In this document: one piece after another, positions 1-44,057 of the stretch | Layout of the letters: each line of letters starts with the position of its first letter | How positions within the stretch are numbered: the first letter of the stretch is position 1 | Origin: a virus | Length of the DNA stretch: 44,057 nt | Direction: 5' to 3' (one strand) | IMG/VR virus record: IMGVR_UViG_3300005600_000047 | Coordinates: 1-44,057 of that record | Notes under the pieces: model-generated | Told to the model about the DNA's origin: nothing | The model's database searches: none | Seen by the model: only the letters and a program-made list of their open reading frames with translations | Made by a program: the position numbers and the translations under genes

Positions 1-383
1 GAGCGCGTGGCTTCTCTCTGGTCTGCCGTGAAGTTCCTGATGAGGCGTAGTCGTTCCTGCTGCATGGTCCTTACAGCTCGATGATTGACCTGGTCGAAGC
101 CGATGACCGTGTCCAGGACGTCCTCCAGGAACTCAGCGCCCTCCTGCCCGGCCAGGGTGAAGACGGCCGCGTACCCGTCGGCCACCCGGATCGAGCCCGC
201 TGCTGCGGCCGCCCGTATGGCGTCCTCGAAGCGTCCGGCCTCTATCATAGCCACGAGGTTTTCCACGGTGATCTCGTCCCTGGCTGCCGCGAAGGCATTG
301 AGGATCGCCGTGCGGAGCTTGGGATCCGCCCGGTCGATCAAGGCCTCTAGGCGGCTTGCAGGGTCTGTTGCTGGTAGTGCCAT
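1..383 (-). CDS. Head morphogenesis / minor capsid protein (partial, N-terminus)
   Basis: The start is inside the window at 383 and the gene runs off the left edge, so only about 127 residues are seen. They begin MALPATDPASRLEALIDRAD and form a helical, Ala-rich region followed by FDQVNHRAVRTMQQERLRLI, the pattern that opens Mu gpF / SPP1 gp7-type head morphogenesis proteins (N-terminal helical part, then a segment with many Arg/Gln). A purine-rich ACAGGA lies just upstream of the ATG. It follows the small neck-type gene at 397-780 on the same strand with a 13-nt gap. The family joins the portal during procapsid assembly and may be injected with DNA. The family call is moderate because the conserved C-terminal domain lies outside the window. 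Confidence 0.6.
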   Translation of the reverse strand, partial: MALPATDPASRLEALIDRADPKLRTAILNAFAAARDEITVENLVAMIEAGRFEDAIRAAAAAGSIRVADGYAAVFTLAGQEGAEFLEDVLDTVIGFDQVNHRAVRTMQQERLRLIRNFTADQREATR

Positions 384-396
384 TCGATCATCCTGT

Positions 397-780
397 CTAG
401 CTGGCCTCCGCCTCGAACTCGTAGACGGCTCCTGCGGGGTCAGCGGATACTAGCTCAGTCAGGTTCCAGGTGGTACCGTCTATCAGGGCCGTGTCGTTCA
501 CTTCCGGCGCCACGGTCCCGCTGGAGACCGTGTCCCCGAGGATGGTCACGACCGAGATGTTCTCCCCGACCAGGGTGCCCCCTCGGCGTACTTCTTTCGT
601 CTCCACGAAGCCCTTGCAATTATACGCCGTCGTGGCCGGATTGTTGCCCGCCGTAAGGCTCCCGGGCGTGCGGGATCCGGGCGTGGTCTTGGTGAGGGTG
701 CAGTCCCGGACGCCGCCGGCCGAGGCGATGCCGTCCGCCACGATGCCGGCTATGTCCAGGCCGAAGAGTTTCTGCGTCAT
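397..780 (-). CDS. Small virion protein, probable neck/head-tail joining protein
   Basis: A 127-residue protein starting MTQKLFGLDIAGIVADGIAS. The N-terminus is a short amphipathic helix. The rest is Thr/Val/Gly-rich and predicted beta, with a VETKEVRRGGTLVGE segment and an acidic C-terminus. Proteins that begin with this MTQKLFG.DIAGI pattern and keep this length sit next to DnaT-like connector genes in many alphaproteobacterial phages and prophages, so a head-closure or tail-completion role is inferred from position. It lies 10 nt downstream of the 791-1372 gene and belongs to the same minus-strand late operon. I recognise no catalytic motif. The exact role (stopper, tail terminator or minor capsid) cannot be settled from the sequence. 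Confidence 0.6.
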   Translation of the reverse strand: MTQKLFGLDIAGIVADGIASAGGVRDCTLTKTTPGSRTPGSLTAGNNPATTAYNCKGFVETKEVRRGGTLVGENISVVTILGDTVSSGTVAPEVNDTALIDGTTWNLTELVSADPAGAVYEFEAEAS

Positions 781-790
781 GGCCTATTCC

Positions 791-1372
791 TTATGGGTAG
801 CCTTCGCTCAGGCCCCAGTTGTCAATGTCGCCGAAGGTGCTCTCCCCGTCCGTGCCTGACGATAGCGCTCCCAGCTCGGAGCTGATGGATGACGCCTCCA
901 GGAAGCACTTTATCATCTGGTAGGAGGTCTCCTCCTGCAGCGGCTGTCCGGCGACCGGCTTGAAGAACTTCACCTTCGCGGACCCCGCCCCGACCTCGCT
1001 GAGGTTGCTGCCGCTCGTGCCGTAGTCCGCCTTGGTCGTGTCCAGGGCGATCGAGCCGGCCAGGATGATCGTGGCGTTCTCGAGCTCCTGGGGCACCTCG
1101 CTGGTACTCACCGCGGAGCCGTCCTTGTAGGACACCCCGGTCCGGGGCCACGCGTTCTCCTGGACGTCGTCGCCGCCCGTCTTCGTCCCCTGCCACGTGA
1201 GCAGGTCGAGGCGCCTCGTCGCGGCCACGAGGTACTTGCCCTTCTGGTCGTCCGTCAGCGCCTCCCAGGTGGCCTCCCTGACCGGGTCGATGTTGAGGTA
1301 GCTGTCCGCCTCGGCCACGCTTGCGTAGGAGGTGTAGTCCACCGTCTCGATGGTGATCGTCGTGATGCTCAT
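791..1372 (-). CDS. Head-tail connector-like protein (DnaT-like domain family)
   Basis: A 193-residue protein. Its first half has the pattern of the phage 'putative DnaT-like ssDNA binding' connector family: YTSYASVAEADSYLNIDP, then a helix with AATRRLDLLTWQGTK and a WPRTGV motif. These proteins resemble gp6/gp15-type head-tail connectors, and the DnaT label is historical. The second half is Gly/Ser-rich and ends with an acidic Trp-containing tail. It lies between two unknown structural genes and the 127-residue neck protein, which fits a role at the head-tail interface. The ATG at 1372 has no strong Shine-Dalgarno, but the spacing to the upstream gene (1383) is short, suggesting translational coupling. 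Confidence 0.65.
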   Translation of the reverse strand: MSITTITIETVDYTSYASVAEADSYLNIDPVREATWEALTDDQKGKYLVAATRRLDLLTWQGTKTGGDDVQENAWPRTGVSYKDGSAVSTSEVPQELENATIILAGSIALDTTKADYGTSGSNLSEVGAGSAKVKFFKPVAGQPLQEETSYQMIKCFLEASSISSELGALSSGTDGESTFGDIDNWGLSEGYP

Positions 1373-1382
1373 TCGGTTATCC

Positions 1383-1958
1383 TCAGTTCGGGACCGGGTA
1401 CTCGTCCGTGTCCAGCTCGTAGATCAGCATGTTCATGTTGGCGATATGGACCTGGCCGGAGATGTTGGTCAGTCGGATCAGGTAGTCGGTGTCGGCGGCC
1501 AGGCCGAACTCGAGGGACAGTCCGCCGGTCCCGCCGACGGCGTTGCCGCCCGAACCGCCGTAGATGATCGTGTCGTATATCTTGGTCCCGGTGTCCGTGA
1601 CCGTCGGGTTGCCGGTGACGGTCGACTGCAGCGTGCTGAGCCCGACCGCGCAGCGGCAGCGATGGTAGGCCGGGACCGCCGCGCCCGCCGCGCTGTACGT
1701 CGGGGCCTCGAAGATCTCGCCGCGCGCGTCGCCGCCGCAGCCTCCCGAGATGAGGAACTGCGCCCGGATGTCCGCGCCCGGGGCCTGGATCAGGAGGTCA
1801 GACGTGCCGTCATTTGGCAGGGCCAAGTCCACCACGGAGACGTCGAAGGCCCGGCCGCGGTGGATCGCGGCGTGGATGCTGTCGATCGTCACCACGCCCC
1901 GCTCGAGCACCATGCCTATGCGGTTCTCATCGTCCTTTGGGATTATCGCTAGGCTCAT
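1383..1958 (-). CDS. Putative structural protein, unknown
   Basis: A 191-residue protein starting MSLAIIPKDDENRIGMVLER. Most of it is predicted beta, with Gly-rich turns (YGGSGGNAVGGTGG, residues about 133-146) and a C-terminal half typical of a beta-sandwich. Two near-adjacent Cys (HRCRC, about 99-103) and one more at GGCGGD could bind metal or form disulfides. It lies between the portal and connector genes, a place often used for decoration or head-fibre proteins. No enzyme motif is visible. The start is chosen because it sits 12 nt from the end of the 1971-2393 gene and gives a continuous reading frame. A decoration role is inference only. Confidence 0.6.
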   Translation of the reverse strand: MSLAIIPKDDENRIGMVLERGVVTIDSIHAAIHRGRAFDVSVVDLALPNDGTSDLLIQAPGADIRAQFLISGGCGGDARGEIFEAPTYSAAGAAVPAYHRCRCAVGLSTLQSTVTGNPTVTDTGTKIYDTIIYGGSGGNAVGGTGGLSLEFGLAADTDYLIRLTNISGQVHIANMNMLIYELDTDEYPVPN

Positions 1959-1970
1959 CGCCGTGGACCC

Positions 1971-2393
1971 CTACTTCCAGGTCTCTGCCACGACGCGGAC
2001 GGTCATGTCGTCCGCCGCCGCGTCGATCGCCGCGCTGTCGTAGACGCGGATCGAGTACGTCGGGTCCAGCGCGAAGTTGCCCGGGAGCGGGACGTCGAGG
2101 ACGCCGTTGACCGCCGTGGTCTCACGCGCATTGCCCTCTGAGAAGTTGTACGCCACCGTGCCGCTAGCCGCCTGCACCGCGCCGGCGTGGGCCTCGTAGA
2201 CGACGTCTGAGCCGTCCAGTATCTGGACGGTCAGCTGCCTGTTGCCCACCGTGGCCGACGTGACCAGGCTGACGAAGATGCTGATAAGACGCCAGCGCTT
2301 GTCGATCGTGAAGGTCTTGTCGCTGTCGTCAGCGGTCGTGTCGTTCACCACGGTCTCGATCAGTGAGCCGGGTACGGTCTTCGAAAGTGCCAT
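1971..2393 (-). CDS. Putative structural protein, beta-rich, unknown
   Basis: A 140-residue protein starting MALSKTVPGSLIETVVNDTT, rich in Thr, Val and Asp, with alternating hydrophobic residues that predict a beta-sandwich. One strand pair resembles those of carbohydrate-binding or decoration folds (QLTVQILDGSDVVYEAHAG). It begins 5 nt after the portal stop codon, so it is translated directly downstream of the portal. Together with the 191-residue gene it forms a two-gene insertion between portal and connector that I do not recognise from common siphoviral gene orders. Function not assigned; a capsid-decoration or neck-whisker role is one possibility. Confidence 0.6.
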   Translation of the reverse strand: MALSKTVPGSLIETVVNDTTADDSDKTFTIDKRWRLISIFVSLVTSATVGNRQLTVQILDGSDVVYEAHAGAVQAASGTVAYNFSEGNARETTAVNGVLDVPLPGNFALDPTYSIRVYDSAAIDAAADDMTVRVVAETWK

Positions 2394-2398
2394 CTGGC

Positions 2399-3856
2399 CT
2401 ACTCCCTTCCTTGTTGTGTTTCGTCCTCGGGGAGCTCTTCCTCCCCGTCCGTCGATCCCTCGACGGGCTGTCCGTCGCCGTCGGTCCCCGCGGTGTCACC
2501 CACCAGGGCGGCGTCCTCCTCGGCCTCCATGAGCAGCTCAGGCGGCCGGGCCGGTAGACCCAGCATCTCCCTGACCGTCTCGATCGCGGGGTCACGCTCG
2601 TCGAGCGTGGCGCCAGCAGTGGCCATGTCCCTCAGGCTGGCCGTGACCTCGGCGACGTCCGTGTGGCGGACGGCCTCCGTGCCAGCGGTCGGCATCATCT
2701 CCTCCGGGAAGCCGTTCAGCTTCCACAGGGTGGTGAGCAGGTCGTCCTTCACGGACGCCTCGACCTCGGTGAGCGTGCCGTCCACCAGGAGGAAGAAGCT
2801 GTTCGTCTTGTCCTGGCTCAGCGCGAAGGACCCGGTGCTGTCGGACCCGAGCATGAGCTGCTCGACGCCCAGGATGCGGGCCATCTCGCGGTTGAGCCGC
2901 TCGATCGCCGATGCGTTCTCCGCGAAACTGGTGGCGGAGCCCTTGAGGAGCTCGATGTCCCACATCTTCTGGCTGGACGGCGTCTCCTTGTCGTCATCGC
3001 TGGTGTAGACCGCGCTGTCGAGCAGGAGCCCGAGCGACTGGGTCTTGATGTGGTTCTGGATGAAGGTGCGCATCGCCTTCTCGATCTGGACGCGCTGCTC
3101 CTTGCTGATGGTGCCGTCCTCGACCTGCTCCTGCAGCTCGGTGAACGGTCCGCGACCGATCGGGATGCCGCGCAGGTCGGTCTCGAAGCCGAAGCCCTCG
3201 AGCTGCTCGTACCGCGCCAGACGCTGGGACGGGGCGACCAGGTGCCTGAACAGGCCCAGGCCCTCGGGGCTGTCGCTCAGGGTGTCGTCGACCATGTAGA
3301 GGAGCTTCTGCCTCGGTAGATAGAGCTCCTTCATGGACTGCGGGCTGCGCTGGATCGCGCCGAGCACGTTGCCCTCCACGTCGGTGTCCCACTTCTCGAT
3401 CGTTAGCTGCGCCCTGGGGGCCACGTCGGCGAAGGTCAGCTTGCCGTCGTCCCGACGCCTCGCCGTCCACTCCTGGATGCTGAAGCCGTAGAAGCGGTAC
3501 ATGGCCGCGCGTCTGACGATGCGGTGCCACGGGGTCGCCGGGTCGTCGGTCAGCATCTCCTCGGCCAGCTCGGCCCACTGGCCGTCCGTGTCCGCCTCGG
3601 AGGGCGTGAAGGTCCAGTCGGCCTTGGCGACGAGGTTCAGGAAGTACCTCGTGCCCGCCGCCACGATGCTGGTGTTGGCTAGGATCTCGGAGTAGGTCGT
3701 GTACTTCTCCGACCCCGTCAGGGCGGAGTTGAGCTCCTTCTCCTGGATGTATCCTCCCCAGATCGCGGTGCCCGGAACGCCGATAGTCTTCGTTGGTGAA
3801 GGCTTCTTGTTCCCACCGCGTATCCTGGAGAGGAGGTTGTCTAGCGGCTTGGCCAT
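2399..3856 (-). CDS. Portal protein (DUF935/Mu gp29-like)
   Basis: A 485-residue protein with the layout of DUF935-type portals: a short basic N-terminus, then SEILANTSIVAAGTRYFLNL and the middle RRAAMYRFYGFSIQEWTARR, followed by a long helical segment containing EIELLKGSATSF-like and ERLNREMARILGVEQLML patterns near residues 295-345, which correspond to the clip and stem region. The C-terminal 50 residues are acidic and low-complexity, as often seen in portals that interact with scaffold or morphogenesis factors. The portal forms the dodecameric ring at the capsid vertex through which DNA is packaged. It lies directly downstream of the large terminase (69-nt gap). GGGAG precedes the ATG by 5-6 nt. 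Confidence 0.9.
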   Translation of the reverse strand: MAKPLDNLLSRIRGGNKKPSPTKTIGVPGTAIWGGYIQEKELNSALTGSEKYTTYSEILANTSIVAAGTRYFLNLVAKADWTFTPSEADTDGQWAELAEEMLTDDPATPWHRIVRRAAMYRFYGFSIQEWTARRRDDGKLTFADVAPRAQLTIEKWDTDVEGNVLGAIQRSPQSMKELYLPRQKLLYMVDDTLSDSPEGLGLFRHLVAPSQRLARYEQLEGFGFETDLRGIPIGRGPFTELQEQVEDGTISKEQRVQIEKAMRTFIQNHIKTQSLGLLLDSAVYTSDDDKETPSSQKMWDIELLKGSATSFAENASAIERLNREMARILGVEQLMLGSDSTGSFALSQDKTNSFFLLVDGTLTEVEASVKDDLLTTLWKLNGFPEEMMPTAGTEAVRHTDVAEVTASLRDMATAGATLDERDPAIETVREMLGLPARPPELLMEAEEDAALVGDTAGTDGDGQPVEGSTDGEEELPEDETQQGRE

Positions 3857-3925
3857 GCGCGCTCCCTTACCTCTGTCGGTCTGACTGCAGTTTCCGCGAC
3901 TTTATCCCAGAAACGACGGCATCGG

Positions 3926-5194
3926 CTACCGCCGTTTGCCGGACCCGTCCACCACCGATCCGCCGTGGATCTTCTTCCGCTTCTTCGAGCGGCGGTCGCC
4001 CTCTAGCCCGTACCGGATGCTGTCGATCGTGTGGTTGTCCTTGTCCTCGAGCTCGGGCAGGATCTCGTCCGTCTGCTTGTCCACCTTGTAGGAGTACAGG
4101 TCCAGCTCGTTCACGACGTGCTTGCAGTCGGGGTGCACCACGACGTCGTGGGAGTTGATGAACTCGATGCCCTCCTCGATGGACCTCGCCCCCTTGATGG
4201 CCCCCTTGATGTTGAAGCCCCGGTGGCGCAGGTAGCTGATGGTCTCGGGTCTGGCGCTGTCCGCGACGATCTGGCCGGACATGACGCCCTCGACGCCTTT
4301 ATGCTTCCTCTTGTTCTCCCACCTGGGAGGAACGTGGCTGTCCGAGCCGGCGAACAGGCTCGGGATGTCGTCGATCTCGCATCCGATCTTCCACGCCTCC
4401 CGGGCGATGTACAGGGTGCGACCCCAGCGGTACATCTTGACCAGGACGGTCGGGTCGATCGAGAAGCCCCAGTCTGAGCCCCACCGCGCGACGCAGTCCT
4501 CCGGGACCTGGTCGTCCAGGTCGTCCTCCCTCCAGTTCTTGAAGACCCGCGCCTCGCTGAGCCTGAGCGGCTCGCCCTCCCAGACGTGCGCCCACTTGTC
4601 GCGGTCGCGCTCCTTCATCCAGTACATCTCCTCGCGGAGCACGCTCGGGAAGAAGGGGTTGTCCCGCCAGTTGACCTGCCGGACGATCGACCCCGGAGGG
4701 GGCGTGCCGCCAAGGAAGAGCTGGTCGACCGGGTCGCTCTCGTTCCGCCTGTTCCAGGAGAACCAGATCTCGGAGCCCTCCTTCCGCACGGTCGGGAGCA
4801 GGAGGTCCAGGCTGGCCTGGCTGACGCGGTCGGCCTCCTCGACCCACGCCCCGTCTAGGCCCTCCATGGACTTGATGCTGTCGGGGTTGGTCCTCAGGCC
4901 GGCGAAGAGGAAGTGGGTGCCGTTCGGCCCCCTGATGCCGTCCTTCGTCACGCGATAGGCGGCGCCGAGGCCGTGGTCGTCGATCTTGTCGCGGAGCAGC
5001 TGGTGCACGGAGGTGGCGAGGGACTTCTGGATCTCGCGGCAGAAGAGCCACCTGGTGGGGCGCTGGACGCCCCTCAGGACGAGGGCGCTCGCGAAGCTGT
5101 GGGACTTGGCCGAGCCGCGGCCGCCGTGCGCAGCCTTGTACCGCGAGGGCTCGAACAGGAAGTCGAAGGCCTCCGGTATGTTGATCTCTGCCAC
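3926..5194 (-). CDS. terL: Terminase large subunit (packaging ATPase/nuclease)
   Basis: A 422-residue protein of the Terminase_3 / PBSX-XtmB type. The ATPase domain has Walker A GGRGSAKS at residues 24-31 and Walker B with the catalytic carboxylate in WVEEAD at 117-122. The C-terminal RNase H-like nuclease shows GSDWGFSIDP (Asp241 and Asp247), a second acidic site in VADSARP (Asp312) and the terminal NHTIDSIRYG (Asp391). Length and motif order match the family, so both packaging motor and headful-cleaving nuclease should be intact. The start is GTG at 5194, 10 nt after the stop of the small-subunit gene, with AGGAGACGACA upstream. The last 20 residues are very basic. Confidence 0.95.
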   Translation of the reverse strand: MAEINIPEAFDFLFEPSRYKAAHGGRGSAKSHSFASALVLRGVQRPTRWLFCREIQKSLATSVHQLLRDKIDDHGLGAAYRVTKDGIRGPNGTHFLFAGLRTNPDSIKSMEGLDGAWVEEADRVSQASLDLLLPTVRKEGSEIWFSWNRRNESDPVDQLFLGGTPPPGSIVRQVNWRDNPFFPSVLREEMYWMKERDRDKWAHVWEGEPLRLSEARVFKNWREDDLDDQVPEDCVARWGSDWGFSIDPTVLVKMYRWGRTLYIAREAWKIGCEIDDIPSLFAGSDSHVPPRWENKRKHKGVEGVMSGQIVADSARPETISYLRHRGFNIKGAIKGARSIEEGIEFINSHDVVVHPDCKHVVNELDLYSYKVDKQTDEILPELEDKDNHTIDSIRYGLEGDRRSKKRKKIHGGSVVDGSGKRR

Positions 5195-5203
5195 TGTCGT
5201 CTC

Positions 5204-5725
5204 CTAGTCCAGGTAGCTCTCGTCTTCCTTCCCTGCCGGGTTGCCCTCCCCGTCTGACTTGATGAACTTAATCGTCACGGAGGTCGGTATGTCGCCCCCG
5301 TTCGGGCCGCTGAGTTCCACGCTGGACTTCCGGGCGTACTCGGGGACGTTCGCCTCCAGGACGCGCTCGAGGATCCGGTCGCTGATGACCTTCTCCGTCA
5401 GGGGGATGGGGTTGAAGTCGTCGTCGAGCAGCAGCTCCTTGGTGACGGGGTCGCGGTGGTAGACCATCTCGCCCTTGTAGAGGACTGGCTTCTCCCAGCC
5501 CTCGACGGCGCGGCGCTGGGCCTCCTCGCGGAGGTGGTCGCGCCGCTCGTCGTCGGCCATGGCGAGCGCCTTGGCGAACTCCTCGTCCTCCTTCCGCCAC
5601 TTCTTGCCGGTGGAGTAGTTGACCCCCGCCTGGAGACAGGCCTGCCGGAAGGAGGGGGCCGTCTTGGCCGCCTCGGTCAGGAGCCCCTTCATGTGGGGCG
5701 TGTCTTTGGTCGTTTGTCTTGCCAT
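5204..5725 (-). CDS. terS: Terminase small subunit-like DNA-binding protein
   Basis: A 173-residue protein immediately upstream of terL. The N-terminal part contains a helix-turn-helix of the terminase small subunit/phBC6A51 kind (TAPSFRQACLQAGVNYSTGKKW, residues about 24-46; written here as one motif of small pieces: SFRQACLQAGV then STGKKW). A long charged helix follows, and the protein ends in an acidic tail, GKEDESYLD. It would recognise the packaging site and hand DNA to TerL. The terminal hydrophobic-Leu-Asp is shared with several other proteins in the window (see findings). The ATG at 5725 begins MARQTTKD. Position and HTH make the assignment good, but the oligomerisation core is not recognisable by eye. 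Confidence 0.8.
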   Translation of the reverse strand: MARQTTKDTPHMKGLLTEAAKTAPSFRQACLQAGVNYSTGKKWRKEDEEFAKALAMADDERRDHLREEAQRRAVEGWEKPVLYKGEMVYHRDPVTKELLLDDDFNPIPLTEKVISDRILERVLEANVPEYARKSSVELSGPNGGDIPTSVTIKFIKSDGEGNPAGKEDESYLD

Positions 5726-5757
5726 GCGCGCACTGTGCCGTGAAGGCCAGCGCGTCG

Positions 5758-5931
5758 TCAGCCAGCGACTAGCGAGGCTAGGAGCAGGATGGGGCCGACG
5801 ACGGCGGTGGCCAGTCCGAGCAGGAAGATCGTGACGCAGAGGTAGATCAGGCCGCGCAGGCCGACGCGCCTGAGCGCCCAGTCGAGGCCGTCCGTCATGG
5901 CCTCCAGGATGGCCTCGATCCAGTGGGGCAT
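5758..5931 (-). CDS. Small membrane protein, unknown
   Basis: A 57-residue ORF that overlaps the stop codon of the upstream gene (TGATG arrangement at 5929-5933). It begins MPHWIEAILEAMTDGLDWAL, an amphipathic N-terminal helix. One long or two short transmembrane segments follow from about residue 27 to 56 (LIYLCVTIFLLGLATAVVG...). It lies just upstream of terS. Small membrane proteins at this position could be a holin or antiholin, but a better holin candidate sits beside the endolysin at 36.5-36.9 kb. Function unknown. The tight coupling and clear hydrophobic profile support it as a real gene. Confidence 0.6.
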   Translation of the reverse strand: MPHWIEAILEAMTDGLDWALRRVGLRGLIYLCVTIFLLGLATAVVGPILLLASLVAG

Positions 5932-6245
5932 CAGTTGAGCGTCCTTCCGCCCTGGGGCTTCCCCAGGAACTCGTCCAGGGAGGGCGTCGTGTCGGGGGAG
6001 GTCATGAAGGCCTGGCCGTGCTCCCGCCAGTAGGTCAGGTCGATCGACCAGTCGCCCTCGAGGCCCATCTCGGCCTTGAGCTCCTCGATCATCGCGTTGC
6101 CGGTGCGGGTCGCCTCGGCCTCCATCTCCTGGTACTCGCGCATCATCCGCTGGCGCTCGGCCTGGGTCTCGTCGTACATCTCCAGGATGCGGTCGGTCAT
6201 CGCCCTGGCCCTGTCGCCCTGGATGGGCACGCTCTTGAGCTTCAT
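5931..6245 (-). CDS. Hypothetical coiled-coil protein
   Basis: A 104-residue protein when started at 6245 (MKLKSVPIQGDRARAMTDRI), where GAGGAG lies about 7 nt upstream. A longer reading from 6272 adds nine residues and has no ribosome-binding site. Residues about 12-70 are almost all charged helix with Met/Glu/Gln heptad character, followed by a short Trp-containing C-terminal part (GDWSIDLTYWREHG). The family is not recognised. A scaffold-like or terminase-associated role is conceivable given the position upstream of terS, but nothing in the sequence proves it. Confidence 0.6.
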   Translation of the reverse strand: MKLKSVPIQGDRARAMTDRILEMYDETQAERQRMMREYQEMEAEATRTGNAMIEELKAEMGLEGDWSIDLTYWREHGQAFMTSPDTTPSLDEFLGKPQGGRTLN

Positions 6246-6318
6246 GGTGGTCTCCTCTGGTCTGTCCCTCACGGTAGCGCCCCGAGACCTCGCCCTGGAG
6301 CCTTCGTGTCGGCACTGC

Positions 6319-6738
6319 TCATGGGCGGTGCCGGTTGCAGCTGACGTCGAACTCGTCGTCCTGGCAGGCCGAGGGCTCCCAGCATGCTGCCAGCAGCACG
6401 CGCTTGACGGAATTGCGGTCCACGCCGGTCGCGTCGGCGACCCGCTGGTAGGGGTCGTGCTCGCCGACGATCGCTGGGCGAAGGTCCTTCACCCCGTTGA
6501 TGCACTCGTCGGCGTCGTGGCGGTGGACGATGAAGCGGGCGAACTGGCTCGGCCGGCAGCGGATCCAGAAGCCGTCCGTGTGCCTCTCCATCTGGGAGCG
6601 CCAGAAGCAGGCCGTGTTGCCGAAGGCCTGGACGAGGACGCGGACGCAGGTGTCCCTGCTCATCGCGTTGCTCGAGGGCCTGGTCTGGAAGTATCGGTAG
6701 GGGAGGAAGAACCTCACTCGGTCTTGGCTCATGGCCAT
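6319..6738 (-). CDS. Hypothetical protein, first gene of the packaging operon
   Basis: A 139-residue protein when started at 6738 (MAMSQDRVRFFLPYRYF), chosen because ACAGGAGACAG lies directly upstream. The longer frame to 6840 covers a GC-rich structured leader and is unlikely to be translated. The middle part contains Cys, Trp and His residues (CVRVLVQAF, CFWRSQMERH). A possible short HTH, RVADATGVDRNSVKRVLL, lies near residues 96-113, followed by a Cys-containing tail. The HTH and promoter-proximal position would suit a regulator of the late genes, but this is only inference from a short motif. Confidence 0.6.
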   Translation of the reverse strand: MAMSQDRVRFFLPYRYFQTRPSSNAMSRDTCVRVLVQAFGNTACFWRSQMERHTDGFWIRCRPSQFARFIVHRHDADECINGVKDLRPAIVGEHDPYQRVADATGVDRNSVKRVLLAACWEPSACQDDEFDVSCNRHRP

Positions 6739-7116
6739 GTCACTGTCTCCTGTCTGGTTGTCGTTGAGGGGTACGATGCCACGCCCCTCGACCGGGGGAA
6801 CCCCTCGTTCCTCGTGCGCACGCGCGCTACACGCGCGCACGTGCGTGAGGCCCCAGATATAGCGGACGTGGTGGCCGCACCGGTTCCCAGTCTCTTTCGT
6901 CGTTTTCGGCCGTTTTTCTGACCACCCCGTGGAAGTTGCAAAGCTTGTCAGGCTTTGTAGGCTTACATTTGCCTCCAGCCTTACAGACTCAACTCCTTGA
7001 TCCGTTTGACTTTTCAGGTGTTTGTAAGACTATTAAACTATTTATTTATATATATCATAATGCATGCATGCGCTCGCAATCCAAAAGGATTTCGCTCAAA
7101 GCATGCCTGAAGTGCC
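6739..7116. other. Gene-free region: GC hairpin, 9-mer repeats and AT-rich tract
   Basis: This 378-bp stretch has no credible gene; its small ORFs are short and lack ribosome-binding sites. It holds three things. (1) A GC-rich hairpin around 6815-6845 (CGCGCG stems around CTACA) with a second GGGG/CCCC stem near 6790-6806. (2) A set of TGTAAGNCT-like 9-mers in both orientations at 6946-6954, 6956-6964, 6959-6967, 6977-6985 and 7023-7031. (3) An AT-rich stretch at about 7031-7062. It separates the primase gene from the packaging genes. The combination resembles an origin or a late-promoter/regulatory region, but no known consensus was matched. Confidence 0.55.
6946..7062. repeat. Cluster of TGTAAGNCT-like repeats next to an AT-rich tract
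   Basis: Five copies or near-copies of a 9-mer: TGTCAGGCT, TGTAGGCTT, TGTAAGCCT (minus), TGTAAGGCT (minus) and TGTAAGACT. They are followed directly by an unusually AT-rich run at 7031-7062 in an otherwise GC-rich genome. Iterons beside a melting region are the classic form of an origin, and the primase-helicase gene is adjacent. They could equally be regulator operators. Confidence 0.4.
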
Positions 7117-9474
7117 TTAATTCCAGTCAACCGGGCTGCTCAACGCGTGCTCGAAGTACTCCCGGCACTCGGCCAGGGACGGGATCACCCTGCAGCGAGC
7201 TCGAGGGGGCGAGCTGTTCCCGGCCGGACTGATGTCGAACCGGTCCTCAGGAATTATGTCCCGCAGCTCCTGCCCGCTCTTCATGTTCGGGCAGACCTTC
7301 CGCATCTCCGCCCAGAAGTATCGATCGATCGACCTGTTGTTCGCCCCGGGGTTTATCTTCGTCCGCTGACAGTGCTGCTCGAAGCTGTCCTTCATGTCCT
7401 GGAAGAAGGCCCGGACCTCGCCCTCCTCCCACGACGGGAGCGCCTCCTCGTCCGTCACCGGGAAGGGCAGGGTTCCCGCGTCGAGGGCGTTGAACCACCA
7501 CGCGGCGACCGGCTCCAGGTTGCGGAGCTTCTGCTCGGCGAGGGCCGTGGAGTTCGGGATGCTGCCGCGCGGCTGCCACCCGGATATGTCCAGGAGCTGC
7601 AGGTCGTGCAGCATGGCCTCTAGGCCGCCCTTCTCGTACATCTGGGCGCGGAGCCTGCCGAAGAAGCCTATGTCGCCCTGACGGTCGTTGTTCACCCGTG
7701 CCACGAAGTACCGCCGCTCCCCGTCGGTGGCCGAGGCGTTGACGAACCAGTCGTCGTTGGAGGCGATCATCACGTGGAGGCGGTTGACCCCGGTCTTCAT
7801 GTCCATGAACTTCTGCTCGTAGGCCATGTGCCTCTCGGTGATGAGGGCCTTGAGCGACGCCTGACCCTTCTTGTCACTGGGGGCGATCGCCTCGTCCGCG
7901 AACAGCATCACGCAGTCCATCAGGTGGGAGTTGAAGTCCCCGGTCACGTGCCGGGGCGAGGTGACCTGCAGGCCGTGCCGGCCGCACATCTCGACGAGCG
8001 CCTCGCCGAGCGTGGACTTGCCCGTGCCCTTGTCGCCGTGGAAGCAGATCGCCACCCCCGGCGGCTCCCAGGGCTTCTGGACCATGTACGCCATCCACTT
8101 GATGACGAACTCCCCGCTCTCCTCGTCCCCGTCGCACAGCACGTCCCGGATCAGCTCCCTCATCAGCGACCAGTCGCCCGGCCTGGGGTCCACGCCCCAG
8201 CCGCGCCACAGGTTGAGGTAGCCGGGGTAGTCCCGCTGCGGGTCGAAGATCACCCCCTGGGCCGTGCGTCTGTGCCCCCACTCGAGCCACTCCTTGGACA
8301 GGGGCACGACCGTCGGCTCGCCCTTCTTGTCCAGCTTCTCGACCTTCTTGTTCGACAGGTAGTCCACGAAGTTCGTCTTGTCCATCGAGACCCACTTGGT
8401 GCGCCTCTCGGACGGGTCGTCCTCCTCGAACATGATGCGGAACTTCCCGCCGTTCCTGACCGCCCAGTAGCGGTCGTTCATCCGGGCCATGGGGCCCTTG
8501 CGCTCGTGTTCCGGCGTGTCCAGGTCGAACTCCTCCCCGGGGAGCTCCAGGTCGTCGTCGAAGTCGTCCGCCGCGGCTATGGTGGGGATGACCTCCCCCT
8601 TCCCGGCGTCGCGGAGGAGCTTGTGCAGCGTCCTGTGCGTGACGGTCGGGCCGTCCTTCTCGCGGTGGAGGCTGTCCCATCGGCGACCGATGATCCACCC
8701 GTCGTCCTGGAACTCCGGGTCCCTGGTGCTCCACTCGATGAACTCCGACCGCGCGTCCCCGCCGGAGGCGTGGTGGCAGGACATCATCAGGGTCAGCCAG
8801 TCGCCGTGGTCCCGGAAGTCCTCCGGGTCCAGGGCGTCGAGCATCCTCGCGACCTCCACCTGGTCGTACTCACCTCCCCCTCCGCCTAGCGCGTGCACGC
8901 GCGCGGGACGGCGGATCAGGCTGAGGAGCCTCTCGGGCGCCTCGCCCGCCTCTGAGAGGTCGGGCGCCAGGAAGTCCCAGTCGTACATCCCGCCGTCCGG
9001 GTGCTTCGACCCGGCCGCGACCACCTGTCTGCCCTTCGTCTTGAACTCCACACCGTCGTACCCCTCGAGACTGTCCAGGACGGAGACGTCGGCGGGCTTC
9101 CTCATGTAGACGTGAAGACCACCTGACCCCGTCTCCACCTTGGGGTAGAGGTCGGGGTCGAGGCCGACCGCCTCGCAGAGCTCCGTGAACGTATCCCTGC
9201 CGTCCGGCATGTTCCTCGGATCCACGTCGATGACCAGCTGACTGGCCTCGAGGCGGACGCCGACGTTGCTGCCCCCCTCCATGTGGGTGATGGCCTTGGC
9301 GTTCTGGTAGGGCTTCCTGGTCCAGTCGTTGTCCATCGGCCTCTTGCCGTCCTGGCGGGGCTTGCCGTTCTTGTGGGTGGACGTCCTGTCCCAGCGGAAC
9401 AGGGGGATCAGGGTGTACCCGGCAGCGGTATATGGTCTCAGGTCCTCTGGACGGGTCGGTATGTCGTTGCTCAT
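7117..9474 (-). CDS. Primase-helicase (prim-pol + SF3/DUF5906 helicase)
   Basis: A 785-residue fusion. Residues about 10-190 form a bifunctional primase/polymerase domain with the metal-binding pair in LVIDVDPRN (Asp83 and Asp85) and GSGGLHVYMRKP near 116-127. A PriCT-2-like helical linker follows (EFIEWSTRDPEFQDDGW region). The C-terminal half is a superfamily 3 / DUF5906 helicase with Walker A GDKGTGKS near 480 and Walker B in VMLFADEAI, then an Asn-containing sensor (MIASNDDWF). It should unwind the origin and lay down primers for the family A polymerase. An internal acidic segment AADDFDDDLELPGEEFDLD resembles the SSB-type acidic tip in other proteins of this phage. The ATG is at 9474, divergent from the plus-strand replication operon. 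Confidence 0.93.
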   Translation of the reverse strand: MSNDIPTRPEDLRPYTAAGYTLIPLFRWDRTSTHKNGKPRQDGKRPMDNDWTRKPYQNAKAITHMEGGSNVGVRLEASQLVIDVDPRNMPDGRDTFTELCEAVGLDPDLYPKVETGSGGLHVYMRKPADVSVLDSLEGYDGVEFKTKGRQVVAAGSKHPDGGMYDWDFLAPDLSEAGEAPERLLSLIRRPARVHALGGGGGEYDQVEVARMLDALDPEDFRDHGDWLTLMMSCHHASGGDARSEFIEWSTRDPEFQDDGWIIGRRWDSLHREKDGPTVTHRTLHKLLRDAGKGEVIPTIAAADDFDDDLELPGEEFDLDTPEHERKGPMARMNDRYWAVRNGGKFRIMFEEDDPSERRTKWVSMDKTNFVDYLSNKKVEKLDKKGEPTVVPLSKEWLEWGHRRTAQGVIFDPQRDYPGYLNLWRGWGVDPRPGDWSLMRELIRDVLCDGDEESGEFVIKWMAYMVQKPWEPPGVAICFHGDKGTGKSTLGEALVEMCGRHGLQVTSPRHVTGDFNSHLMDCVMLFADEAIAPSDKKGQASLKALITERHMAYEQKFMDMKTGVNRLHVMIASNDDWFVNASATDGERRYFVARVNNDRQGDIGFFGRLRAQMYEKGGLEAMLHDLQLLDISGWQPRGSIPNSTALAEQKLRNLEPVAAWWFNALDAGTLPFPVTDEEALPSWEEGEVRAFFQDMKDSFEQHCQRTKINPGANNRSIDRYFWAEMRKVCPNMKSGQELRDIIPEDRFDISPAGNSSPPRARCRVIPSLAECREYFEHALSSPVDWN

Positions 9475-9501
9475 CTGGGGTTCTTTCTTTTACGGTATGG
9501 G

Positions 9502-9528
9502 CTATGCCTTAATGTCCTAAGAGCATAG
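9502..9528. promoter_or_regulatory. Nested dyad, candidate operator between divergent operons
   Basis: CTATGC-CTTA at 9502-9511 is mirrored by TAAG-A-GCATAG at 9518-9528, a nested imperfect palindrome of about 27 bp. It lies in the 186-bp gap between the primase (minus) and the plus-strand operon. A possible minus-strand promoter overlaps it (TTGTCC, 18-nt spacer, TATGCT). This fits an operator controlling one or both operons. There is no known consensus to compare with. Confidence 0.35.
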
Positions 9529-9660
9529 TCCGGTTGGCAAAATAGGGACAACCATCGAGAGCCCTGTTGGTGGGAAGCAATGGTCCGCTGGGAGCACTTT
9601 CGCATCGTACGCTGCATCCCGTTAAGTCCGACAGAAGCCAAACAGACAGGAGAACATCCA

Positions 9661-10029
9661 ATGGCTAATATCTACCTACTGGTCGACACGGGGGACGCAT
9701 CGTCCGTCGAAGAGGCCGTCTCATTCCTTCAGGGCCTCGGCGAGACAGCCGAGAAGGCGACCAAGCCGGCGGCCAAACCGACGACCAAGAAGACCGCGGC
9801 GAAGAAGCCGACGGCCCAGAAGGAAGAACCCGCCCCCGAGGCTGAGGCCGAGGAGACAGACGGACCAGGGGTCACACGCGACCAGGTCCGGGACGCTCTG
9901 AAGTCCTACGCGGCGATCGAGGGCAAGGACGCGGCGATCGCGATCCTCAAGGATCACGGCGCGAGCTCCCTGGGCGAGCTGGACGAGGCGAAGTTCGCCG
10001 ACGTCTTCGAAGCTGCAGGGGGCGAGTGA
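9661..10029 (+). CDS. Lys/Ala-rich protein with conserved C-terminal domain, first gene of replication operon
   Basis: A 122-residue protein starting MANIYLLVDTGDASSVEEAV at 9661, with CAGGAGA 8 nt upstream. Residues about 30-68 are a histone H1-like Lys/Ala/Pro/Thr linker. Residues about 73-122 form a small helical domain, TRDQVRDALKSYAAIEGKDA and onwards, which I recognise as a common C-terminal domain of short phage proteins found near ssDNA-binding and nuclease genes. The basic linker suggests nucleic-acid contact. As the promoter-proximal gene it is probably made early and in quantity. The molecular function is unknown; a role as recombination or DNA-coating accessory factor is inference. 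Confidence 0.75.
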   Translation: MANIYLLVDTGDASSVEEAVSFLQGLGETAEKATKPAAKPTTKKTAAKKPTAQKEEPAPEAEAEETDGPGVTRDQVRDALKSYAAIEGKDAAIAILKDHGASSLGELDEAKFADVFEAAGGE

Positions 10030-10511
10030 GGGCCCTCCTGGGCATCTGGCACGACGACCTAGCACTCCTGTTGATGGAGAGGCCCGAGCAGCCGCTCGAG
10101 CTCTCCATCGGCAGGCTGGGTTGCGGCCGGGGAGAACTGATCGTCACGATCGGGGAGGGCAGTCATGCCACCGTGCACACGGCCGAGAGGCTGGAATGCT
10201 GTGACTACCCCTACATCGTGAGGACCCCGCGGGAGCCAGACGACGGCTTCGCTAGGTGCTCTTTGATGAGGATCGACCTCGGACAGGCCGGGCTCAACAG
10301 GAGCGCAATGCGCGCCCTGCTGCCTCCCGACCACGAGTTCCCGTGGCCACGCGCCAGGGACTGCGACGCCTACCTCAGGGCCGAGGAGCTCATGAGGGAC
10401 TGCCTGCTCCGCAAGGACAGCGCGACCAGGCACAAGGCACGGATGCCGGCTCCGCCGGCGAACATTCAGCGGCTGATGACCCCTGAGATGAGGGTCGCCT
10501 TGTTCAGCTAG
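10026..10511 (+). CDS. Hypothetical protein
   Basis: A 161-residue protein starting at GTG 10026, overlapping the previous stop (GTGA). The N-terminal half looks beta-rich (LELSIGRLGCGRGELIVTIG). The middle contains CDYPYIVRTPREPDDG, and the C-terminal half is helical with an Arg/Asp/Cys-rich RARDCDAYLRAEELMRDCLL. No known domain is recognised. The overlap with the Lys-rich gene upstream and with the next small gene downstream suggests a translationally coupled set. The alternative GTG/ATG starts inside would remove the beta-rich part, so the long form is preferred. Confidence 0.6.
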   Translation: MRALLGIWHDDLALLLMERPEQPLELSIGRLGCGRGELIVTIGEGSHATVHTAERLECCDYPYIVRTPREPDDGFARCSLMRIDLGQAGLNRSAMRALLPPDHEFPWPRARDCDAYLRAEELMRDCLLRKDSATRHKARMPAPPANIQRLMTPEMRVALFS

Positions 10512-10522
10512 GAGACAGTAGG

Positions 10523-10708
10523 ATGGACGAGAGACAGTTTAATGCAGGGGAGCGGGTCGTCAAGAACAAAGGCGACTACCGCTTTGAGGGACAAATCATG
10601 GCAATCTTCTACAAGCGGGACGGACAGAAGCTCCGCGTGGTCGTGGAGAACGACGACGGGATCCTGCACATCTTCAACCAGAACCAATTGGAGCACGCCG
10701 ATGGGTAA
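10523..10708 (+). CDS. Small conserved phage protein (SH3-like, unknown)
   Basis: A 61-residue protein with AGGAGACAG upstream of ATG 10523. Its pattern, AGERVVKNKGDYRFEGQIMA followed by a short strand and a VVENDDGILHIFNQNQL ending, matches small phage proteins I know as single-domain beta-barrel-like hypotheticals in alphaproteobacterial phages. The VVxNxGDYxFEGxI core is typical of an SH3-like barrel that contacts nucleic acid or protein. It overlaps the start of the DUF2800 nuclease by 8 nt, so the two are probably translated together. Confidence 0.7.
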   Translation: MDERQFNAGERVVKNKGDYRFEGQIMAIFYKRDGQKLRVVVENDDGILHIFNQNQLEHADG

Positions 10709-12104
10709 GCACGCGAGGCTGAGCGCCTCCCAGACAAAGCAGTGGTGGAAGTGCCCTGGCTCGACGGCCGTACTGGAGACGCGTCCGGATCTAAAACGAG
10801 CCAGCGGCTACCACGCACAGATGGGCACCTGCGCCCACGCCCTGGTAGAGAAGTGCCTGGAGGAGGGCAGCGAGCCCGAGGACTACCGCGACCGGATCAT
10901 CGTCATCATCGAGGACGACGACGGCGGTGAGAGCACGTCCATCCTCCGCAAGAACGCCAAGACCCCGAAGGACCCGCAGACTGTGTGGTTCGAGGTCGAC
11001 ACGGAGATGATCGACGCCGTCGACGTCATGACGACCTACGTCCGGGCCAGACTGGTGGAGCTCGGCGCCATTCCCGGCGGCGACGCGCCTGATGAGGCGA
11101 GGGCCGCGGCGGAGTGCAAGGAGCTACAGCTCGAGAGCTACACCATCCCGATCCCCGAGCGGGACGATACGGGAGGCACGGCTGACGTCACCATTGACAT
11201 CTTCCTGGAGGTGCTGGAGATTATCGACTACAAGCACGGCTCCGGCGTCTTCGTCCCAGTGGAAGGCAACTACCAGCTCAGGAGCTACATTCTCGGCAAA
11301 GCTATCGAGACACAGTTCTCGCACGATGTCTACCGATACACGATCGTCCAGCCGCGGCACCCCGAAGGCGGCGTCCAGAGCGAGGAAATCACACGCGCGG
11401 AGCTGCAGGCCTGGGCCAAGGACCTCGGGCTGGCGGCGGAGCGGGTCGACGTGGCGCGCGAGAAGGTATCCGCCGGCGCTGGCGTGGACGAACTGTTCGA
11501 GGAGGGCCTGATCTCCGTCGGAGATGATGGCTCCCACTGCACCTTCTGTGATCTGAAGACCGGCTGCCCCGCGATCTTCGCCAAGGCCCAGGATCTGGCC
11601 AGCGTGGACTTCGAGGACGAGCCGGACGCGGATAAGCTGGAAACGCCGGGAGAGAACCGGCTGCACATCGTATTGCCGTGGGTCAAGCTGATAGACAGCT
11701 GGATCCGTGACATGGAGGCCGAGGCCGAGCGCCTGCTCATGCAGGGCCGATCGATCGAAGGCTATAAGTTGGTCCGCAAGCGGTCCAACAGACAGTGGGT
11801 ACCGACCTGCTACGTCGATCTCGAGGGAGACGGCGAGGAGGTTCCGGTGCCAGTAGACGAGGAGAACCTCCTCGAGCTGATGGAAACGGAGTTCAACCTG
11901 GACGAGGCCGACATGTACGCCGCGCCCAAGTTGATCTCCGGTCCGCAGGCCGAGAAGCTCCTCACCAAGGATGACAGAGGCCGGTTCAATCAGGTCATGC
12001 TCCACAAGCCCGAGGGAGGCCTGACGATGGTGCCAGAGGGCGATAAGAGAGAAGCCGTGTCAGTTGACCCTGCCGCGGACTTCGATGACGATTTGGAGGA
12101 CTAG
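10701..12104 (+). CDS. DUF2800 RecB/Cas4-like nuclease
   Basis: A 467-residue protein when started at ATG 10701 (MGKHARLSASQTKQWWKCPG), which has GGAG 7 nt upstream and matches the usual DUF2800 N-terminus. The PD-(D/E)XK core is seen as GGTADVTIDIFLEVLEIIDY followed by KHG (Asp162, Asp176, Lys178). Cas4-like iron-sulfur cysteines are Cys18 and the cluster SHCTFCDLKTGC (Cys280, 283, 289). The protein would be an ssDNA exonuclease used in phage recombination or replication. It ends in DPAADFDDDLED, an SSB-like acidic tip. DUF2800, DUF2815 and a family A polymerase commonly travel together in phages, as here. Confidence 0.9.
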   Translation: MGKHARLSASQTKQWWKCPGSTAVLETRPDLKRASGYHAQMGTCAHALVEKCLEEGSEPEDYRDRIIVIIEDDDGGESTSILRKNAKTPKDPQTVWFEVDTEMIDAVDVMTTYVRARLVELGAIPGGDAPDEARAAAECKELQLESYTIPIPERDDTGGTADVTIDIFLEVLEIIDYKHGSGVFVPVEGNYQLRSYILGKAIETQFSHDVYRYTIVQPRHPEGGVQSEEITRAELQAWAKDLGLAAERVDVAREKVSAGAGVDELFEEGLISVGDDGSHCTFCDLKTGCPAIFAKAQDLASVDFEDEPDADKLETPGENRLHIVLPWVKLIDSWIRDMEAEAERLLMQGRSIEGYKLVRKRSNRQWVPTCYVDLEGDGEEVPVPVDEENLLELMETEFNLDEADMYAAPKLISGPQAEKLLTKDDRGRFNQVMLHKPEGGLTMVPEGDKREAVSVDPAADFDDDLED

Positions 12105-12107
12105 ACT

Positions 12108-12293
12108 ATGGGTAGCTTACACTTCGAAACATACCAGGACGACGTGGGCGAGTGGCGCTGGCGTCTCCGGGCAGTCAACGGCGAGATCATCGCGACCTCG
12201 TCTGAGGGTTACACGACCGAGCAGGCCATGATGGACGGCATCGTCCTCGTCAAAGAGGCTGCGAGCGCCCCGGTCGAGAAGCTGGCGGGCTGA
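12108..12293 (+). CDS. DUF1508 (YegP-like) single-domain protein
   Basis: A 61-residue protein holding one DUF1508/YegP unit: FETYQDDVGEWRWRLRAVNG, then EIIATSSEGYTTEQ and a helical end IVLVKEAA. Bacterial YegP carries two tandem copies, and single-copy forms occur in phages. The structure is a small alpha-beta fold without known catalysis. GGAGG lies 9 nt upstream of ATG 12108, which follows the DUF2800 stop by 3 nt. The biochemical role of the family is not established. Confidence 0.85.
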   Translation: MGSLHFETYQDDVGEWRWRLRAVNGEIIATSSEGYTTEQAMMDGIVLVKEAASAPVEKLAG

Positions 12294-12296
12294 CCA

Positions 12297-12629
12297 ATGT
12301 TCGCATTGATCGTGAAGTCCGGCTACTCCTGGAACGGCGGTCTCAAGCCGCGCGTTGAGGAGCTGAGCCGTGACTGTCCGAAGACCCTGTTCACCCTGAC
12401 GGGGTCACGCTGGGGTGGTGAGAACCGCTACAACAAGGACGGCATTCGCTATCGCCTGTTCGACACCGAGGAGGAGGCTCAGGCAGCTATCCCCGACGAG
12501 GTGTCTGCGGCGATTGGCGCTGAGAAGACCGCATACGACGAGCTCGACCGGAGCAGAAAGCACCGGGAAGAGCAAGTCCAACAAATGATGTCCAGCGAGA
12601 GCTGGCAGGGAGGATTAAATGGATACTAG
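12297..12629 (+). CDS. Hypothetical protein
   Basis: A 110-residue protein starting MFALIVKSGYSWNGGLKPRV. The first 60 residues look like a compact alpha-beta unit with Trp and Arg (SRWGGENRYNKDGIRYRLF). The C-terminal 45 residues form a charged helix (DELDRSRKHREEQVQQMM). It follows the DUF1508 gene by 3 nt and overlaps the next gene by 11 nt, indicating a coupled set. No family was recognised. Confidence 0.6.
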   Translation: MFALIVKSGYSWNGGLKPRVEELSRDCPKTLFTLTGSRWGGENRYNKDGIRYRLFDTEEEAQAAIPDEVSAAIGAEKTAYDELDRSRKHREEQVQQMMSSESWQGGLNGY

Positions 12630-13200
12630 CGCATTCAAAGAGACGGCGGAGACGATCAGCCTGCACGGCCTCGGCTTCCTCCAGGTGAAGCTGGGAGGTA
12701 ACCAGCGACTGCACGTGTGGCACCCCGGGCTTCCCCGGCGAGCCTGCTTCGAGCACTCCGCCATTCACGACCACCGGTTCGGCTTCAACAGCACGGTGCT
12801 CGTCGGGATGCAGGTCAATGATCTCTATGCGGTCTACGAGCCTGGAGTGGCCAACGTGCCCGACACGCTCGAGCCGACCCACCAGGCCTACCTCCACGAG
12901 GGGGAGCGCTCCCAGTTCGGCAACCGACCGTGGATCCCACGCGAGCGCGTCTGGGTCCCGCACGTCAACACAGAATTGGTGGAGGCCGGCAAGACCTACA
13001 GGATGCTGCCCCACGTATTCCACGCGACGAGGGCCGGCGGAGACGGCCGGGTCGCGACGCTGATGACGAAGATCGAGGAGACGTCCACGGGAGCGAGGTC
13101 ACTGTGCACGATCGGCGTAGAGCCCGACGTGGACTTCGACCGGCGCCAGCTGACAGAGGATGAGATGTGGGATGTGGTTCGGGACGTACTCGGAGGCTGA
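12619..13200 (+). CDS. Cupin-like protein, unknown substrate
   Basis: A 193-residue protein with the double-stranded beta-helix pattern of cupin / cysteine-dioxygenase-like phage proteins: HSAIHDHRFGFNSTVLVGMQ (metal-ligand type H.H) near residues 50-70 and a later histidine pair in RMLPHVFHATRAGG near 129-142. The C-terminus is charged and helical. Such proteins occur in phages near replication genes, and their substrates are unknown. The metal-binding histidines are intact, so an active enzyme or a ligand sensor is possible. The start ATG 12619 overlaps the previous gene and has GGGAGG upstream. Confidence 0.65.
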   Translation: MDTSAFKETAETISLHGLGFLQVKLGGNQRLHVWHPGLPRRACFEHSAIHDHRFGFNSTVLVGMQVNDLYAVYEPGVANVPDTLEPTHQAYLHEGERSQFGNRPWIPRERVWVPHVNTELVEAGKTYRMLPHVFHATRAGGDGRVATLMTKIEETSTGARSLCTIGVEPDVDFDRRQLTEDEMWDVVRDVLGG

Positions 13201-13201
13201 C

Positions 13202-13432
13202 ATGTACTGGCCGGCGAACCAGGACTGTCCCACCTGCAATGGCAAGGGGACTGCGGACGTCGGCCTGATCGGCTTTGACCAGACCTGGAGGGCCGAGTGC
13301 CCGGACTGCGACGGCACGGGCAAGGTGACCTGGACGGACGCTCAGAGGATTAGGAAGCGCAATGAAGCGCGCAGGAAAAAAGGCCAACCGTTGACGCCAC
13401 CTGGAGGGACGTATGGGAAAGCAAGGGCATGA
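13202..13432 (+). CDS. DnaJ-type zinc-finger protein
   Basis: A 76-residue protein, started at ATG 13202 (MYWPANQDCPTCNGKG). It contains two CxxCxGxG units (CPTCNGKGTADVG and CPDCDGTGKVTW), the four-cysteine zinc-binding arrangement of the DnaJ cysteine-rich domain. A basic tail follows (RIRKRNEARRKKGQ). Free-standing proteins of this kind are frequent in phage replication operons and probably bind nucleic acid or a protein partner. A longer reading upstream lies inside the cupin-like gene and lacks a ribosome-binding site. Confidence 0.75.
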   Translation: MYWPANQDCPTCNGKGTADVGLIGFDQTWRAECPDCDGTGKVTWTDAQRIRKRNEARRKKGQPLTPPGGTYGKARA

Positions 13433-13646
13433 CAGGTTCAAAGAGAGGGCTGACAGGATCGGTGAAGTCACGGCACGATACATCGACCACATGGGGAGGA
13501 TACAGGAGCTTCGTGACCTCGGAGTTGCTGATCGCCCCGGAGTTCGCCACGCCATTGAGACTGCTGTGGAAGAGATACAAGGAGAGCTGTGCGCTCTGGG
13601 GGTTCCCCCAAGCAACAGTGGAGGAGTTCGTACGTTGGATCGGTGA
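13413..13646 (+). CDS. Hypothetical protein, overlaps the next gene
   Basis: A 77-residue ORF starting MGKQGHDRFKERADRIGEVT with GGAGGGACGT before the ATG. It is predicted to be helical to about residue 60. From 13513 on it shares DNA with another reading frame that has the codon bias of the rest of the genome. So either only the first part is selected, or this is a true out-of-frame overlap. The good ribosome-binding site and 20-nt overlap with the zinc-finger gene support it. The less typical third-position composition in the overlapped part is the reason for low confidence. Confidence 0.45.
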   Translation: MGKQGHDRFKERADRIGEVTARYIDHMGRIQELRDLGVADRPGVRHAIETAVEEIQGELCALGVPPSNSGGVRTLDR

Positions 13647-13743
13647 CGAGGAAGACATGCGGATAATCAGACGGGGCTCCGGCCGCGTCAGAGCAATGGT
13701 GCTCGGAGTAGCACCCAGACAGGAGACAGACAGATGCATGTGA
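13513..13743 (+). CDS. Hypothetical protein (basic, WIxD-type small phage protein)
   Basis: A 76-residue ORF when started at GTG 13513, which has AGGAG 4 nt upstream. The reading frame is open back to 13429, but the upstream part reads as low-quality sequence. It contains LLWKRYKESCALWGFPQATV, then EEFVRWIGDEEDMRIIRRGS and GRVRAMVLGV, the look of a small compact phage protein of unknown family. Third positions are strongly G/C as in neighbouring genes. It overlaps the exonuclease start at its 3' end and the 13413-13646 frame at its 5' end. Confidence 0.6.
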   Translation: MTSELLIAPEFATPLRLLWKRYKESCALWGFPQATVEEFVRWIGDEEDMRIIRRGSGRVRAMVLGVAPRQETDRCM

Positions 13744-14285
13744 TGATCGACCTGGAGACATTGGGCACCCGGCCCGGCTCCGCCATCGCCCAGATCGGGG
13801 CGGTACTCTTCGAGCCTGTGTACGGGGGCAAAATCCTGAACGGCAAGGCCTTCAACCAATACATTCGGCCCGACGATCGGGTCAACTTTGACACCGATAC
13901 GATCGCGTGGTGGCTTCAACAGTCGCCTGACGGTCGCAAGCGACTGGCTGAGGGCATGTCCCAGGGCGTGACCGAGGCCGAGGCGCTTCAGGAGCTAGCT
14001 CGTTGGCCCATGCTCACCCACAACCTGACCTGGGAGGCAGTCGGCGGCGTCTGGGCGCACGGCCCGACCTTCGACGTCAACCTCCTACACGAGGCATTCG
14101 CCCGCAACGGCCTGGAGCCGGCGTGGTCCTACCGCGCACCGAGAGACACCCGCACCCTCTACTTCCTGGCCAATGGCGGTCAGCCGCCTGAGATCGATTG
14201 GACCGGCTTCGTCGAGCACGACGCCAAGGACGACGCGATCGCCCAGGCCATGCAGGTCCAGATAGCGATGGGGATGATGAGATGA
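13734..14285 (+). CDS. DEDDh 3'-5' exonuclease (Rv2179c/ExoX-like)
   Basis: A 183-residue RNase H-fold exonuclease of the short DEDDh group. The four acidic residues and the catalytic His are visible: Asp6 and Glu8 in MIDLETLG, Asp114 in HGPTFDVNLL, and His162/Asp167 in EHDAKDDA. Length matches the Rv2179c-like 3'-5' exoribonuclease/exonuclease family found in many phages. It may trim RNA or DNA ends during replication. ACAGGAGACAGACAG precedes ATG 13734. It overlaps the next gene by 4 nt (ATGA). Confidence 0.85.
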   Translation: MHVMIDLETLGTRPGSAIAQIGAVLFEPVYGGKILNGKAFNQYIRPDDRVNFDTDTIAWWLQQSPDGRKRLAEGMSQGVTEAEALQELARWPMLTHNLTWEAVGGVWAHGPTFDVNLLHEAFARNGLEPAWSYRAPRDTRTLYFLANGGQPPEIDWTGFVEHDAKDDAIAQAMQVQIAMGMMR

Positions 14286-14794
14286 CCACCATAGCGTACC
14301 GTGACGGAGTGATGGCCTCGGACAGTCGGGCCTCGGACCTCCACTACAAGCATGTCACCATGTGCCAGAAGGTGTTCCGCCTCAACAGCGGCGCCCTCCT
14401 GGGCACGGCCGGCGACTGTGACGCTCGCGCTCTCATGGTCATGCTGGACAATGTGACGAACAGCGAGAGCCTACCGACCAGGCTCGAGCTCAAGGAGCTC
14501 GAGATGAGCTTAGAGGGGCTGCTCGTGCTCCCGAACAAGGAAGTGTGGCAGATCGACATCGAGTGGTCAGAGCAGGAGCATGAGGGCTTCTGGGACGCTC
14601 AGGCGTGGCAGATCGAGGACGACGTCGCCGCGGTCGGATCCGGCGCGGCCTTCGCGCTCGGAGCCATGGGCCACGGCGCGGATCCGATCGAGGCCATCAG
14701 GTCAGCGGTCCGGTTCGACCTGTTCAGCTGCGCGCCGCTCCAATGTCTCACCCTGGGTGACGGTACCACTGAGCCAAAACGGCTCAAGAAGTAA
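14282..14794 (+). CDS. Proteasome/HslV-like Ntn hydrolase
   Basis: A 170-residue protein that begins M-TTIAYRDGVMASDSR. The second residue is Thr, which becomes N-terminal after Met removal and is the nucleophile in proteasome beta/HslV proteins. The supporting residues are also in place: Asp14 (MASDSR, equivalent to Asp17 of HslV) and Lys30 (MCQKVFRL, equivalent to Lys33), followed by the Gly-rich LLGTAGDCDAR. The size is that of a minimal beta-type subunit. Similar genes are known in some phages, but their targets are not. It overlaps the exonuclease gene by ATGA. Peptidase activity is inferred from the residues; no ATPase partner is seen in the window. Confidence 0.8.
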   Translation: MTTIAYRDGVMASDSRASDLHYKHVTMCQKVFRLNSGALLGTAGDCDARALMVMLDNVTNSESLPTRLELKELEMSLEGLLVLPNKEVWQIDIEWSEQEHEGFWDAQAWQIEDDVAAVGSGAAFALGAMGHGADPIEAIRSAVRFDLFSCAPLQCLTLGDGTTEPKRLKK

Positions 14795-14878
14795 GGGTGT
14801 CTCGACCAAGGCTCTATGCGACAGGGTCACTCAGTCAAGCCTGAATGGCGTCGACAACTAAGAAGAAAGGAGAGGACA

Positions 14879-14983
14879 ATGTTCTCACTTCTACTGGGTA
14901 TGGGTATCGGCCTGATTATCGGCTGGAACCTTCTGCCCCAACCTATGTGGGTCCAGAACCTCTGGAACCGCATGTTCGGCTAA
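14879..14983 (+). CDS. Small membrane peptide (34 aa)
   Basis: A short ORF with an excellent ribosome-binding site (AAAGGAGAGGACA before ATG 14879). It begins MFSLLLGMGIGLIIGWNLLP, a single Gly-containing transmembrane helix, and continues with PQPMWVQNLWNRMFG. An in-frame upstream ATG at 14816 exists but is poorer. Such one-helix peptides in phages can be antiholins, superinfection-exclusion factors or host-envelope modulators. Function unknown. Confidence 0.55.
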   Translation: MFSLLLGMGIGLIIGWNLLPQPMWVQNLWNRMFG

Positions 14984-15029
14984 GACCGAACAAACATAAC
15001 AGCCTGCTACCAAAGAAAGGAAGATAGAG

Positions 15030-15614
15030 ATGGCTGAAGTCAAACGTTACCAAACGCCGGTATTCCGGCTCTCATTCCCCAACCTGTTCACAGCCCAGTC
15101 GTTCGACGGCGGAGAACCCAAATACGGGTGCTCGGCGGTCTTCACTCCTGCGGACTTCAACGATCGCGAGAAGAAGCTCTGGTCGGCCCTCATGAAGGCC
15201 GCTGACGAAGAGTGTCGCGGTCGGTTCCGGAAAGGGGTCAAAGAGATGCCGGCGAACTTCAAGTTCGGCATGCGCGATGGGGCCGAGAAGGCCGACCTGG
15301 AGGGCTACGGCGACGGGACCAAGTTCTGTTCCCTGTCCACCAAGATGCGCCCAGGGGTGATCGATCGCAACAAAGACAAAGTCGGCCCGGAAGAAGGCAA
15401 CGACGATGAGATCTATCCCGGCTGTTACTGCCGGGCCACGGTCACGATCTACTCCTACGACAACAAGTCGAAGGGCATCGCGTTCGGCCTGATGAACGTG
15501 CAGAAGGTCCGAGACGGCGAGCGACTGGACAGTCGCACTGACGCTGCCGAGGACTTCGACGATGACCTCCCTGAGGAGGAACTCGACGACGCAACCGAGG
15601 ACTTCCTGGACTAA
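15030..15614 (+). CDS. DUF2815 ssDNA-binding protein
   Basis: A 194-residue protein that matches the DUF2815 phage single-stranded DNA-binding family: TPVFRLSFPNLFTAQSF at the N-terminus, EPKYGCSAVFTPADF, the middle YGDGTKFCSLSTKMRPG, and IYPGCYCRATVTIYSYDNKS near residues 133-152. The C-terminal 25 residues are an acidic tail containing DFDDDLPEEEL and ending EDFLD, like the protein-interaction tip of SSB. It would coat ssDNA at the fork and recruit partners. Its gene sits upstream of the polymerase with a good Shine-Dalgarno (AAAGGAAGATAGAG) and is followed by a strong terminator. Confidence 0.9.
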   Translation: MAEVKRYQTPVFRLSFPNLFTAQSFDGGEPKYGCSAVFTPADFNDREKKLWSALMKAADEECRGRFRKGVKEMPANFKFGMRDGAEKADLEGYGDGTKFCSLSTKMRPGVIDRNKDKVGPEEGNDDEIYPGCYCRATVTIYSYDNKSKGIAFGLMNVQKVRDGERLDSRTDAAEDFDDDLPEEELDDATEDFLD

Positions 15615-15640
15615 TCCCCTCCCCCCAAGGTCCAGGGATA

Positions 15641-15677
15641 GAAGCCGGCGCTCCCCCTAGCGCCGGCTTCGCTTTTT
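15641..15677 (+). terminator. Rho-independent terminator
   Basis: A perfect 12-bp stem (GAAGCCGGCGCT / AGCGCCGGCTTC) with loop CCCCCT, followed by GCTTTTT. It ends the transcript carrying the DUF2815 gene, 27 nt after its stop codon, and is intrinsically strong. Confidence 0.92.
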
Positions 15678-15725
15678 GTTAGCATTCTCCCCGCATAATG
15701 TCTCTGCCAACATAAGGAGACAGAC

Positions 15726-15866
15726 ATGGCCAAGCGAACAGCAGACCTCCTCGAGCTCGTACGCTCCGAGGGCTGGACAGCCCGGGTGAAAGCAGGCTAC
15801 AACACCCTCAGCCAAACCGAGCGAGCCGTCCTCAAGGACATGATGGAGTTGCCGCTCTTTCGTTAA
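15726..15866 (+). CDS. Small hypothetical protein (46 aa)
   Basis: A short ORF with AAGGAGACAGAC immediately upstream of ATG 15726. It reads MAKRTADLLELVRSEGWTAR and ends MMELPLFR. Predicted entirely helical, basic at the N-terminus, with no recognised family. It lies between the strong terminator and the tmRNA gene, so it probably has its own promoter in the short AT-richer gap at 15678-15714 (a CATAAT box is present, without a convincing -35). Its transcript may read into the tmRNA. Confidence 0.6.
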   Translation: MAKRTADLLELVRSEGWTARVKAGYNTLSQTERAVLKDMMELPLFR

Positions 15867-15876
15867 CACTGGGTTA

Positions 15877-15970
15877 CCCTACGACTACTCGCAGCGTAGG
15901 GTGTCAGCGTGTTTGATGAAATCAGACTGAAACGTTCAGGACGCGGGGGCAGTACCCGCCGCCTCCACCA
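15877..15970 (+). ncRNA. ssrA: tmRNA acceptor piece of a permuted two-piece ssrA gene
   Basis: The 3' acceptor part of a tmRNA. It ends CCGCCGCCTCCACCA at 15970. Its T-arm analogue is a GCGGG/CCCGC stem around a 7-nt GGCAGTA loop. The 3' strand GCCTCC pairs with the GGGGGC that opens the coding piece 78 nt downstream, giving a six-pair acceptor stem with G-T at the third pair, the alanine identity element. A 7-bp hairpin (CCCTACG at 15877-15883 with CGTAGGG at 15895-15901) marks the probable 5' part; the true processed end is uncertain. The gene order (acceptor first, coding second) is that of alphaproteobacterial two-piece tmRNAs. The GGCAGTA loop differs from the usual TTCRANT and, as I recall, is typical of that lineage. 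Confidence 0.88.
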
Positions 15971-16047
15971 TCTACACATGGCGCAGTCGTGACGGCGGCT
16001 GTAGGTGCCGTTGAACCTGCTCTTGTGAGTGTCCGTGTGTAGTTGAT
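15971..16047 (+). other. Intervening segment of the permuted tmRNA precursor
   Basis: These 77 nt join the acceptor 3' end to the coding 5' end and would be removed by processing. CTACACATGG just after the CCA pairs with CCGTGTGTAG just before the coding piece (10 pairs, one G-T), extending the acceptor stem so that the precursor folds as one tRNA-like domain. This is the expected structure for permuted ssrA. Confidence 0.8.
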
Positions 16048-16220
16048 GGGGGCGAAATAGGATCGACTGGCGCGTAGGCGAGATGGAGAGCACGGGATGA
16101 CCGCCTGATAGGTCAACAACCATAACTGCAAACGACAACTTCGAGCAGTCTGCGGAATTCGCCATCGCGGCGTAACCGAACGGGGTGCAGGGGACCGACC
16201 TGGCAACAGAAAGTCCCCAT
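16048..16220 (+). ncRNA. ssrA: tmRNA coding piece with tag reading frame
   Basis: Starts GGGGGCGAAATAGGATCGAC, the tmRNA 5' signature (acceptor strand plus D-analogue GGATCGAC). After a structured stretch the resume codon GCA lies at 16128 in the context AACTGCAAACGAC, as in other tmRNAs. The tag is ANDNFEQSAEFAIAA followed by TAA at 16173-16175, in the style of alphaproteobacterial tags (A)ANDN...AA. The 3' part closes with a GGGGAC/GTCCCC stem at 16190-16195 and 16213-16218, taken as the end. Ala-charged two-piece tmRNA with SmpB rescues stalled ribosomes and tags the product for ClpXP-type proteolysis. No SmpB gene is in the window, so host SmpB is presumed. Confidence 0.9.
16128..16175 (+). 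other. tmRNA tag reading frame (ANDNFEQSAEFAIAA)
   Basis: Fifteen codons plus TAA, read from resume codon GCA. With the alanine from the charged tmRNA, the added peptide is A-ANDNFEQSAEFAIAA. ANDN at the start is the SspB/SmpB-lineage pattern. The C-terminal Ala-Ala is what ClpX recognises. The ending I-A-A replaces the usual L-A-A or V-A-A. Confidence 0.85.
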
Positions 16221-16267
16221 GTTTGTACAGGCAGGCGTAGGGGGGTCCGCCTTGAAAAGGCCCTCCA

Positions 16268-16678
16268 ATGCGAGGCCCAATGAACAAGACCCTAACCGCA
16301 CTCCTAATCCTGGCCATCGGCATCATGATGCTCGTGGTCGTCTCCCCAGTCCGCGCCCAGTTACTTGAAGATCCGCCCTCGGTCGGCGACACCATGATCT
16401 CATTCGCCTACTGCGCCAGGGAAGAGGATGCCCAGCGGATTGCCGCGGCCGGGGCAATGGGCAGCGACGCCGACTACATCGCCATCATGACTGACCCCCA
16501 GGCCACCTGCCTGGACTCCCGCCTATTCGAGGGCGTTCCCCCTGTTCATGTCGTGTTACTAGAAAGGGTATTCCAGTCCATCCTACCGGGCGGCGAGGTC
16601 GTCCAGTTCTGGCTGGCGATGGATCAATTCGGCAACGTGGCCTATATCTGGGGCGTGGTGCCAAGCCTGGAGGCTTAG
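16268..16678 (+). CDS. Secreted hypothetical protein with signal peptide
   Basis: A 136-residue protein with a typical Sec signal peptide: a basic start (MRGPMNK or, from ATG 16280, MNK), a hydrophobic core LLILAIGIMMLVVV and a cleavage site near SPVRA-Q. The mature part is about 105 residues, mostly neutral, with two cysteines (AYC and ATC) that could form a disulfide, and a C-terminal LAMDQFGNVAYIWGVVP. It would act in the periplasm. No family is recognised. A role in blocking superinfection or altering the envelope is possible. AAGG lies 7-8 nt before ATG 16268. It follows the tmRNA gene by about 50 nt. Confidence 0.65.
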   Translation: MRGPMNKTLTALLILAIGIMMLVVVSPVRAQLLEDPPSVGDTMISFAYCAREEDAQRIAAAGAMGSDADYIAIMTDPQATCLDSRLFEGVPPVHVVLLERVFQSILPGGEVVQFWLAMDQFGNVAYIWGVVPSLEA

Positions 16679-16680
16679 AC

Positions 16681-17016
16681 ATGAAAACGCTCTTACTTGC
16701 CTATGGCATCATCTTCTTGCTGGTCCTGACATTCGCTGTCGAGGCCCAGGGACAGACCCGTGAACAGTACCCTCAAGTGCGAGATAGGCACAGATGCGAG
16801 CGTCCAGTCCATGTGCAACCGCGACAATATCCTCGGGTATACACAAACAGGAGAGAAGACAGTGAGCATCGGTACCAACCACGCCGCACGAGGGCAACTG
16901 AGGTCCTTTGTCGAGCGCGTCGAGCGTCTGCAGACAGAGATCGACGATCTCAATGGGGACAAGAAGGAAGTCTTCGCAGAGGCGAAAGCCAACGGCTACG
17001 ACGTCCCAACCCTTAA
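16681..17016 (+). CDS. Doubtful ORF: signal peptide followed by out-of-character tail
   Basis: The ORF begins right after the 16678 stop with MKTLLLAYGIIFLLVLTFAV, a convincing signal peptide (cleavage near EAQG). Beyond about residue 26 it becomes Arg-rich with poor codon bias and shares DNA with the GapR-like frame from 16862 on. In the GapR frame the stretch 16760-16861 is open and reads better. This could be a short secreted peptide whose 3' half has decayed, or the site of a frameshift. The signal peptide is believable, but the full 111 residues are not. Confidence 0.3.
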   Translation: MKTLLLAYGIIFLLVLTFAVEAQGQTREQYPQVRDRHRCERPVHVQPRQYPRVYTNRREDSEHRYQPRRTRATEVLCRARRASADRDRRSQWGQEGSLRRGESQRLRRPNP

Positions 17017-17143
17017 GAAGGTAATCCAGCGACGCAAGGCGGACAAGAGTGCAGTCGAGGAGCAGGACGCCCTGCTTGACCTGTACGAAGGCGCCCTCCT
17101 GGGTATCTCCCAAGACGACAAAGACGACGACTTCCTTGATTGA
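16862..17143 (+). CDS. GapR/DUF2312-like DNA-binding protein
   Basis: A 93-residue protein when started at GTG 16862 (AGGAG 8 nt upstream). It matches the alphaproteobacterial DUF2312/GapR family along its length: RGQLRSFVERVERLQTEIDD, then KKEVFAEAKANGYDVPTLKK and VIQRRKADKSAVEEQDALLD, the coiled coil plus short helices by which GapR dimers clamp DNA. GapR binds overtwisted, AT-rich DNA ahead of forks and polymerases and assists topoisomerases. A fork-associated role for the phage copy is inferred. Unlike the host family it ends with an acidic DDKDDDFLD tail. The polymerase gene starts within its stop codon (TGATG), so the two are translationally coupled. An alternative GTG at 16760 would add 34 residues. 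Confidence 0.85.
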   Translation: MSIGTNHAARGQLRSFVERVERLQTEIDDLNGDKKEVFAEAKANGYDVPTLKKVIQRRKADKSAVEEQDALLDLYEGALLGISQDDKDDDFLD

Positions 17144-19506
17144 TGGAAGAACGCGCCACCATAGACTTTGAGACCAGGTCCGTATGCGACCTGAAGAAGC
17201 ACGGCTCGTGGATCTACTCCAAGCACCCGACGACGCAGGCGATGTGCCTCTCGTACCGGCTTCCGTTCTGGCCTGAGGGAAAGGTCGGACGCTGGAACAT
17301 GGCGCATCCACACTGCGGGATCGAAGAGGCCCCTCCCCCACAAGACCTATTCGACTGGATCGAAGCAGGCGGCTTAGTTGAAGCCCACAACGCATTCTTC
17401 GAGAGGGTCATCTGGCTCAACGTCATGGTGGCCCGACACGGCTGGCCCGAGATGCCTCCCCGTCAGTGGCGGTGCTCGGCGGCGAAGGCGAGCATGTGTT
17501 CGCTGCCTCGAGACCTCGAGAACGCCGTCCGGGCCATGGGCCTGCCGATCGAGAAGGATATGGAAGGCCGCAAGCTGATGCTCAAGCTGTGCAAGCCCAG
17601 GCAACCACGCAAGGCGGAGATCCAGGCCTGGATGGAGGCAGAGGGCCTCTCCGGGGACTATCGCAAGTTCAAGCCCAAATTCGTCGAGGCCAATGACCCT
17701 CTATGGCATGAGGAAGAGGCCGACCTCCGGCGCAACTGGGTATACTGTGACCGCGACGTACTGGCCGAGGAGGCGCTCAGCGAGGCAGTTCCGGACCTAC
17801 CTCCCCAGGAGCTGAGGCTCTGGCAGATCGACCAGGACATGAATGAGCGGGGAGTGAGGTTCGACCTCGATCTCGCCCACGCCGCCCTGGAGATGGCCGC
17901 AAACGCCAAGAAGACTTTGAACCGTGAGCTGGAGGAGATGACAGGCATCTCGGCAGCGACGAAGCGCGCCCAGGTCAAGAAGTGGCTGGTCGACAACGAG
18001 GACCTGGACCTGCCCGACACCAAGGCGGAGACCGTCGAATGGTACCTCAAGCGGGAAGAGATGAGTGGCAGGGCGCGACGGGTCGTCGAGATCCTCAAGC
18101 AGGTGAACCGCACCTCGACCCGCAAGTACCAAGCCATCATCGACAAGACGGATCCGGACGATTGGCGTGCCAGGGACCTGCTCATGTATCACGGAGCAGG
18201 CACCGGCCGCTGGACAGGCAAAGGCATCCAGGTCCAGAACCTGCCGAGGGGAAACGTCAAGGACATGGACACGGCCGCGATCGACATCAAGGACGGCCAC
18301 CTCGGCTGGGTCGAAGCCATGTACGGGGACCCGATAGAGTTCCTCTCCGGCGCCCTGCGTGGCACGATCATCCCCGAAGAAGACCATGACCTGATCGTGG
18401 CGGACTACTCCGCGATCGAGGCCAGATGCGTACTGTGGGAAGCCGGCGCCGAGGCGGCGCTCGACGTCTTCCGGTCTGGCGGGGACATCTACTGCGACAT
18501 GGCCACGGGCATCTATGGCTATGAGGTCCGGAAGAAGGAGCACCCAGCAGAGCGCCAGTTCGGCAAGCAGGCCATCCTGGGCCTCGGGTACGGCATGGGC
18601 TTCCTGACGTTCCTGCTCACCTGCCGCAAGTACAACATCCACTTCGGCGTCGAGCAGGTCAAGGGCATCCTGAAGGACCGCTTCGAGAAGTACGTGGAAT
18701 GGGTCGACGACTACCTGTTCCCCAAGCCGTCGGGTGACGCCAAGCGCGATGCTAGCAAGCGGCGACAGGCGAGCAAGGTCCGGCGCCAGCTGACCGACGC
18801 ACGCGAGACGCCCAAGGATATTCTCCACGAACTGGCCCTCATGAAGTATACGGTCGACGTCTACCGGACCCGCTATCCTGAGGTCAAGCAGATGTGGAAA
18901 GACCAGGAAGAGGCCGCGATGGCCGCGGTCCGCGAATGGGAGGCCATCCTGGGAGCCGCCAGGAAAGAGGCGGAAGACGACTGGGCTCTCAGCGGTGAGC
19001 CGATCGACTTCGGCCTCATGCCCTGGGAGAAGGCCGAGTTCAAAGACGCGATCGACGGCCCAGTCAAAGTGGCCGGCAAGATCAAGTGGTATGTCAAGGG
19101 GGGCTTCCTGTGTTGCGAGCTGCCGTCAGGCCGACTGGTGCGCTACAGAGACCCGCACATAAAGCCGACAAAGACGAGCTGGGGTGAGACCAAGGACGGT
19201 CTCCGCTACATGAGTGTGGTGACCGGAGGCAAGTGGGCCAGGACCGGCACATACGGCGGGAAGCTGGTGGAGAACATCACTCAGGCCGTGGCCCGGGACT
19301 TCATGTCGGACGCCACCATCCGGACGGTAGACGAGGGAACGCCCTACCGCGTCATCATGTCAGTCCACGATGAATTGGTGGCGGAGGTGCACAGAGACGA
19401 GGGGTCCCGTCAAGACTTTGAAGAGGTAATGTCAGAGGCACTCCCGTGGGGAGACGGGTGTCCGATCACGGCAGAGGCCGAACGGTACGCCCGCTATAGA
19501 AAGTAG
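17143..19506 (+). CDS. Family A DNA polymerase
   Basis: A 787-residue replicative polymerase. The N-terminal 3'-5' proofreading exonuclease starts with ATIDFETRS (Asp/Glu pair). The polymerase core shows motif A LIVADYSAIEARC (Asp near residue 421), motif B with QFGKQAILGLGYGMGF (O-helix) and motif C IMSVHDELVAEV (His-Asp-Glu near 742-744). There is no 5' nuclease domain, as usual for phage versions. ATG 17143 overlaps the GapR-like stop codon; an alternative TTG at 17140 adds one residue. Together with the DUF2815 protein, primase-helicase and SNF2 helicase it forms a self-sufficient replication set. Confidence 0.95.
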   Translation: MEERATIDFETRSVCDLKKHGSWIYSKHPTTQAMCLSYRLPFWPEGKVGRWNMAHPHCGIEEAPPPQDLFDWIEAGGLVEAHNAFFERVIWLNVMVARHGWPEMPPRQWRCSAAKASMCSLPRDLENAVRAMGLPIEKDMEGRKLMLKLCKPRQPRKAEIQAWMEAEGLSGDYRKFKPKFVEANDPLWHEEEADLRRNWVYCDRDVLAEEALSEAVPDLPPQELRLWQIDQDMNERGVRFDLDLAHAALEMAANAKKTLNRELEEMTGISAATKRAQVKKWLVDNEDLDLPDTKAETVEWYLKREEMSGRARRVVEILKQVNRTSTRKYQAIIDKTDPDDWRARDLLMYHGAGTGRWTGKGIQVQNLPRGNVKDMDTAAIDIKDGHLGWVEAMYGDPIEFLSGALRGTIIPEEDHDLIVADYSAIEARCVLWEAGAEAALDVFRSGGDIYCDMATGIYGYEVRKKEHPAERQFGKQAILGLGYGMGFLTFLLTCRKYNIHFGVEQVKGILKDRFEKYVEWVDDYLFPKPSGDAKRDASKRRQASKVRRQLTDARETPKDILHELALMKYTVDVYRTRYPEVKQMWKDQEEAAMAAVREWEAILGAARKEAEDDWALSGEPIDFGLMPWEKAEFKDAIDGPVKVAGKIKWYVKGGFLCCELPSGRLVRYRDPHIKPTKTSWGETKDGLRYMSVVTGGKWARTGTYGGKLVENITQAVARDFMSDATIRTVDEGTPYRVIMSVHDELVAEVHRDEGSRQDFEEVMSEALPWGDGCPITAEAERYARYRK

Positions 19507-19510
19507 ACAG

Positions 19511-19672
19511 ATGAGAATTCTTGGATCAGTAGCAAAGCACCTCACCTCGGCGATCATTCAGATCGCACTCGCAGGCCTTATCCTATCGGCTGTCATCATC
19601 CATACTGGATACGATGACCGACTGGCTGAAGCCGTCGACGCGTTCGAGCAGGTTGCAGAAGCATTCCAGTAA
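19511..19672 (+). CDS. Small membrane protein (53 aa)
   Basis: A 53-residue ORF, 4 nt downstream of the polymerase stop. It starts MRILGSVAKHLTSAIIQIAL, with one transmembrane helix at about residues 13-31 (IIQIALAGLILSAVII) and a short acidic amphipathic C-terminal helix (AEAVDAFEQVAEAFQ). A ribosome-binding site is weak (AGTAGACAG). Function unknown. The shape (short basic N-terminus, one TM, helical tail) suits a small membrane regulator such as an antiholin. Confidence 0.5.
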   Translation: MRILGSVAKHLTSAIIQIALAGLILSAVIIHTGYDDRLAEAVDAFEQVAEAFQ

Positions 19673-19684
19673 CAGGAGACAGTC

Positions 19685-20026
19685 ATGAAGAATAAGGTCA
19701 CGATTATCGACGACACCTTCCGCGTGAACCGGTGCACGACGATCACCAAGGGAATGAACGACACGGCCATCGAGGCGACGGGCAATCCGCTCGGCCCGGT
19801 TGGATCCCTCATACCATTGAAGTATAAGGGCCAGCAGGTCCAGGACGTCGTCAAGGTCCCAGTCACCTTCGAAGGCCGGCATCTTGAGATTGCAATTCGC
19901 CGCGCCAAGCGCTTCCTCCGGTCTGTGAAGCGGAAGCCACGGGGTGCGCCGCGGCACATCGCTCTGGCCCTGGCCGCCTTCCAGAAGGCAGACCCAGAAG
20001 GCTTCAAGAACGCGGTCACTACGTGA
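19685..20026 (+). CDS. Hypothetical protein
   Basis: A 113-residue protein with ACAGGAGACAGTC before ATG 19685. The N-terminal half looks beta-rich (KVTIIDDTFRVNRCTTIT; KYKGQQVQDVVKVPVTFEG). The C-terminal half is helical and basic (RRAKRFLRSVKRKPRGAPRH), suggesting nucleic-acid binding. No family recognised. It overlaps the next gene by 4 nt. Confidence 0.6.
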   Translation: MKNKVTIIDDTFRVNRCTTITKGMNDTAIEATGNPLGPVGSLIPLKYKGQQVQDVVKVPVTFEGRHLEIAIRRAKRFLRSVKRKPRGAPRHIALALAAFQKADPEGFKNAVTT

Positions 20027-20295
20027 GCTGGCAGGACACGGCAAATGCGAGCTTCGAGATGCTCGGCGGCATATTCCTGTGGCTGAACGTCTTGAGGCTT
20101 TACCGTGACAAGCTCGTCCGCGGTTGGGATTGGAGGGTGATGGTTTTCTTCACTGTCTGGGGCTTCTGGAATTTGTACTACTATCCGCACCTCGACCAGT
20201 GGCTATCATTCGTCGCAGGGGCGTTCATAGCAGTGACCAATGCTGTGTACTTGGCATTGGCCCTCTATTACATACGAAAGGAAAGACAGTCATGA
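20023..20295 (+). CDS. Multi-pass small membrane protein
   Basis: A 90-residue protein, GTG start at 20023, with about three predicted transmembrane helices: MLGGIFLWLNVLRLY, VMVFFTVWGFWNLYYYP and LSFVAGAFIAVTNAVYLALA. Aromatic and Pro positions (NLYYYPHLDQW) resemble small phage/prophage membrane proteins of the PQ-loop/SWEET-like kind, a loose similarity only. It is coupled on both sides (GTGA overlap before, ATGA overlap after). Transport or envelope function is unknown. Confidence 0.6.
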   Translation: MSWQDTANASFEMLGGIFLWLNVLRLYRDKLVRGWDWRVMVFFTVWGFWNLYYYPHLDQWLSFVAGAFIAVTNAVYLALALYYIRKERQS

Positions 20296-20852
20296 CCGAC
20301 ACAAAGCTCTACCAGGTGGAGGACGGCTGGATCGAGACATTCACCGGCCGTCAGTTCCACTTCAACGACCCGACGCCGGACCAGATCGACCTCATGGACA
20401 TTGCGCACGCCCTGTCCCTGCTATGCCGGTATAACGGGCACACCAAGCGGTTCTACTCAGTAGCCGAGCACTCCGTGCTGATCTCACGCTGGTTGCGTGC
20501 CAATGGCCACGAGGCCTTGGCCCTGACCGGGCTGATGCACGATGCGGCGGAAGCCTACATCGGGGACATGCCCCGGCCGATCAAGGTGACGCTGCCCGCC
20601 TTCAAGACCATGGAGACGGCGATCGACACCGCCGTGGCGACGAAGTTCGAGCTCTTCTACCCCTTCCCGGACATCATCAAGGAATGCGACTCCCGCATCC
20701 TGGTGGACGAACGGGCCCAGGTGATGAACTCCAGCCCGCACGAGTGGGGTACTGACCAGCTAGAAGGACTGGGAGTAGCTGTCCACGGCCTGGGGCCGGA
20801 CAGTGCTCGCGATCTGTTTCTTCGCGAGTTCCACGAGCTGACGGAGGCGTAA
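20292..20852 (+). CDS. HD-domain phosphohydrolase (YfbR-like)
   Basis: A 186-residue HD-family protein. The metal-binding residues are visible: His60 in YSVAEHSVLIS, the HD pair His83-Asp84 in LTGLMHDAAEAYIGDMPRPI, and a later Asp in KECDSRILVDE. The order matches YfbR/5'-nucleotidase-type HD enzymes, which dephosphorylate deoxyribonucleoside monophosphates. In this phage it would act on the nucleotide pool, in line with the dCMP deaminase, kinase and TS-family genes downstream. Substrate not proven; a dNTP-triphosphohydrolase role is less likely at this size. Confidence 0.8.
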   Translation: MTDTKLYQVEDGWIETFTGRQFHFNDPTPDQIDLMDIAHALSLLCRYNGHTKRFYSVAEHSVLISRWLRANGHEALALTGLMHDAAEAYIGDMPRPIKVTLPAFKTMETAIDTAVATKFELFYPFPDIIKECDSRILVDERAQVMNSSPHEWGTDQLEGLGVAVHGLGPDSARDLFLREFHELTEA

Positions 20853-22310
20853 ATGACAGCGGCCATCCTGGCCGACTTCAAGACCAATCCGTATCTGCAC
20901 CAGCTGATCGAGTTCGAGGCGCACTGCGAAAGCGTGGCCCGAGCCATGTTGTGGCAGATGCGGACGGGCAAGACGAAGGTCATCATCGATACAGCCTGCC
21001 ACCTCTTCAAGGAGGATAAGATCGACGCCGTCCTGGTGTTCGCCCCGAACGGCGTGCACGAGAACTGGGTCCATCGCGAACTCCCGATCCACCACTGGGA
21101 CACGGTCGAGCGCGACGAGTTCACCTGGCAGACGACCAGGTCGGGCGATGCCGACTACGAGGCAGAGTTCCGGCGCGTACTCAAGTCGGACAAGCTGGCC
21201 TGGTTCTCCTTCGCCAACGAGACCATGACACGTCCGGACGTCAGACGCTTCGTCAGCCACGTGTCTAAGAAGCGCAGAATTCTGGGCGTATTCGACGAGA
21301 GCCACGACTTCAGGACGCCCGGGTCCAAGCGCACGAAGATGGCCAGGTCTGTCGCCAAGCGCTGCCTCTATCGACGCACTTTGACCGGCACTCCTTTCGA
21401 CAATAGCCCGCTCCATGCCTTCAGCCAGTACGAGCTGCTCGAGCCCGGGGCCCTAGGCTTCCGGACGTATGAGCTATTCAAAGACCGATACGCCGTCTAT
21501 AAGCAGGGCTATAACCGGAGGACCAAAAGATCCTACCCAACCCTGGACAAATACATCAACCAGGACGAGCTCGCATCCAAGATCGCCAAATGGTCGTCTG
21601 CGGTACTCAGATCTGACTGTGAGGACCTCCCGGACCTAATACCGATCAGGCGCGAGATCGAGCTCACCGAGGAGCAGAAACGGCTCTACGAAGAGCTCCA
21701 CCACCTGTTTGAGTTCGAGATCAACAACGAGACGGTGACGATCGGCGAGAACACCCAGAAGCTGGTCAAGCTGCAGCAGGTAGTGTCTGGCTTCATGATG
21801 GATGAATTCGGGGACGTCCACGATATACCCGGGGGCAACCCCAGGCTCGAGGCTCTGATCGAGGAAGTGGAACTGTGCGCCGGCAAGGTCGTCGTCTGGT
21901 GCGCCTTCCGTGAAGACATGGATCGCGTCTGTGAGGCTCTGAGGGCCCGCAAGCATGAAGTGGTTGAGTACCATGGACGGGTAAACGCAGTGGATAAGAA
22001 AAAGGCGCGCGAAGCCTTTGCTCCTGGAGCTGAGAACGACGTCAAGGCCCTGGTCGGGTATCCGACCGCCGGCCTGGATCTGTCAGAGGCAGAGAAGATC
22101 ATGTGGTATTCCCACACCTTCGACGCCATCAAGCGCCAGCAGGCAGACGAGCGAGCCACGGCCATGGGCGGGCAGAATGTCCCGGTCATAGACTTTGTGG
22201 CTCCGGGGGTTGACGCGTACATCTTGTCCAACGTAAAGGACAAGGTATCAATCGCTGATGCGCTCTCGCGTGACGGCCTGAAAGAAGTGCTGAAAAGGAT
22301 AAGGGTATGA
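20853..22310 (+). CDS. SNF2-like SF2 helicase
   Basis: A 485-residue SF2 ATPase. Motif I MRTGKTK at residues 36-42, motif II DESH at 148-151, motif III LTGTP at 177-181; in the C-terminal RecA fold, motif V-like GYPTAGLDLSEAEKI and motif VI-like RQQADERATAMG with the arginine finger. This is the compact SNF2/DEAD-like helicase found in phages beside DUF2800/DUF2815 and VRR-NUC. It may remodel forks or strip proteins from DNA. GGAGG precedes ATG 20853, which abuts the HD gene stop. Confidence 0.9.
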   Translation: MTAAILADFKTNPYLHQLIEFEAHCESVARAMLWQMRTGKTKVIIDTACHLFKEDKIDAVLVFAPNGVHENWVHRELPIHHWDTVERDEFTWQTTRSGDADYEAEFRRVLKSDKLAWFSFANETMTRPDVRRFVSHVSKKRRILGVFDESHDFRTPGSKRTKMARSVAKRCLYRRTLTGTPFDNSPLHAFSQYELLEPGALGFRTYELFKDRYAVYKQGYNRRTKRSYPTLDKYINQDELASKIAKWSSAVLRSDCEDLPDLIPIRREIELTEEQKRLYEELHHLFEFEINNETVTIGENTQKLVKLQQVVSGFMMDEFGDVHDIPGGNPRLEALIEEVELCAGKVVVWCAFREDMDRVCEALRARKHEVVEYHGRVNAVDKKKAREAFAPGAENDVKALVGYPTAGLDLSEAEKIMWYSHTFDAIKRQQADERATAMGGQNVPVIDFVAPGVDAYILSNVKDKVSIADALSRDGLKEVLKRIRV

Positions 22311-22663
22311 AGCCCAGAGTGTTCATCGTGCAGAGACCGGCGTACTACGACCGGAAGAAGAGGGGCTGGGTCAACAAGTATGACCTCTCCCCGGCTGAGG
22401 AGCACGGCGAGCTCAGCTTCCTCCTGAGACCTGGTAACATCTTCAAGGACAAGATTGAGGAGGCCATTGAGCGACTGGAGCGCGAGCTGGCCGACTTTTC
22501 ATCCGACGACCACATCATGGCCGTCGGAGACCCTGTCGCTATCGCAGCGGCAGTCATGGTGGCCTCACGCTATAGTGGCGGGTCGGTCAGCATCTTAAAG
22601 TTCGACCGCCACAGTGGTCGGTATGAGCCCTTCGTTGTGCAACTTCCCCGCAACAAGGGCTGA
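22307..22663 (+). CDS. Conserved phage hypothetical protein
   Basis: A 118-residue protein, overlapping the helicase stop (ATGA). The pattern VFIVQRPAYYDRKKRGW, DLSPAEEHGELSFLL and DDHIMAVGDPVAIAAAVMVA is one I have seen in hypothetical proteins encoded next to SNF2-type helicases in other phages. It looks like an alpha-beta fold with a C-terminal KFDRHSGRYEPFV strand. Function unknown; the fixed neighbourhood suggests a helicase or nuclease partner. Confidence 0.65.
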   Translation: MKPRVFIVQRPAYYDRKKRGWVNKYDLSPAEEHGELSFLLRPGNIFKDKIEEAIERLERELADFSSDDHIMAVGDPVAIAAAVMVASRYSGGSVSILKFDRHSGRYEPFVVQLPRNKG

Positions 22664-22744
22664 ATAGACAGGGCCATCCTGGCATCCTACCTAACGGGGA
22701 GTTAATTGGAAAGACTTGCAGTCAACGTGAAAGGACAGACTGAT

Positions 22745-22987
22745 ATGAGCGAGAAGAAAGAGAAGAAGCGCGGCGTCGGCGACGCGGCAATCGAGGCCAT
22801 CCGTGGCGGCGCAACCAATGAGGAAGCGCTCGAAGCCGTGAAGGCGGAATTCCCAGAGGCGAAGACGTCCCTGGCATCCATCAACTGGTACCGCAACAAG
22901 CTCCGCAGTGACGGTGAAAAAGTGCCAACGGCACGCGAACTGCGCAAGAAAGCCAAGGCGGCTGCAGAACAAGATCCCCTCGACTAA
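22745..22987 (+). CDS. Small basic protein with WYxxKLR domain
   Basis: An 80-residue protein starting at ATG 22745 (MSEKKEKKRGVGDAAIEAIR) with GGACAGACTGAT upstream; the longer frame from TTG 22706 has no ribosome-binding site. The centre, NEEALEAVKAEFPEAKTSLA then SINWYRNKLRSDG, is a small helical domain. A similar motif occurs in two other proteins of this window (29634-30077, 32995-33546). The C-terminus is basic with a terminal DPLD. Probably a small nucleic-acid-binding protein; unproven. Confidence 0.65.
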   Translation: MSEKKEKKRGVGDAAIEAIRGGATNEEALEAVKAEFPEAKTSLASINWYRNKLRSDGEKVPTARELRKKAKAAAEQDPLD

Positions 22988-23026
22988 AATAGGGGGCTCC
23001 CTTTCACGGGGAAACGCGCTAAGATG

Positions 23027-23065
23027 AAGGGGTCAGTCGAAAGACTGGCCTCTTTTTCTTTTTGA
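23027..23065 (+). terminator. Rho-independent terminator
   Basis: A 12-pair stem with a GAAA tetraloop: AAGGGGTCAGTC (23027-23038) with GACTGGCCTCTT (23043-23054), including two G-T pairs, followed by TTTCTTTTT. It closes the 9661-22987 block before the next gene. A GGGGAAACGC element followed by TAAGAT lies just upstream (23008-23025). Confidence 0.9.
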
Positions 23066-23080
23066 CAGGAGACAGTGATT

Positions 23081-23359
23081 ATGACTAAAGATGCACTAGG
23101 CCCGACCCAGGTGGCCTATGACCGGATCCAACGGGCCGGAACCAGGTCCCCGATGGTAATCGGCAACTTCATTATGACTTACGAACTGCACAAGGACGGC
23201 GTCCGGCTCCGGGCCCGGTCCCCGGGGCAAGAGCTCACCAAGATCGTCACCTGGACCCAGTTGGCGTTGTGCAAGGTGGATCCGCTCATGGAGACCCACG
23301 AGGCGATGATGACCGAGCTGGCCAATAACGCGCAGGAGGTGGCCCGTGCAGGTACTTGA
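23081..23359 (+). CDS. Hypothetical protein
   Basis: A 92-residue protein started at ATG 23081 with ACAGGAGACAGTGATT upstream. Mostly beta at first (VIGNFIMTYELHKDGVRLRA), then a helical end with LMETHEAMMTELANNAQEVA. It resembles small phage proteins with a compact alpha-beta fold but no family is recognised. It starts a new sub-block after the terminator and overlaps the following gene by 14 nt. Confidence 0.6.
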   Translation: MTKDALGPTQVAYDRIQRAGTRSPMVIGNFIMTYELHKDGVRLRARSPGQELTKIVTWTQLALCKVDPLMETHEAMMTELANNAQEVARAGT

Positions 23360-24029
23360 GGGACTGGACTGGGTCCGGATATACTACGTCCGGGGAACCA
23401 TGCCAAAGGGTGCACGCCTGCATTATGCAGTCAAGGACCCTCCGACTTCCGGCTGGCAGCACGCGATTGTCATCCGGGGAGAGAAGCGCTCGACCATATT
23501 CTGCCCGTTCACCTTCGACGCTTGGACAGTGCGGAACGATTGTGCCGAGCTGGAGACCTGCCTGGAGGACGTCGAATTCCGCCCGGACTGGTTCGCCGAA
23601 TTCATGCCAAAGAAGTGGACTGAGTTCCAGTCGTTTGGCTGGAATAAGGACTACGATACGGCTGCGCTTGTGCTGAAGCGTATGAACCTGCCGGTCCCCG
23701 AGCAGCTCTTGAAGGGTGGCGAAGAGGACACCCGCAAGAAAGGCGGGAAGGAGGTCGCGGCCAAGCTGCTCAAGGTGGTCAAGAAGGCCAGCAAGCGTGG
23801 CAAGTTCCTCGACTGGTTCCTGTCCGGCGACGGGCCCAGGTCCATCCGCGAGGCGATGGCCGAGTTCTCCATGACGAGGTCGAACGCCTTGTCCTACCTG
23901 CACATGATAAACAAGGATCACGGTATTGGCTACGAACTGGTCGGCGATACGGCGTCGATCGTCCTGCCCAAGGACTGCGCCAACCCCTTTGATGTGAAGG
24001 AGGACGGGGATGACGGCTGGCTCGATTAA
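23346..24029 (+). CDS. Hypothetical protein with C-terminal winged-helix-like domain
   Basis: A 227-residue protein from GTG 23346 with GGAGG 7 nt upstream. The N-terminal 100 residues are a beta-rich unit with Trp and Cys (SGWQHAIVIRGEKRSTIFCP). The middle is a Lys/Gly-rich linker (KKGGKEVAAKLLKVVKKASK). Residues about 155-210 look like a winged helix: SIREAMAEFSMTRSNALSYL, a recognition-helix pattern, then a wing-like GYELVGDTASIVLP. The last residues are acidic and end DDGWLD. A regulatory or replication-accessory role is inferred from the HTH and acidic tip. Confidence 0.6.
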   Translation: MQVLEGLDWVRIYYVRGTMPKGARLHYAVKDPPTSGWQHAIVIRGEKRSTIFCPFTFDAWTVRNDCAELETCLEDVEFRPDWFAEFMPKKWTEFQSFGWNKDYDTAALVLKRMNLPVPEQLLKGGEEDTRKKGGKEVAAKLLKVVKKASKRGKFLDWFLSGDGPRSIREAMAEFSMTRSNALSYLHMINKDHGIGYELVGDTASIVLPKDCANPFDVKEDGDDGWLD

Positions 24030-24330
24030 GCGTTGTGACATCCACTGCATCAACCGGCTGATCGAGCGATACGACGTCCTCGACCAGGACGAGGCGCATC
24101 GCATCCTCATCGAGCACACAGTGCTGCTCGACGCCGGAGGCGGTAGACGTGTCTATGGCTTCGCCGATCATCCCAAGGGACGGATCATGGAGCTGGAACA
24201 CGAGGGCCGGATGTGGTATCCAGTCCGACGCCTCGAGGGCGAGGTCGAGGTGACTATCACCTACCTGACGCCCAAGATGGCAGCGGACAAGATGGCCCTG
24301 GAGCTGCAGAGGAAGTGGAATGGGACGTAG
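24010..24330 (+). CDS. Hypothetical protein
   Basis: A 106-residue protein overlapping its upstream neighbour by 20 nt (GGAGGACGGGG before the ATG). It has a helical start with CDIHCINRLIERYDVLDQD and a beta-rich middle (VYGFADHPKGRIMELEHEGR; MWYPVRRLEGEVEVTITYL). No known family. The CxxxC with neighbouring His could bind a metal. It precedes the glycosylase gene, overlapping it by 11 nt. Confidence 0.55.
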   Translation: MTAGSIKRCDIHCINRLIERYDVLDQDEAHRILIEHTVLLDAGGGRRVYGFADHPKGRIMELEHEGRMWYPVRRLEGEVEVTITYLTPKMAADKMALELQRKWNGT

Positions 24331-24874
24331 GGTAGACCCACCCCCGGATGGTCTACTCTTCCAGGAATGGATCGACGATCCGTTCTGGATGCTAGTCGCC
24401 TGCCAGCTCGTCAACCTGACGACGTGGAAGCAGGCCCGACCGGCGTTCGACTGGATCAGGTCGACGTGTAGGGCCCCGATCAACCTAGCGCTCGCGACGC
24501 CGGAGGACCTGGAAGACGTGCTCCGTCCGCTCGGCCTCTGGCGCCGTCGAGCCGTTATTCTCCCCCGGTTCGCTCGTGCTTGGTTACAGCGGAAGCCCGC
24601 CACGGCAGAAGAAGTGATGAAGTTACCGGGGTGCGGAAAGTACGCCTCGGACAGCTGGGCGATCTTCGTCGAGGGCCGGCACGACGTCGAGCCGAACGAC
24701 GGGAAGCTCAACTGGTATGTAGACAGGAGACAGGATGACCAACGTATTCAAGACGACCGCGCAGTTCAACCAGGAAGTGTGCGGCCTCAGACCCCAATCC
24801 CCGAAGATGCTAGACCCCGAGAGGTTGCAGTGGTTCGCTACCGCGGTGCGCGAGGAGTTGGACGAGCTGCTTGA
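24320..24874 (+). CDS. MBD4-like HhH-GPD DNA glycosylase
   Basis: The first 140 residues match the HhH-GPD glycosylase fold of the MBD4/thymine-mismatch type: DPFWMLVACQLVNLTTWKQA, a helical body, the helix-hairpin-helix LPGCGKYASDSWAIF (residues 102-116) and the catalytic Asp127 in EPNDGKLNWY, comparable to the PxDxxLxxY end of human MBD4. No iron-sulfur cysteines are seen. It would remove T or a modified U opposite G. From about residue 135 the frame runs through the next gene's start and reads as a shadow of it, so the last 45 residues look out of character: either a natural C-terminal overlap of 140 nt or a lost stop codon. Confidence 0.75.
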   Translation: MGRRVDPPPDGLLFQEWIDDPFWMLVACQLVNLTTWKQARPAFDWIRSTCRAPINLALATPEDLEDVLRPLGLWRRRAVILPRFARAWLQRKPATAEEVMKLPGCGKYASDSWAIFVEGRHDVEPNDGKLNWYVDRRQDDQRIQDDRAVQPGSVRPQTPIPEDARPREVAVVRYRGARGVGRAA

Positions 24875-25628
24875 CGCCAAGGACCTGCACGACCAGGCCG
24901 ACGCGGTGCTCGACCTGATCTACTTCGCGGCGGGACGCGTCTACGAGATGGGCATCGACGGGGCCAAGGCCTTCGCCATAATCCACACAGCCAACATGCT
25001 GAAGGAGCGGGGCTCACTGGCCAAGCGACCTGGCTCGCGCGGTCACGACGCGATCAAGCCTCCAGGCTGGGTCTCACCAGACCTGACGTCCGCCCTTGTG
25101 CGACGGCCCAAGTTCCTGATCCTGGGGTACGGCCGCCACGGCAAGGACACAGTCTGCGAGATGATAAGCGGGGGCTACGGCCTCGCATTCCAGTCCAGCA
25201 GCATGTTCTGCGCCGAGCACGTGATGATGCCCCACTTCGCATCGATCGGCAAGCCGTACGACACAGTCGAGCAGTGCTACGCCGACCGACACTCAGGCTC
25301 CAATCGAGCGGTCTGGTACGACCAGATCCAGGACTACAACATCCCGGACGGCGCACGTCTGGCGACGGAGATGATGCAGGACCACGACATATACTGCGGC
25401 ATGCGCTCGGCGTCCGAACTGGTCGCCTGCGTCAAGGCCAACGTCTTCGACCACATCGCATGGGTCGACCGATCGCAGCACGAACCACCCGAGGACATCT
25501 CGTCCTGCACGGTGACCAGGGAGATGGCGGACTACGTCATCGACAACAACGGGACAATCGACGACCTCGTACGTGAGGTCCGCAATTTCATGGAGGGCCC
25601 AGCCAATGCGCAGCCAGTCTTTTCGTGA
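24735..25628 (+). CDS. MazG-like pyrophosphohydrolase fused to dNMP kinase
   Basis: A 297-residue fusion. The N-terminal part is an all-alpha NTP pyrophosphohydrolase: AVREELDELLDAKDLHDQAD with DAVLDLIYFAAG, the EExxE...DxxxD pattern (Glu40, Glu41, Asp57/60). The C-terminal part is a T4-type deoxynucleoside monophosphate kinase with P-loop ILGYGRHGKDT at residues 129-139 and a distal VDRSQHEPPEDISS segment. Such kinases accept dTMP, dGMP and, in T4, 5-hydroxymethyl-dCMP. AGGAGACAGG precedes ATG 24735. One polypeptide thus carries a pool-sanitising enzyme and a phosphorylating enzyme, next to the TS-family gene. Confidence 0.85.
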   Translation: MTNVFKTTAQFNQEVCGLRPQSPKMLDPERLQWFATAVREELDELLDAKDLHDQADAVLDLIYFAAGRVYEMGIDGAKAFAIIHTANMLKERGSLAKRPGSRGHDAIKPPGWVSPDLTSALVRRPKFLILGYGRHGKDTVCEMISGGYGLAFQSSSMFCAEHVMMPHFASIGKPYDTVEQCYADRHSGSNRAVWYDQIQDYNIPDGARLATEMMQDHDIYCGMRSASELVACVKANVFDHIAWVDRSQHEPPEDISSCTVTREMADYVIDNNGTIDDLVREVRNFMEGPANAQPVFS

Positions 25629-26454
25629 GGCCTATCGGGGCCTCCTAATCGAGCTCTACCGCCGCGGCCTGTTCGAGATGAACGCAAGGACCGGCACGGG
25701 CATCAAGATGCTCGAGGGCGGTCACTCGTTCAAGCTGGACCTGTCGAACGGCAAGCTGCCGGTCGCAGGCAACCGTAAATACTGGCCCCACATAGCTGCA
25801 GCCGAGACGGCTTGGCAGTTCCTGGGAACCCAGGATCCGGAGTTCATCCTGGCCAAGGCCCCGAAGATCTGGCAGGACTTCGTTGAGGACGGCGAGCTCA
25901 AGACGGCCTACGGCTACCGCTGGCGGAAACACTTCGGCCGCGACCAGCTCAAGATGGCAGTGGAACAGCTGCGCGATAATCCGACGAACCGGCAACTGTA
26001 CATCAGCGCCTGGGACCCGGCGGAGGACGGCCTCGGCGGACCTGACCAACCGAAGAACATCCCGTGCCCTGTCGGCTTCAGCCTGACCAGGACCGGAGAT
26101 CAAGTCCACTGTTCGGTCTTCATCCGCTCCAGTGACGTCTTCGTAGGTCTGCCCTACGACGTCATGGGCTATGCTCTGACCCTGGATGCGGTCGCTGCAT
26201 CGGCAGGTTGCACTCCCGGGACAATGCACGTGACGCTGGCGCATCCACACTACTATGACCCCCACTCCCAGATGGTCGAGGACTGTGTTCTCGGAGACCA
26301 GTCGGAGTGGACGAGTAACGTCCAGCCCGCCCTACCTGGGTGGGACGTCAACGAGATCATTCAACGCCCCGACCAATACGTCGACCAGGTGAAACGCATG
26401 GCGAAGCGCGTCAGCACGAGCGACTATAGCCCCAAGCCGATGGTGATCGTATGA
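25606..26454 (+). CDS. Thymidylate synthase-family enzyme, predicted dCMP hydroxymethylase
   Basis: A 282-residue TS-fold enzyme, started at ATG 25606 (MRSQSFREAYRGLL; GGAGGG upstream). Conserved parts: RTGTG near the start, AYGYRWR at 101-107, catalytic Cys154 in NIPCPVGF, RSSDVFVGLPYDVMGYAL at 174-191, and the HYY ending at 215-217. The key point is Asp185 where thymidylate synthases have Asn (LPFN, Asn177 in E. coli). In T4 dCMP hydroxymethylase the same Asp selects cytosine, so dCMP is the predicted substrate and 5-hydroxymethyl-dCMP (or 5-methyl-dCMP) the product. PCP instead of PCH at the active site is another departure. It overlaps the kinase fusion by 23 nt and the dCMP deaminase by ATGA. 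A dUMP enzyme cannot be excluded. Confidence 0.8.
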   Translation: MRSQSFREAYRGLLIELYRRGLFEMNARTGTGIKMLEGGHSFKLDLSNGKLPVAGNRKYWPHIAAAETAWQFLGTQDPEFILAKAPKIWQDFVEDGELKTAYGYRWRKHFGRDQLKMAVEQLRDNPTNRQLYISAWDPAEDGLGGPDQPKNIPCPVGFSLTRTGDQVHCSVFIRSSDVFVGLPYDVMGYALTLDAVAASAGCTPGTMHVTLAHPHYYDPHSQMVEDCVLGDQSEWTSNVQPALPGWDVNEIIQRPDQYVDQVKRMAKRVSTSDYSPKPMVIV

Positions 26455-26906
26455 GCTTCTCCAAGGCAAAGTGGGATATACGGTTCCTGCGTCTGGCCTA
26501 CCGTGAGGTGGCTCAGTGGTCGAAGGACCCTGACGAGAAGGTCGGATGCGTAGTCGTCTCGCCTGACCGGCGCCAAGTCACTTTTGGCTACAACGGCTTC
26601 CCCATCGGAGTGGCGGACAGCCGCGAACGTCTCGACGACAAGGAGACGAAGAACCAGCTATCGGTGCACGCCGAGCTCAACGCCATTCTAAATGCTCGGC
26701 GAGACCTGACCGGCTGGACCTTGTACGTCACGAAGGCGCCGTGCGTGGATTGCGCGATCGCAATCATCCAGGCTGGCATCACTAGGGTCGTCTGCTCAGG
26801 CATAGACCCATCAAGTCGCTGGGCCTCAAATCAACAAGAGGCCCGTAAGATACTCATGGAGGCCGGCGTGTCCGGCTCCGACATATTAAGGGAGAAGTTC
26901 CAATGA
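26451..26906 (+). CDS. dCMP deaminase
   Basis: A 151-residue zinc deaminase. Zinc ligands and catalytic Glu are clear: His73-Ala-Glu75 in SVHAELNAIL and Cys98/Cys101 in APCVDCA. VGCVVVSPDRRQVTFGYNGF at the N-terminus is typical of dCMP deaminases (the GYNGFP motif for substrate binding). It converts dCMP to dUMP. Overlaps the TS-family gene (ATGA). In T4 a dCMP deaminase and a dCMP hydroxymethylase coexist, so its presence does not contradict the cytosine-specific reading of the preceding enzyme. Confidence 0.92.
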   Translation: MSFSKAKWDIRFLRLAYREVAQWSKDPDEKVGCVVVSPDRRQVTFGYNGFPIGVADSRERLDDKETKNQLSVHAELNAILNARRDLTGWTLYVTKAPCVDCAIAIIQAGITRVVCSGIDPSSRWASNQQEARKILMEAGVSGSDILREKFQ

Positions 26907-27199
26907 CCACAATCAAGCTAGACATCCAGGGCGTGGATCCTGAGGCCGATGACCTGAAGCACTTCCACGCGGACTGGTGCAAGTGCACGGCCGAGGAGAA
27001 CATGATTGTCTCCGGCCAACGCAACAGGGCTCAGCTCTCAATGGCCCAGCGCTTCGTCATCGACATGTTCTGTGGCATGGAGCAGGAAACGCCGGAGACG
27101 GTTGGTACAGTATTCCCCGCCCAGGTGGAATTGGAGGCTCTGTTCCGTGGCAGGCAACGTGCTCTTGCGGCAGCGTTCCACCGCGGCGACGTCTCATGA
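26903..27199 (+). CDS. Hypothetical protein
   Basis: A 98-residue protein overlapping the deaminase stop (ATGA). It begins MTTIKLDIQGVDPEADDLKH and contains HADWCKCTAEEN and a helical AQRFVIDMFCGMEQETPETV. Cys/His near residues 22-28 could bind metal. No family recognised. The tight packing between deaminase and VRR-NUC gene suggests a replication or nucleotide-pool accessory role. Confidence 0.55.
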   Translation: MTTIKLDIQGVDPEADDLKHFHADWCKCTAEENMIVSGQRNRAQLSMAQRFVIDMFCGMEQETPETVGTVFPAQVELEALFRGRQRALAAAFHRGDVS

Positions 27200-27651
27200 G
27201 TAAGACCAGGGAGAGCAGACTGTGGCAGTGGCTGGGCAAGACCGCCCGCGTCCACTTCAGAGAAGCTCTCCACTTGAACAGGGTGGAGAACTCCGTCTCC
27301 CGCGGCATGCCCGACGTCGAGGGATGCTTGAAGGTAGACGGAGAAGGACGCCAGTTCTGGATCGAGCTCAAATGCGAAGCACGACCCAGCGATCCCAAAA
27401 CCAAGATCAAGCCTAGGTTCGAACCGCAGCAGGTCCCGTGGCTCCACAAGCGCTGGAGGGCAGGGGGTCGCTGTTTCATTCTTCTACAGGTGGGGAGCGG
27501 ACATTCTGCCGGTCGGTACCTAATACAAGGCAACCTCACGGGCAGCTTGGCCCGAGGATGGACCGAGGACAAGCTGAAGAGTCTGGCCTCGTGTGATCCA
27601 AAGGGCGCCGCGGAGGACATAGTCCTCGCCGCGGCGACCTCTCAATTCTAG
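27196..27651 (+). CDS. VRR-NUC nuclease
   Basis: A 151-residue PD-(D/E)XK nuclease of the VRR-NUC family, with the catalytic set RGMPDVEG (Asp40) and FWIELKCEA (Glu57-x-Lys59), then QVPWLHKRWRAGGRCFILLQ, the conserved Q..W...... block. ATG 27196 matches the usual start (MSKTRESRLWQWL). Stand-alone VRR-NUC proteins occur in many phages beside SNF2-type helicases and act on branched DNA or Holliday junctions. It is the last gene of the plus-strand operon and ends 4 nt into the opposing gene. A GC-rich hairpin lies in its last codons (27604-27634). Confidence 0.88.
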   Translation: MSKTRESRLWQWLGKTARVHFREALHLNRVENSVSRGMPDVEGCLKVDGEGRQFWIELKCEARPSDPKTKIKPRFEPQQVPWLHKRWRAGGRCFILLQVGSGHSAGRYLIQGNLTGSLARGWTEDKLKSLASCDPKGAAEDIVLAAATSQF

Positions 27652-28361
27652 CTCGACGGAAGAGCGGCTTGTCCGCCTGCTCCAACCGGGCGGCCGAGTG
27701 AGACGTTCTCCCCGGCTTCACGACCGGCAGCGGCCGCATTCGCACGGACGCGATCACGTCCTCTGGTGTTGGCATCTCTCAGGCTGACGCCCTGTTCCTC
27801 AACAAAGTCATCCACTTTGGCATCTCTTACCAGCACCAGGTCCCGGCCCGCTCTGACACCAGTCTCCTCGCGCGCCACCTCCATGGCGTCGGCCACCTCA
27901 TCCAACCGACGAGCCACCGTGGCCCCGAAGACGGAGAGCATGTCCTCCTTCTCACGGTTCTCTTTGAGGCCTGAGGCGCGAACTGCGTCCTTGCCGGCCT
28001 TCAGGATATGCTCGAGCAGCCATTCCGCGTTCTCTACGTCGGGGCGATACCCAGCGAAATTGACTTTCTTGCGGTCAGAGCGTCGGCCCTTTGACGTACG
28101 AAGGTCTTCGTACCAGGTTCGGCAGCCGGATAGTCGAGCCACGCGCATCGAGATGTATTTGGCCACGAGCCAATCACGTCTCCCAATATCGAGAGCCTCA
28201 AGGAGCATGTCCGCGTCCTCCGCGAGTAGCTCTGCTTCAGTCACTCCTGCATCCAGCATGAGCTCGGCGGCCTTCTTACGAGCCAACTCTGCTTCTTGCG
28301 GAGTACGACCTGCGTCATTCAGCAGCGCCGCAACGATTGTTCTAAGTCGATCTTGATCCAT
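27648..28361 (-). CDS. DUF2786/DUF7168-like protein
   Basis: A 237-residue protein when started at ATG 28361 (GAGGAGACAGTTTG upstream); the longer frame from 28388 lacks support. The N-terminus RLRTIVAALLNDAGRTPQEA, then AELARKKAAELMLDAGVTEA, is the DUF2786 helical repeat. The middle, DWLVAKYISMRVARLSGCRT and FAGYRPDVENAEWLLEHIL, fits the DUF7168 type found in phages. The C-terminus is Arg/Ala/Gly-rich and unstructured. Biochemistry unknown. It converges on the VRR-NUC gene with a 4-bp overlap and is the last gene of the minus-strand set driven from 29.26 kb. Confidence 0.8.
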   Translation of the reverse strand: MDQDRLRTIVAALLNDAGRTPQEAELARKKAAELMLDAGVTEAELLAEDADMLLEALDIGRRDWLVAKYISMRVARLSGCRTWYEDLRTSKGRRSDRKKVNFAGYRPDVENAEWLLEHILKAGKDAVRASGLKENREKEDMLSVFGATVARRLDEVADAMEVAREETGVRAGRDLVLVRDAKVDDFVEEQGVSLRDANTRGRDRVRANAAAAGREAGENVSLGRPVGAGGQAALPSS

Positions 28362-28398
28362 CAAACTGTCTCCTCTTCTATTTTCCACTCTCTGACTT

Positions 28399-28668
28399 CT
28401 AGCCAGCGTTCTCTAGGCAGTCCCAATAGTCGTCCTCGTGCTCGCTGACAAAGCTGTCAAGATCAAGGAGCTCAGTGAGGTCATTACCGCCGTATCGCTC
28501 GATACAGATGCGTCGACCCGCTTTGGAGGCCCAACCTATATTGTTGTCCTTCTCGAGCTGATAGCCTCCTCCCGGCCTGATCGGTCGACAGGTCCACCCG
28601 TCAGCCTTGGCCGTTTCTATGAAGACGCCGAGGTCTAGGAATTCGGTCGATATGTAATCGGTGGACAT
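28399..28668 (-). CDS. Small hypothetical protein
   Basis: An 89-residue protein, GGGAGACAACCTG before ATG 28668 (MSTDYISTEFLDLGVFIETA). The centre has WTCRPIRPGGGYQLEKDNN and a C-terminal acidic part with LDLDSFVSEHEDDYWDC. An alpha-beta fold is likely. No family recognised. Part of the minus-strand group of four genes that follow one promoter. Confidence 0.6.
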   Translation of the reverse strand: MSTDYISTEFLDLGVFIETAKADGWTCRPIRPGGGYQLEKDNNIGWASKAGRRICIERYGGNDLTELLDLDSFVSEHEDDYWDCLENAG

Positions 28669-29021
28669 CAGGTTGTCTCCCTCGCTACTTCAAGGTCATA
28701 CTCACGAAGGGTCTTTTCGACCTCTTCAGGAGCTATGTCGGGGCAGTCGTCGAAGGGGTCATACCCGATCTTCTCGACGTACTCGCGAGACAGGGCTGAC
28801 CTATTCTTTCGGACAACTGTGAGGCCATAGATGACCACATGGCGAAGATCGCGGACGCCGAAGCGCTCGGACAGTTCCGTCTTCTCCGTCACTGGAACCA
28901 CTCGGCCATCAGCACGCTGGTAGACTTTGCCGAGGTGATCGACGACGGCCATCGGCACAGCGTCGTGCTCGATGATGTCGAAGAGGCGATTGATGCACTG
29001 TTGTTGGGGATCGGTATACAT
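28668..29021 (-). CDS. Hypothetical protein
   Basis: A 117-residue protein started at ATG 29021 (MYTDPQQQCINRLFDIIEHD). The alternative GTG at 29039 lies inside the previous gene and uses its Shine-Dalgarno, so the ATG is preferred (GAGGAGG about 10 nt upstream). Predicted alpha-beta, with VVIYGLTVVRKNRS and an acidic end. No family recognised. Confidence 0.6.
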   Translation of the reverse strand: MYTDPQQQCINRLFDIIEHDAVPMAVVDHLGKVYQRADGRVVPVTEKTELSERFGVRDLRHVVIYGLTVVRKNRSALSREYVEKIGYDPFDDCPDIAPEEVEKTLREYDLEVARETT

Positions 29022-29025
29022 GGTT

Positions 29026-29223
29026 CTATTCCTCCTCACCGAGCAGTTGAGCCATCAGCTCATTGTAGTGGGCAAGGTCGCCAACATAGCCCCAGTTCTT
29101 GGAGCCTTCGGCCTTGAAGTCGTGCTCATGCTTGGAGAGCATCTCGGCCATCTTATTGACCCGATCGCGAAGTGCCTGCCGGTTCCGGCGGTAGGCCTGG
29201 GCGGCTGTTTCCTGTTTGCTCAT
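29026..29223 (-). CDS. Small hypothetical protein, first gene after promoter
   Basis: A 65-residue helical protein with AAGGAGACAGTT immediately before ATG 29223. It starts MSKQETAAQAYRRNRQALRD, then KMAEMLSKHEHDFKAEG, and ends NELMAQLLGEEE: a two-helix hairpin look. It is the first gene after a near-consensus promoter (29255-29283, minus), with a leader of about 25 nt, so it should be made early and strongly. Function unknown. Confidence 0.65.
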   Translation of the reverse strand: MSKQETAAQAYRRNRQALRDRVNKMAEMLSKHEHDFKAEGSKNWGYVGDLAHYNELMAQLLGEEE

Positions 29224-29254
29224 AACTGTCTCCTTGGTTGCATTCAGTCCCTAT

Positions 29255-29283
29255 AGTATAAAGCGTTTCCCCTCATTTGTAAA
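29255..29283 (-). promoter_or_regulatory. Sigma70-type promoter for the minus-strand group
   Basis: On the minus strand TTTACA (29283-29278), 17-nt spacer, TATACT (29260-29255). Five of six matches in each box with ideal spacing. The spacer contains GGGGAAACGC next to the -10 box, a sequence shared with the second promoter island. The next gene starts at 29223. Confidence 0.85.
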
Positions 29284-29305
29284 CCCCCTCAAGTGGAAAA
29301 ATAAT

Positions 29306-29324
29306 GGAAAAAAGTGCACCTGGT
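29306..29324. repeat. Shared 19-bp element, candidate operator (copy 1)
   Basis: GGAAAAAAGTGCACCTGGT lies midway between the two divergent promoters. The same 19-mer with one change (G for A) is found at 33631-33649 in the other divergent region. Its place between promoters suggests a regulator or bending-protein site. Confidence 0.6.
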
Positions 29325-29337
29325 ACCCCTTTTTCTA

Positions 29338-29366
29338 TTTACAAGGCCCCTCGATCATGCTATATT
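29338..29366 (+). promoter_or_regulatory. Sigma70-type promoter for the plus-strand group
   Basis: TTTACA (29338-29343), 17-nt spacer, TATATT (29361-29366). Five of six matches in each box. Predicted start near 29373, about 42 nt before ATG 29415. The sequence just upstream, TACCCCTTTTTC, is also found before the corresponding promoter at 33.69 kb. Confidence 0.85.
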
Positions 29367-29414
29367 AGGCTCATCAATCGGGAACATTGGTTCCCAACAT
29401 AAGGAGACAGTAAC

Positions 29415-29594
29415 ATGACAGACCTTCGTAACATGCCCCTTCGGGAGGACCTTGCCGACGAACGCAACGCTCGCGAATGGATGGGCAAGCACTATGACGG
29501 CTCAGATGTCCAACGTGATATTGAGGCCCGTCGTGACACCCTGTTCGGTCGTACCAATGTGGTGCGCCCAACCTTCGGCAAGCGTGCTGCTTAG
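29415..29594 (+). CDS. Small hypothetical protein (59 aa)
   Basis: A 59-residue protein, AAGGAGACAGTAAC before ATG 29415. It reads MTDLRNMPLREDLADERNAR, then EWMGKHYDGSDVQRDIEARR and ends VVRPTFGKRAA. Highly charged and helical. It is the first gene after a strong promoter, as expected for an early host-takeover protein. No family recognised. Confidence 0.65.
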   Translation: MTDLRNMPLREDLADERNAREWMGKHYDGSDVQRDIEARRDTLFGRTNVVRPTFGKRAA

Positions 29595-29633
29595 CCAACC
29601 TTTAACCAACGTTTAACCTAAGGAGACAGTGCC

Positions 29634-30077
29634 ATGGAACTCCAGTCCATGACTAACGCCGAGCTAGTCGGCGTCTACAACGAACTCGGTCCTGAAAAAC
29701 CGCTGACAACCTGGAAGCGGGGCAAGGACATCTTGATCGATCGGATCAAGGAACTGCAAGCCCAGAAGGCGCCGAAGAAGCGGGAAGGCCCCACAATTCG
29801 TGAGACTGCCCTCGACCTCCTCTGTGAGGTAGCCTACTATGAAGACAAGACCTTGAAGTCTTCACCTGAGAACGTCGTCGCGGAGGATCATCCCAACGCA
29901 CGAAGTGTTGGCATTCCCTACCTGGAAATCATTGAGCGCATCAAGGGCCAGTTTGACGGAGCCAAGACCTCCGTGGCTTGCCTCCGTTGGTATGCGGTGA
30001 AAATTCGGGCGGAAGAGTTCGGCTATGAGGACTACCGACTGGTCCAACGCCGTCCGAGAGCCAAGCCCGTCAAGTAG
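29634..30077 (+). CDS. Hypothetical protein with two small nucleic-acid-type domains
   Basis: A 147-residue protein, AAGGAGACAGTGCC before the ATG. The N-terminus MTNAELVGVYNELGPEKPLT and RGKDILIDRIKELQ resembles the short helical unit found at the start of many phage DNA-associated hypotheticals. The C-terminal half contains PYLEIIERIKGQFDGAKTSV then ACLRWYAVKIR, a motif shared with two other genes here. The tail is Arg/Lys-rich. The two-domain arrangement suggests a DNA-binding regulator. Confidence 0.65.
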   Translation: MELQSMTNAELVGVYNELGPEKPLTTWKRGKDILIDRIKELQAQKAPKKREGPTIRETALDLLCEVAYYEDKTLKSSPENVVAEDHPNARSVGIPYLEIIERIKGQFDGAKTSVACLRWYAVKIRAEEFGYEDYRLVQRRPRAKPVK

Positions 30078-30314
30078 ATGAGCCACCTGTTTCCCATACC
30101 ACGCTGCGCCGTCTGTAACAAGCCGGCGCAGCGTCTCACGGCTCGTCCAGATATGGGCAGACAAGTGTTCAATCTCACGGCGTATTGTCATGGGAAAATG
30201 GATCACTGTATCTTCCCCTTCCAATACTTTATCGACGGCCCCCTCCGGTTCGTTGATGCAGTAGCATTCAAGGAAGAGGCGGCTAAGGGGAGCCATTTTG
30301 ATACGAAAGTATGA
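30078..30314 (+). CDS. Small Cys/His-containing protein
   Basis: A 78-residue ORF starting directly after the previous stop. PRCAVCNKPAQRLTARPDMG and FNLTAYCHGKMDHCIF contain a CxxC and a CH.....C set that could hold a zinc ion. The rest, FQYFIDGPLRFVDAVAFKEE, is compact. No known family. The next gene overlaps by ATGA. Confidence 0.55.
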   Translation: MSHLFPIPRCAVCNKPAQRLTARPDMGRQVFNLTAYCHGKMDHCIFPFQYFIDGPLRFVDAVAFKEEAAKGSHFDTKV

Positions 30315-30481
30315 CCATGCTATCCGCGTTCATTATCTACTTGGCCCTTGGCATTCTTTTCGGAGAGGCATGCAACCGCACATTCAAAAGAGATGAGGGC
30401 AGACAGCTGAGCTTGATGTCCCATCTCTGGATCGTACTGGGTTGGCCTTTCTGGATCCTCTGGGTCATCTTCAAGGAATAG
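30311..30481 (+). CDS. Small membrane protein (56 aa)
   Basis: A 56-residue ORF, overlapping the previous stop (ATGA). Two hydrophobic stretches: MLSAFIIYLALGILFGEA at the start and WIVLGWPFWILWVIF at the end, separated by a basic segment (NRTFKRDEGRQ). This two-helix hairpin is typical of small phage membrane proteins. Function unknown. Confidence 0.55.
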   Translation: MTMLSAFIIYLALGILFGEACNRTFKRDEGRQLSLMSHLWIVLGWPFWILWVIFKE

Positions 30482-30484
30482 TTC

Positions 30485-30757
30485 ATGCTCTACCAACACA
30501 AAGCACCGGCCAAGCCGCTTGATGCGGAGATGCTGAAGGACCTCGTGGACGAGGGCCTCACAGAGTTGATCGTCTATATCGACGAAGTTCCATACTGTGA
30601 CGAAGACCTGTACGGCTGCGATGGTTGCGAGCTCCGAACTCCGGACTACGCAGACCTGAATGACGATGGCCTATGCGAAGAGTGCGCCAAGGAGGCCGCC
30701 GAGGAGGCCGAACACATGCGCCAGCTTCGCGCTGACTACCAGGCCAGCGTGCTGTAA
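30485..30757 (+). CDS. Small zinc-finger-like protein
   Basis: A 90-residue acidic protein. YCDEDLYGCDGCELRTPDYA followed by LCEECAKEA gives a four-cysteine zinc-ribbon-like set (CxxC ... CxxC). The C-terminal 30 residues are charged helix (EEAEHMRQLRADYQ). The start follows the membrane-protein stop by 3 nt. Function unknown; zinc-ribbon proteins of this size are often anti-host or transcription factors. Confidence 0.6.
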   Translation: MLYQHKAPAKPLDAEMLKDLVDEGLTELIVYIDEVPYCDEDLYGCDGCELRTPDYADLNDDGLCEECAKEAAEEAEHMRQLRADYQASVL

Positions 30758-30984
30758 TGGCTTGGCGAGATTTAGACTTGATGCCGGACAAGCCGTTCGT
30801 CGTCTCGTCTCCCGATGGGCAAGTACTCGTATGGGCAAAGCGCGCATGGCACGCTAAGCGACACGTCCAGGTCGTCAAAGGCTGGAACGTTGACACCAAC
30901 ACCACCTGCATTCCCATAGATCCGGATGCCGTTGAAGAATGCCTTCACTGCATGGACGAGCTATACGTCGGCTCAGAGCACTAA
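30757..30984 (+). CDS. Small hypothetical protein
   Basis: A 75-residue protein, its ATG overlapping the previous stop (TAATG). A beta-rich middle FVVSSPDGQVLVWAKRAWHA is followed by a Cys-containing end, EECLHCMDELY. No family recognised. It is the last gene before a terminator and the RNR gene. Confidence 0.55.
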   Translation: MAWRDLDLMPDKPFVVSSPDGQVLVWAKRAWHAKRHVQVVKGWNVDTNTTCIPIDPDAVEECLHCMDELYVGSEH

Positions 30985-31010
30985 CTAAACGCGCCACAGT
31001 GGTCTTCTTC

Positions 31011-31037
31011 GCTCGGGCTTAATCGGCCCGGGCTTTT
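31011..31037 (+). terminator. Rho-independent terminator
   Basis: Stem GCTCGGGC (31011-31018) with GCCCGGGC (31026-31033), one T-G pair, followed by TTTT. It ends the 29.4-31.0 kb transcript ahead of the RNR gene. Confidence 0.75.
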
Positions 31038-31070
31038 CCATTGATAAGACATGAATAAAGGGAGACCGCC

Positions 31071-32792
31071 ATGGCGCCTCACTACGGCCCTGCTTTGCAA
31101 TTTTCAGACAGCCTCCATGCTGAGAAGTATCGACTACCAGACGAGAACTTCGAGGAGGCAGTCACACGCTGGTCGAGTGCCATGAAAGATGACGACGATC
31201 ACTTTCATCAGCTCCGTGCGATCGGCCTGGACATGCGCTTCATGCCAGCAGGCCGAGTGCAAGGCTCAATGGGTGCTCCCAAGATGGTCACCCCGTACAA
31301 TTGCTTCGTCTCAGGTACCATCGCGGACAGTTTCGTCGACGGCGAGGGATCAATCATGCAGCGCGCCGCCGAAGCCGCGCAGACCATGCGGATGGGAGGC
31401 GGCATCGGCTACGACTTCTCGACCCTCCGTCCTGCGGGTGATCTGATCCGCGGCGTCATGTCCACGACCGACGGCCCCATGGCTTTCCTTCCAATATACG
31501 ACGCGGTCTGCAAAGCGACCAGCTCGGCCGGCAATCGCCGAGGTGCCCAGATGGGAGTGCTGAGGGTCGACCACCCTGATATTGAGGCCTTCATCCTGAG
31601 GAAGCAGAAGGCCGGCGTATTGGAGGGCTTCAACCTGTCGATCGGTATCACGGACGAATTCATGGAATGCCTCTATACCCAACGCCCATTCCAGTTGAAG
31701 TGGGGAGGCCGCGTCTACAAGGAGGTGGACCCAGTTGCCCTGTGGGAGATGATAATGCGGGCAACCTACGACTGGGCGGAACCAGGCGTGCTCTTCATTG
31801 ATACCATCAACCGGCACAACAATCTCTGGTACTGTGAAGTGCTGGCCGCGACCAACCCGTGCGGCGAGCAGCCTCTTCCCCCGTTCGGCGCCTGCCTCCT
31901 GGGCTCGTTCAACCTGGTCCGCTACATCAAAAGGGCCAGCCTGCTTGAATACGAATTCGACTGGGAGCAGTTCCGGGCAGACATCTCCCCGGTGGTCCGT
32001 GCCATGGACAACGTGGTCGACCGGGCCAAGTATCCACTTCTCCAGCAGAAGATGGAGGCCATGGCCAAGCGCCGCATGGGCCTCGGGATTACAGGTCTGG
32101 CGAACGCAGCCGAGGCTCTCGGCTTCCCTTATGGCTCGGCCGACTTCATCGACTTCGAGCTCAAGGTCCTGGAGGAGCTCCGGGAAGAGGCCTACCTGGC
32201 AAGCATCACCCTGGCCGCCGAGAAGGGATCGTTCCCCAAATTCGATGCCGACCTGTTCCTGGCGGGCGAGCATGCCAAGACCCTCTCGGCCAAAGTCCGG
32301 CACGGCATCCGCAAGTATGGCCTGCGGAACAGTCACCTGACATCGATCGCCCCGACCGGAACCATCTCGTTCTGCGCCGACTACGTGTCCAGCGGGATCG
32401 AGCCGGTCTTCGAGTACGAGGGGAGGCGTGAGGTCATCATGCCGGAGGGCAAGATCACGGTCGACGTCTCGGACTATGGCTTCAGGGAGTTCGGGGTGAG
32501 GGGCAAGCTGGCCCACGAGGTGACGGCCCAGGAGCACTTGGACGTTCTCGCTGCCGCGGCCACCCTGGTCGACAGCGCCGTCTCGAAGACCATAAACATG
32601 GACAAGTCCATGGCGTGGGACGACTTCAAAGGTCTCTACACTGACGCCTTTGATAGAGGGTGCAAAGGCTGCACCACATTCAACAAGGATGGGAAACGGA
32701 TGGGCATTCTCATGGGCAAAGTCGATGAGGAAAAACCTCAGGGGGAGGCCTGTTTTTGGGACCCAGAGACTGGACAAAAGGATTGTGGCTGA
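31071..32792 (+). CDS. nrdJ: Class II (B12-dependent) ribonucleotide reductase
   Basis: A 573-residue single-subunit RNR. Active-site pieces: PYNCFVSGT (Cys78, redox Cys), MRMGGGIGYDFSTLRPAG (substrate region), NPCGEQPLPPFGACLLGSFN (Cys264, the thiyl radical Cys, with the Glu) and IAPTGTISF. The C-terminal Cys pair is in GCKGCTTFNKDGKR, with extra Cys in ACFWDPETGQKDCG. Length and motif order match NrdJ, which uses adenosylcobalamin and needs no R2 subunit. It would supply dNTPs from host ribonucleotides. The host must therefore provide B12. GGGAGACCGCC precedes ATG 31071. Confidence 0.9.
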   Translation: MAPHYGPALQFSDSLHAEKYRLPDENFEEAVTRWSSAMKDDDDHFHQLRAIGLDMRFMPAGRVQGSMGAPKMVTPYNCFVSGTIADSFVDGEGSIMQRAAEAAQTMRMGGGIGYDFSTLRPAGDLIRGVMSTTDGPMAFLPIYDAVCKATSSAGNRRGAQMGVLRVDHPDIEAFILRKQKAGVLEGFNLSIGITDEFMECLYTQRPFQLKWGGRVYKEVDPVALWEMIMRATYDWAEPGVLFIDTINRHNNLWYCEVLAATNPCGEQPLPPFGACLLGSFNLVRYIKRASLLEYEFDWEQFRADISPVVRAMDNVVDRAKYPLLQQKMEAMAKRRMGLGITGLANAAEALGFPYGSADFIDFELKVLEELREEAYLASITLAAEKGSFPKFDADLFLAGEHAKTLSAKVRHGIRKYGLRNSHLTSIAPTGTISFCADYVSSGIEPVFEYEGRREVIMPEGKITVDVSDYGFREFGVRGKLAHEVTAQEHLDVLAAAATLVDSAVSKTINMDKSMAWDDFKGLYTDAFDRGCKGCTTFNKDGKRMGILMGKVDEEKPQGEACFWDPETGQKDCG

Positions 32793-32822
32793 CCTTTCGG
32801 TGAGCCTCTAGTCCATACGCAC

Positions 32823-32854
32823 AAGGCCAGACGTCACCGAAGACGTCTGGCCTT
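32823..32854. terminator. Hairpin between convergent genes, likely bidirectional terminator
   Basis: A perfect 13-bp stem (AAGGCCAGACGTC / GACGTCTGGCCTT) with loop ACCGAA, 30 nt after the RNR stop and 25 nt from the end of the opposing small gene. The U-tract on either side is short, so the position matters as much as the sequence. Confidence 0.7.
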
Positions 32855-32878
32855 GCTCATTCTTGTGATTTGGGCTAT

Positions 32879-32998
32879 TCAGAGCACGATAAGTGCGAGA
32901 ATGAACAGCACGCAGATACCGGTGAGCACCTCAGAGAGCAGATTTGCTGCTCTCCTCAGTGCTCCACCGCGTTTCGTCACGACGACTGTGTACTTCAT
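32879..32998 (-). CDS. Small membrane peptide (39 aa)
   Basis: A 39-residue ORF on the minus strand, overlapping the stop of the larger gene upstream (ATGA at 32995-32998). It begins MKYTVVVTKRGGALRRAANL, a basic segment, and ends in a single transmembrane helix (LTGICVLFILALIVL). Function unknown; overlap and topology favour a real coupled gene. Confidence 0.5.
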   Translation of the reverse strand: MKYTVVVTKRGGALRRAANLLSEVLTGICVLFILALIVL

Positions 32999-33546
32999 GC
33001 AGCTTCCTTCATCATCTTGGACTTGTGCCACCGGACGCTGTTGGCCGTGGTGCCGACCATTCCGACGATCGTATCGACGTCGACACCCTCAGCGAGGAGC
33101 TGACGGATCTGTTCGCCCTTCGTCATTTTCTGGACGTTCTTAGGGGCCTTTGGCTTGGGGGCCTTCGGAGCCTTCGGAGCTTGAGGGGCTGGAGCCTTAC
33201 GAGCCCAAGACTTCATGGAGATGGATGTCTTACCCACATTCACGACCATCTTGGTTGTCAGCGGATCGTCAGCAAGATCGAGGATCACGTCCACGGGGAA
33301 CTGCTCACCAAAATCGTCTCCGCCAAACTTGGCTTGACCGTTTTCCCAAAAGTCTTCATCAGTGTTGGGGTTGCAGCCATTAAAGTAGAAGAGGATATTC
33401 TCAAACGTTCCATCTTCTTGGGAACCGCCGCATGCTCCAACGTATGCACCTTGGTCTTTTGCAAGGAACCACTTCTTGACGTCGTGCTTCCGGATGAAGG
33501 CAGCAAACTCGTCGAGCTGCTTCTTCTTGAGGGTTATCTGTGGCAT
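32995..33546 (-). CDS. Hypothetical protein with linker and C-terminal HTH-like motif
   Basis: A 183-residue protein started at ATG 33546 (ACAGGAGACAGTTCA upstream). The N-terminal 110 residues are a compact domain with KKKQLDEFAAFIRKHDVKKW, FLAKDQGAYVGACGGSQEDG and FNGCNPNTDEDFWENGQAKF. A Lys/Pro/Ala-rich linker follows (APQAPKAPKAPKPKAPK). The end, KMTKGEQIRQLLAEGVDVDT then IVGMVGTTANSVRWHKSKM, is HTH-like and related to the WYxxKxR motif in two other genes. The linker-plus-HTH form suggests a regulator or DNA-anchored partner. Function unknown. Confidence 0.65.
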   Translation of the reverse strand: MPQITLKKKQLDEFAAFIRKHDVKKWFLAKDQGAYVGACGGSQEDGTFENILFYFNGCNPNTDEDFWENGQAKFGGDDFGEQFPVDVILDLADDPLTTKMVVNVGKTSISMKSWARKAPAPQAPKAPKAPKPKAPKNVQKMTKGEQIRQLLAEGVDVDTIVGMVGTTANSVRWHKSKMMKEAA

Positions 33547-33580
33547 TGAACTGTCTCCTGTCGTTCGTTTCAATACATAT

Positions 33581-33609
33581 AATATAGGGCGTTTCCCAGC
33601 GTTTGTACA
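33581..33609 (-). promoter_or_regulatory. Sigma70-type promoter for the minus-strand pair
   Basis: On the minus strand TGTACA (33609-33604), 17-nt spacer, TATATT (33586-33581). The spacer carries TGGGAAACGC just upstream of the -10 box, as in the first island. Start predicted near 33574, 28 nt before ATG 33546. Confidence 0.75.
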
Positions 33610-33630
33610 TAGGAAAATGAGCCCAAACTG

Positions 33631-33649
33631 GGAAAAAAGTGCGCCTGGT
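33631..33649. repeat. Shared 19-bp element, candidate operator (copy 2)
   Basis: GGAAAAAAGTGCGCCTGGT, identical to the 29306-29324 copy except for one base, again lying between two divergent promoters. Conserved position and sequence argue for function. Confidence 0.6.
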
Positions 33650-33688
33650 TAATGGAGTACTACCAGCGAAAAATACCCCTCTTTTTGC

Positions 33689-33717
33689 TGTACATTCGCT
33701 GGGAGATGGGGTATACT
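33689..33717 (+). promoter_or_regulatory. Sigma70-type promoter for the plus-strand gene
   Basis: TGTACA (33689-33694), 17-nt spacer, TATACT (33712-33717). The spacer repeats CGCTGGGA seen in the opposing promoter of this island. Start near 33724, 26 nt before ATG 33750. Confidence 0.8.
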
Positions 33718-33749
33718 ATATCTATTGGAACGAACGACAGGAGACAGAT

Positions 33750-33914
33750 ATGTCAGACCAATATCAAAAAGCCCTTCAACGTGCCTTTGAATATATGGAG
33801 CACGAAGACGGATACCTCTCAAGCCTCAAGCAGGCCGCATCGGACTTTGGCATTCCCTTTGGGGATGAGATGGGAAAATTCGTCCGGTGGGCTGAGACGC
33901 AAATGGGCATCTAA
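33750..33914 (+). CDS. Small hypothetical protein (54 aa)
   Basis: A 54-residue protein, ACAGGAGACAGAT before ATG 33750; longer in-frame readings lie over the promoter and are not used. It reads MSDQYQKALQRAFEYMEHED and ends KFVRWAETQMGI. Helical, acidic. It is transcribed alone from a near-consensus promoter and converges on the phosphoesterase gene with a 4-bp overlap. An early host-interaction protein is possible. Function unknown. Confidence 0.6.
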   Translation: MSDQYQKALQRAFEYMEHEDGYLSSLKQAASDFGIPFGDEMGKFVRWAETQMGI

Positions 33915-35551
33915 GCCCGCCACTTATTGGACCACATAGTAATGATTGCCCGCTTGCCGTTTCGGTAGGTCACGATGTGACTTACCGAATGCGAGTTCGG
34001 GCCTTTCATGTATGGGAAGCTGAGAGAGCAAGCTCCAGCAGAATAGATCTGATCGCGGATGGCCGCTGTGTGGTCATGCCCTTTGTTGACAGGGCGACCC
34101 AATTTGGTCAGAGCCCGCGTGGATCCTCTTGAGCCATTTGGCCCGAGGTCGCCGTGCAACCCATTCTCCACTCCGACCAGGATGTAACCCTCGTCTTGAG
34201 ACAGGAAACGGATCCCTTCATTCAGGCCTGCTTCGTTCATGGCGAACTCGAGGACGTTGAAGTCCTTGTCGCCCTCGTCCATGGCGTCGAGAACGTGGAA
34301 CTGCAGCCAGCAGAAGTATTTGGCGTTGACCGGATCTAGCCGGAAGTCGGCCTCGTTGAGCCACTGCTCCAGGTGCCGATCGTGGTTGGACGGCACGACG
34401 ATCATCTCACACCAGTCCCGGTCTGCCTCATTCGTGAAGTCGGTGGTGATCTCGATCTCTTCCTCGACAGTTTCCTCGCCCTCGATATGCTTGGCGTAGG
34501 TCCGGTGGAAGTTCCTCATCTCGTGGTGACTTCTCGACCTCATTGAGAAGAGGTCGTTCATGAACTGGTATGGAGGGCGAAGGGTGTCTAGCATCCCGCC
34601 TTTTCCCCAGGCCAGTTCTCGGATCCAGAGCTCGAGCTCCGATGCGTGAGTATCGCCCCAGTTGATCCCTTCCGCGACATGCTCTTCGTGAACTTGACCT
34701 GCTTGCACGTACAGACCGGGGGCGCCTTCTGGCCCAACGTCCATGATCGCATCGTCTTCGTCAATATGAAGCTGGCGCACGAACCAGTTGCCGTTCCAGT
34801 CGACCTCCGCGATGAGAGCCCCGTAGCTATGCTTTTGCTCGGCCAGGATCCCTGCGCGCTTCTGGATGTAGTTCCGTTGGGTGACGGTGCCGGTTGAGTA
34901 GTTGAACTTGGTCGCCTCATCCGCCATGGACGCGACGCTCTCCATCGCGATCTTGGAATGCGGGACGATATTCGACTTCCTGCCGTTGTAGTCCTCGAAG
35001 GCGGTCAGGGGGTGGCGGGTTGTCGGCAGGATATTCTGCTCTCCGCACCAGACCAGGCCGGGAGCCAGCTCGACGCTCTCATCCATGATATATGGCTCAG
35101 CTTCCGGCGCGTACCAGAGCTCAGACGTATCCCGGACGGCTTTGCCGCGCTTGACTGCTTTCGGTCCGTAGGCTCCGAGCTGGTAGGAGTAAGTTCCGAT
35201 CAGCAGCTCGCACGAGCCGTTGTCCAGGTTGTCGAAGTAATCGACCAGGGCGAGCAGGTTGTTGAAGCCCGGATGGAGGTGGGTGTTGTTCTGAATGGAG
35301 GTGAGAATGTAGCGCTTGATGTGACCGCGTCGTGGCAGGCGCCTCTTGACGCTCTCGGCCATCTCGATCTTGCCATCGACGACCTTGCCGAGCCTGATGC
35401 CCAGACGCTGCTGAGCCGCGGTGAGCCGGTCGTTGTAGGTGGAGCGCTTCAGGTCCAGGGACCGAGCCGCTTCCGACACGTTGCCGCCGTGCTCGTAGTA
35501 GGCCTCCACGGCCTCGGTGAGTTGTTCGTCTGTGAGGGCCGCTTTTGGCAT
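33911..35551 (-). CDS. HTH-metallophosphoesterase (T5 A1-like)
   Basis: A 546-residue protein. Residues about 20-50 are a Fis-like HTH (YYEHGGNVSEAARSLDLKRS). The C-terminal 350 residues carry the metallophosphoesterase motif series: GDTH at 299-302 (D-x-H), SNHD at 388-391 (GNHD type), HGD at 466-468 and GHDH at 491-494 (GHxH). The arrangement recalls T5 A1, a pre-early protein with a metallophosphatase domain needed for host DNA degradation and shut-off. I infer a nuclease or phosphoesterase acting on nucleic acid, perhaps directed by the HTH. AGGAGAATAGTAC precedes ATG 35551. It sits between the early island and the lysis genes. Confidence 0.75.
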   Translation of the reverse strand: MPKAALTDEQLTEAVEAYYEHGGNVSEAARSLDLKRSTYNDRLTAAQQRLGIRLGKVVDGKIEMAESVKRRLPRRGHIKRYILTSIQNNTHLHPGFNNLLALVDYFDNLDNGSCELLIGTYSYQLGAYGPKAVKRGKAVRDTSELWYAPEAEPYIMDESVELAPGLVWCGEQNILPTTRHPLTAFEDYNGRKSNIVPHSKIAMESVASMADEATKFNYSTGTVTQRNYIQKRAGILAEQKHSYGALIAEVDWNGNWFVRQLHIDEDDAIMDVGPEGAPGLYVQAGQVHEEHVAEGINWGDTHASELELWIRELAWGKGGMLDTLRPPYQFMNDLFSMRSRSHHEMRNFHRTYAKHIEGEETVEEEIEITTDFTNEADRDWCEMIVVPSNHDRHLEQWLNEADFRLDPVNAKYFCWLQFHVLDAMDEGDKDFNVLEFAMNEAGLNEGIRFLSQDEGYILVGVENGLHGDLGPNGSRGSTRALTKLGRPVNKGHDHTAAIRDQIYSAGACSLSFPYMKGPNSHSVSHIVTYRNGKRAIITMWSNKWRA

Positions 35552-35567
35552 GTACTATTCTCCTATG

Positions 35568-35828
35568 CTACTGTCCGAGTATCATTCCTTTTAGCCCAAG
35601 CCACAAGGCCGCGCAGCCCCCTGTTACGATGACCCCGACCACTACTAGCAGGCCACGCTTCTGCATGGCCGCGGTGGCTTCACGCCACTCACGAAGGTGC
35701 TGGAAGTCTTTCTGCATCTCGATGGGGTTCTGGGAGTCGACGCCCAGCTTGAGCAGGGCGTCGTTCACGGCGTCTTCCATTAGGTCTTTGAGTTGTGCTT
35801 CGGTCAGCTGGACAACGCGGTCTTGCAT
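35568..35828 (-). CDS. Small membrane-anchored protein (DUF6127-like)
   Basis: An 86-residue protein with a helical N-terminal part (VQLTEAQLKDLMEDAVNDAL), the block DSQNPIEMQKDFQHLREWRE, and one C-terminal transmembrane helix (LLVVVGVIVTGGCAALWLGL). This layout matches small phage/prophage proteins encoded beside lysis genes, which I associate with DUF6127. ATG 35828 abuts the spanin stop. Possibly a holin-antiholin regulator; not proven. Confidence 0.6.
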   Translation of the reverse strand: MQDRVVQLTEAQLKDLMEDAVNDALLKLGVDSQNPIEMQKDFQHLREWREATAAMQKRGLLVVVGVIVTGGCAALWLGLKGMILGQ

Positions 35829-36230
35829 TTACTCTTCCTCTTCCTGGGATTGATTGTCCTCGCCGCGATAGTATTGGAGACGCCATTGCGCCTCTTGGAT
35901 CCAGCGCAGTAGCTCGGCCGTATTTGTTGAGAGGTCCTCGTAGTCTTCAGGAGAGAGCCCGAAGAATACCCAGTCGTCAGTGACCGGCAGCGTCTCGGGC
36001 GTCAGGACCTTCCACTCGATCTCGCGTGGCTCTTCGATCGGGGCCGGGTTTGGTAGGGGAGGGCGTTCGTCTGGCCGCTCAATCTCGACCGGCGCAGTCC
36101 TCACGCTCAGCACCGGTGGCACAGTGGAGCATCCGGCCAATGCGATCAGTGCCGTCATTGATGCGGTTCTCAATAAGCCCTGGCCGTTGCCGAGCCAGCT
36201 CCGTGAGATCATGTCTTGCAAATATGCCAT
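35829..36230 (-). CDS. Rz1-like outer-membrane spanin (lipoprotein)
   Basis: A lipoprotein with lipobox LAGC (Cys34 from ATG 36230, or Cys28 from the internal ATG 36212, MISRSWLGNGQG). The mature part is Pro-rich (RPDERPPLPNPAPIEEP), as usual for o-spanins, followed by an acidic tail of Glu/Gln. The gene starts inside the preceding i-spanin frame and overlaps it by 152 nt, the classic Rz/Rz1 nested arrangement. It would link outer membrane to the inner-membrane partner and fuse the membranes at lysis. It is longer than typical Rz1. Confidence 0.75.
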   Translation of the reverse strand: MAYLQDMISRSWLGNGQGLLRTASMTALIALAGCSTVPPVLSVRTAPVEIERPDERPPLPNPAPIEEPREIEWKVLTPETLPVTDDWVFFGLSPEDYEDLSTNTAELLRWIQEAQWRLQYYRGEDNQSQEEEE

Positions 36231-36525
36231 TCAGCCTTCTCACCTCTGCACCAGCGTCAATAGCGACCTGCTGGAGTTCTTCGACCCTGGCCAGAAGATC
36301 ATCCTGGCTGGTCTGCCACTCCTCGATCGCGTCCTGCTGGGCGTCGATTGTGTTGTTCTGCTCGTCGACCGCAGCCGTGAGCAGCTCATTATTCGTTTGT
36401 AACGTGGCGACGGTGTCAAGCAAGCCTGTGTAGTGACGATACGCCAGCCCGATCGTGGTGACGATCGCCAGCGCAGCCAGCCCGAAGACCATCGCTTTCC
36501 AATTCCCAAGTAAGAAGCCTATCAT
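36079..36525 (-). CDS. Rz-like inner-membrane spanin
   Basis: A 148-residue protein with an N-terminal transmembrane helix (AMVFGLAALAIVTTIGLAYR, residues 11-29) and a periplasmic coiled coil (LQTNNELLTAAVDEQNNTID ... DQLLARVEELQQ, about 40-85). TAGGAGACAGGC precedes ATG 36525. The lipoprotein gene nested in its 3' half is its expected partner. The C-terminal Cys (HCATGAEREDCAGRD) may allow disulfide dimerisation. No sequence family is certain, as spanins diverge strongly; the call rests on topology and overlap. Confidence 0.75.
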   Translation of the reverse strand: MIGFLLGNWKAMVFGLAALAIVTTIGLAYRHYTGLLDTVATLQTNNELLTAAVDEQNNTIDAQQDAIEEWQTSQDDLLARVEELQQVAIDAGAEVRRLNGIFARHDLTELARQRPGLIENRINDGTDRIGRMLHCATGAEREDCAGRD

Positions 36526-36534
36526 GCCTGTCTC

Positions 36535-36912
36535 CTATGCGTAACCCGTCACCGGTGGTTCATCATCATCTTCGCTTCCAGAGCGACGGCGCCTGCGTTC
36601 AGCGCGCAGTTCAGCGGCCCTAAGGTTCCGGCGTTGCTGCTCGGTGAGTTGCTCGCTCGGATGCCAGATGCGTTCGGCCGCCGATACCCCAAGGTAGCCA
36701 AGGATGACGGCGGTGAAGACGCCGAGCATGCCCGTGATTAGCGGCGCGGCTGTGGCAAGCGCCTCCGCGACCACCTGCCGGTCAGAGCTCAAAAGCAGGA
36801 CGGACGTGATGATGATGCTGTTCGCCACGATAAGGGCGAAACTGATGCGGGCGTATCTCCGCCGCTCTAGGCGTCGACCGACGTCTAGCTCGTGCTTGGT
36901 TATCTGTTTCAT
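36535..36912 (-). CDS. Holin-like membrane protein
   Basis: A 125-residue protein with two transmembrane helices, SFALIVANSIIITSVLLLSS (about 24-43) and APLITGMLGVFTAVILGYLG (about 56-75), a basic N-terminus (RRLERRRYAR) and a charged C-terminal tail (NLRAAELRAERRRRR). Its start overlaps the endolysin stop (ATGA). Position between endolysin and spanins, two TM helices and a basic tail fit a class II-type holin. The N-terminus with many charges is also compatible with another small membrane protein, so the call is not certain. Confidence 0.6.
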   Translation of the reverse strand: MKQITKHELDVGRRLERRRYARISFALIVANSIIITSVLLLSSDRQVVAEALATAAPLITGMLGVFTAVILGYLGVSAAERIWHPSEQLTEQQRRNLRAAELRAERRRRRSGSEDDDEPPVTGYA

Positions 36913-37379
36913 GGGTAGAGGTTCCTAGGCAGCTCATAGTGAGGGCCATCAATGAATGCCGATCTGCCCTGGGCACGGCGCCGAGCCACGTAGTCCTCGA
37001 CCAGCTGTCGAACAGGCGTCGAGGCGTATTCGCCGGAAGTGAATATCTTCCAGCACCCGCCCCACCTGATGTGGACGTTCAGCTCGTCGGCCGCCTGACG
37101 CACCGCCTCGGCGATACCATAGATCGGCTCCCATTCCCAACGAAGACGGCCGTTGATGTAGGGCACGAGATCAACCGCATGCCCCGTGATGTGCCGCGAA
37201 TTCATGGTTCGGGATGCGCCGCGATCGACCAGCTCCTGCTGCTCAGCTCGAGTGCGAATACCATCGTGGACAGAGAAGTCCACGGGCGTGAGCTCAATCG
37301 CGCGCCGGACCACTGCGATGAGATCCGGATGGACGCCCTCGAGCTCGGTGCGGCTTCTGTTTCCTAGTATGTATGTCAT
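36909..37379 (-). CDS. M15-family endolysin (peptidase)
   Basis: A 156-residue D-Ala-D-Ala/L-Ala-D-Glu type peptidase of the M15 family. Zinc ligands and catalytic residues: SRHITGHAVDL (His63 and Asp70 as ligand pair, His67), and DGPHYEL (His147) with the C-terminal strand. The N-terminal FSVHDGIRTRAEQQELV with Arg is the substrate-side helix. It cleaves peptidoglycan peptides to release progeny. There is no signal peptide or SAR sequence, so release depends on the holin next door. ATG 37379 overlaps the previous stop (TGATG). Confidence 0.9.
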   Translation of the reverse strand: MTYILGNRSRTELEGVHPDLIAVVRRAIELTPVDFSVHDGIRTRAEQQELVDRGASRTMNSRHITGHAVDLVPYINGRLRWEWEPIYGIAEAVRQAADELNVHIRWGGCWKIFTSGEYASTPVRQLVEDYVARRRAQGRSAFIDGPHYELPRNLYP

Positions 37380-37630
37380 CAGCTTATGCTCGACGGTATG
37401 ACGTTGACCCTATCGATCCCCGCCTTAAGCGTCGCTCCTTCTGCTTCTGTCTGGATCGTCTCCACGACGATCTGGGTCATGCGAACTGCATCGCTGCCGC
37501 CCCCACCGGTTCCGACAACTTCCGCAATCATCTGGGTCAGGCGTATGGTCTGGGCGGTGCCCAAGCCTATATTGCCGCCGGTTATCGGGATCTCAGCAAC
37601 GTGCTGGGTGACGCGAACTGTATCGACCAT
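37379..37630 (-). CDS. Small repeat protein, tail-associated
   Basis: An 83-residue protein made of three copies of a short beta unit: VRVTQHVAEI, IRLTQMIAEVV and VRMTQIVVETI, separated by Gly/Thr-rich turns (GTGGGGSDA). Such VRxTQxVVE repeats occur in phage tail/fibre proteins. Its stop overlaps the endolysin start. It probably folds as a small beta structure attached to the tail or the fibre proteins downstream on the same strand. Function unknown. Confidence 0.6.
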   Translation of the reverse strand: MVDTVRVTQHVAEIPITGGNIGLGTAQTIRLTQMIAEVVGTGGGGSDAVRMTQIVVETIQTEAEGATLKAGIDRVNVIPSSIS

Positions 37631-37631
37631 G

Positions 37632-38687
37632 CTACATCACCTCCACGCCGAATGCAGCCGTCGCGAAGCCTCCGGTCGTCCAGGCCACTGCAGAGTTGGG
37701 ATCCTGGTGGAAGAACTCCTGGTAGAGGTCGTAGCCCGTGTGGTCGATTGCGTGCGTCGTACCGTTGCCCTCGGAGGCGCTCTGCTCAGACTTGAGCCGC
37801 ATGCTCTTGGACCCGACGTCCGTGTTCCGTATGAGCGCGCTCACGATGACGCCCTCGATGGTCGTCGGAGAGGTGGTCATGGCCGCGAAGTCATAGAAGT
37901 CCTCATGGGTCGTCGTCGAGCTCTCCACGTACGAGGTGTCGCCGTCCGATGTGGTCTCGTCCACGTTCTCGTAGTTGGTCGTGCCGCCGCTCCGAGTGAA
38001 GGCCACCGCGCTGTCGCCATTCGGGTAGACGGTCTCGATGCGGTGCTGTCCGAGCTGGCCCGTGAACGTCGTGCCCTGATCGTCCCATACTATAAGGTCG
38101 TCGATCTCGCATCCGTTGGTGACCAGGTTCCGGCCCCGGATGTTGATGGTGTCGAAGTTCTGGAAGTCAGCCGCGGTCGTGGCCACGTTCGTGTCCATGG
38201 CCGTGTCGCTTATGTACTTCTTGCCATCGATCCACATCTCGATCGCGCCGGCCGTGCTGTCCCCCGATGTGAACCTCACCTCCACGTGGTGCCAGTTTCC
38301 GTCGTCCACCTCTTTCTTAGCGGTACGCAACGCTGTGGTGGAGCTGTCGTCGAACTCGGTCACATACAACTGGCTGTTCGAGTTGATGCCGATGCCCCAG
38401 TTGAGCGTGCCATCGCTCGTCGCGGTGAGCCTTATGATCTGGGTATCGAAGACCCCAGCTGCGCCGCGGAACCAGAAGGCGATGCGGATGGTGCTGCTCC
38501 CGATGGTGCCACCAGAGAACTGCTTGACGATCTCATCGCTGTCGTCATCGAATTGGATGTACTTACCATTGAACGGGCTGCCCGTGCCGAAGTAGGTTGC
38601 GCCGCTGTCGCTATCCCACCTATTGCTGCCGACGTAGTCCGCCGAGGCCGCGTAGGTGTCGAAGCCGTCTGCCAGGATTAGAGCCAT
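37632..38687 (-). CDS. LamG/ConA-like lectin protein (paralog B)
   Basis: A 351-residue protein, started at ATG 38687 which overlaps the upstream stop. It opens MALILADGFDTYAASADYVG, then RIAFWFRGAAGVFDTQIIRL, DGNWHHVEVRFTSGDSTAGA and MWIDGKKYI, the strand pattern of concanavalin A-like/LamG beta-sandwich domains. The C-terminal 130 residues share TSYVESSTT, HEDFYDF, RLKSEQSASEGNGT and QEFFHQDPN with the neighbouring gene. It likely binds a surface polysaccharide or capsid/tail partner. Repeated Asp-rich loops suggest calcium. Confidence 0.75.
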   Translation of the reverse strand: MALILADGFDTYAASADYVGSNRWDSDSGATYFGTGSPFNGKYIQFDDDSDEIVKQFSGGTIGSSTIRIAFWFRGAAGVFDTQIIRLTATSDGTLNWGIGINSNSQLYVTEFDDSSTTALRTAKKEVDDGNWHHVEVRFTSGDSTAGAIEMWIDGKKYISDTAMDTNVATTAADFQNFDTINIRGRNLVTNGCEIDDLIVWDDQGTTFTGQLGQHRIETVYPNGDSAVAFTRSGGTTNYENVDETTSDGDTSYVESSTTTHEDFYDFAAMTTSPTTIEGVIVSALIRNTDVGSKSMRLKSEQSASEGNGTTHAIDHTGYDLYQEFFHQDPNSAVAWTTGGFATAAFGVEVM

Positions 38688-39751
38688 CACATCACCTCAA
38701 TTCCGAATTGCGCCGTGCCCACGCCGGCCGTGTTCCAGTCTGCTACGCTGTCCGGGTCCTGGGCGAAGAACTCATGGACAGCTTGATAATTCATACCCTC
38801 CAACGTCTGCGTGGCGCCGTCGCCCTCGCTAGCGCTCTGCCTGGACTTCAGCCTGAAGTCTTGGGTGCCGAAGTCCGGGACCCTGAGCACCGCCGTCACA
38901 TATACACCGAATATCCCCGTCGGCGCCGTCGCCATGTCCGTGAACTCATAGAAGTCCTCGTGTCCGGTGGTGGAGCTCTCCACGTAGGTGCTGTCGCCGT
39001 CCGGCGACGCATCGTCTACCATGGCCGAGTTGTCGACCCCGGCCGATGGAGTGAACTGGTCTGCCGCGCCCTCCGCGGTTGGCGTCAGGGCCTCCATGCG
39101 ATGCTGGCCAAGCTCCCCAGTGAAGTCCGAGCCGCTGTCATCCCAGATGACCAGATCGTCTATGAGCCAGCCGTCTGCGGTCAAGTTACGCCCCGGAATA
39201 GTGAGTAGATCCAGCTTGGCGAAGTCTGCCGCAGTGACCGCATTATTCGTGTCAGTTCCAGTATTCTCGAACTCAGTAATCCCGTCGATTATGGCCTTGT
39301 AGGCCCCGTCGGTCCCGTCCCCTGCCTTGAAGTATATCTCGATGTGGTGCCACTGGTCATCGTCGATGTCAGTCGACCCTGTTACCTCCGTGGCTGGAAA
39401 TAGGCTATCGTCGAAGGAAGACAGGGTCAGCCACAGGTCCGTCGTTGAGAACCCGAGGTTCCATGCCAAGAGCCCACCCTGGGTCGACCTGAGCTGCAGG
39501 AAGTCTCCCGCGAATATGCTGCCGCTCGCGATCTTGACCCAGAAGGCGATGCGGATCTCCACGCCGGATGGACTGGCGGGTAGTAACTTGAAGAGTGTGT
39601 CACTGTCGTCGTCGAACGACACACAGTTCCCGCCGAACGCTCCGCCGGTGGTCTCCAGTACCACGCCGGTATCGCCATCCCAACGTCCAGTGCTAAGCAG
39701 GTCAGCTGTGGCAGCATACCCGTCGAAGCTGTCTGCGTAGATCAGGGCCAT
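38687..39751 (-). CDS. LamG/ConA-like lectin protein (paralog A)
   Basis: A 354-residue protein with the same layout as its downstream neighbour: MALIYADSFDGYAATADLLS, RIAFWVKIASG, DQWHHIEIYFKAGDGTDGAY, STYVESSTTGHEDFYEFTDM, RLKSRQSASEGDGAT and EFFAQDPDS. The two genes are tandem paralogs that overlap by one base at the junction. Carbohydrate-binding role inferred from the fold. The divergence between copies is mostly in the middle loops, as expected for proteins that select different ligands. Confidence 0.75.
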   Translation of the reverse strand: MALIYADSFDGYAATADLLSTGRWDGDTGVVLETTGGAFGGNCVSFDDDSDTLFKLLPASPSGVEIRIAFWVKIASGSIFAGDFLQLRSTQGGLLAWNLGFSTTDLWLTLSSFDDSLFPATEVTGSTDIDDDQWHHIEIYFKAGDGTDGAYKAIIDGITEFENTGTDTNNAVTAADFAKLDLLTIPGRNLTADGWLIDDLVIWDDSGSDFTGELGQHRMEALTPTAEGAADQFTPSAGVDNSAMVDDASPDGDSTYVESSTTGHEDFYEFTDMATAPTGIFGVYVTAVLRVPDFGTQDFRLKSRQSASEGDGATQTLEGMNYQAVHEFFAQDPDSVADWNTAGVGTAQFGIEVM

Positions 39752-40821
39752 CAGCGAAGCCCTCCGAGCGTGTACGAGACGTCGGCGATACTGTTCACGG
39801 TGCCCGGGGAGACGATGTCCACCCGGTCGCCGGCCGCGACGCTCACGTCCGAGGCGAAGATGAAGGTCGCCGTCGTGGCCGCGATCGCGAAGCGCATGGT
39901 GCCCTGGCTCACGCCGTTCACCTGGATGTCGAAGTCCGTCTGAGCCGACGGACCGGTGCCGGCATGTCCGGCACTATCAGATAGGCTCGTTGGTAGGGTG
40001 AAGGCCCGAGACGCCAGGAAACGCATGATGATGGTGTTCGTCCCAGGCACGCCGCCGGTGAAGCCGCCGAAGTCGTACGGCCGGTTGCCGATCGGGTTGA
40101 TCGATGCCCAGACCTGTGCTGTGGATCCGATCGTGATTGTGCCCGTCGTCGACAGGAAGAATACCTGCGTGGCGTTCGCCGTGCCCTCCTCGATGTAGAC
40201 TGCGGAGCCGGTCGTCAGGTCGCCGGTCACGTCCGCGTCTTCTGCTCTCGTCGGCGCCCCGGAGGCGTTGACCGTGTAGATGCCGTTCTCCGCGCCGGCC
40301 ACCTGGTCCTTGATGAGGATACGGTCTCCCGTAGACAGGACCACGCCGTCGATCGTGTCACCGTTCTCGAAGCTCGTGGCGAGCGTGCCGGCCGCGGTCG
40401 TCGCCACCCTCACGCTGTCGAGCCAGTCCACCACGTCGGTCGTCGTGACCGAGCTGGACAGGTCGAAGATGCCGTTCGTCGTCCCGTCGGTGTAGACGAG
40501 GACGGTCTGGTCGGGCTGCACCGTCACGGACCCAGAGCCCCGCTCGACGGTGAAGTCCTCCGTGTTGGTCGACGGTGAGCGGAATATGCTCATCTTCTTG
40601 GAGGCCGGGACGGTCACGCTCCGGCTCGCCACGGTGGCCGTCACCTCGTAGGCGAGGTTCTCTGTGTACTCGTCCGACGTCAGTGTCACATTGCCAGACG
40701 TCAAGTCCACAGAAAGGATCTCCGTCAGGGCGGCGTCGATCTCGCCGGCCTGGTCGTTGATCGTGGTCGTCTTGTCGGTCTGCGTCGCGGTCAGCTGCGT
40801 CAGCCCCAGGTTGTTGCTCAT
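39751..40821 (-). CDS. Tail fibre-like protein
   Basis: A 356-residue beta-rich protein. The centre carries the fibre repeat unit VRVATTAAGTLATSFENGDT, IDGVVLSTGDRILIKDQVAG and AENGIYTVNASGAPTRAEDA, which I know from many phage tail fibres. The N-terminus (SNNLGLTQLTATQTDKTTTI) resembles the adaptor part of a tail protein, and the C-terminus is a compact beta domain (FIFASDVSVAAGDRVDIVSP). It overlaps the lectin-like gene by one base. It would sit at the tail tip, possibly holding the two lectin proteins. Confidence 0.75.
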   Translation of the reverse strand: MSNNLGLTQLTATQTDKTTTINDQAGEIDAALTEILSVDLTSGNVTLTSDEYTENLAYEVTATVASRSVTVPASKKMSIFRSPSTNTEDFTVERGSGSVTVQPDQTVLVYTDGTTNGIFDLSSSVTTTDVVDWLDSVRVATTAAGTLATSFENGDTIDGVVLSTGDRILIKDQVAGAENGIYTVNASGAPTRAEDADVTGDLTTGSAVYIEEGTANATQVFFLSTTGTITIGSTAQVWASINPIGNRPYDFGGFTGGVPGTNTIIMRFLASRAFTLPTSLSDSAGHAGTGPSAQTDFDIQVNGVSQGTMRFAIAATTATFIFASDVSVAAGDRVDIVSPGTVNSIADVSYTLGGLR

Positions 40822-40837
40822 AGGTCTGTCCTCATGG

Positions 40838-43800
40838 TTATACTCCTACGTCTACCACACCGGTCACGCTCGGGAAGCCCCTGCCCACCTGGGCCGAGAC
40901 CTGGTAGACCTTGAAGTGCAGGAACTGCTTGGTCCCCTCATCAATCTCGAGCGTCACAGTATCCATGGCGACGTTCAGTGCGGTGCCGTTGTTCCTTGTG
41001 CCGTGCAGCTCGACCCGGAGCTGCCGTGCGTTGTTCGGTGCCGTCCCGGTTGTGGTGATCTGCGTCCAGCTGCCGGAGGTCGGTGCGGTGTCCATGCCGC
41101 TGTCTGTCTGCAGCACATTGTCATCCGCATCTAGCCAGACCAGGTCGATCCGGCCCGTGTCCGTGTCCGTCGTGTCGCTGTTGATGTACACTCCGCCGCG
41201 GATCTGCAGATTGCCCTGGTCGATGATGTCCGCCATCACCGAGATGTCAATCGTCTGGTTCACCTCGACCGCAGCCTGATCGGTCGCCTCAGCGAAGGAC
41301 ATGTAGTTGTCCCCGTCCTGGGCGCCGATTATGCTGCCGTCAGCTCCGGTGAGGATCGCCACGGCGCTCGAGCCGGTCTCCACGGTCCAGCCGGCGAAAG
41401 CTCCGCCCGCATTCGTGGTCAGCGTCTCGAAGCTGGCGTTCGTGAGCAGGTTCGCCGTCTCATCCTGGAAGCCTGTCCAGGAGGAGCTGTCCGTCGTCTG
41501 GTCGCCGGATGAATAGGTCGCCGCGTTCGACGCCAAACCGGTATAGGTACGAACCAGCGTTCCACCTGGTGTGTATATTTCGATCTCGTACTCCTCACTG
41601 TCCTCGGCCAGGGGCACGTCGTCCGTGCCATCTACCAGACCGAAGCCGCCGATGCGTGTCTGCCGCACCCACTCCAGGACCACGTCGGATCCCCAGGTGC
41701 CCGAGGTCAGATCGAGCTGCACAGGACGGTAGGGCATGAGATCTCGGCCCGGTGAGGCCTTGGAGGTATTGTCCGCGTCCTCAAACATGGTGCCGGACGT
41801 GACGGCCCGATAGTACAGGGTCGTGTCCACCTCGGCCAGGGAGAGGTTGACCTGATCCGCGGGCGCATCTTCTAGCAGGAGGAATATATCTCCCACCGCG
41901 TGGATGCCCGTGAAGCTCTCTGTGCCTCTGCGTCCCCGCAGCAGGACGGACAGGGTGTAGGACCCGTCCGTATTGAGGCTAGCCGTCTGGAACTGGAAGA
42001 TCTCCACCCGTCCGTCGGCCGAGATGATCGCGGCGGCGTTGCCGCCGTTGAGCATCTCTGTGCTGGTGATGCTGTCGAGGCCTGCGTCCGTATTCGTGCT
42101 GAGGAACACGGTGACGGTGTTGGTATTGTCGGTCTGGTACGGGAGGTCCGTGTCGCCGAGAGCGGTTGAGCAGGTGCCCCAGGTCATCTCTGCGACGTTC
42201 GATCCTGCTTCATCCCATGAGACGTTGTCACTGGACCGGAAGAGGGTCGCGGCGTTCCAGCCCGGTTGGCCATACCCGCCCATGAAGGTATAGACCTTTG
42301 AGTTGACGCGGCTCACGTCGTGGCTATCCCGCAGCAGAGGGCTGCAGAGCACGATCAGCTTCGTCGTCAGCTCGGACAGGAATTCCTGTACCAGCGGGCC
42401 GGTGCCACTATCTCCTGTGACCGTAGAGGTGTACTGCGCGGCATCTTCAGCCAGCGCTGAGAGGTCCATGGCGAAGTCAAGCCCAATGTCCGTCTGCGTC
42501 AGCCGCACCCGATAGACAGTCCCGCTATCCAGCGTTATTGTGACCACGTCATTCGGATCAAGGGAGATAAATTCCCACGACAGACGCGATGCGATCGAGA
42601 CACGCTCCGTCCAGGAGGAGATGAGCGCCTTCTCCACAGTCTGCTTCGCGGTATCGCTGTCAAGAACGATAGGAACTGGCAGGTTGATCGCGTTATCAGA
42701 GTATGAGGTCTGGAAGGCCGATGGACCGACGACCCGCTGTGAACTGTGCGCCTGCTGCTGGTAGTCGTTCTCCGACGACATATAGGTGAGCGTGAACCGA
42801 CGAGGCAGCTCCACTTCCTGGATGCGGATCTCACGGATGAACTCCCCCGTCTCGTTATCGATCGCAGCCAGATCGTCCTGCACGATACTCGCCGATGAGG
42901 ACTTGCCATCACGGAGAGTGAACTTCAGGGTGTAGTCACTCTCCACGCCGTCAAAGAAGTATATGGACGCGAGCTGCTCGATCGCCGAACGCGCGGTGAC
43001 TTGCCGGCCGATCGTATATCCTGGCACGGTGAGAGCCGCCAGCTCCGTCACGTCAATGTCAGACGCGGCTAGTCCCACCTCGGCGCAGATGTCGGTCACG
43101 ACGTCAGACAGGGCGTCGCCCTGGCCATCTCCCCGGAAGAAGAGCCACTTGACTATATCACTGGGAGCGTCATAGCCGATGAAGGTATTCGTCTTACCGT
43201 CCCACCAGCCTGCTCCAGAGGAGGTATAGCCTCTAGTCCAGTCTGAGGCCGTGAATACGATCTCGCCGTCAGACGTGCGGAGCGCGAAGCTGTCAACGCC
43301 CGACATCTGACCATAGGTACCGTTCACGATCCGCCCGTGGTTCCAGCCCATTATACTATTGCGTATTGGGACCCCCGTATCGGTGATCTCGGTACGCCAG
43401 AGGATCGACCCGTCGGACGGGTCGATCTTCAGCATCCAGTACTCATTGAGATCGCTGCCGGCCTGGGCCTGGATCATGATTGTGTCGTCGGTCTCGTCGT
43501 AGATCGGGCCGAGGCAGTTGCCAAGCTCCACCTCTCCCGGGATTATATCATTCGGTGAGAGGGTGACCACGTTTGCCGCGGAGGTGCCAGTGAAGGTGAG
43601 GGAATTCGCATCATACGTGGCCCCATTGTTCACCGTGAGCTTGAAGATCCGGACGTCACCGGTCTCTAGAGTGGCGTAGCGCGGCCCCACCATGACGTAC
43701 GCCTCACCGAAGGTGGTACCAGTCGCGCCAGCACACGTGCCTTTGACCCGGCTCTCAGATATGGTGAAGCCTGCTGTCTCGTTGTCCCAGACGTAGTTCA

Positions 43801-44057
43801 TCTGACCATTCGTGACATCCAGTAGGCCAACGGAATTGAACAGTGAGCCATGCAGGTAGTACACCTGACCACCTCCCGTCTTAACCCAACTACACTTGCC
43901 GAGGTGGCTGGCGGCCTCAAACCCTGTTGGGCTCGTGCCCAGGTCATTGCTCGTAACCCCGAAGGTGCCGACAGGCTGCAGTGAGTTCGGGTCGACGGCG
44001 ATGAGTGGCTGAGTATTACCCCCAGTCGTGCTGAAGATGACATAGCCATTCGGCATG
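40838..44057 (-). CDS. Large tail protein, GTA/phage-tail_3 type (partial)
   Basis: At least 1072 residues, cut by the right edge of the window; the ATG at 44056 need not be the true start. The first 330 residues form a PQQ/WD-like repeat region (VYYLHGSLFNSV, GSDLNEYWMLKIDPSDGSIL). The middle (about 340-560) matches the phage-tail_3/GTA tail protein: VARSAIEQLASIYFFDG-like, then RRFTLTYMSSENDYQQQ and IVLDSDTAKQTVEKALISSW. The C-terminus has FN3-like and carbohydrate-binding-like beta domains (SYTLSVLLRGRRGTESFTG; NASFETLTTNAGGAFAGWTV). It is probably the baseplate hub/host-contact protein. Confidence 0.8.
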   Translation of the reverse strand, partial: MPNGYVIFSTTGGNTQPLIAVDPNSLQPVGTFGVTSNDLGTSPTGFEAASHLGKCSWVKTGGGQVYYLHGSLFNSVGLLDVTNGQMNYVWDNETAGFTISESRVKGTCAGATGTTFGEAYVMVGPRYATLETGDVRIFKLTVNNGATYDANSLTFTGTSAANVVTLSPNDIIPGEVELGNCLGPIYDETDDTIMIQAQAGSDLNEYWMLKIDPSDGSILWRTEITDTGVPIRNSIMGWNHGRIVNGTYGQMSGVDSFALRTSDGEIVFTASDWTRGYTSSGAGWWDGKTNTFIGYDAPSDIVKWLFFRGDGQGDALSDVVTDICAEVGLAASDIDVTELAALTVPGYTIGRQVTARSAIEQLASIYFFDGVESDYTLKFTLRDGKSSSASIVQDDLAAIDNETGEFIREIRIQEVELPRRFTLTYMSSENDYQQQAHSSQRVVGPSAFQTSYSDNAINLPVPIVLDSDTAKQTVEKALISSWTERVSIASRLSWEFISLDPNDVVTITLDSGTVYRVRLTQTDIGLDFAMDLSALAEDAAQYTSTVTGDSGTGPLVQEFLSELTTKLIVLCSPLLRDSHDVSRVNSKVYTFMGGYGQPGWNAATLFRSSDNVSWDEAGSNVAEMTWGTCSTALGDTDLPYQTDNTNTVTVFLSTNTDAGLDSITSTEMLNGGNAAAIISADGRVEIFQFQTASLNTDGSYTLSVLLRGRRGTESFTGIHAVGDIFLLLEDAPADQVNLSLAEVDTTLYYRAVTSGTMFEDADNTSKASPGRDLMPYRPVQLDLTSGTWGSDVVLEWVRQTRIGGFGLVDGTDDVPLAEDSEEYEIEIYTPGGTLVRTYTGLASNAATYSSGDQTTDSSSWTGFQDETANLLTNASFETLTTNAGGAFAGWTVETGSSAVAILTGADGSIIGAQDGDNYMSFAEATDQAAVEVNQTIDISVMADIIDQGNLQIRGGVYINSDTTDTDTGRIDLVWLDADDNVLQTDSGMDTAPTSGSWTQITTTGTAPNNARQLRVELHGTRNNGTALNVAMDTVTLEIDEGTKQFLHFKVYQVSAQVGRGFPSVTGVVDVGV

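Follow-up and report, generated by a model that had tools for sequence, protein, structure and literature searches.

The 44,057-base IMG/VR virus record IMGVR_UViG_3300005600_000047, analysed over its whole length and referred to below as the window, contains a complete permuted gene for a two-piece tmRNA, and we think it probable that the product is a working tmRNA owned by the phage. A complete RNA of this kind had been proposed in a preliminary description made from the sequence alone, and the Rfam models and ARAGORN agree on it. The RF01849 (alpha_tmRNA) covariance model, suggested at that time as a check, gives a significant match in cmscan that extends across both pieces at 15859–16221 on the plus strand, covering the full model (1–355) with 122 bits and an E-value of 6.2e-33. 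RF04321 (tmRNA_permuted) matches 15908–16175 with 118.8 bits (E-value 9.3e-23). The gathering cut-offs are 50 and 47 bits respectively, the E-values exclude a chance match, and the tmRNA is the sole RNA feature of the window above the Rfam cut-offs. ARAGORN independently calls a permuted tmRNA at 15878–16266, with the tag ANDNFEQSAEFAIAA.

Direct reading of the sequence places the acceptor piece with its CCA first, then an intervening segment and then the coding piece, all on the plus strand. The acceptor piece (15878–15970; RF01849/RF04321 and ARAGORN, the start being an ARAGORN estimate) ends in a discriminator A and an encoded CCA. The intervening segment of 77 nt (15971–16047) is expected to be removed by tRNA-processing enzymes, the processing of two-piece tmRNA having been described (PMC3985003). 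The coding piece (16048–16221 by RF01849, 3′ end approximate) begins GGGGGCGAAATAGGATCGAC at 16048 and comprises the 5′ acceptor strand, a D-like arm, a P2 strand, PK1, the tag frame and PK2. The CCA end at 15970, the segment length and the coding start at 16048 had all been placed correctly to the base in the preliminary description, as had the G-T third acceptor pair and the tag frame.

In the cmscan alignment the T-arm (15943–15959) has a stem formed by 15943–15947 and 15955–15959 and the loop GGCAGTA, and the acceptor-piece strand of the P2 helix (15933–15939) is partnered by 16067–16072, with covariation in the viral copies. The 5′ strand of the 7-bp acceptor stem, read from the sequence, lies at 16048–16054; its third pair, 16050:15964, is the G3-U70 pair that serves as the AlaRS identity element. 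The ARAGORN tag frame (16128–16175) runs from a GCA resume codon to a TAA stop, so that resume codon, stop and hydrophobic -AA end are all present. Two pseudoknots flank the tag in two-piece tmRNA (PMC3985003). Here the predicted PK1 (16093–16114) pairs CGGG 16093–16096 with CCTG 16104–16107 and GACC 16099–16102 with GGTC 16111–16114, and PK2 (16183–16218), around CTGGCAACAGAA, pairs GGGT 16183–16186 with ACCT 16198–16201 and GGGGAC 16190–16195 with GTCCCC 16213–16218. The outer stem of PK2 shows covariation; its inner stem and PK1 are sequence readings.

A second assembly, IMGVR_UViG_3300010430_000120, overlaps window positions 12930–44057 at 99.9% identity and extends 13.2 kb beyond, so that the phage genome is at least 57 kb. 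Since this near-identical sister contig carries the same 408 bases at the tmRNA, with zero differences, the gene is not an assembly accident. Pfam and PHROGs identify a terminase large subunit, a Mu-type portal, a Prim-Pol primase, a DUF2800/Cas4-like nuclease, an Enc34-type ssDNA-binding protein, a family A DNA polymerase, a helicase, a thymidylate synthase and a ribonucleotide reductase in the window; the tmRNA is phage-encoded because terminase, portal, polymerase, primase and ssb genes share its contig. The tail protein at 40838–44056 contains a domain, PF23666, named for the Rhodobacter protein Rcc01698.

The gene lies inside a replication module, as first described. On its left flank is the ssDNA-binding protein gene (15030–15614, plus strand; PF10991, Enc34-like, Pfam/PHROGs), relatives of which occur in 7 of 7 records compared, and on its right flank the family A DNA polymerase gene (17140–19506, plus strand; PF00476), whose product is 62% identical to that of Ruegeria phage Tedan. 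The interval also holds an intrinsic-terminator-like hairpin between ssb and the tmRNA (15641–15670, plus strand; one found, 0.6 expected in shuffles), a putative 46-codon ORF read from the sequence just upstream of the tmRNA (15726–15866, plus strand) and, just before the polymerase, a gene for a GapR-like DNA-binding protein (16760–17143, plus strand; PF10073 in Pfam) that is likewise found in Tedan and the RDJL phages. No sigma-70-like promoter was found upstream of the tmRNA in a scan that covers alphaproteobacterial promoters poorly.

Among isolates, Tedan (62% and 60%) and Roseobacter phages RDJL 1, 2 and 6 come closest to the window phage in polymerase and terminase, and Rhodobacter phages RcSimone-Hastad and RcRudolph are also near in polymerase; a Rhodobacterales host is therefore likely. 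All of these phages share the ssb-polA interval, and in RcSimone-Hastad and RcRudolph it contains a permuted tmRNA. None was found in Tedan, RDJL 1, 2 and 6, Donnerlittchen or the contig IMGVR_UViG_3300027852_000064, and we conclude from its absence in the close relatives Tedan and RDJL 1, 2 and 6 that the tmRNA is dispensable in this lineage. The two Rhodobacter phages resemble the window phage in belonging to the same phage group, in the location of the gene and in its reduced coding piece; they differ in their tag, ANDNVRMDAQALAA, in neighbours encoding a HIRAN protein and a topoisomerase, and in having no HslV-like gene. The RcSimone-Hastad record has no annotation for the tmRNA, so that published Rhodobacter phages prove to carry an unnoticed two-piece tmRNA; RcSimone-Hastad and Rhodobacter capsulatus form a cultured pair in which phage tmRNA use could be tested directly. 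RCRUDOLPH_61 of RcRudolph looks like a spurious protein-coding annotation that covers the tmRNA as far as the tag stop; the loci of the two phages are L002 2930–3265 and L003 2821–3234.

Phage-borne permuted copies, for which a search had been proposed, were found among both isolates and IMG/VR contigs; besides the Rhodobacter pair, the isolates are Cp1R7A-A1, vB_EliS-L02, RcXuper, CcrSC, CcrColossus, DSS3_MAL1 and Tunturi_4. The view that two-piece tmRNAs are confined to bacterial chromosomes is contradicted by these isolates and by a 2022 study that reported a two-piece tmRNA in phage Melnitz and in which 53 of the 133 unique tmRNA structures counted across 402 phages were two-piece (PMC9004378). 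Two-piece tmRNA in viruses was thus known before, and the window adds another case, bringing a phage lineage of roughly 60 kb to the known carriers. Methylophilales phage Melnitz is similar in its permuted alpha-type gene, degradable -AA tag end, absence of SmpB and lack of known integration (PMC9004378), but it is a 141-kb marine myophage whose tmRNA gene contains a glutamine riboswitch, whereas the window has no other Rfam match. The tmRNAs of mycobacteriophages Bxz1 and Wildcat and of Bacillus phage G are also phage-carried, but they are one-piece and not permuted. Elsewhere, 79 unique bacteriophage tmRNA sequences have been listed (PMC11915505), and a tmRNA has been reported in sphingomonad phage Lacusarx (PMC5648845).

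We infer from the sequence that the window tmRNA would be expressed, processed and charged, would tag proteins and would benefit the phage. Host RNase P and the enzymes that act on tRNA 3′ ends would presumably release the acceptor and coding pieces from the precursor, and the acceptor stem and P2 would hold the two together. G3-U70 would allow host AlaRS to add alanine, and with host SmpB and EF-Tu the RNA would enter ribosomes that have stalled on broken mRNA. There ANDNFEQSAEFAIAA would be translated, a tag that by its -IAA end and its ANDNF start would suit degradation of the ClpXP/SspB type in the host. An ANDN start and an -AA end fit SspB/ClpX recognition in the alphaproteobacterial system. 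A search of 32 phage or virus records (13 + 19) found no SmpB, and for this reason we infer that the phage RNA relies on SmpB, AlaRS and proteases of the host. The phage would thus add an extra, phage-specified tmRNA to host SmpB, EF-Tu, AlaRS and proteases, the likely benefit being that ribosomes stay available and amino acids are recycled while infection floods the cell with truncated mRNA or host tmRNA is limiting. Trans-translation may be maintained or redirected in this way, as the preliminary description inferred. Maintenance of the hijacked machinery or help in recycling amino acids has been proposed as the role of phage tmRNA (PMC9004378), and in mycobacteriophage Wildcat no lytic gene is more highly expressed than the tmRNA, which stands 15-fold above the structural genes (PMC7474061).

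Evidence that phages keep two-piece tmRNAs in working order comes from covariation among the other viral copies, the window copy being matched by just its identical sister copy. In IMG/VR at least 120 rows matched GGRGGCGAAATAGGATCGAC, and at least 89 virus-borne copies, comprising isolates and IMG/VR contigs matching GGRGGCGAAATAGGATCGAC, are callable by ARAGORN. Among the matches listed, all five T-stem pairs are kept in 64 of 64 alignable distinct viral copies, the outer two through four pair types, and G3-U70 is kept in 59 of the 59 copies scored; ARAGORN and the search pattern in part select for the T-stem and acceptor pairs counted here, the G side of G3-U70 being fixed by the pattern in the IMG/VR copies. 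For P2, again among the matches listed, three of the six pairs scored are kept in 62–64 of the 64 copies, two of them through several pair types, and the innermost-scored wobble pair is kept in only 31. PK2 lies outside the search pattern. In 27 distinct viral copies among the matches listed its stem averages 6.67 bp, compared with 4.88 bp when the 3′ arms are swapped between viruses, and none of 500 shuffles was as good, a figure that is no strict probability because the copies are related. The tags themselves end in [LIV]AA in 58 of 60 distinct cases and start with ANDN or VNDN in 48 of 60 (both among the matches listed). Four IMG/VR contigs (L071, L083, L106 and L122) have a common permuted tmRNA whose tag, ANDNALSNVTFVDFSAPVTAVNEDFALAA, is unusually long at 29 residues.

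The Rhodobacter pair shows the same tendency at closer range. RcSimone-Hastad and RcRudolph have 82% ANI overall (PMC9753621), and their tmRNA genes are 94% identical; the two sequences agree at every base between the tag stop and a point just beyond PK2, where identity collapses, and the three changes in the tag are all synonymous, including that of the stop from TAA to TGA. At the sequence level, the pattern in this pair and in the other viral copies is the trace of selection on a working tmRNA.

These observations bear on the main rival explanation, that the RNA is a decoy which binds SmpB or ribosomes and inhibits host trans-translation instead of performing it. The TLD-only tmRNA-like RNA of phage DS6A does inhibit tmRNA when produced in E. 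coli (PMC11915505, PMC4131195), and host SmpB could be titrated, no SmpB having been found in the phage or virus records searched. A decoy needs no reading frame, however, and yet a degradable end is present in nearly all of the distinct viral tags among the matches listed (58/60), the tag changes in the Rhodobacter pair are synonymous only and PK2 is kept across viral copies; a decoy is therefore unlikely. Still less probable is a neutral passenger retained by chance in the window phage. Such an origin would accord with the presence of the tmRNA in only some members of the phage group, but it sits badly with compensatory evolution across viral copies and with a conservation that, in the Rhodobacter pair, stops at the predicted RNA end.

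In its gene order, tRNA-like domain, G3-U70 pair, D-like arm sequence, predicted PK1, tag and PK2 the window tmRNA corresponds with alphaproteobacterial ssrA (RF01849; for example Paracoccus, Sinorhizobium). It differs in lacking a segment of ∼40 nt that follows the tag in typical bacterial copies but is no defining trait, and in its RF01849 score of 122 bits, compared with 219–310 bits for seven typical bacterial copies (Sinorhizobium, Shinella, Paracoccus, Pseudorhodobacter, Bosea, Methylobacterium aquaticum and Acetobacter, all from plasmid-collection records). Fifty virus contigs tested, among the matches listed, score 82–148 bits, RcXuper, RcSimone-Hastad, RcRudolph, Cp1R7A-A1 and vB_EliS-L02 score 84–112 bits, and CcrSC and Tunturi_4 match RF04321 only, with 75.8 and 79.2 bits. 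The distance from the tag stop to the CAACAGAA motif of PK2 is 27 nt in the window and 64–67 nt in five bacterial copies; among the matches listed it is 21–37 nt in those viral copies that have a recognisable motif, and these lack the segment as well, many others giving no such motif. The missing segment looks like a hairpin, and its loss explains part of the score gap between viral and bacterial copies. This reduced, virus-type structure is the mildly new part of the result.

The same comparison weighs against a host gene fragment or an attachment-site remnant from a prophage junction. Although tmRNA genes are common integration sites (PMC11915505), and a complete ssrA might, as has been proposed, arrive by gene exchange with a temperate phage (PMC9004378), both pieces are complete here, phage replication genes stand on both flanks, the score falls well below the bacterial range, no copy compared exceeds 65% identity (138 columns), and two patterns from the window tag region have no match in the bacterial genome contigs searched. 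A search confined to the tyrosine type found no integrase in the window, the sister contig, RcSimone-Hastad or RcRudolph. We regard a host remnant as very improbable, and recent capture from a host is rejected on the score, the missing post-tag segment and the unmatched tag patterns. The preliminary description had taken the lack of an integrase to suggest use during infection; the absence of a tyrosine integrase from the window and its sister stands, and the evidence points to selection keeping such copies, but that absence alone is no proof of such use.

A broader reading, which we put forward tentatively and rate as doubtful, treats the permuted tmRNAs of viruses as a virus-type class of long standing, distinct from host ssrA, in which the coding piece is reduced and the tags are peculiar to the class. 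Its members would have been exchanged among phages and a few plasmids, Methylobacterium pMRAD01 being one, and tagging in an infected cell might then differ from host tagging in substrate or fate. The class is provisional because the chromosomal ssrA genes of SAR11, Rickettsiales and Caulobacterales lie outside the sample. A tree of tmRNAs gives the window copy no resolved place. The permuted tmRNA on plasmid pMRAD01 of Methylobacterium radiotolerans has the short, virus-like form (24 nt, 87 bits, tag ANDNVGMEMRLAA) and has relatives on other Methylobacterium plasmids.

Least probable of all is that the tag routes proteins to a phage HslV-like protease and not to host ClpXP: a gene for an HslV-like Ntn hydrolase (MTTIAYRDG...; 14282–14794, plus strand; phrog_1040, PF00227 just below cut-off) lies 1.1 kb upstream of the window tmRNA, Erythrobacter phage vB_EliS-L02 has one ∼0.5 kb downstream of its tmRNA, and Cp1R7A-A1, RcXuper, CcrSC, CcrColossus and DSS3_MAL1 carry both genes somewhere, but RcSimone-Hastad, RcRudolph, Melnitz and Tunturi_4 have the tmRNA without an HslV-like gene, the converse holds for RHph_TM30 and several gamma-phages, which encode HslV but no permuted tmRNA, and large genomes may simply be more likely to carry either gene. 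The HslV-like gene was found in none of 48 IMG/VR contigs searched among the matches listed, all chosen by the tmRNA pattern and many of them fragments; functional pairing as a general rule is rejected on this absence and is a weak lead only. A PDB sequence search with the HslV-like protein gave no match. Directly before its gene is one for an RNase T-like 3′-5′ exoribonuclease (13734–14285).

Two other phages show features of their own. In Mesorhizobium phage Cp1R7A-A1 a second, partial tmRNA candidate (24.9 bits) proved to be an ordinary tRNA, and a GOLLD RNA (L141 53–515; 193.5 bits), with a tRNA match inside, adjoins a tRNA array. In Tunturiibacter phage Tunturi_4, whose host is an acidobacterium, a permuted tmRNA encoding a 33-residue tag lies immediately beside the gene of a 115-aa protein with an RF-1 domain (PF00472; L166 1130–1982), similar in length to an ArfB-like rescue factor, so that two ribosome-rescue candidates adjoin.
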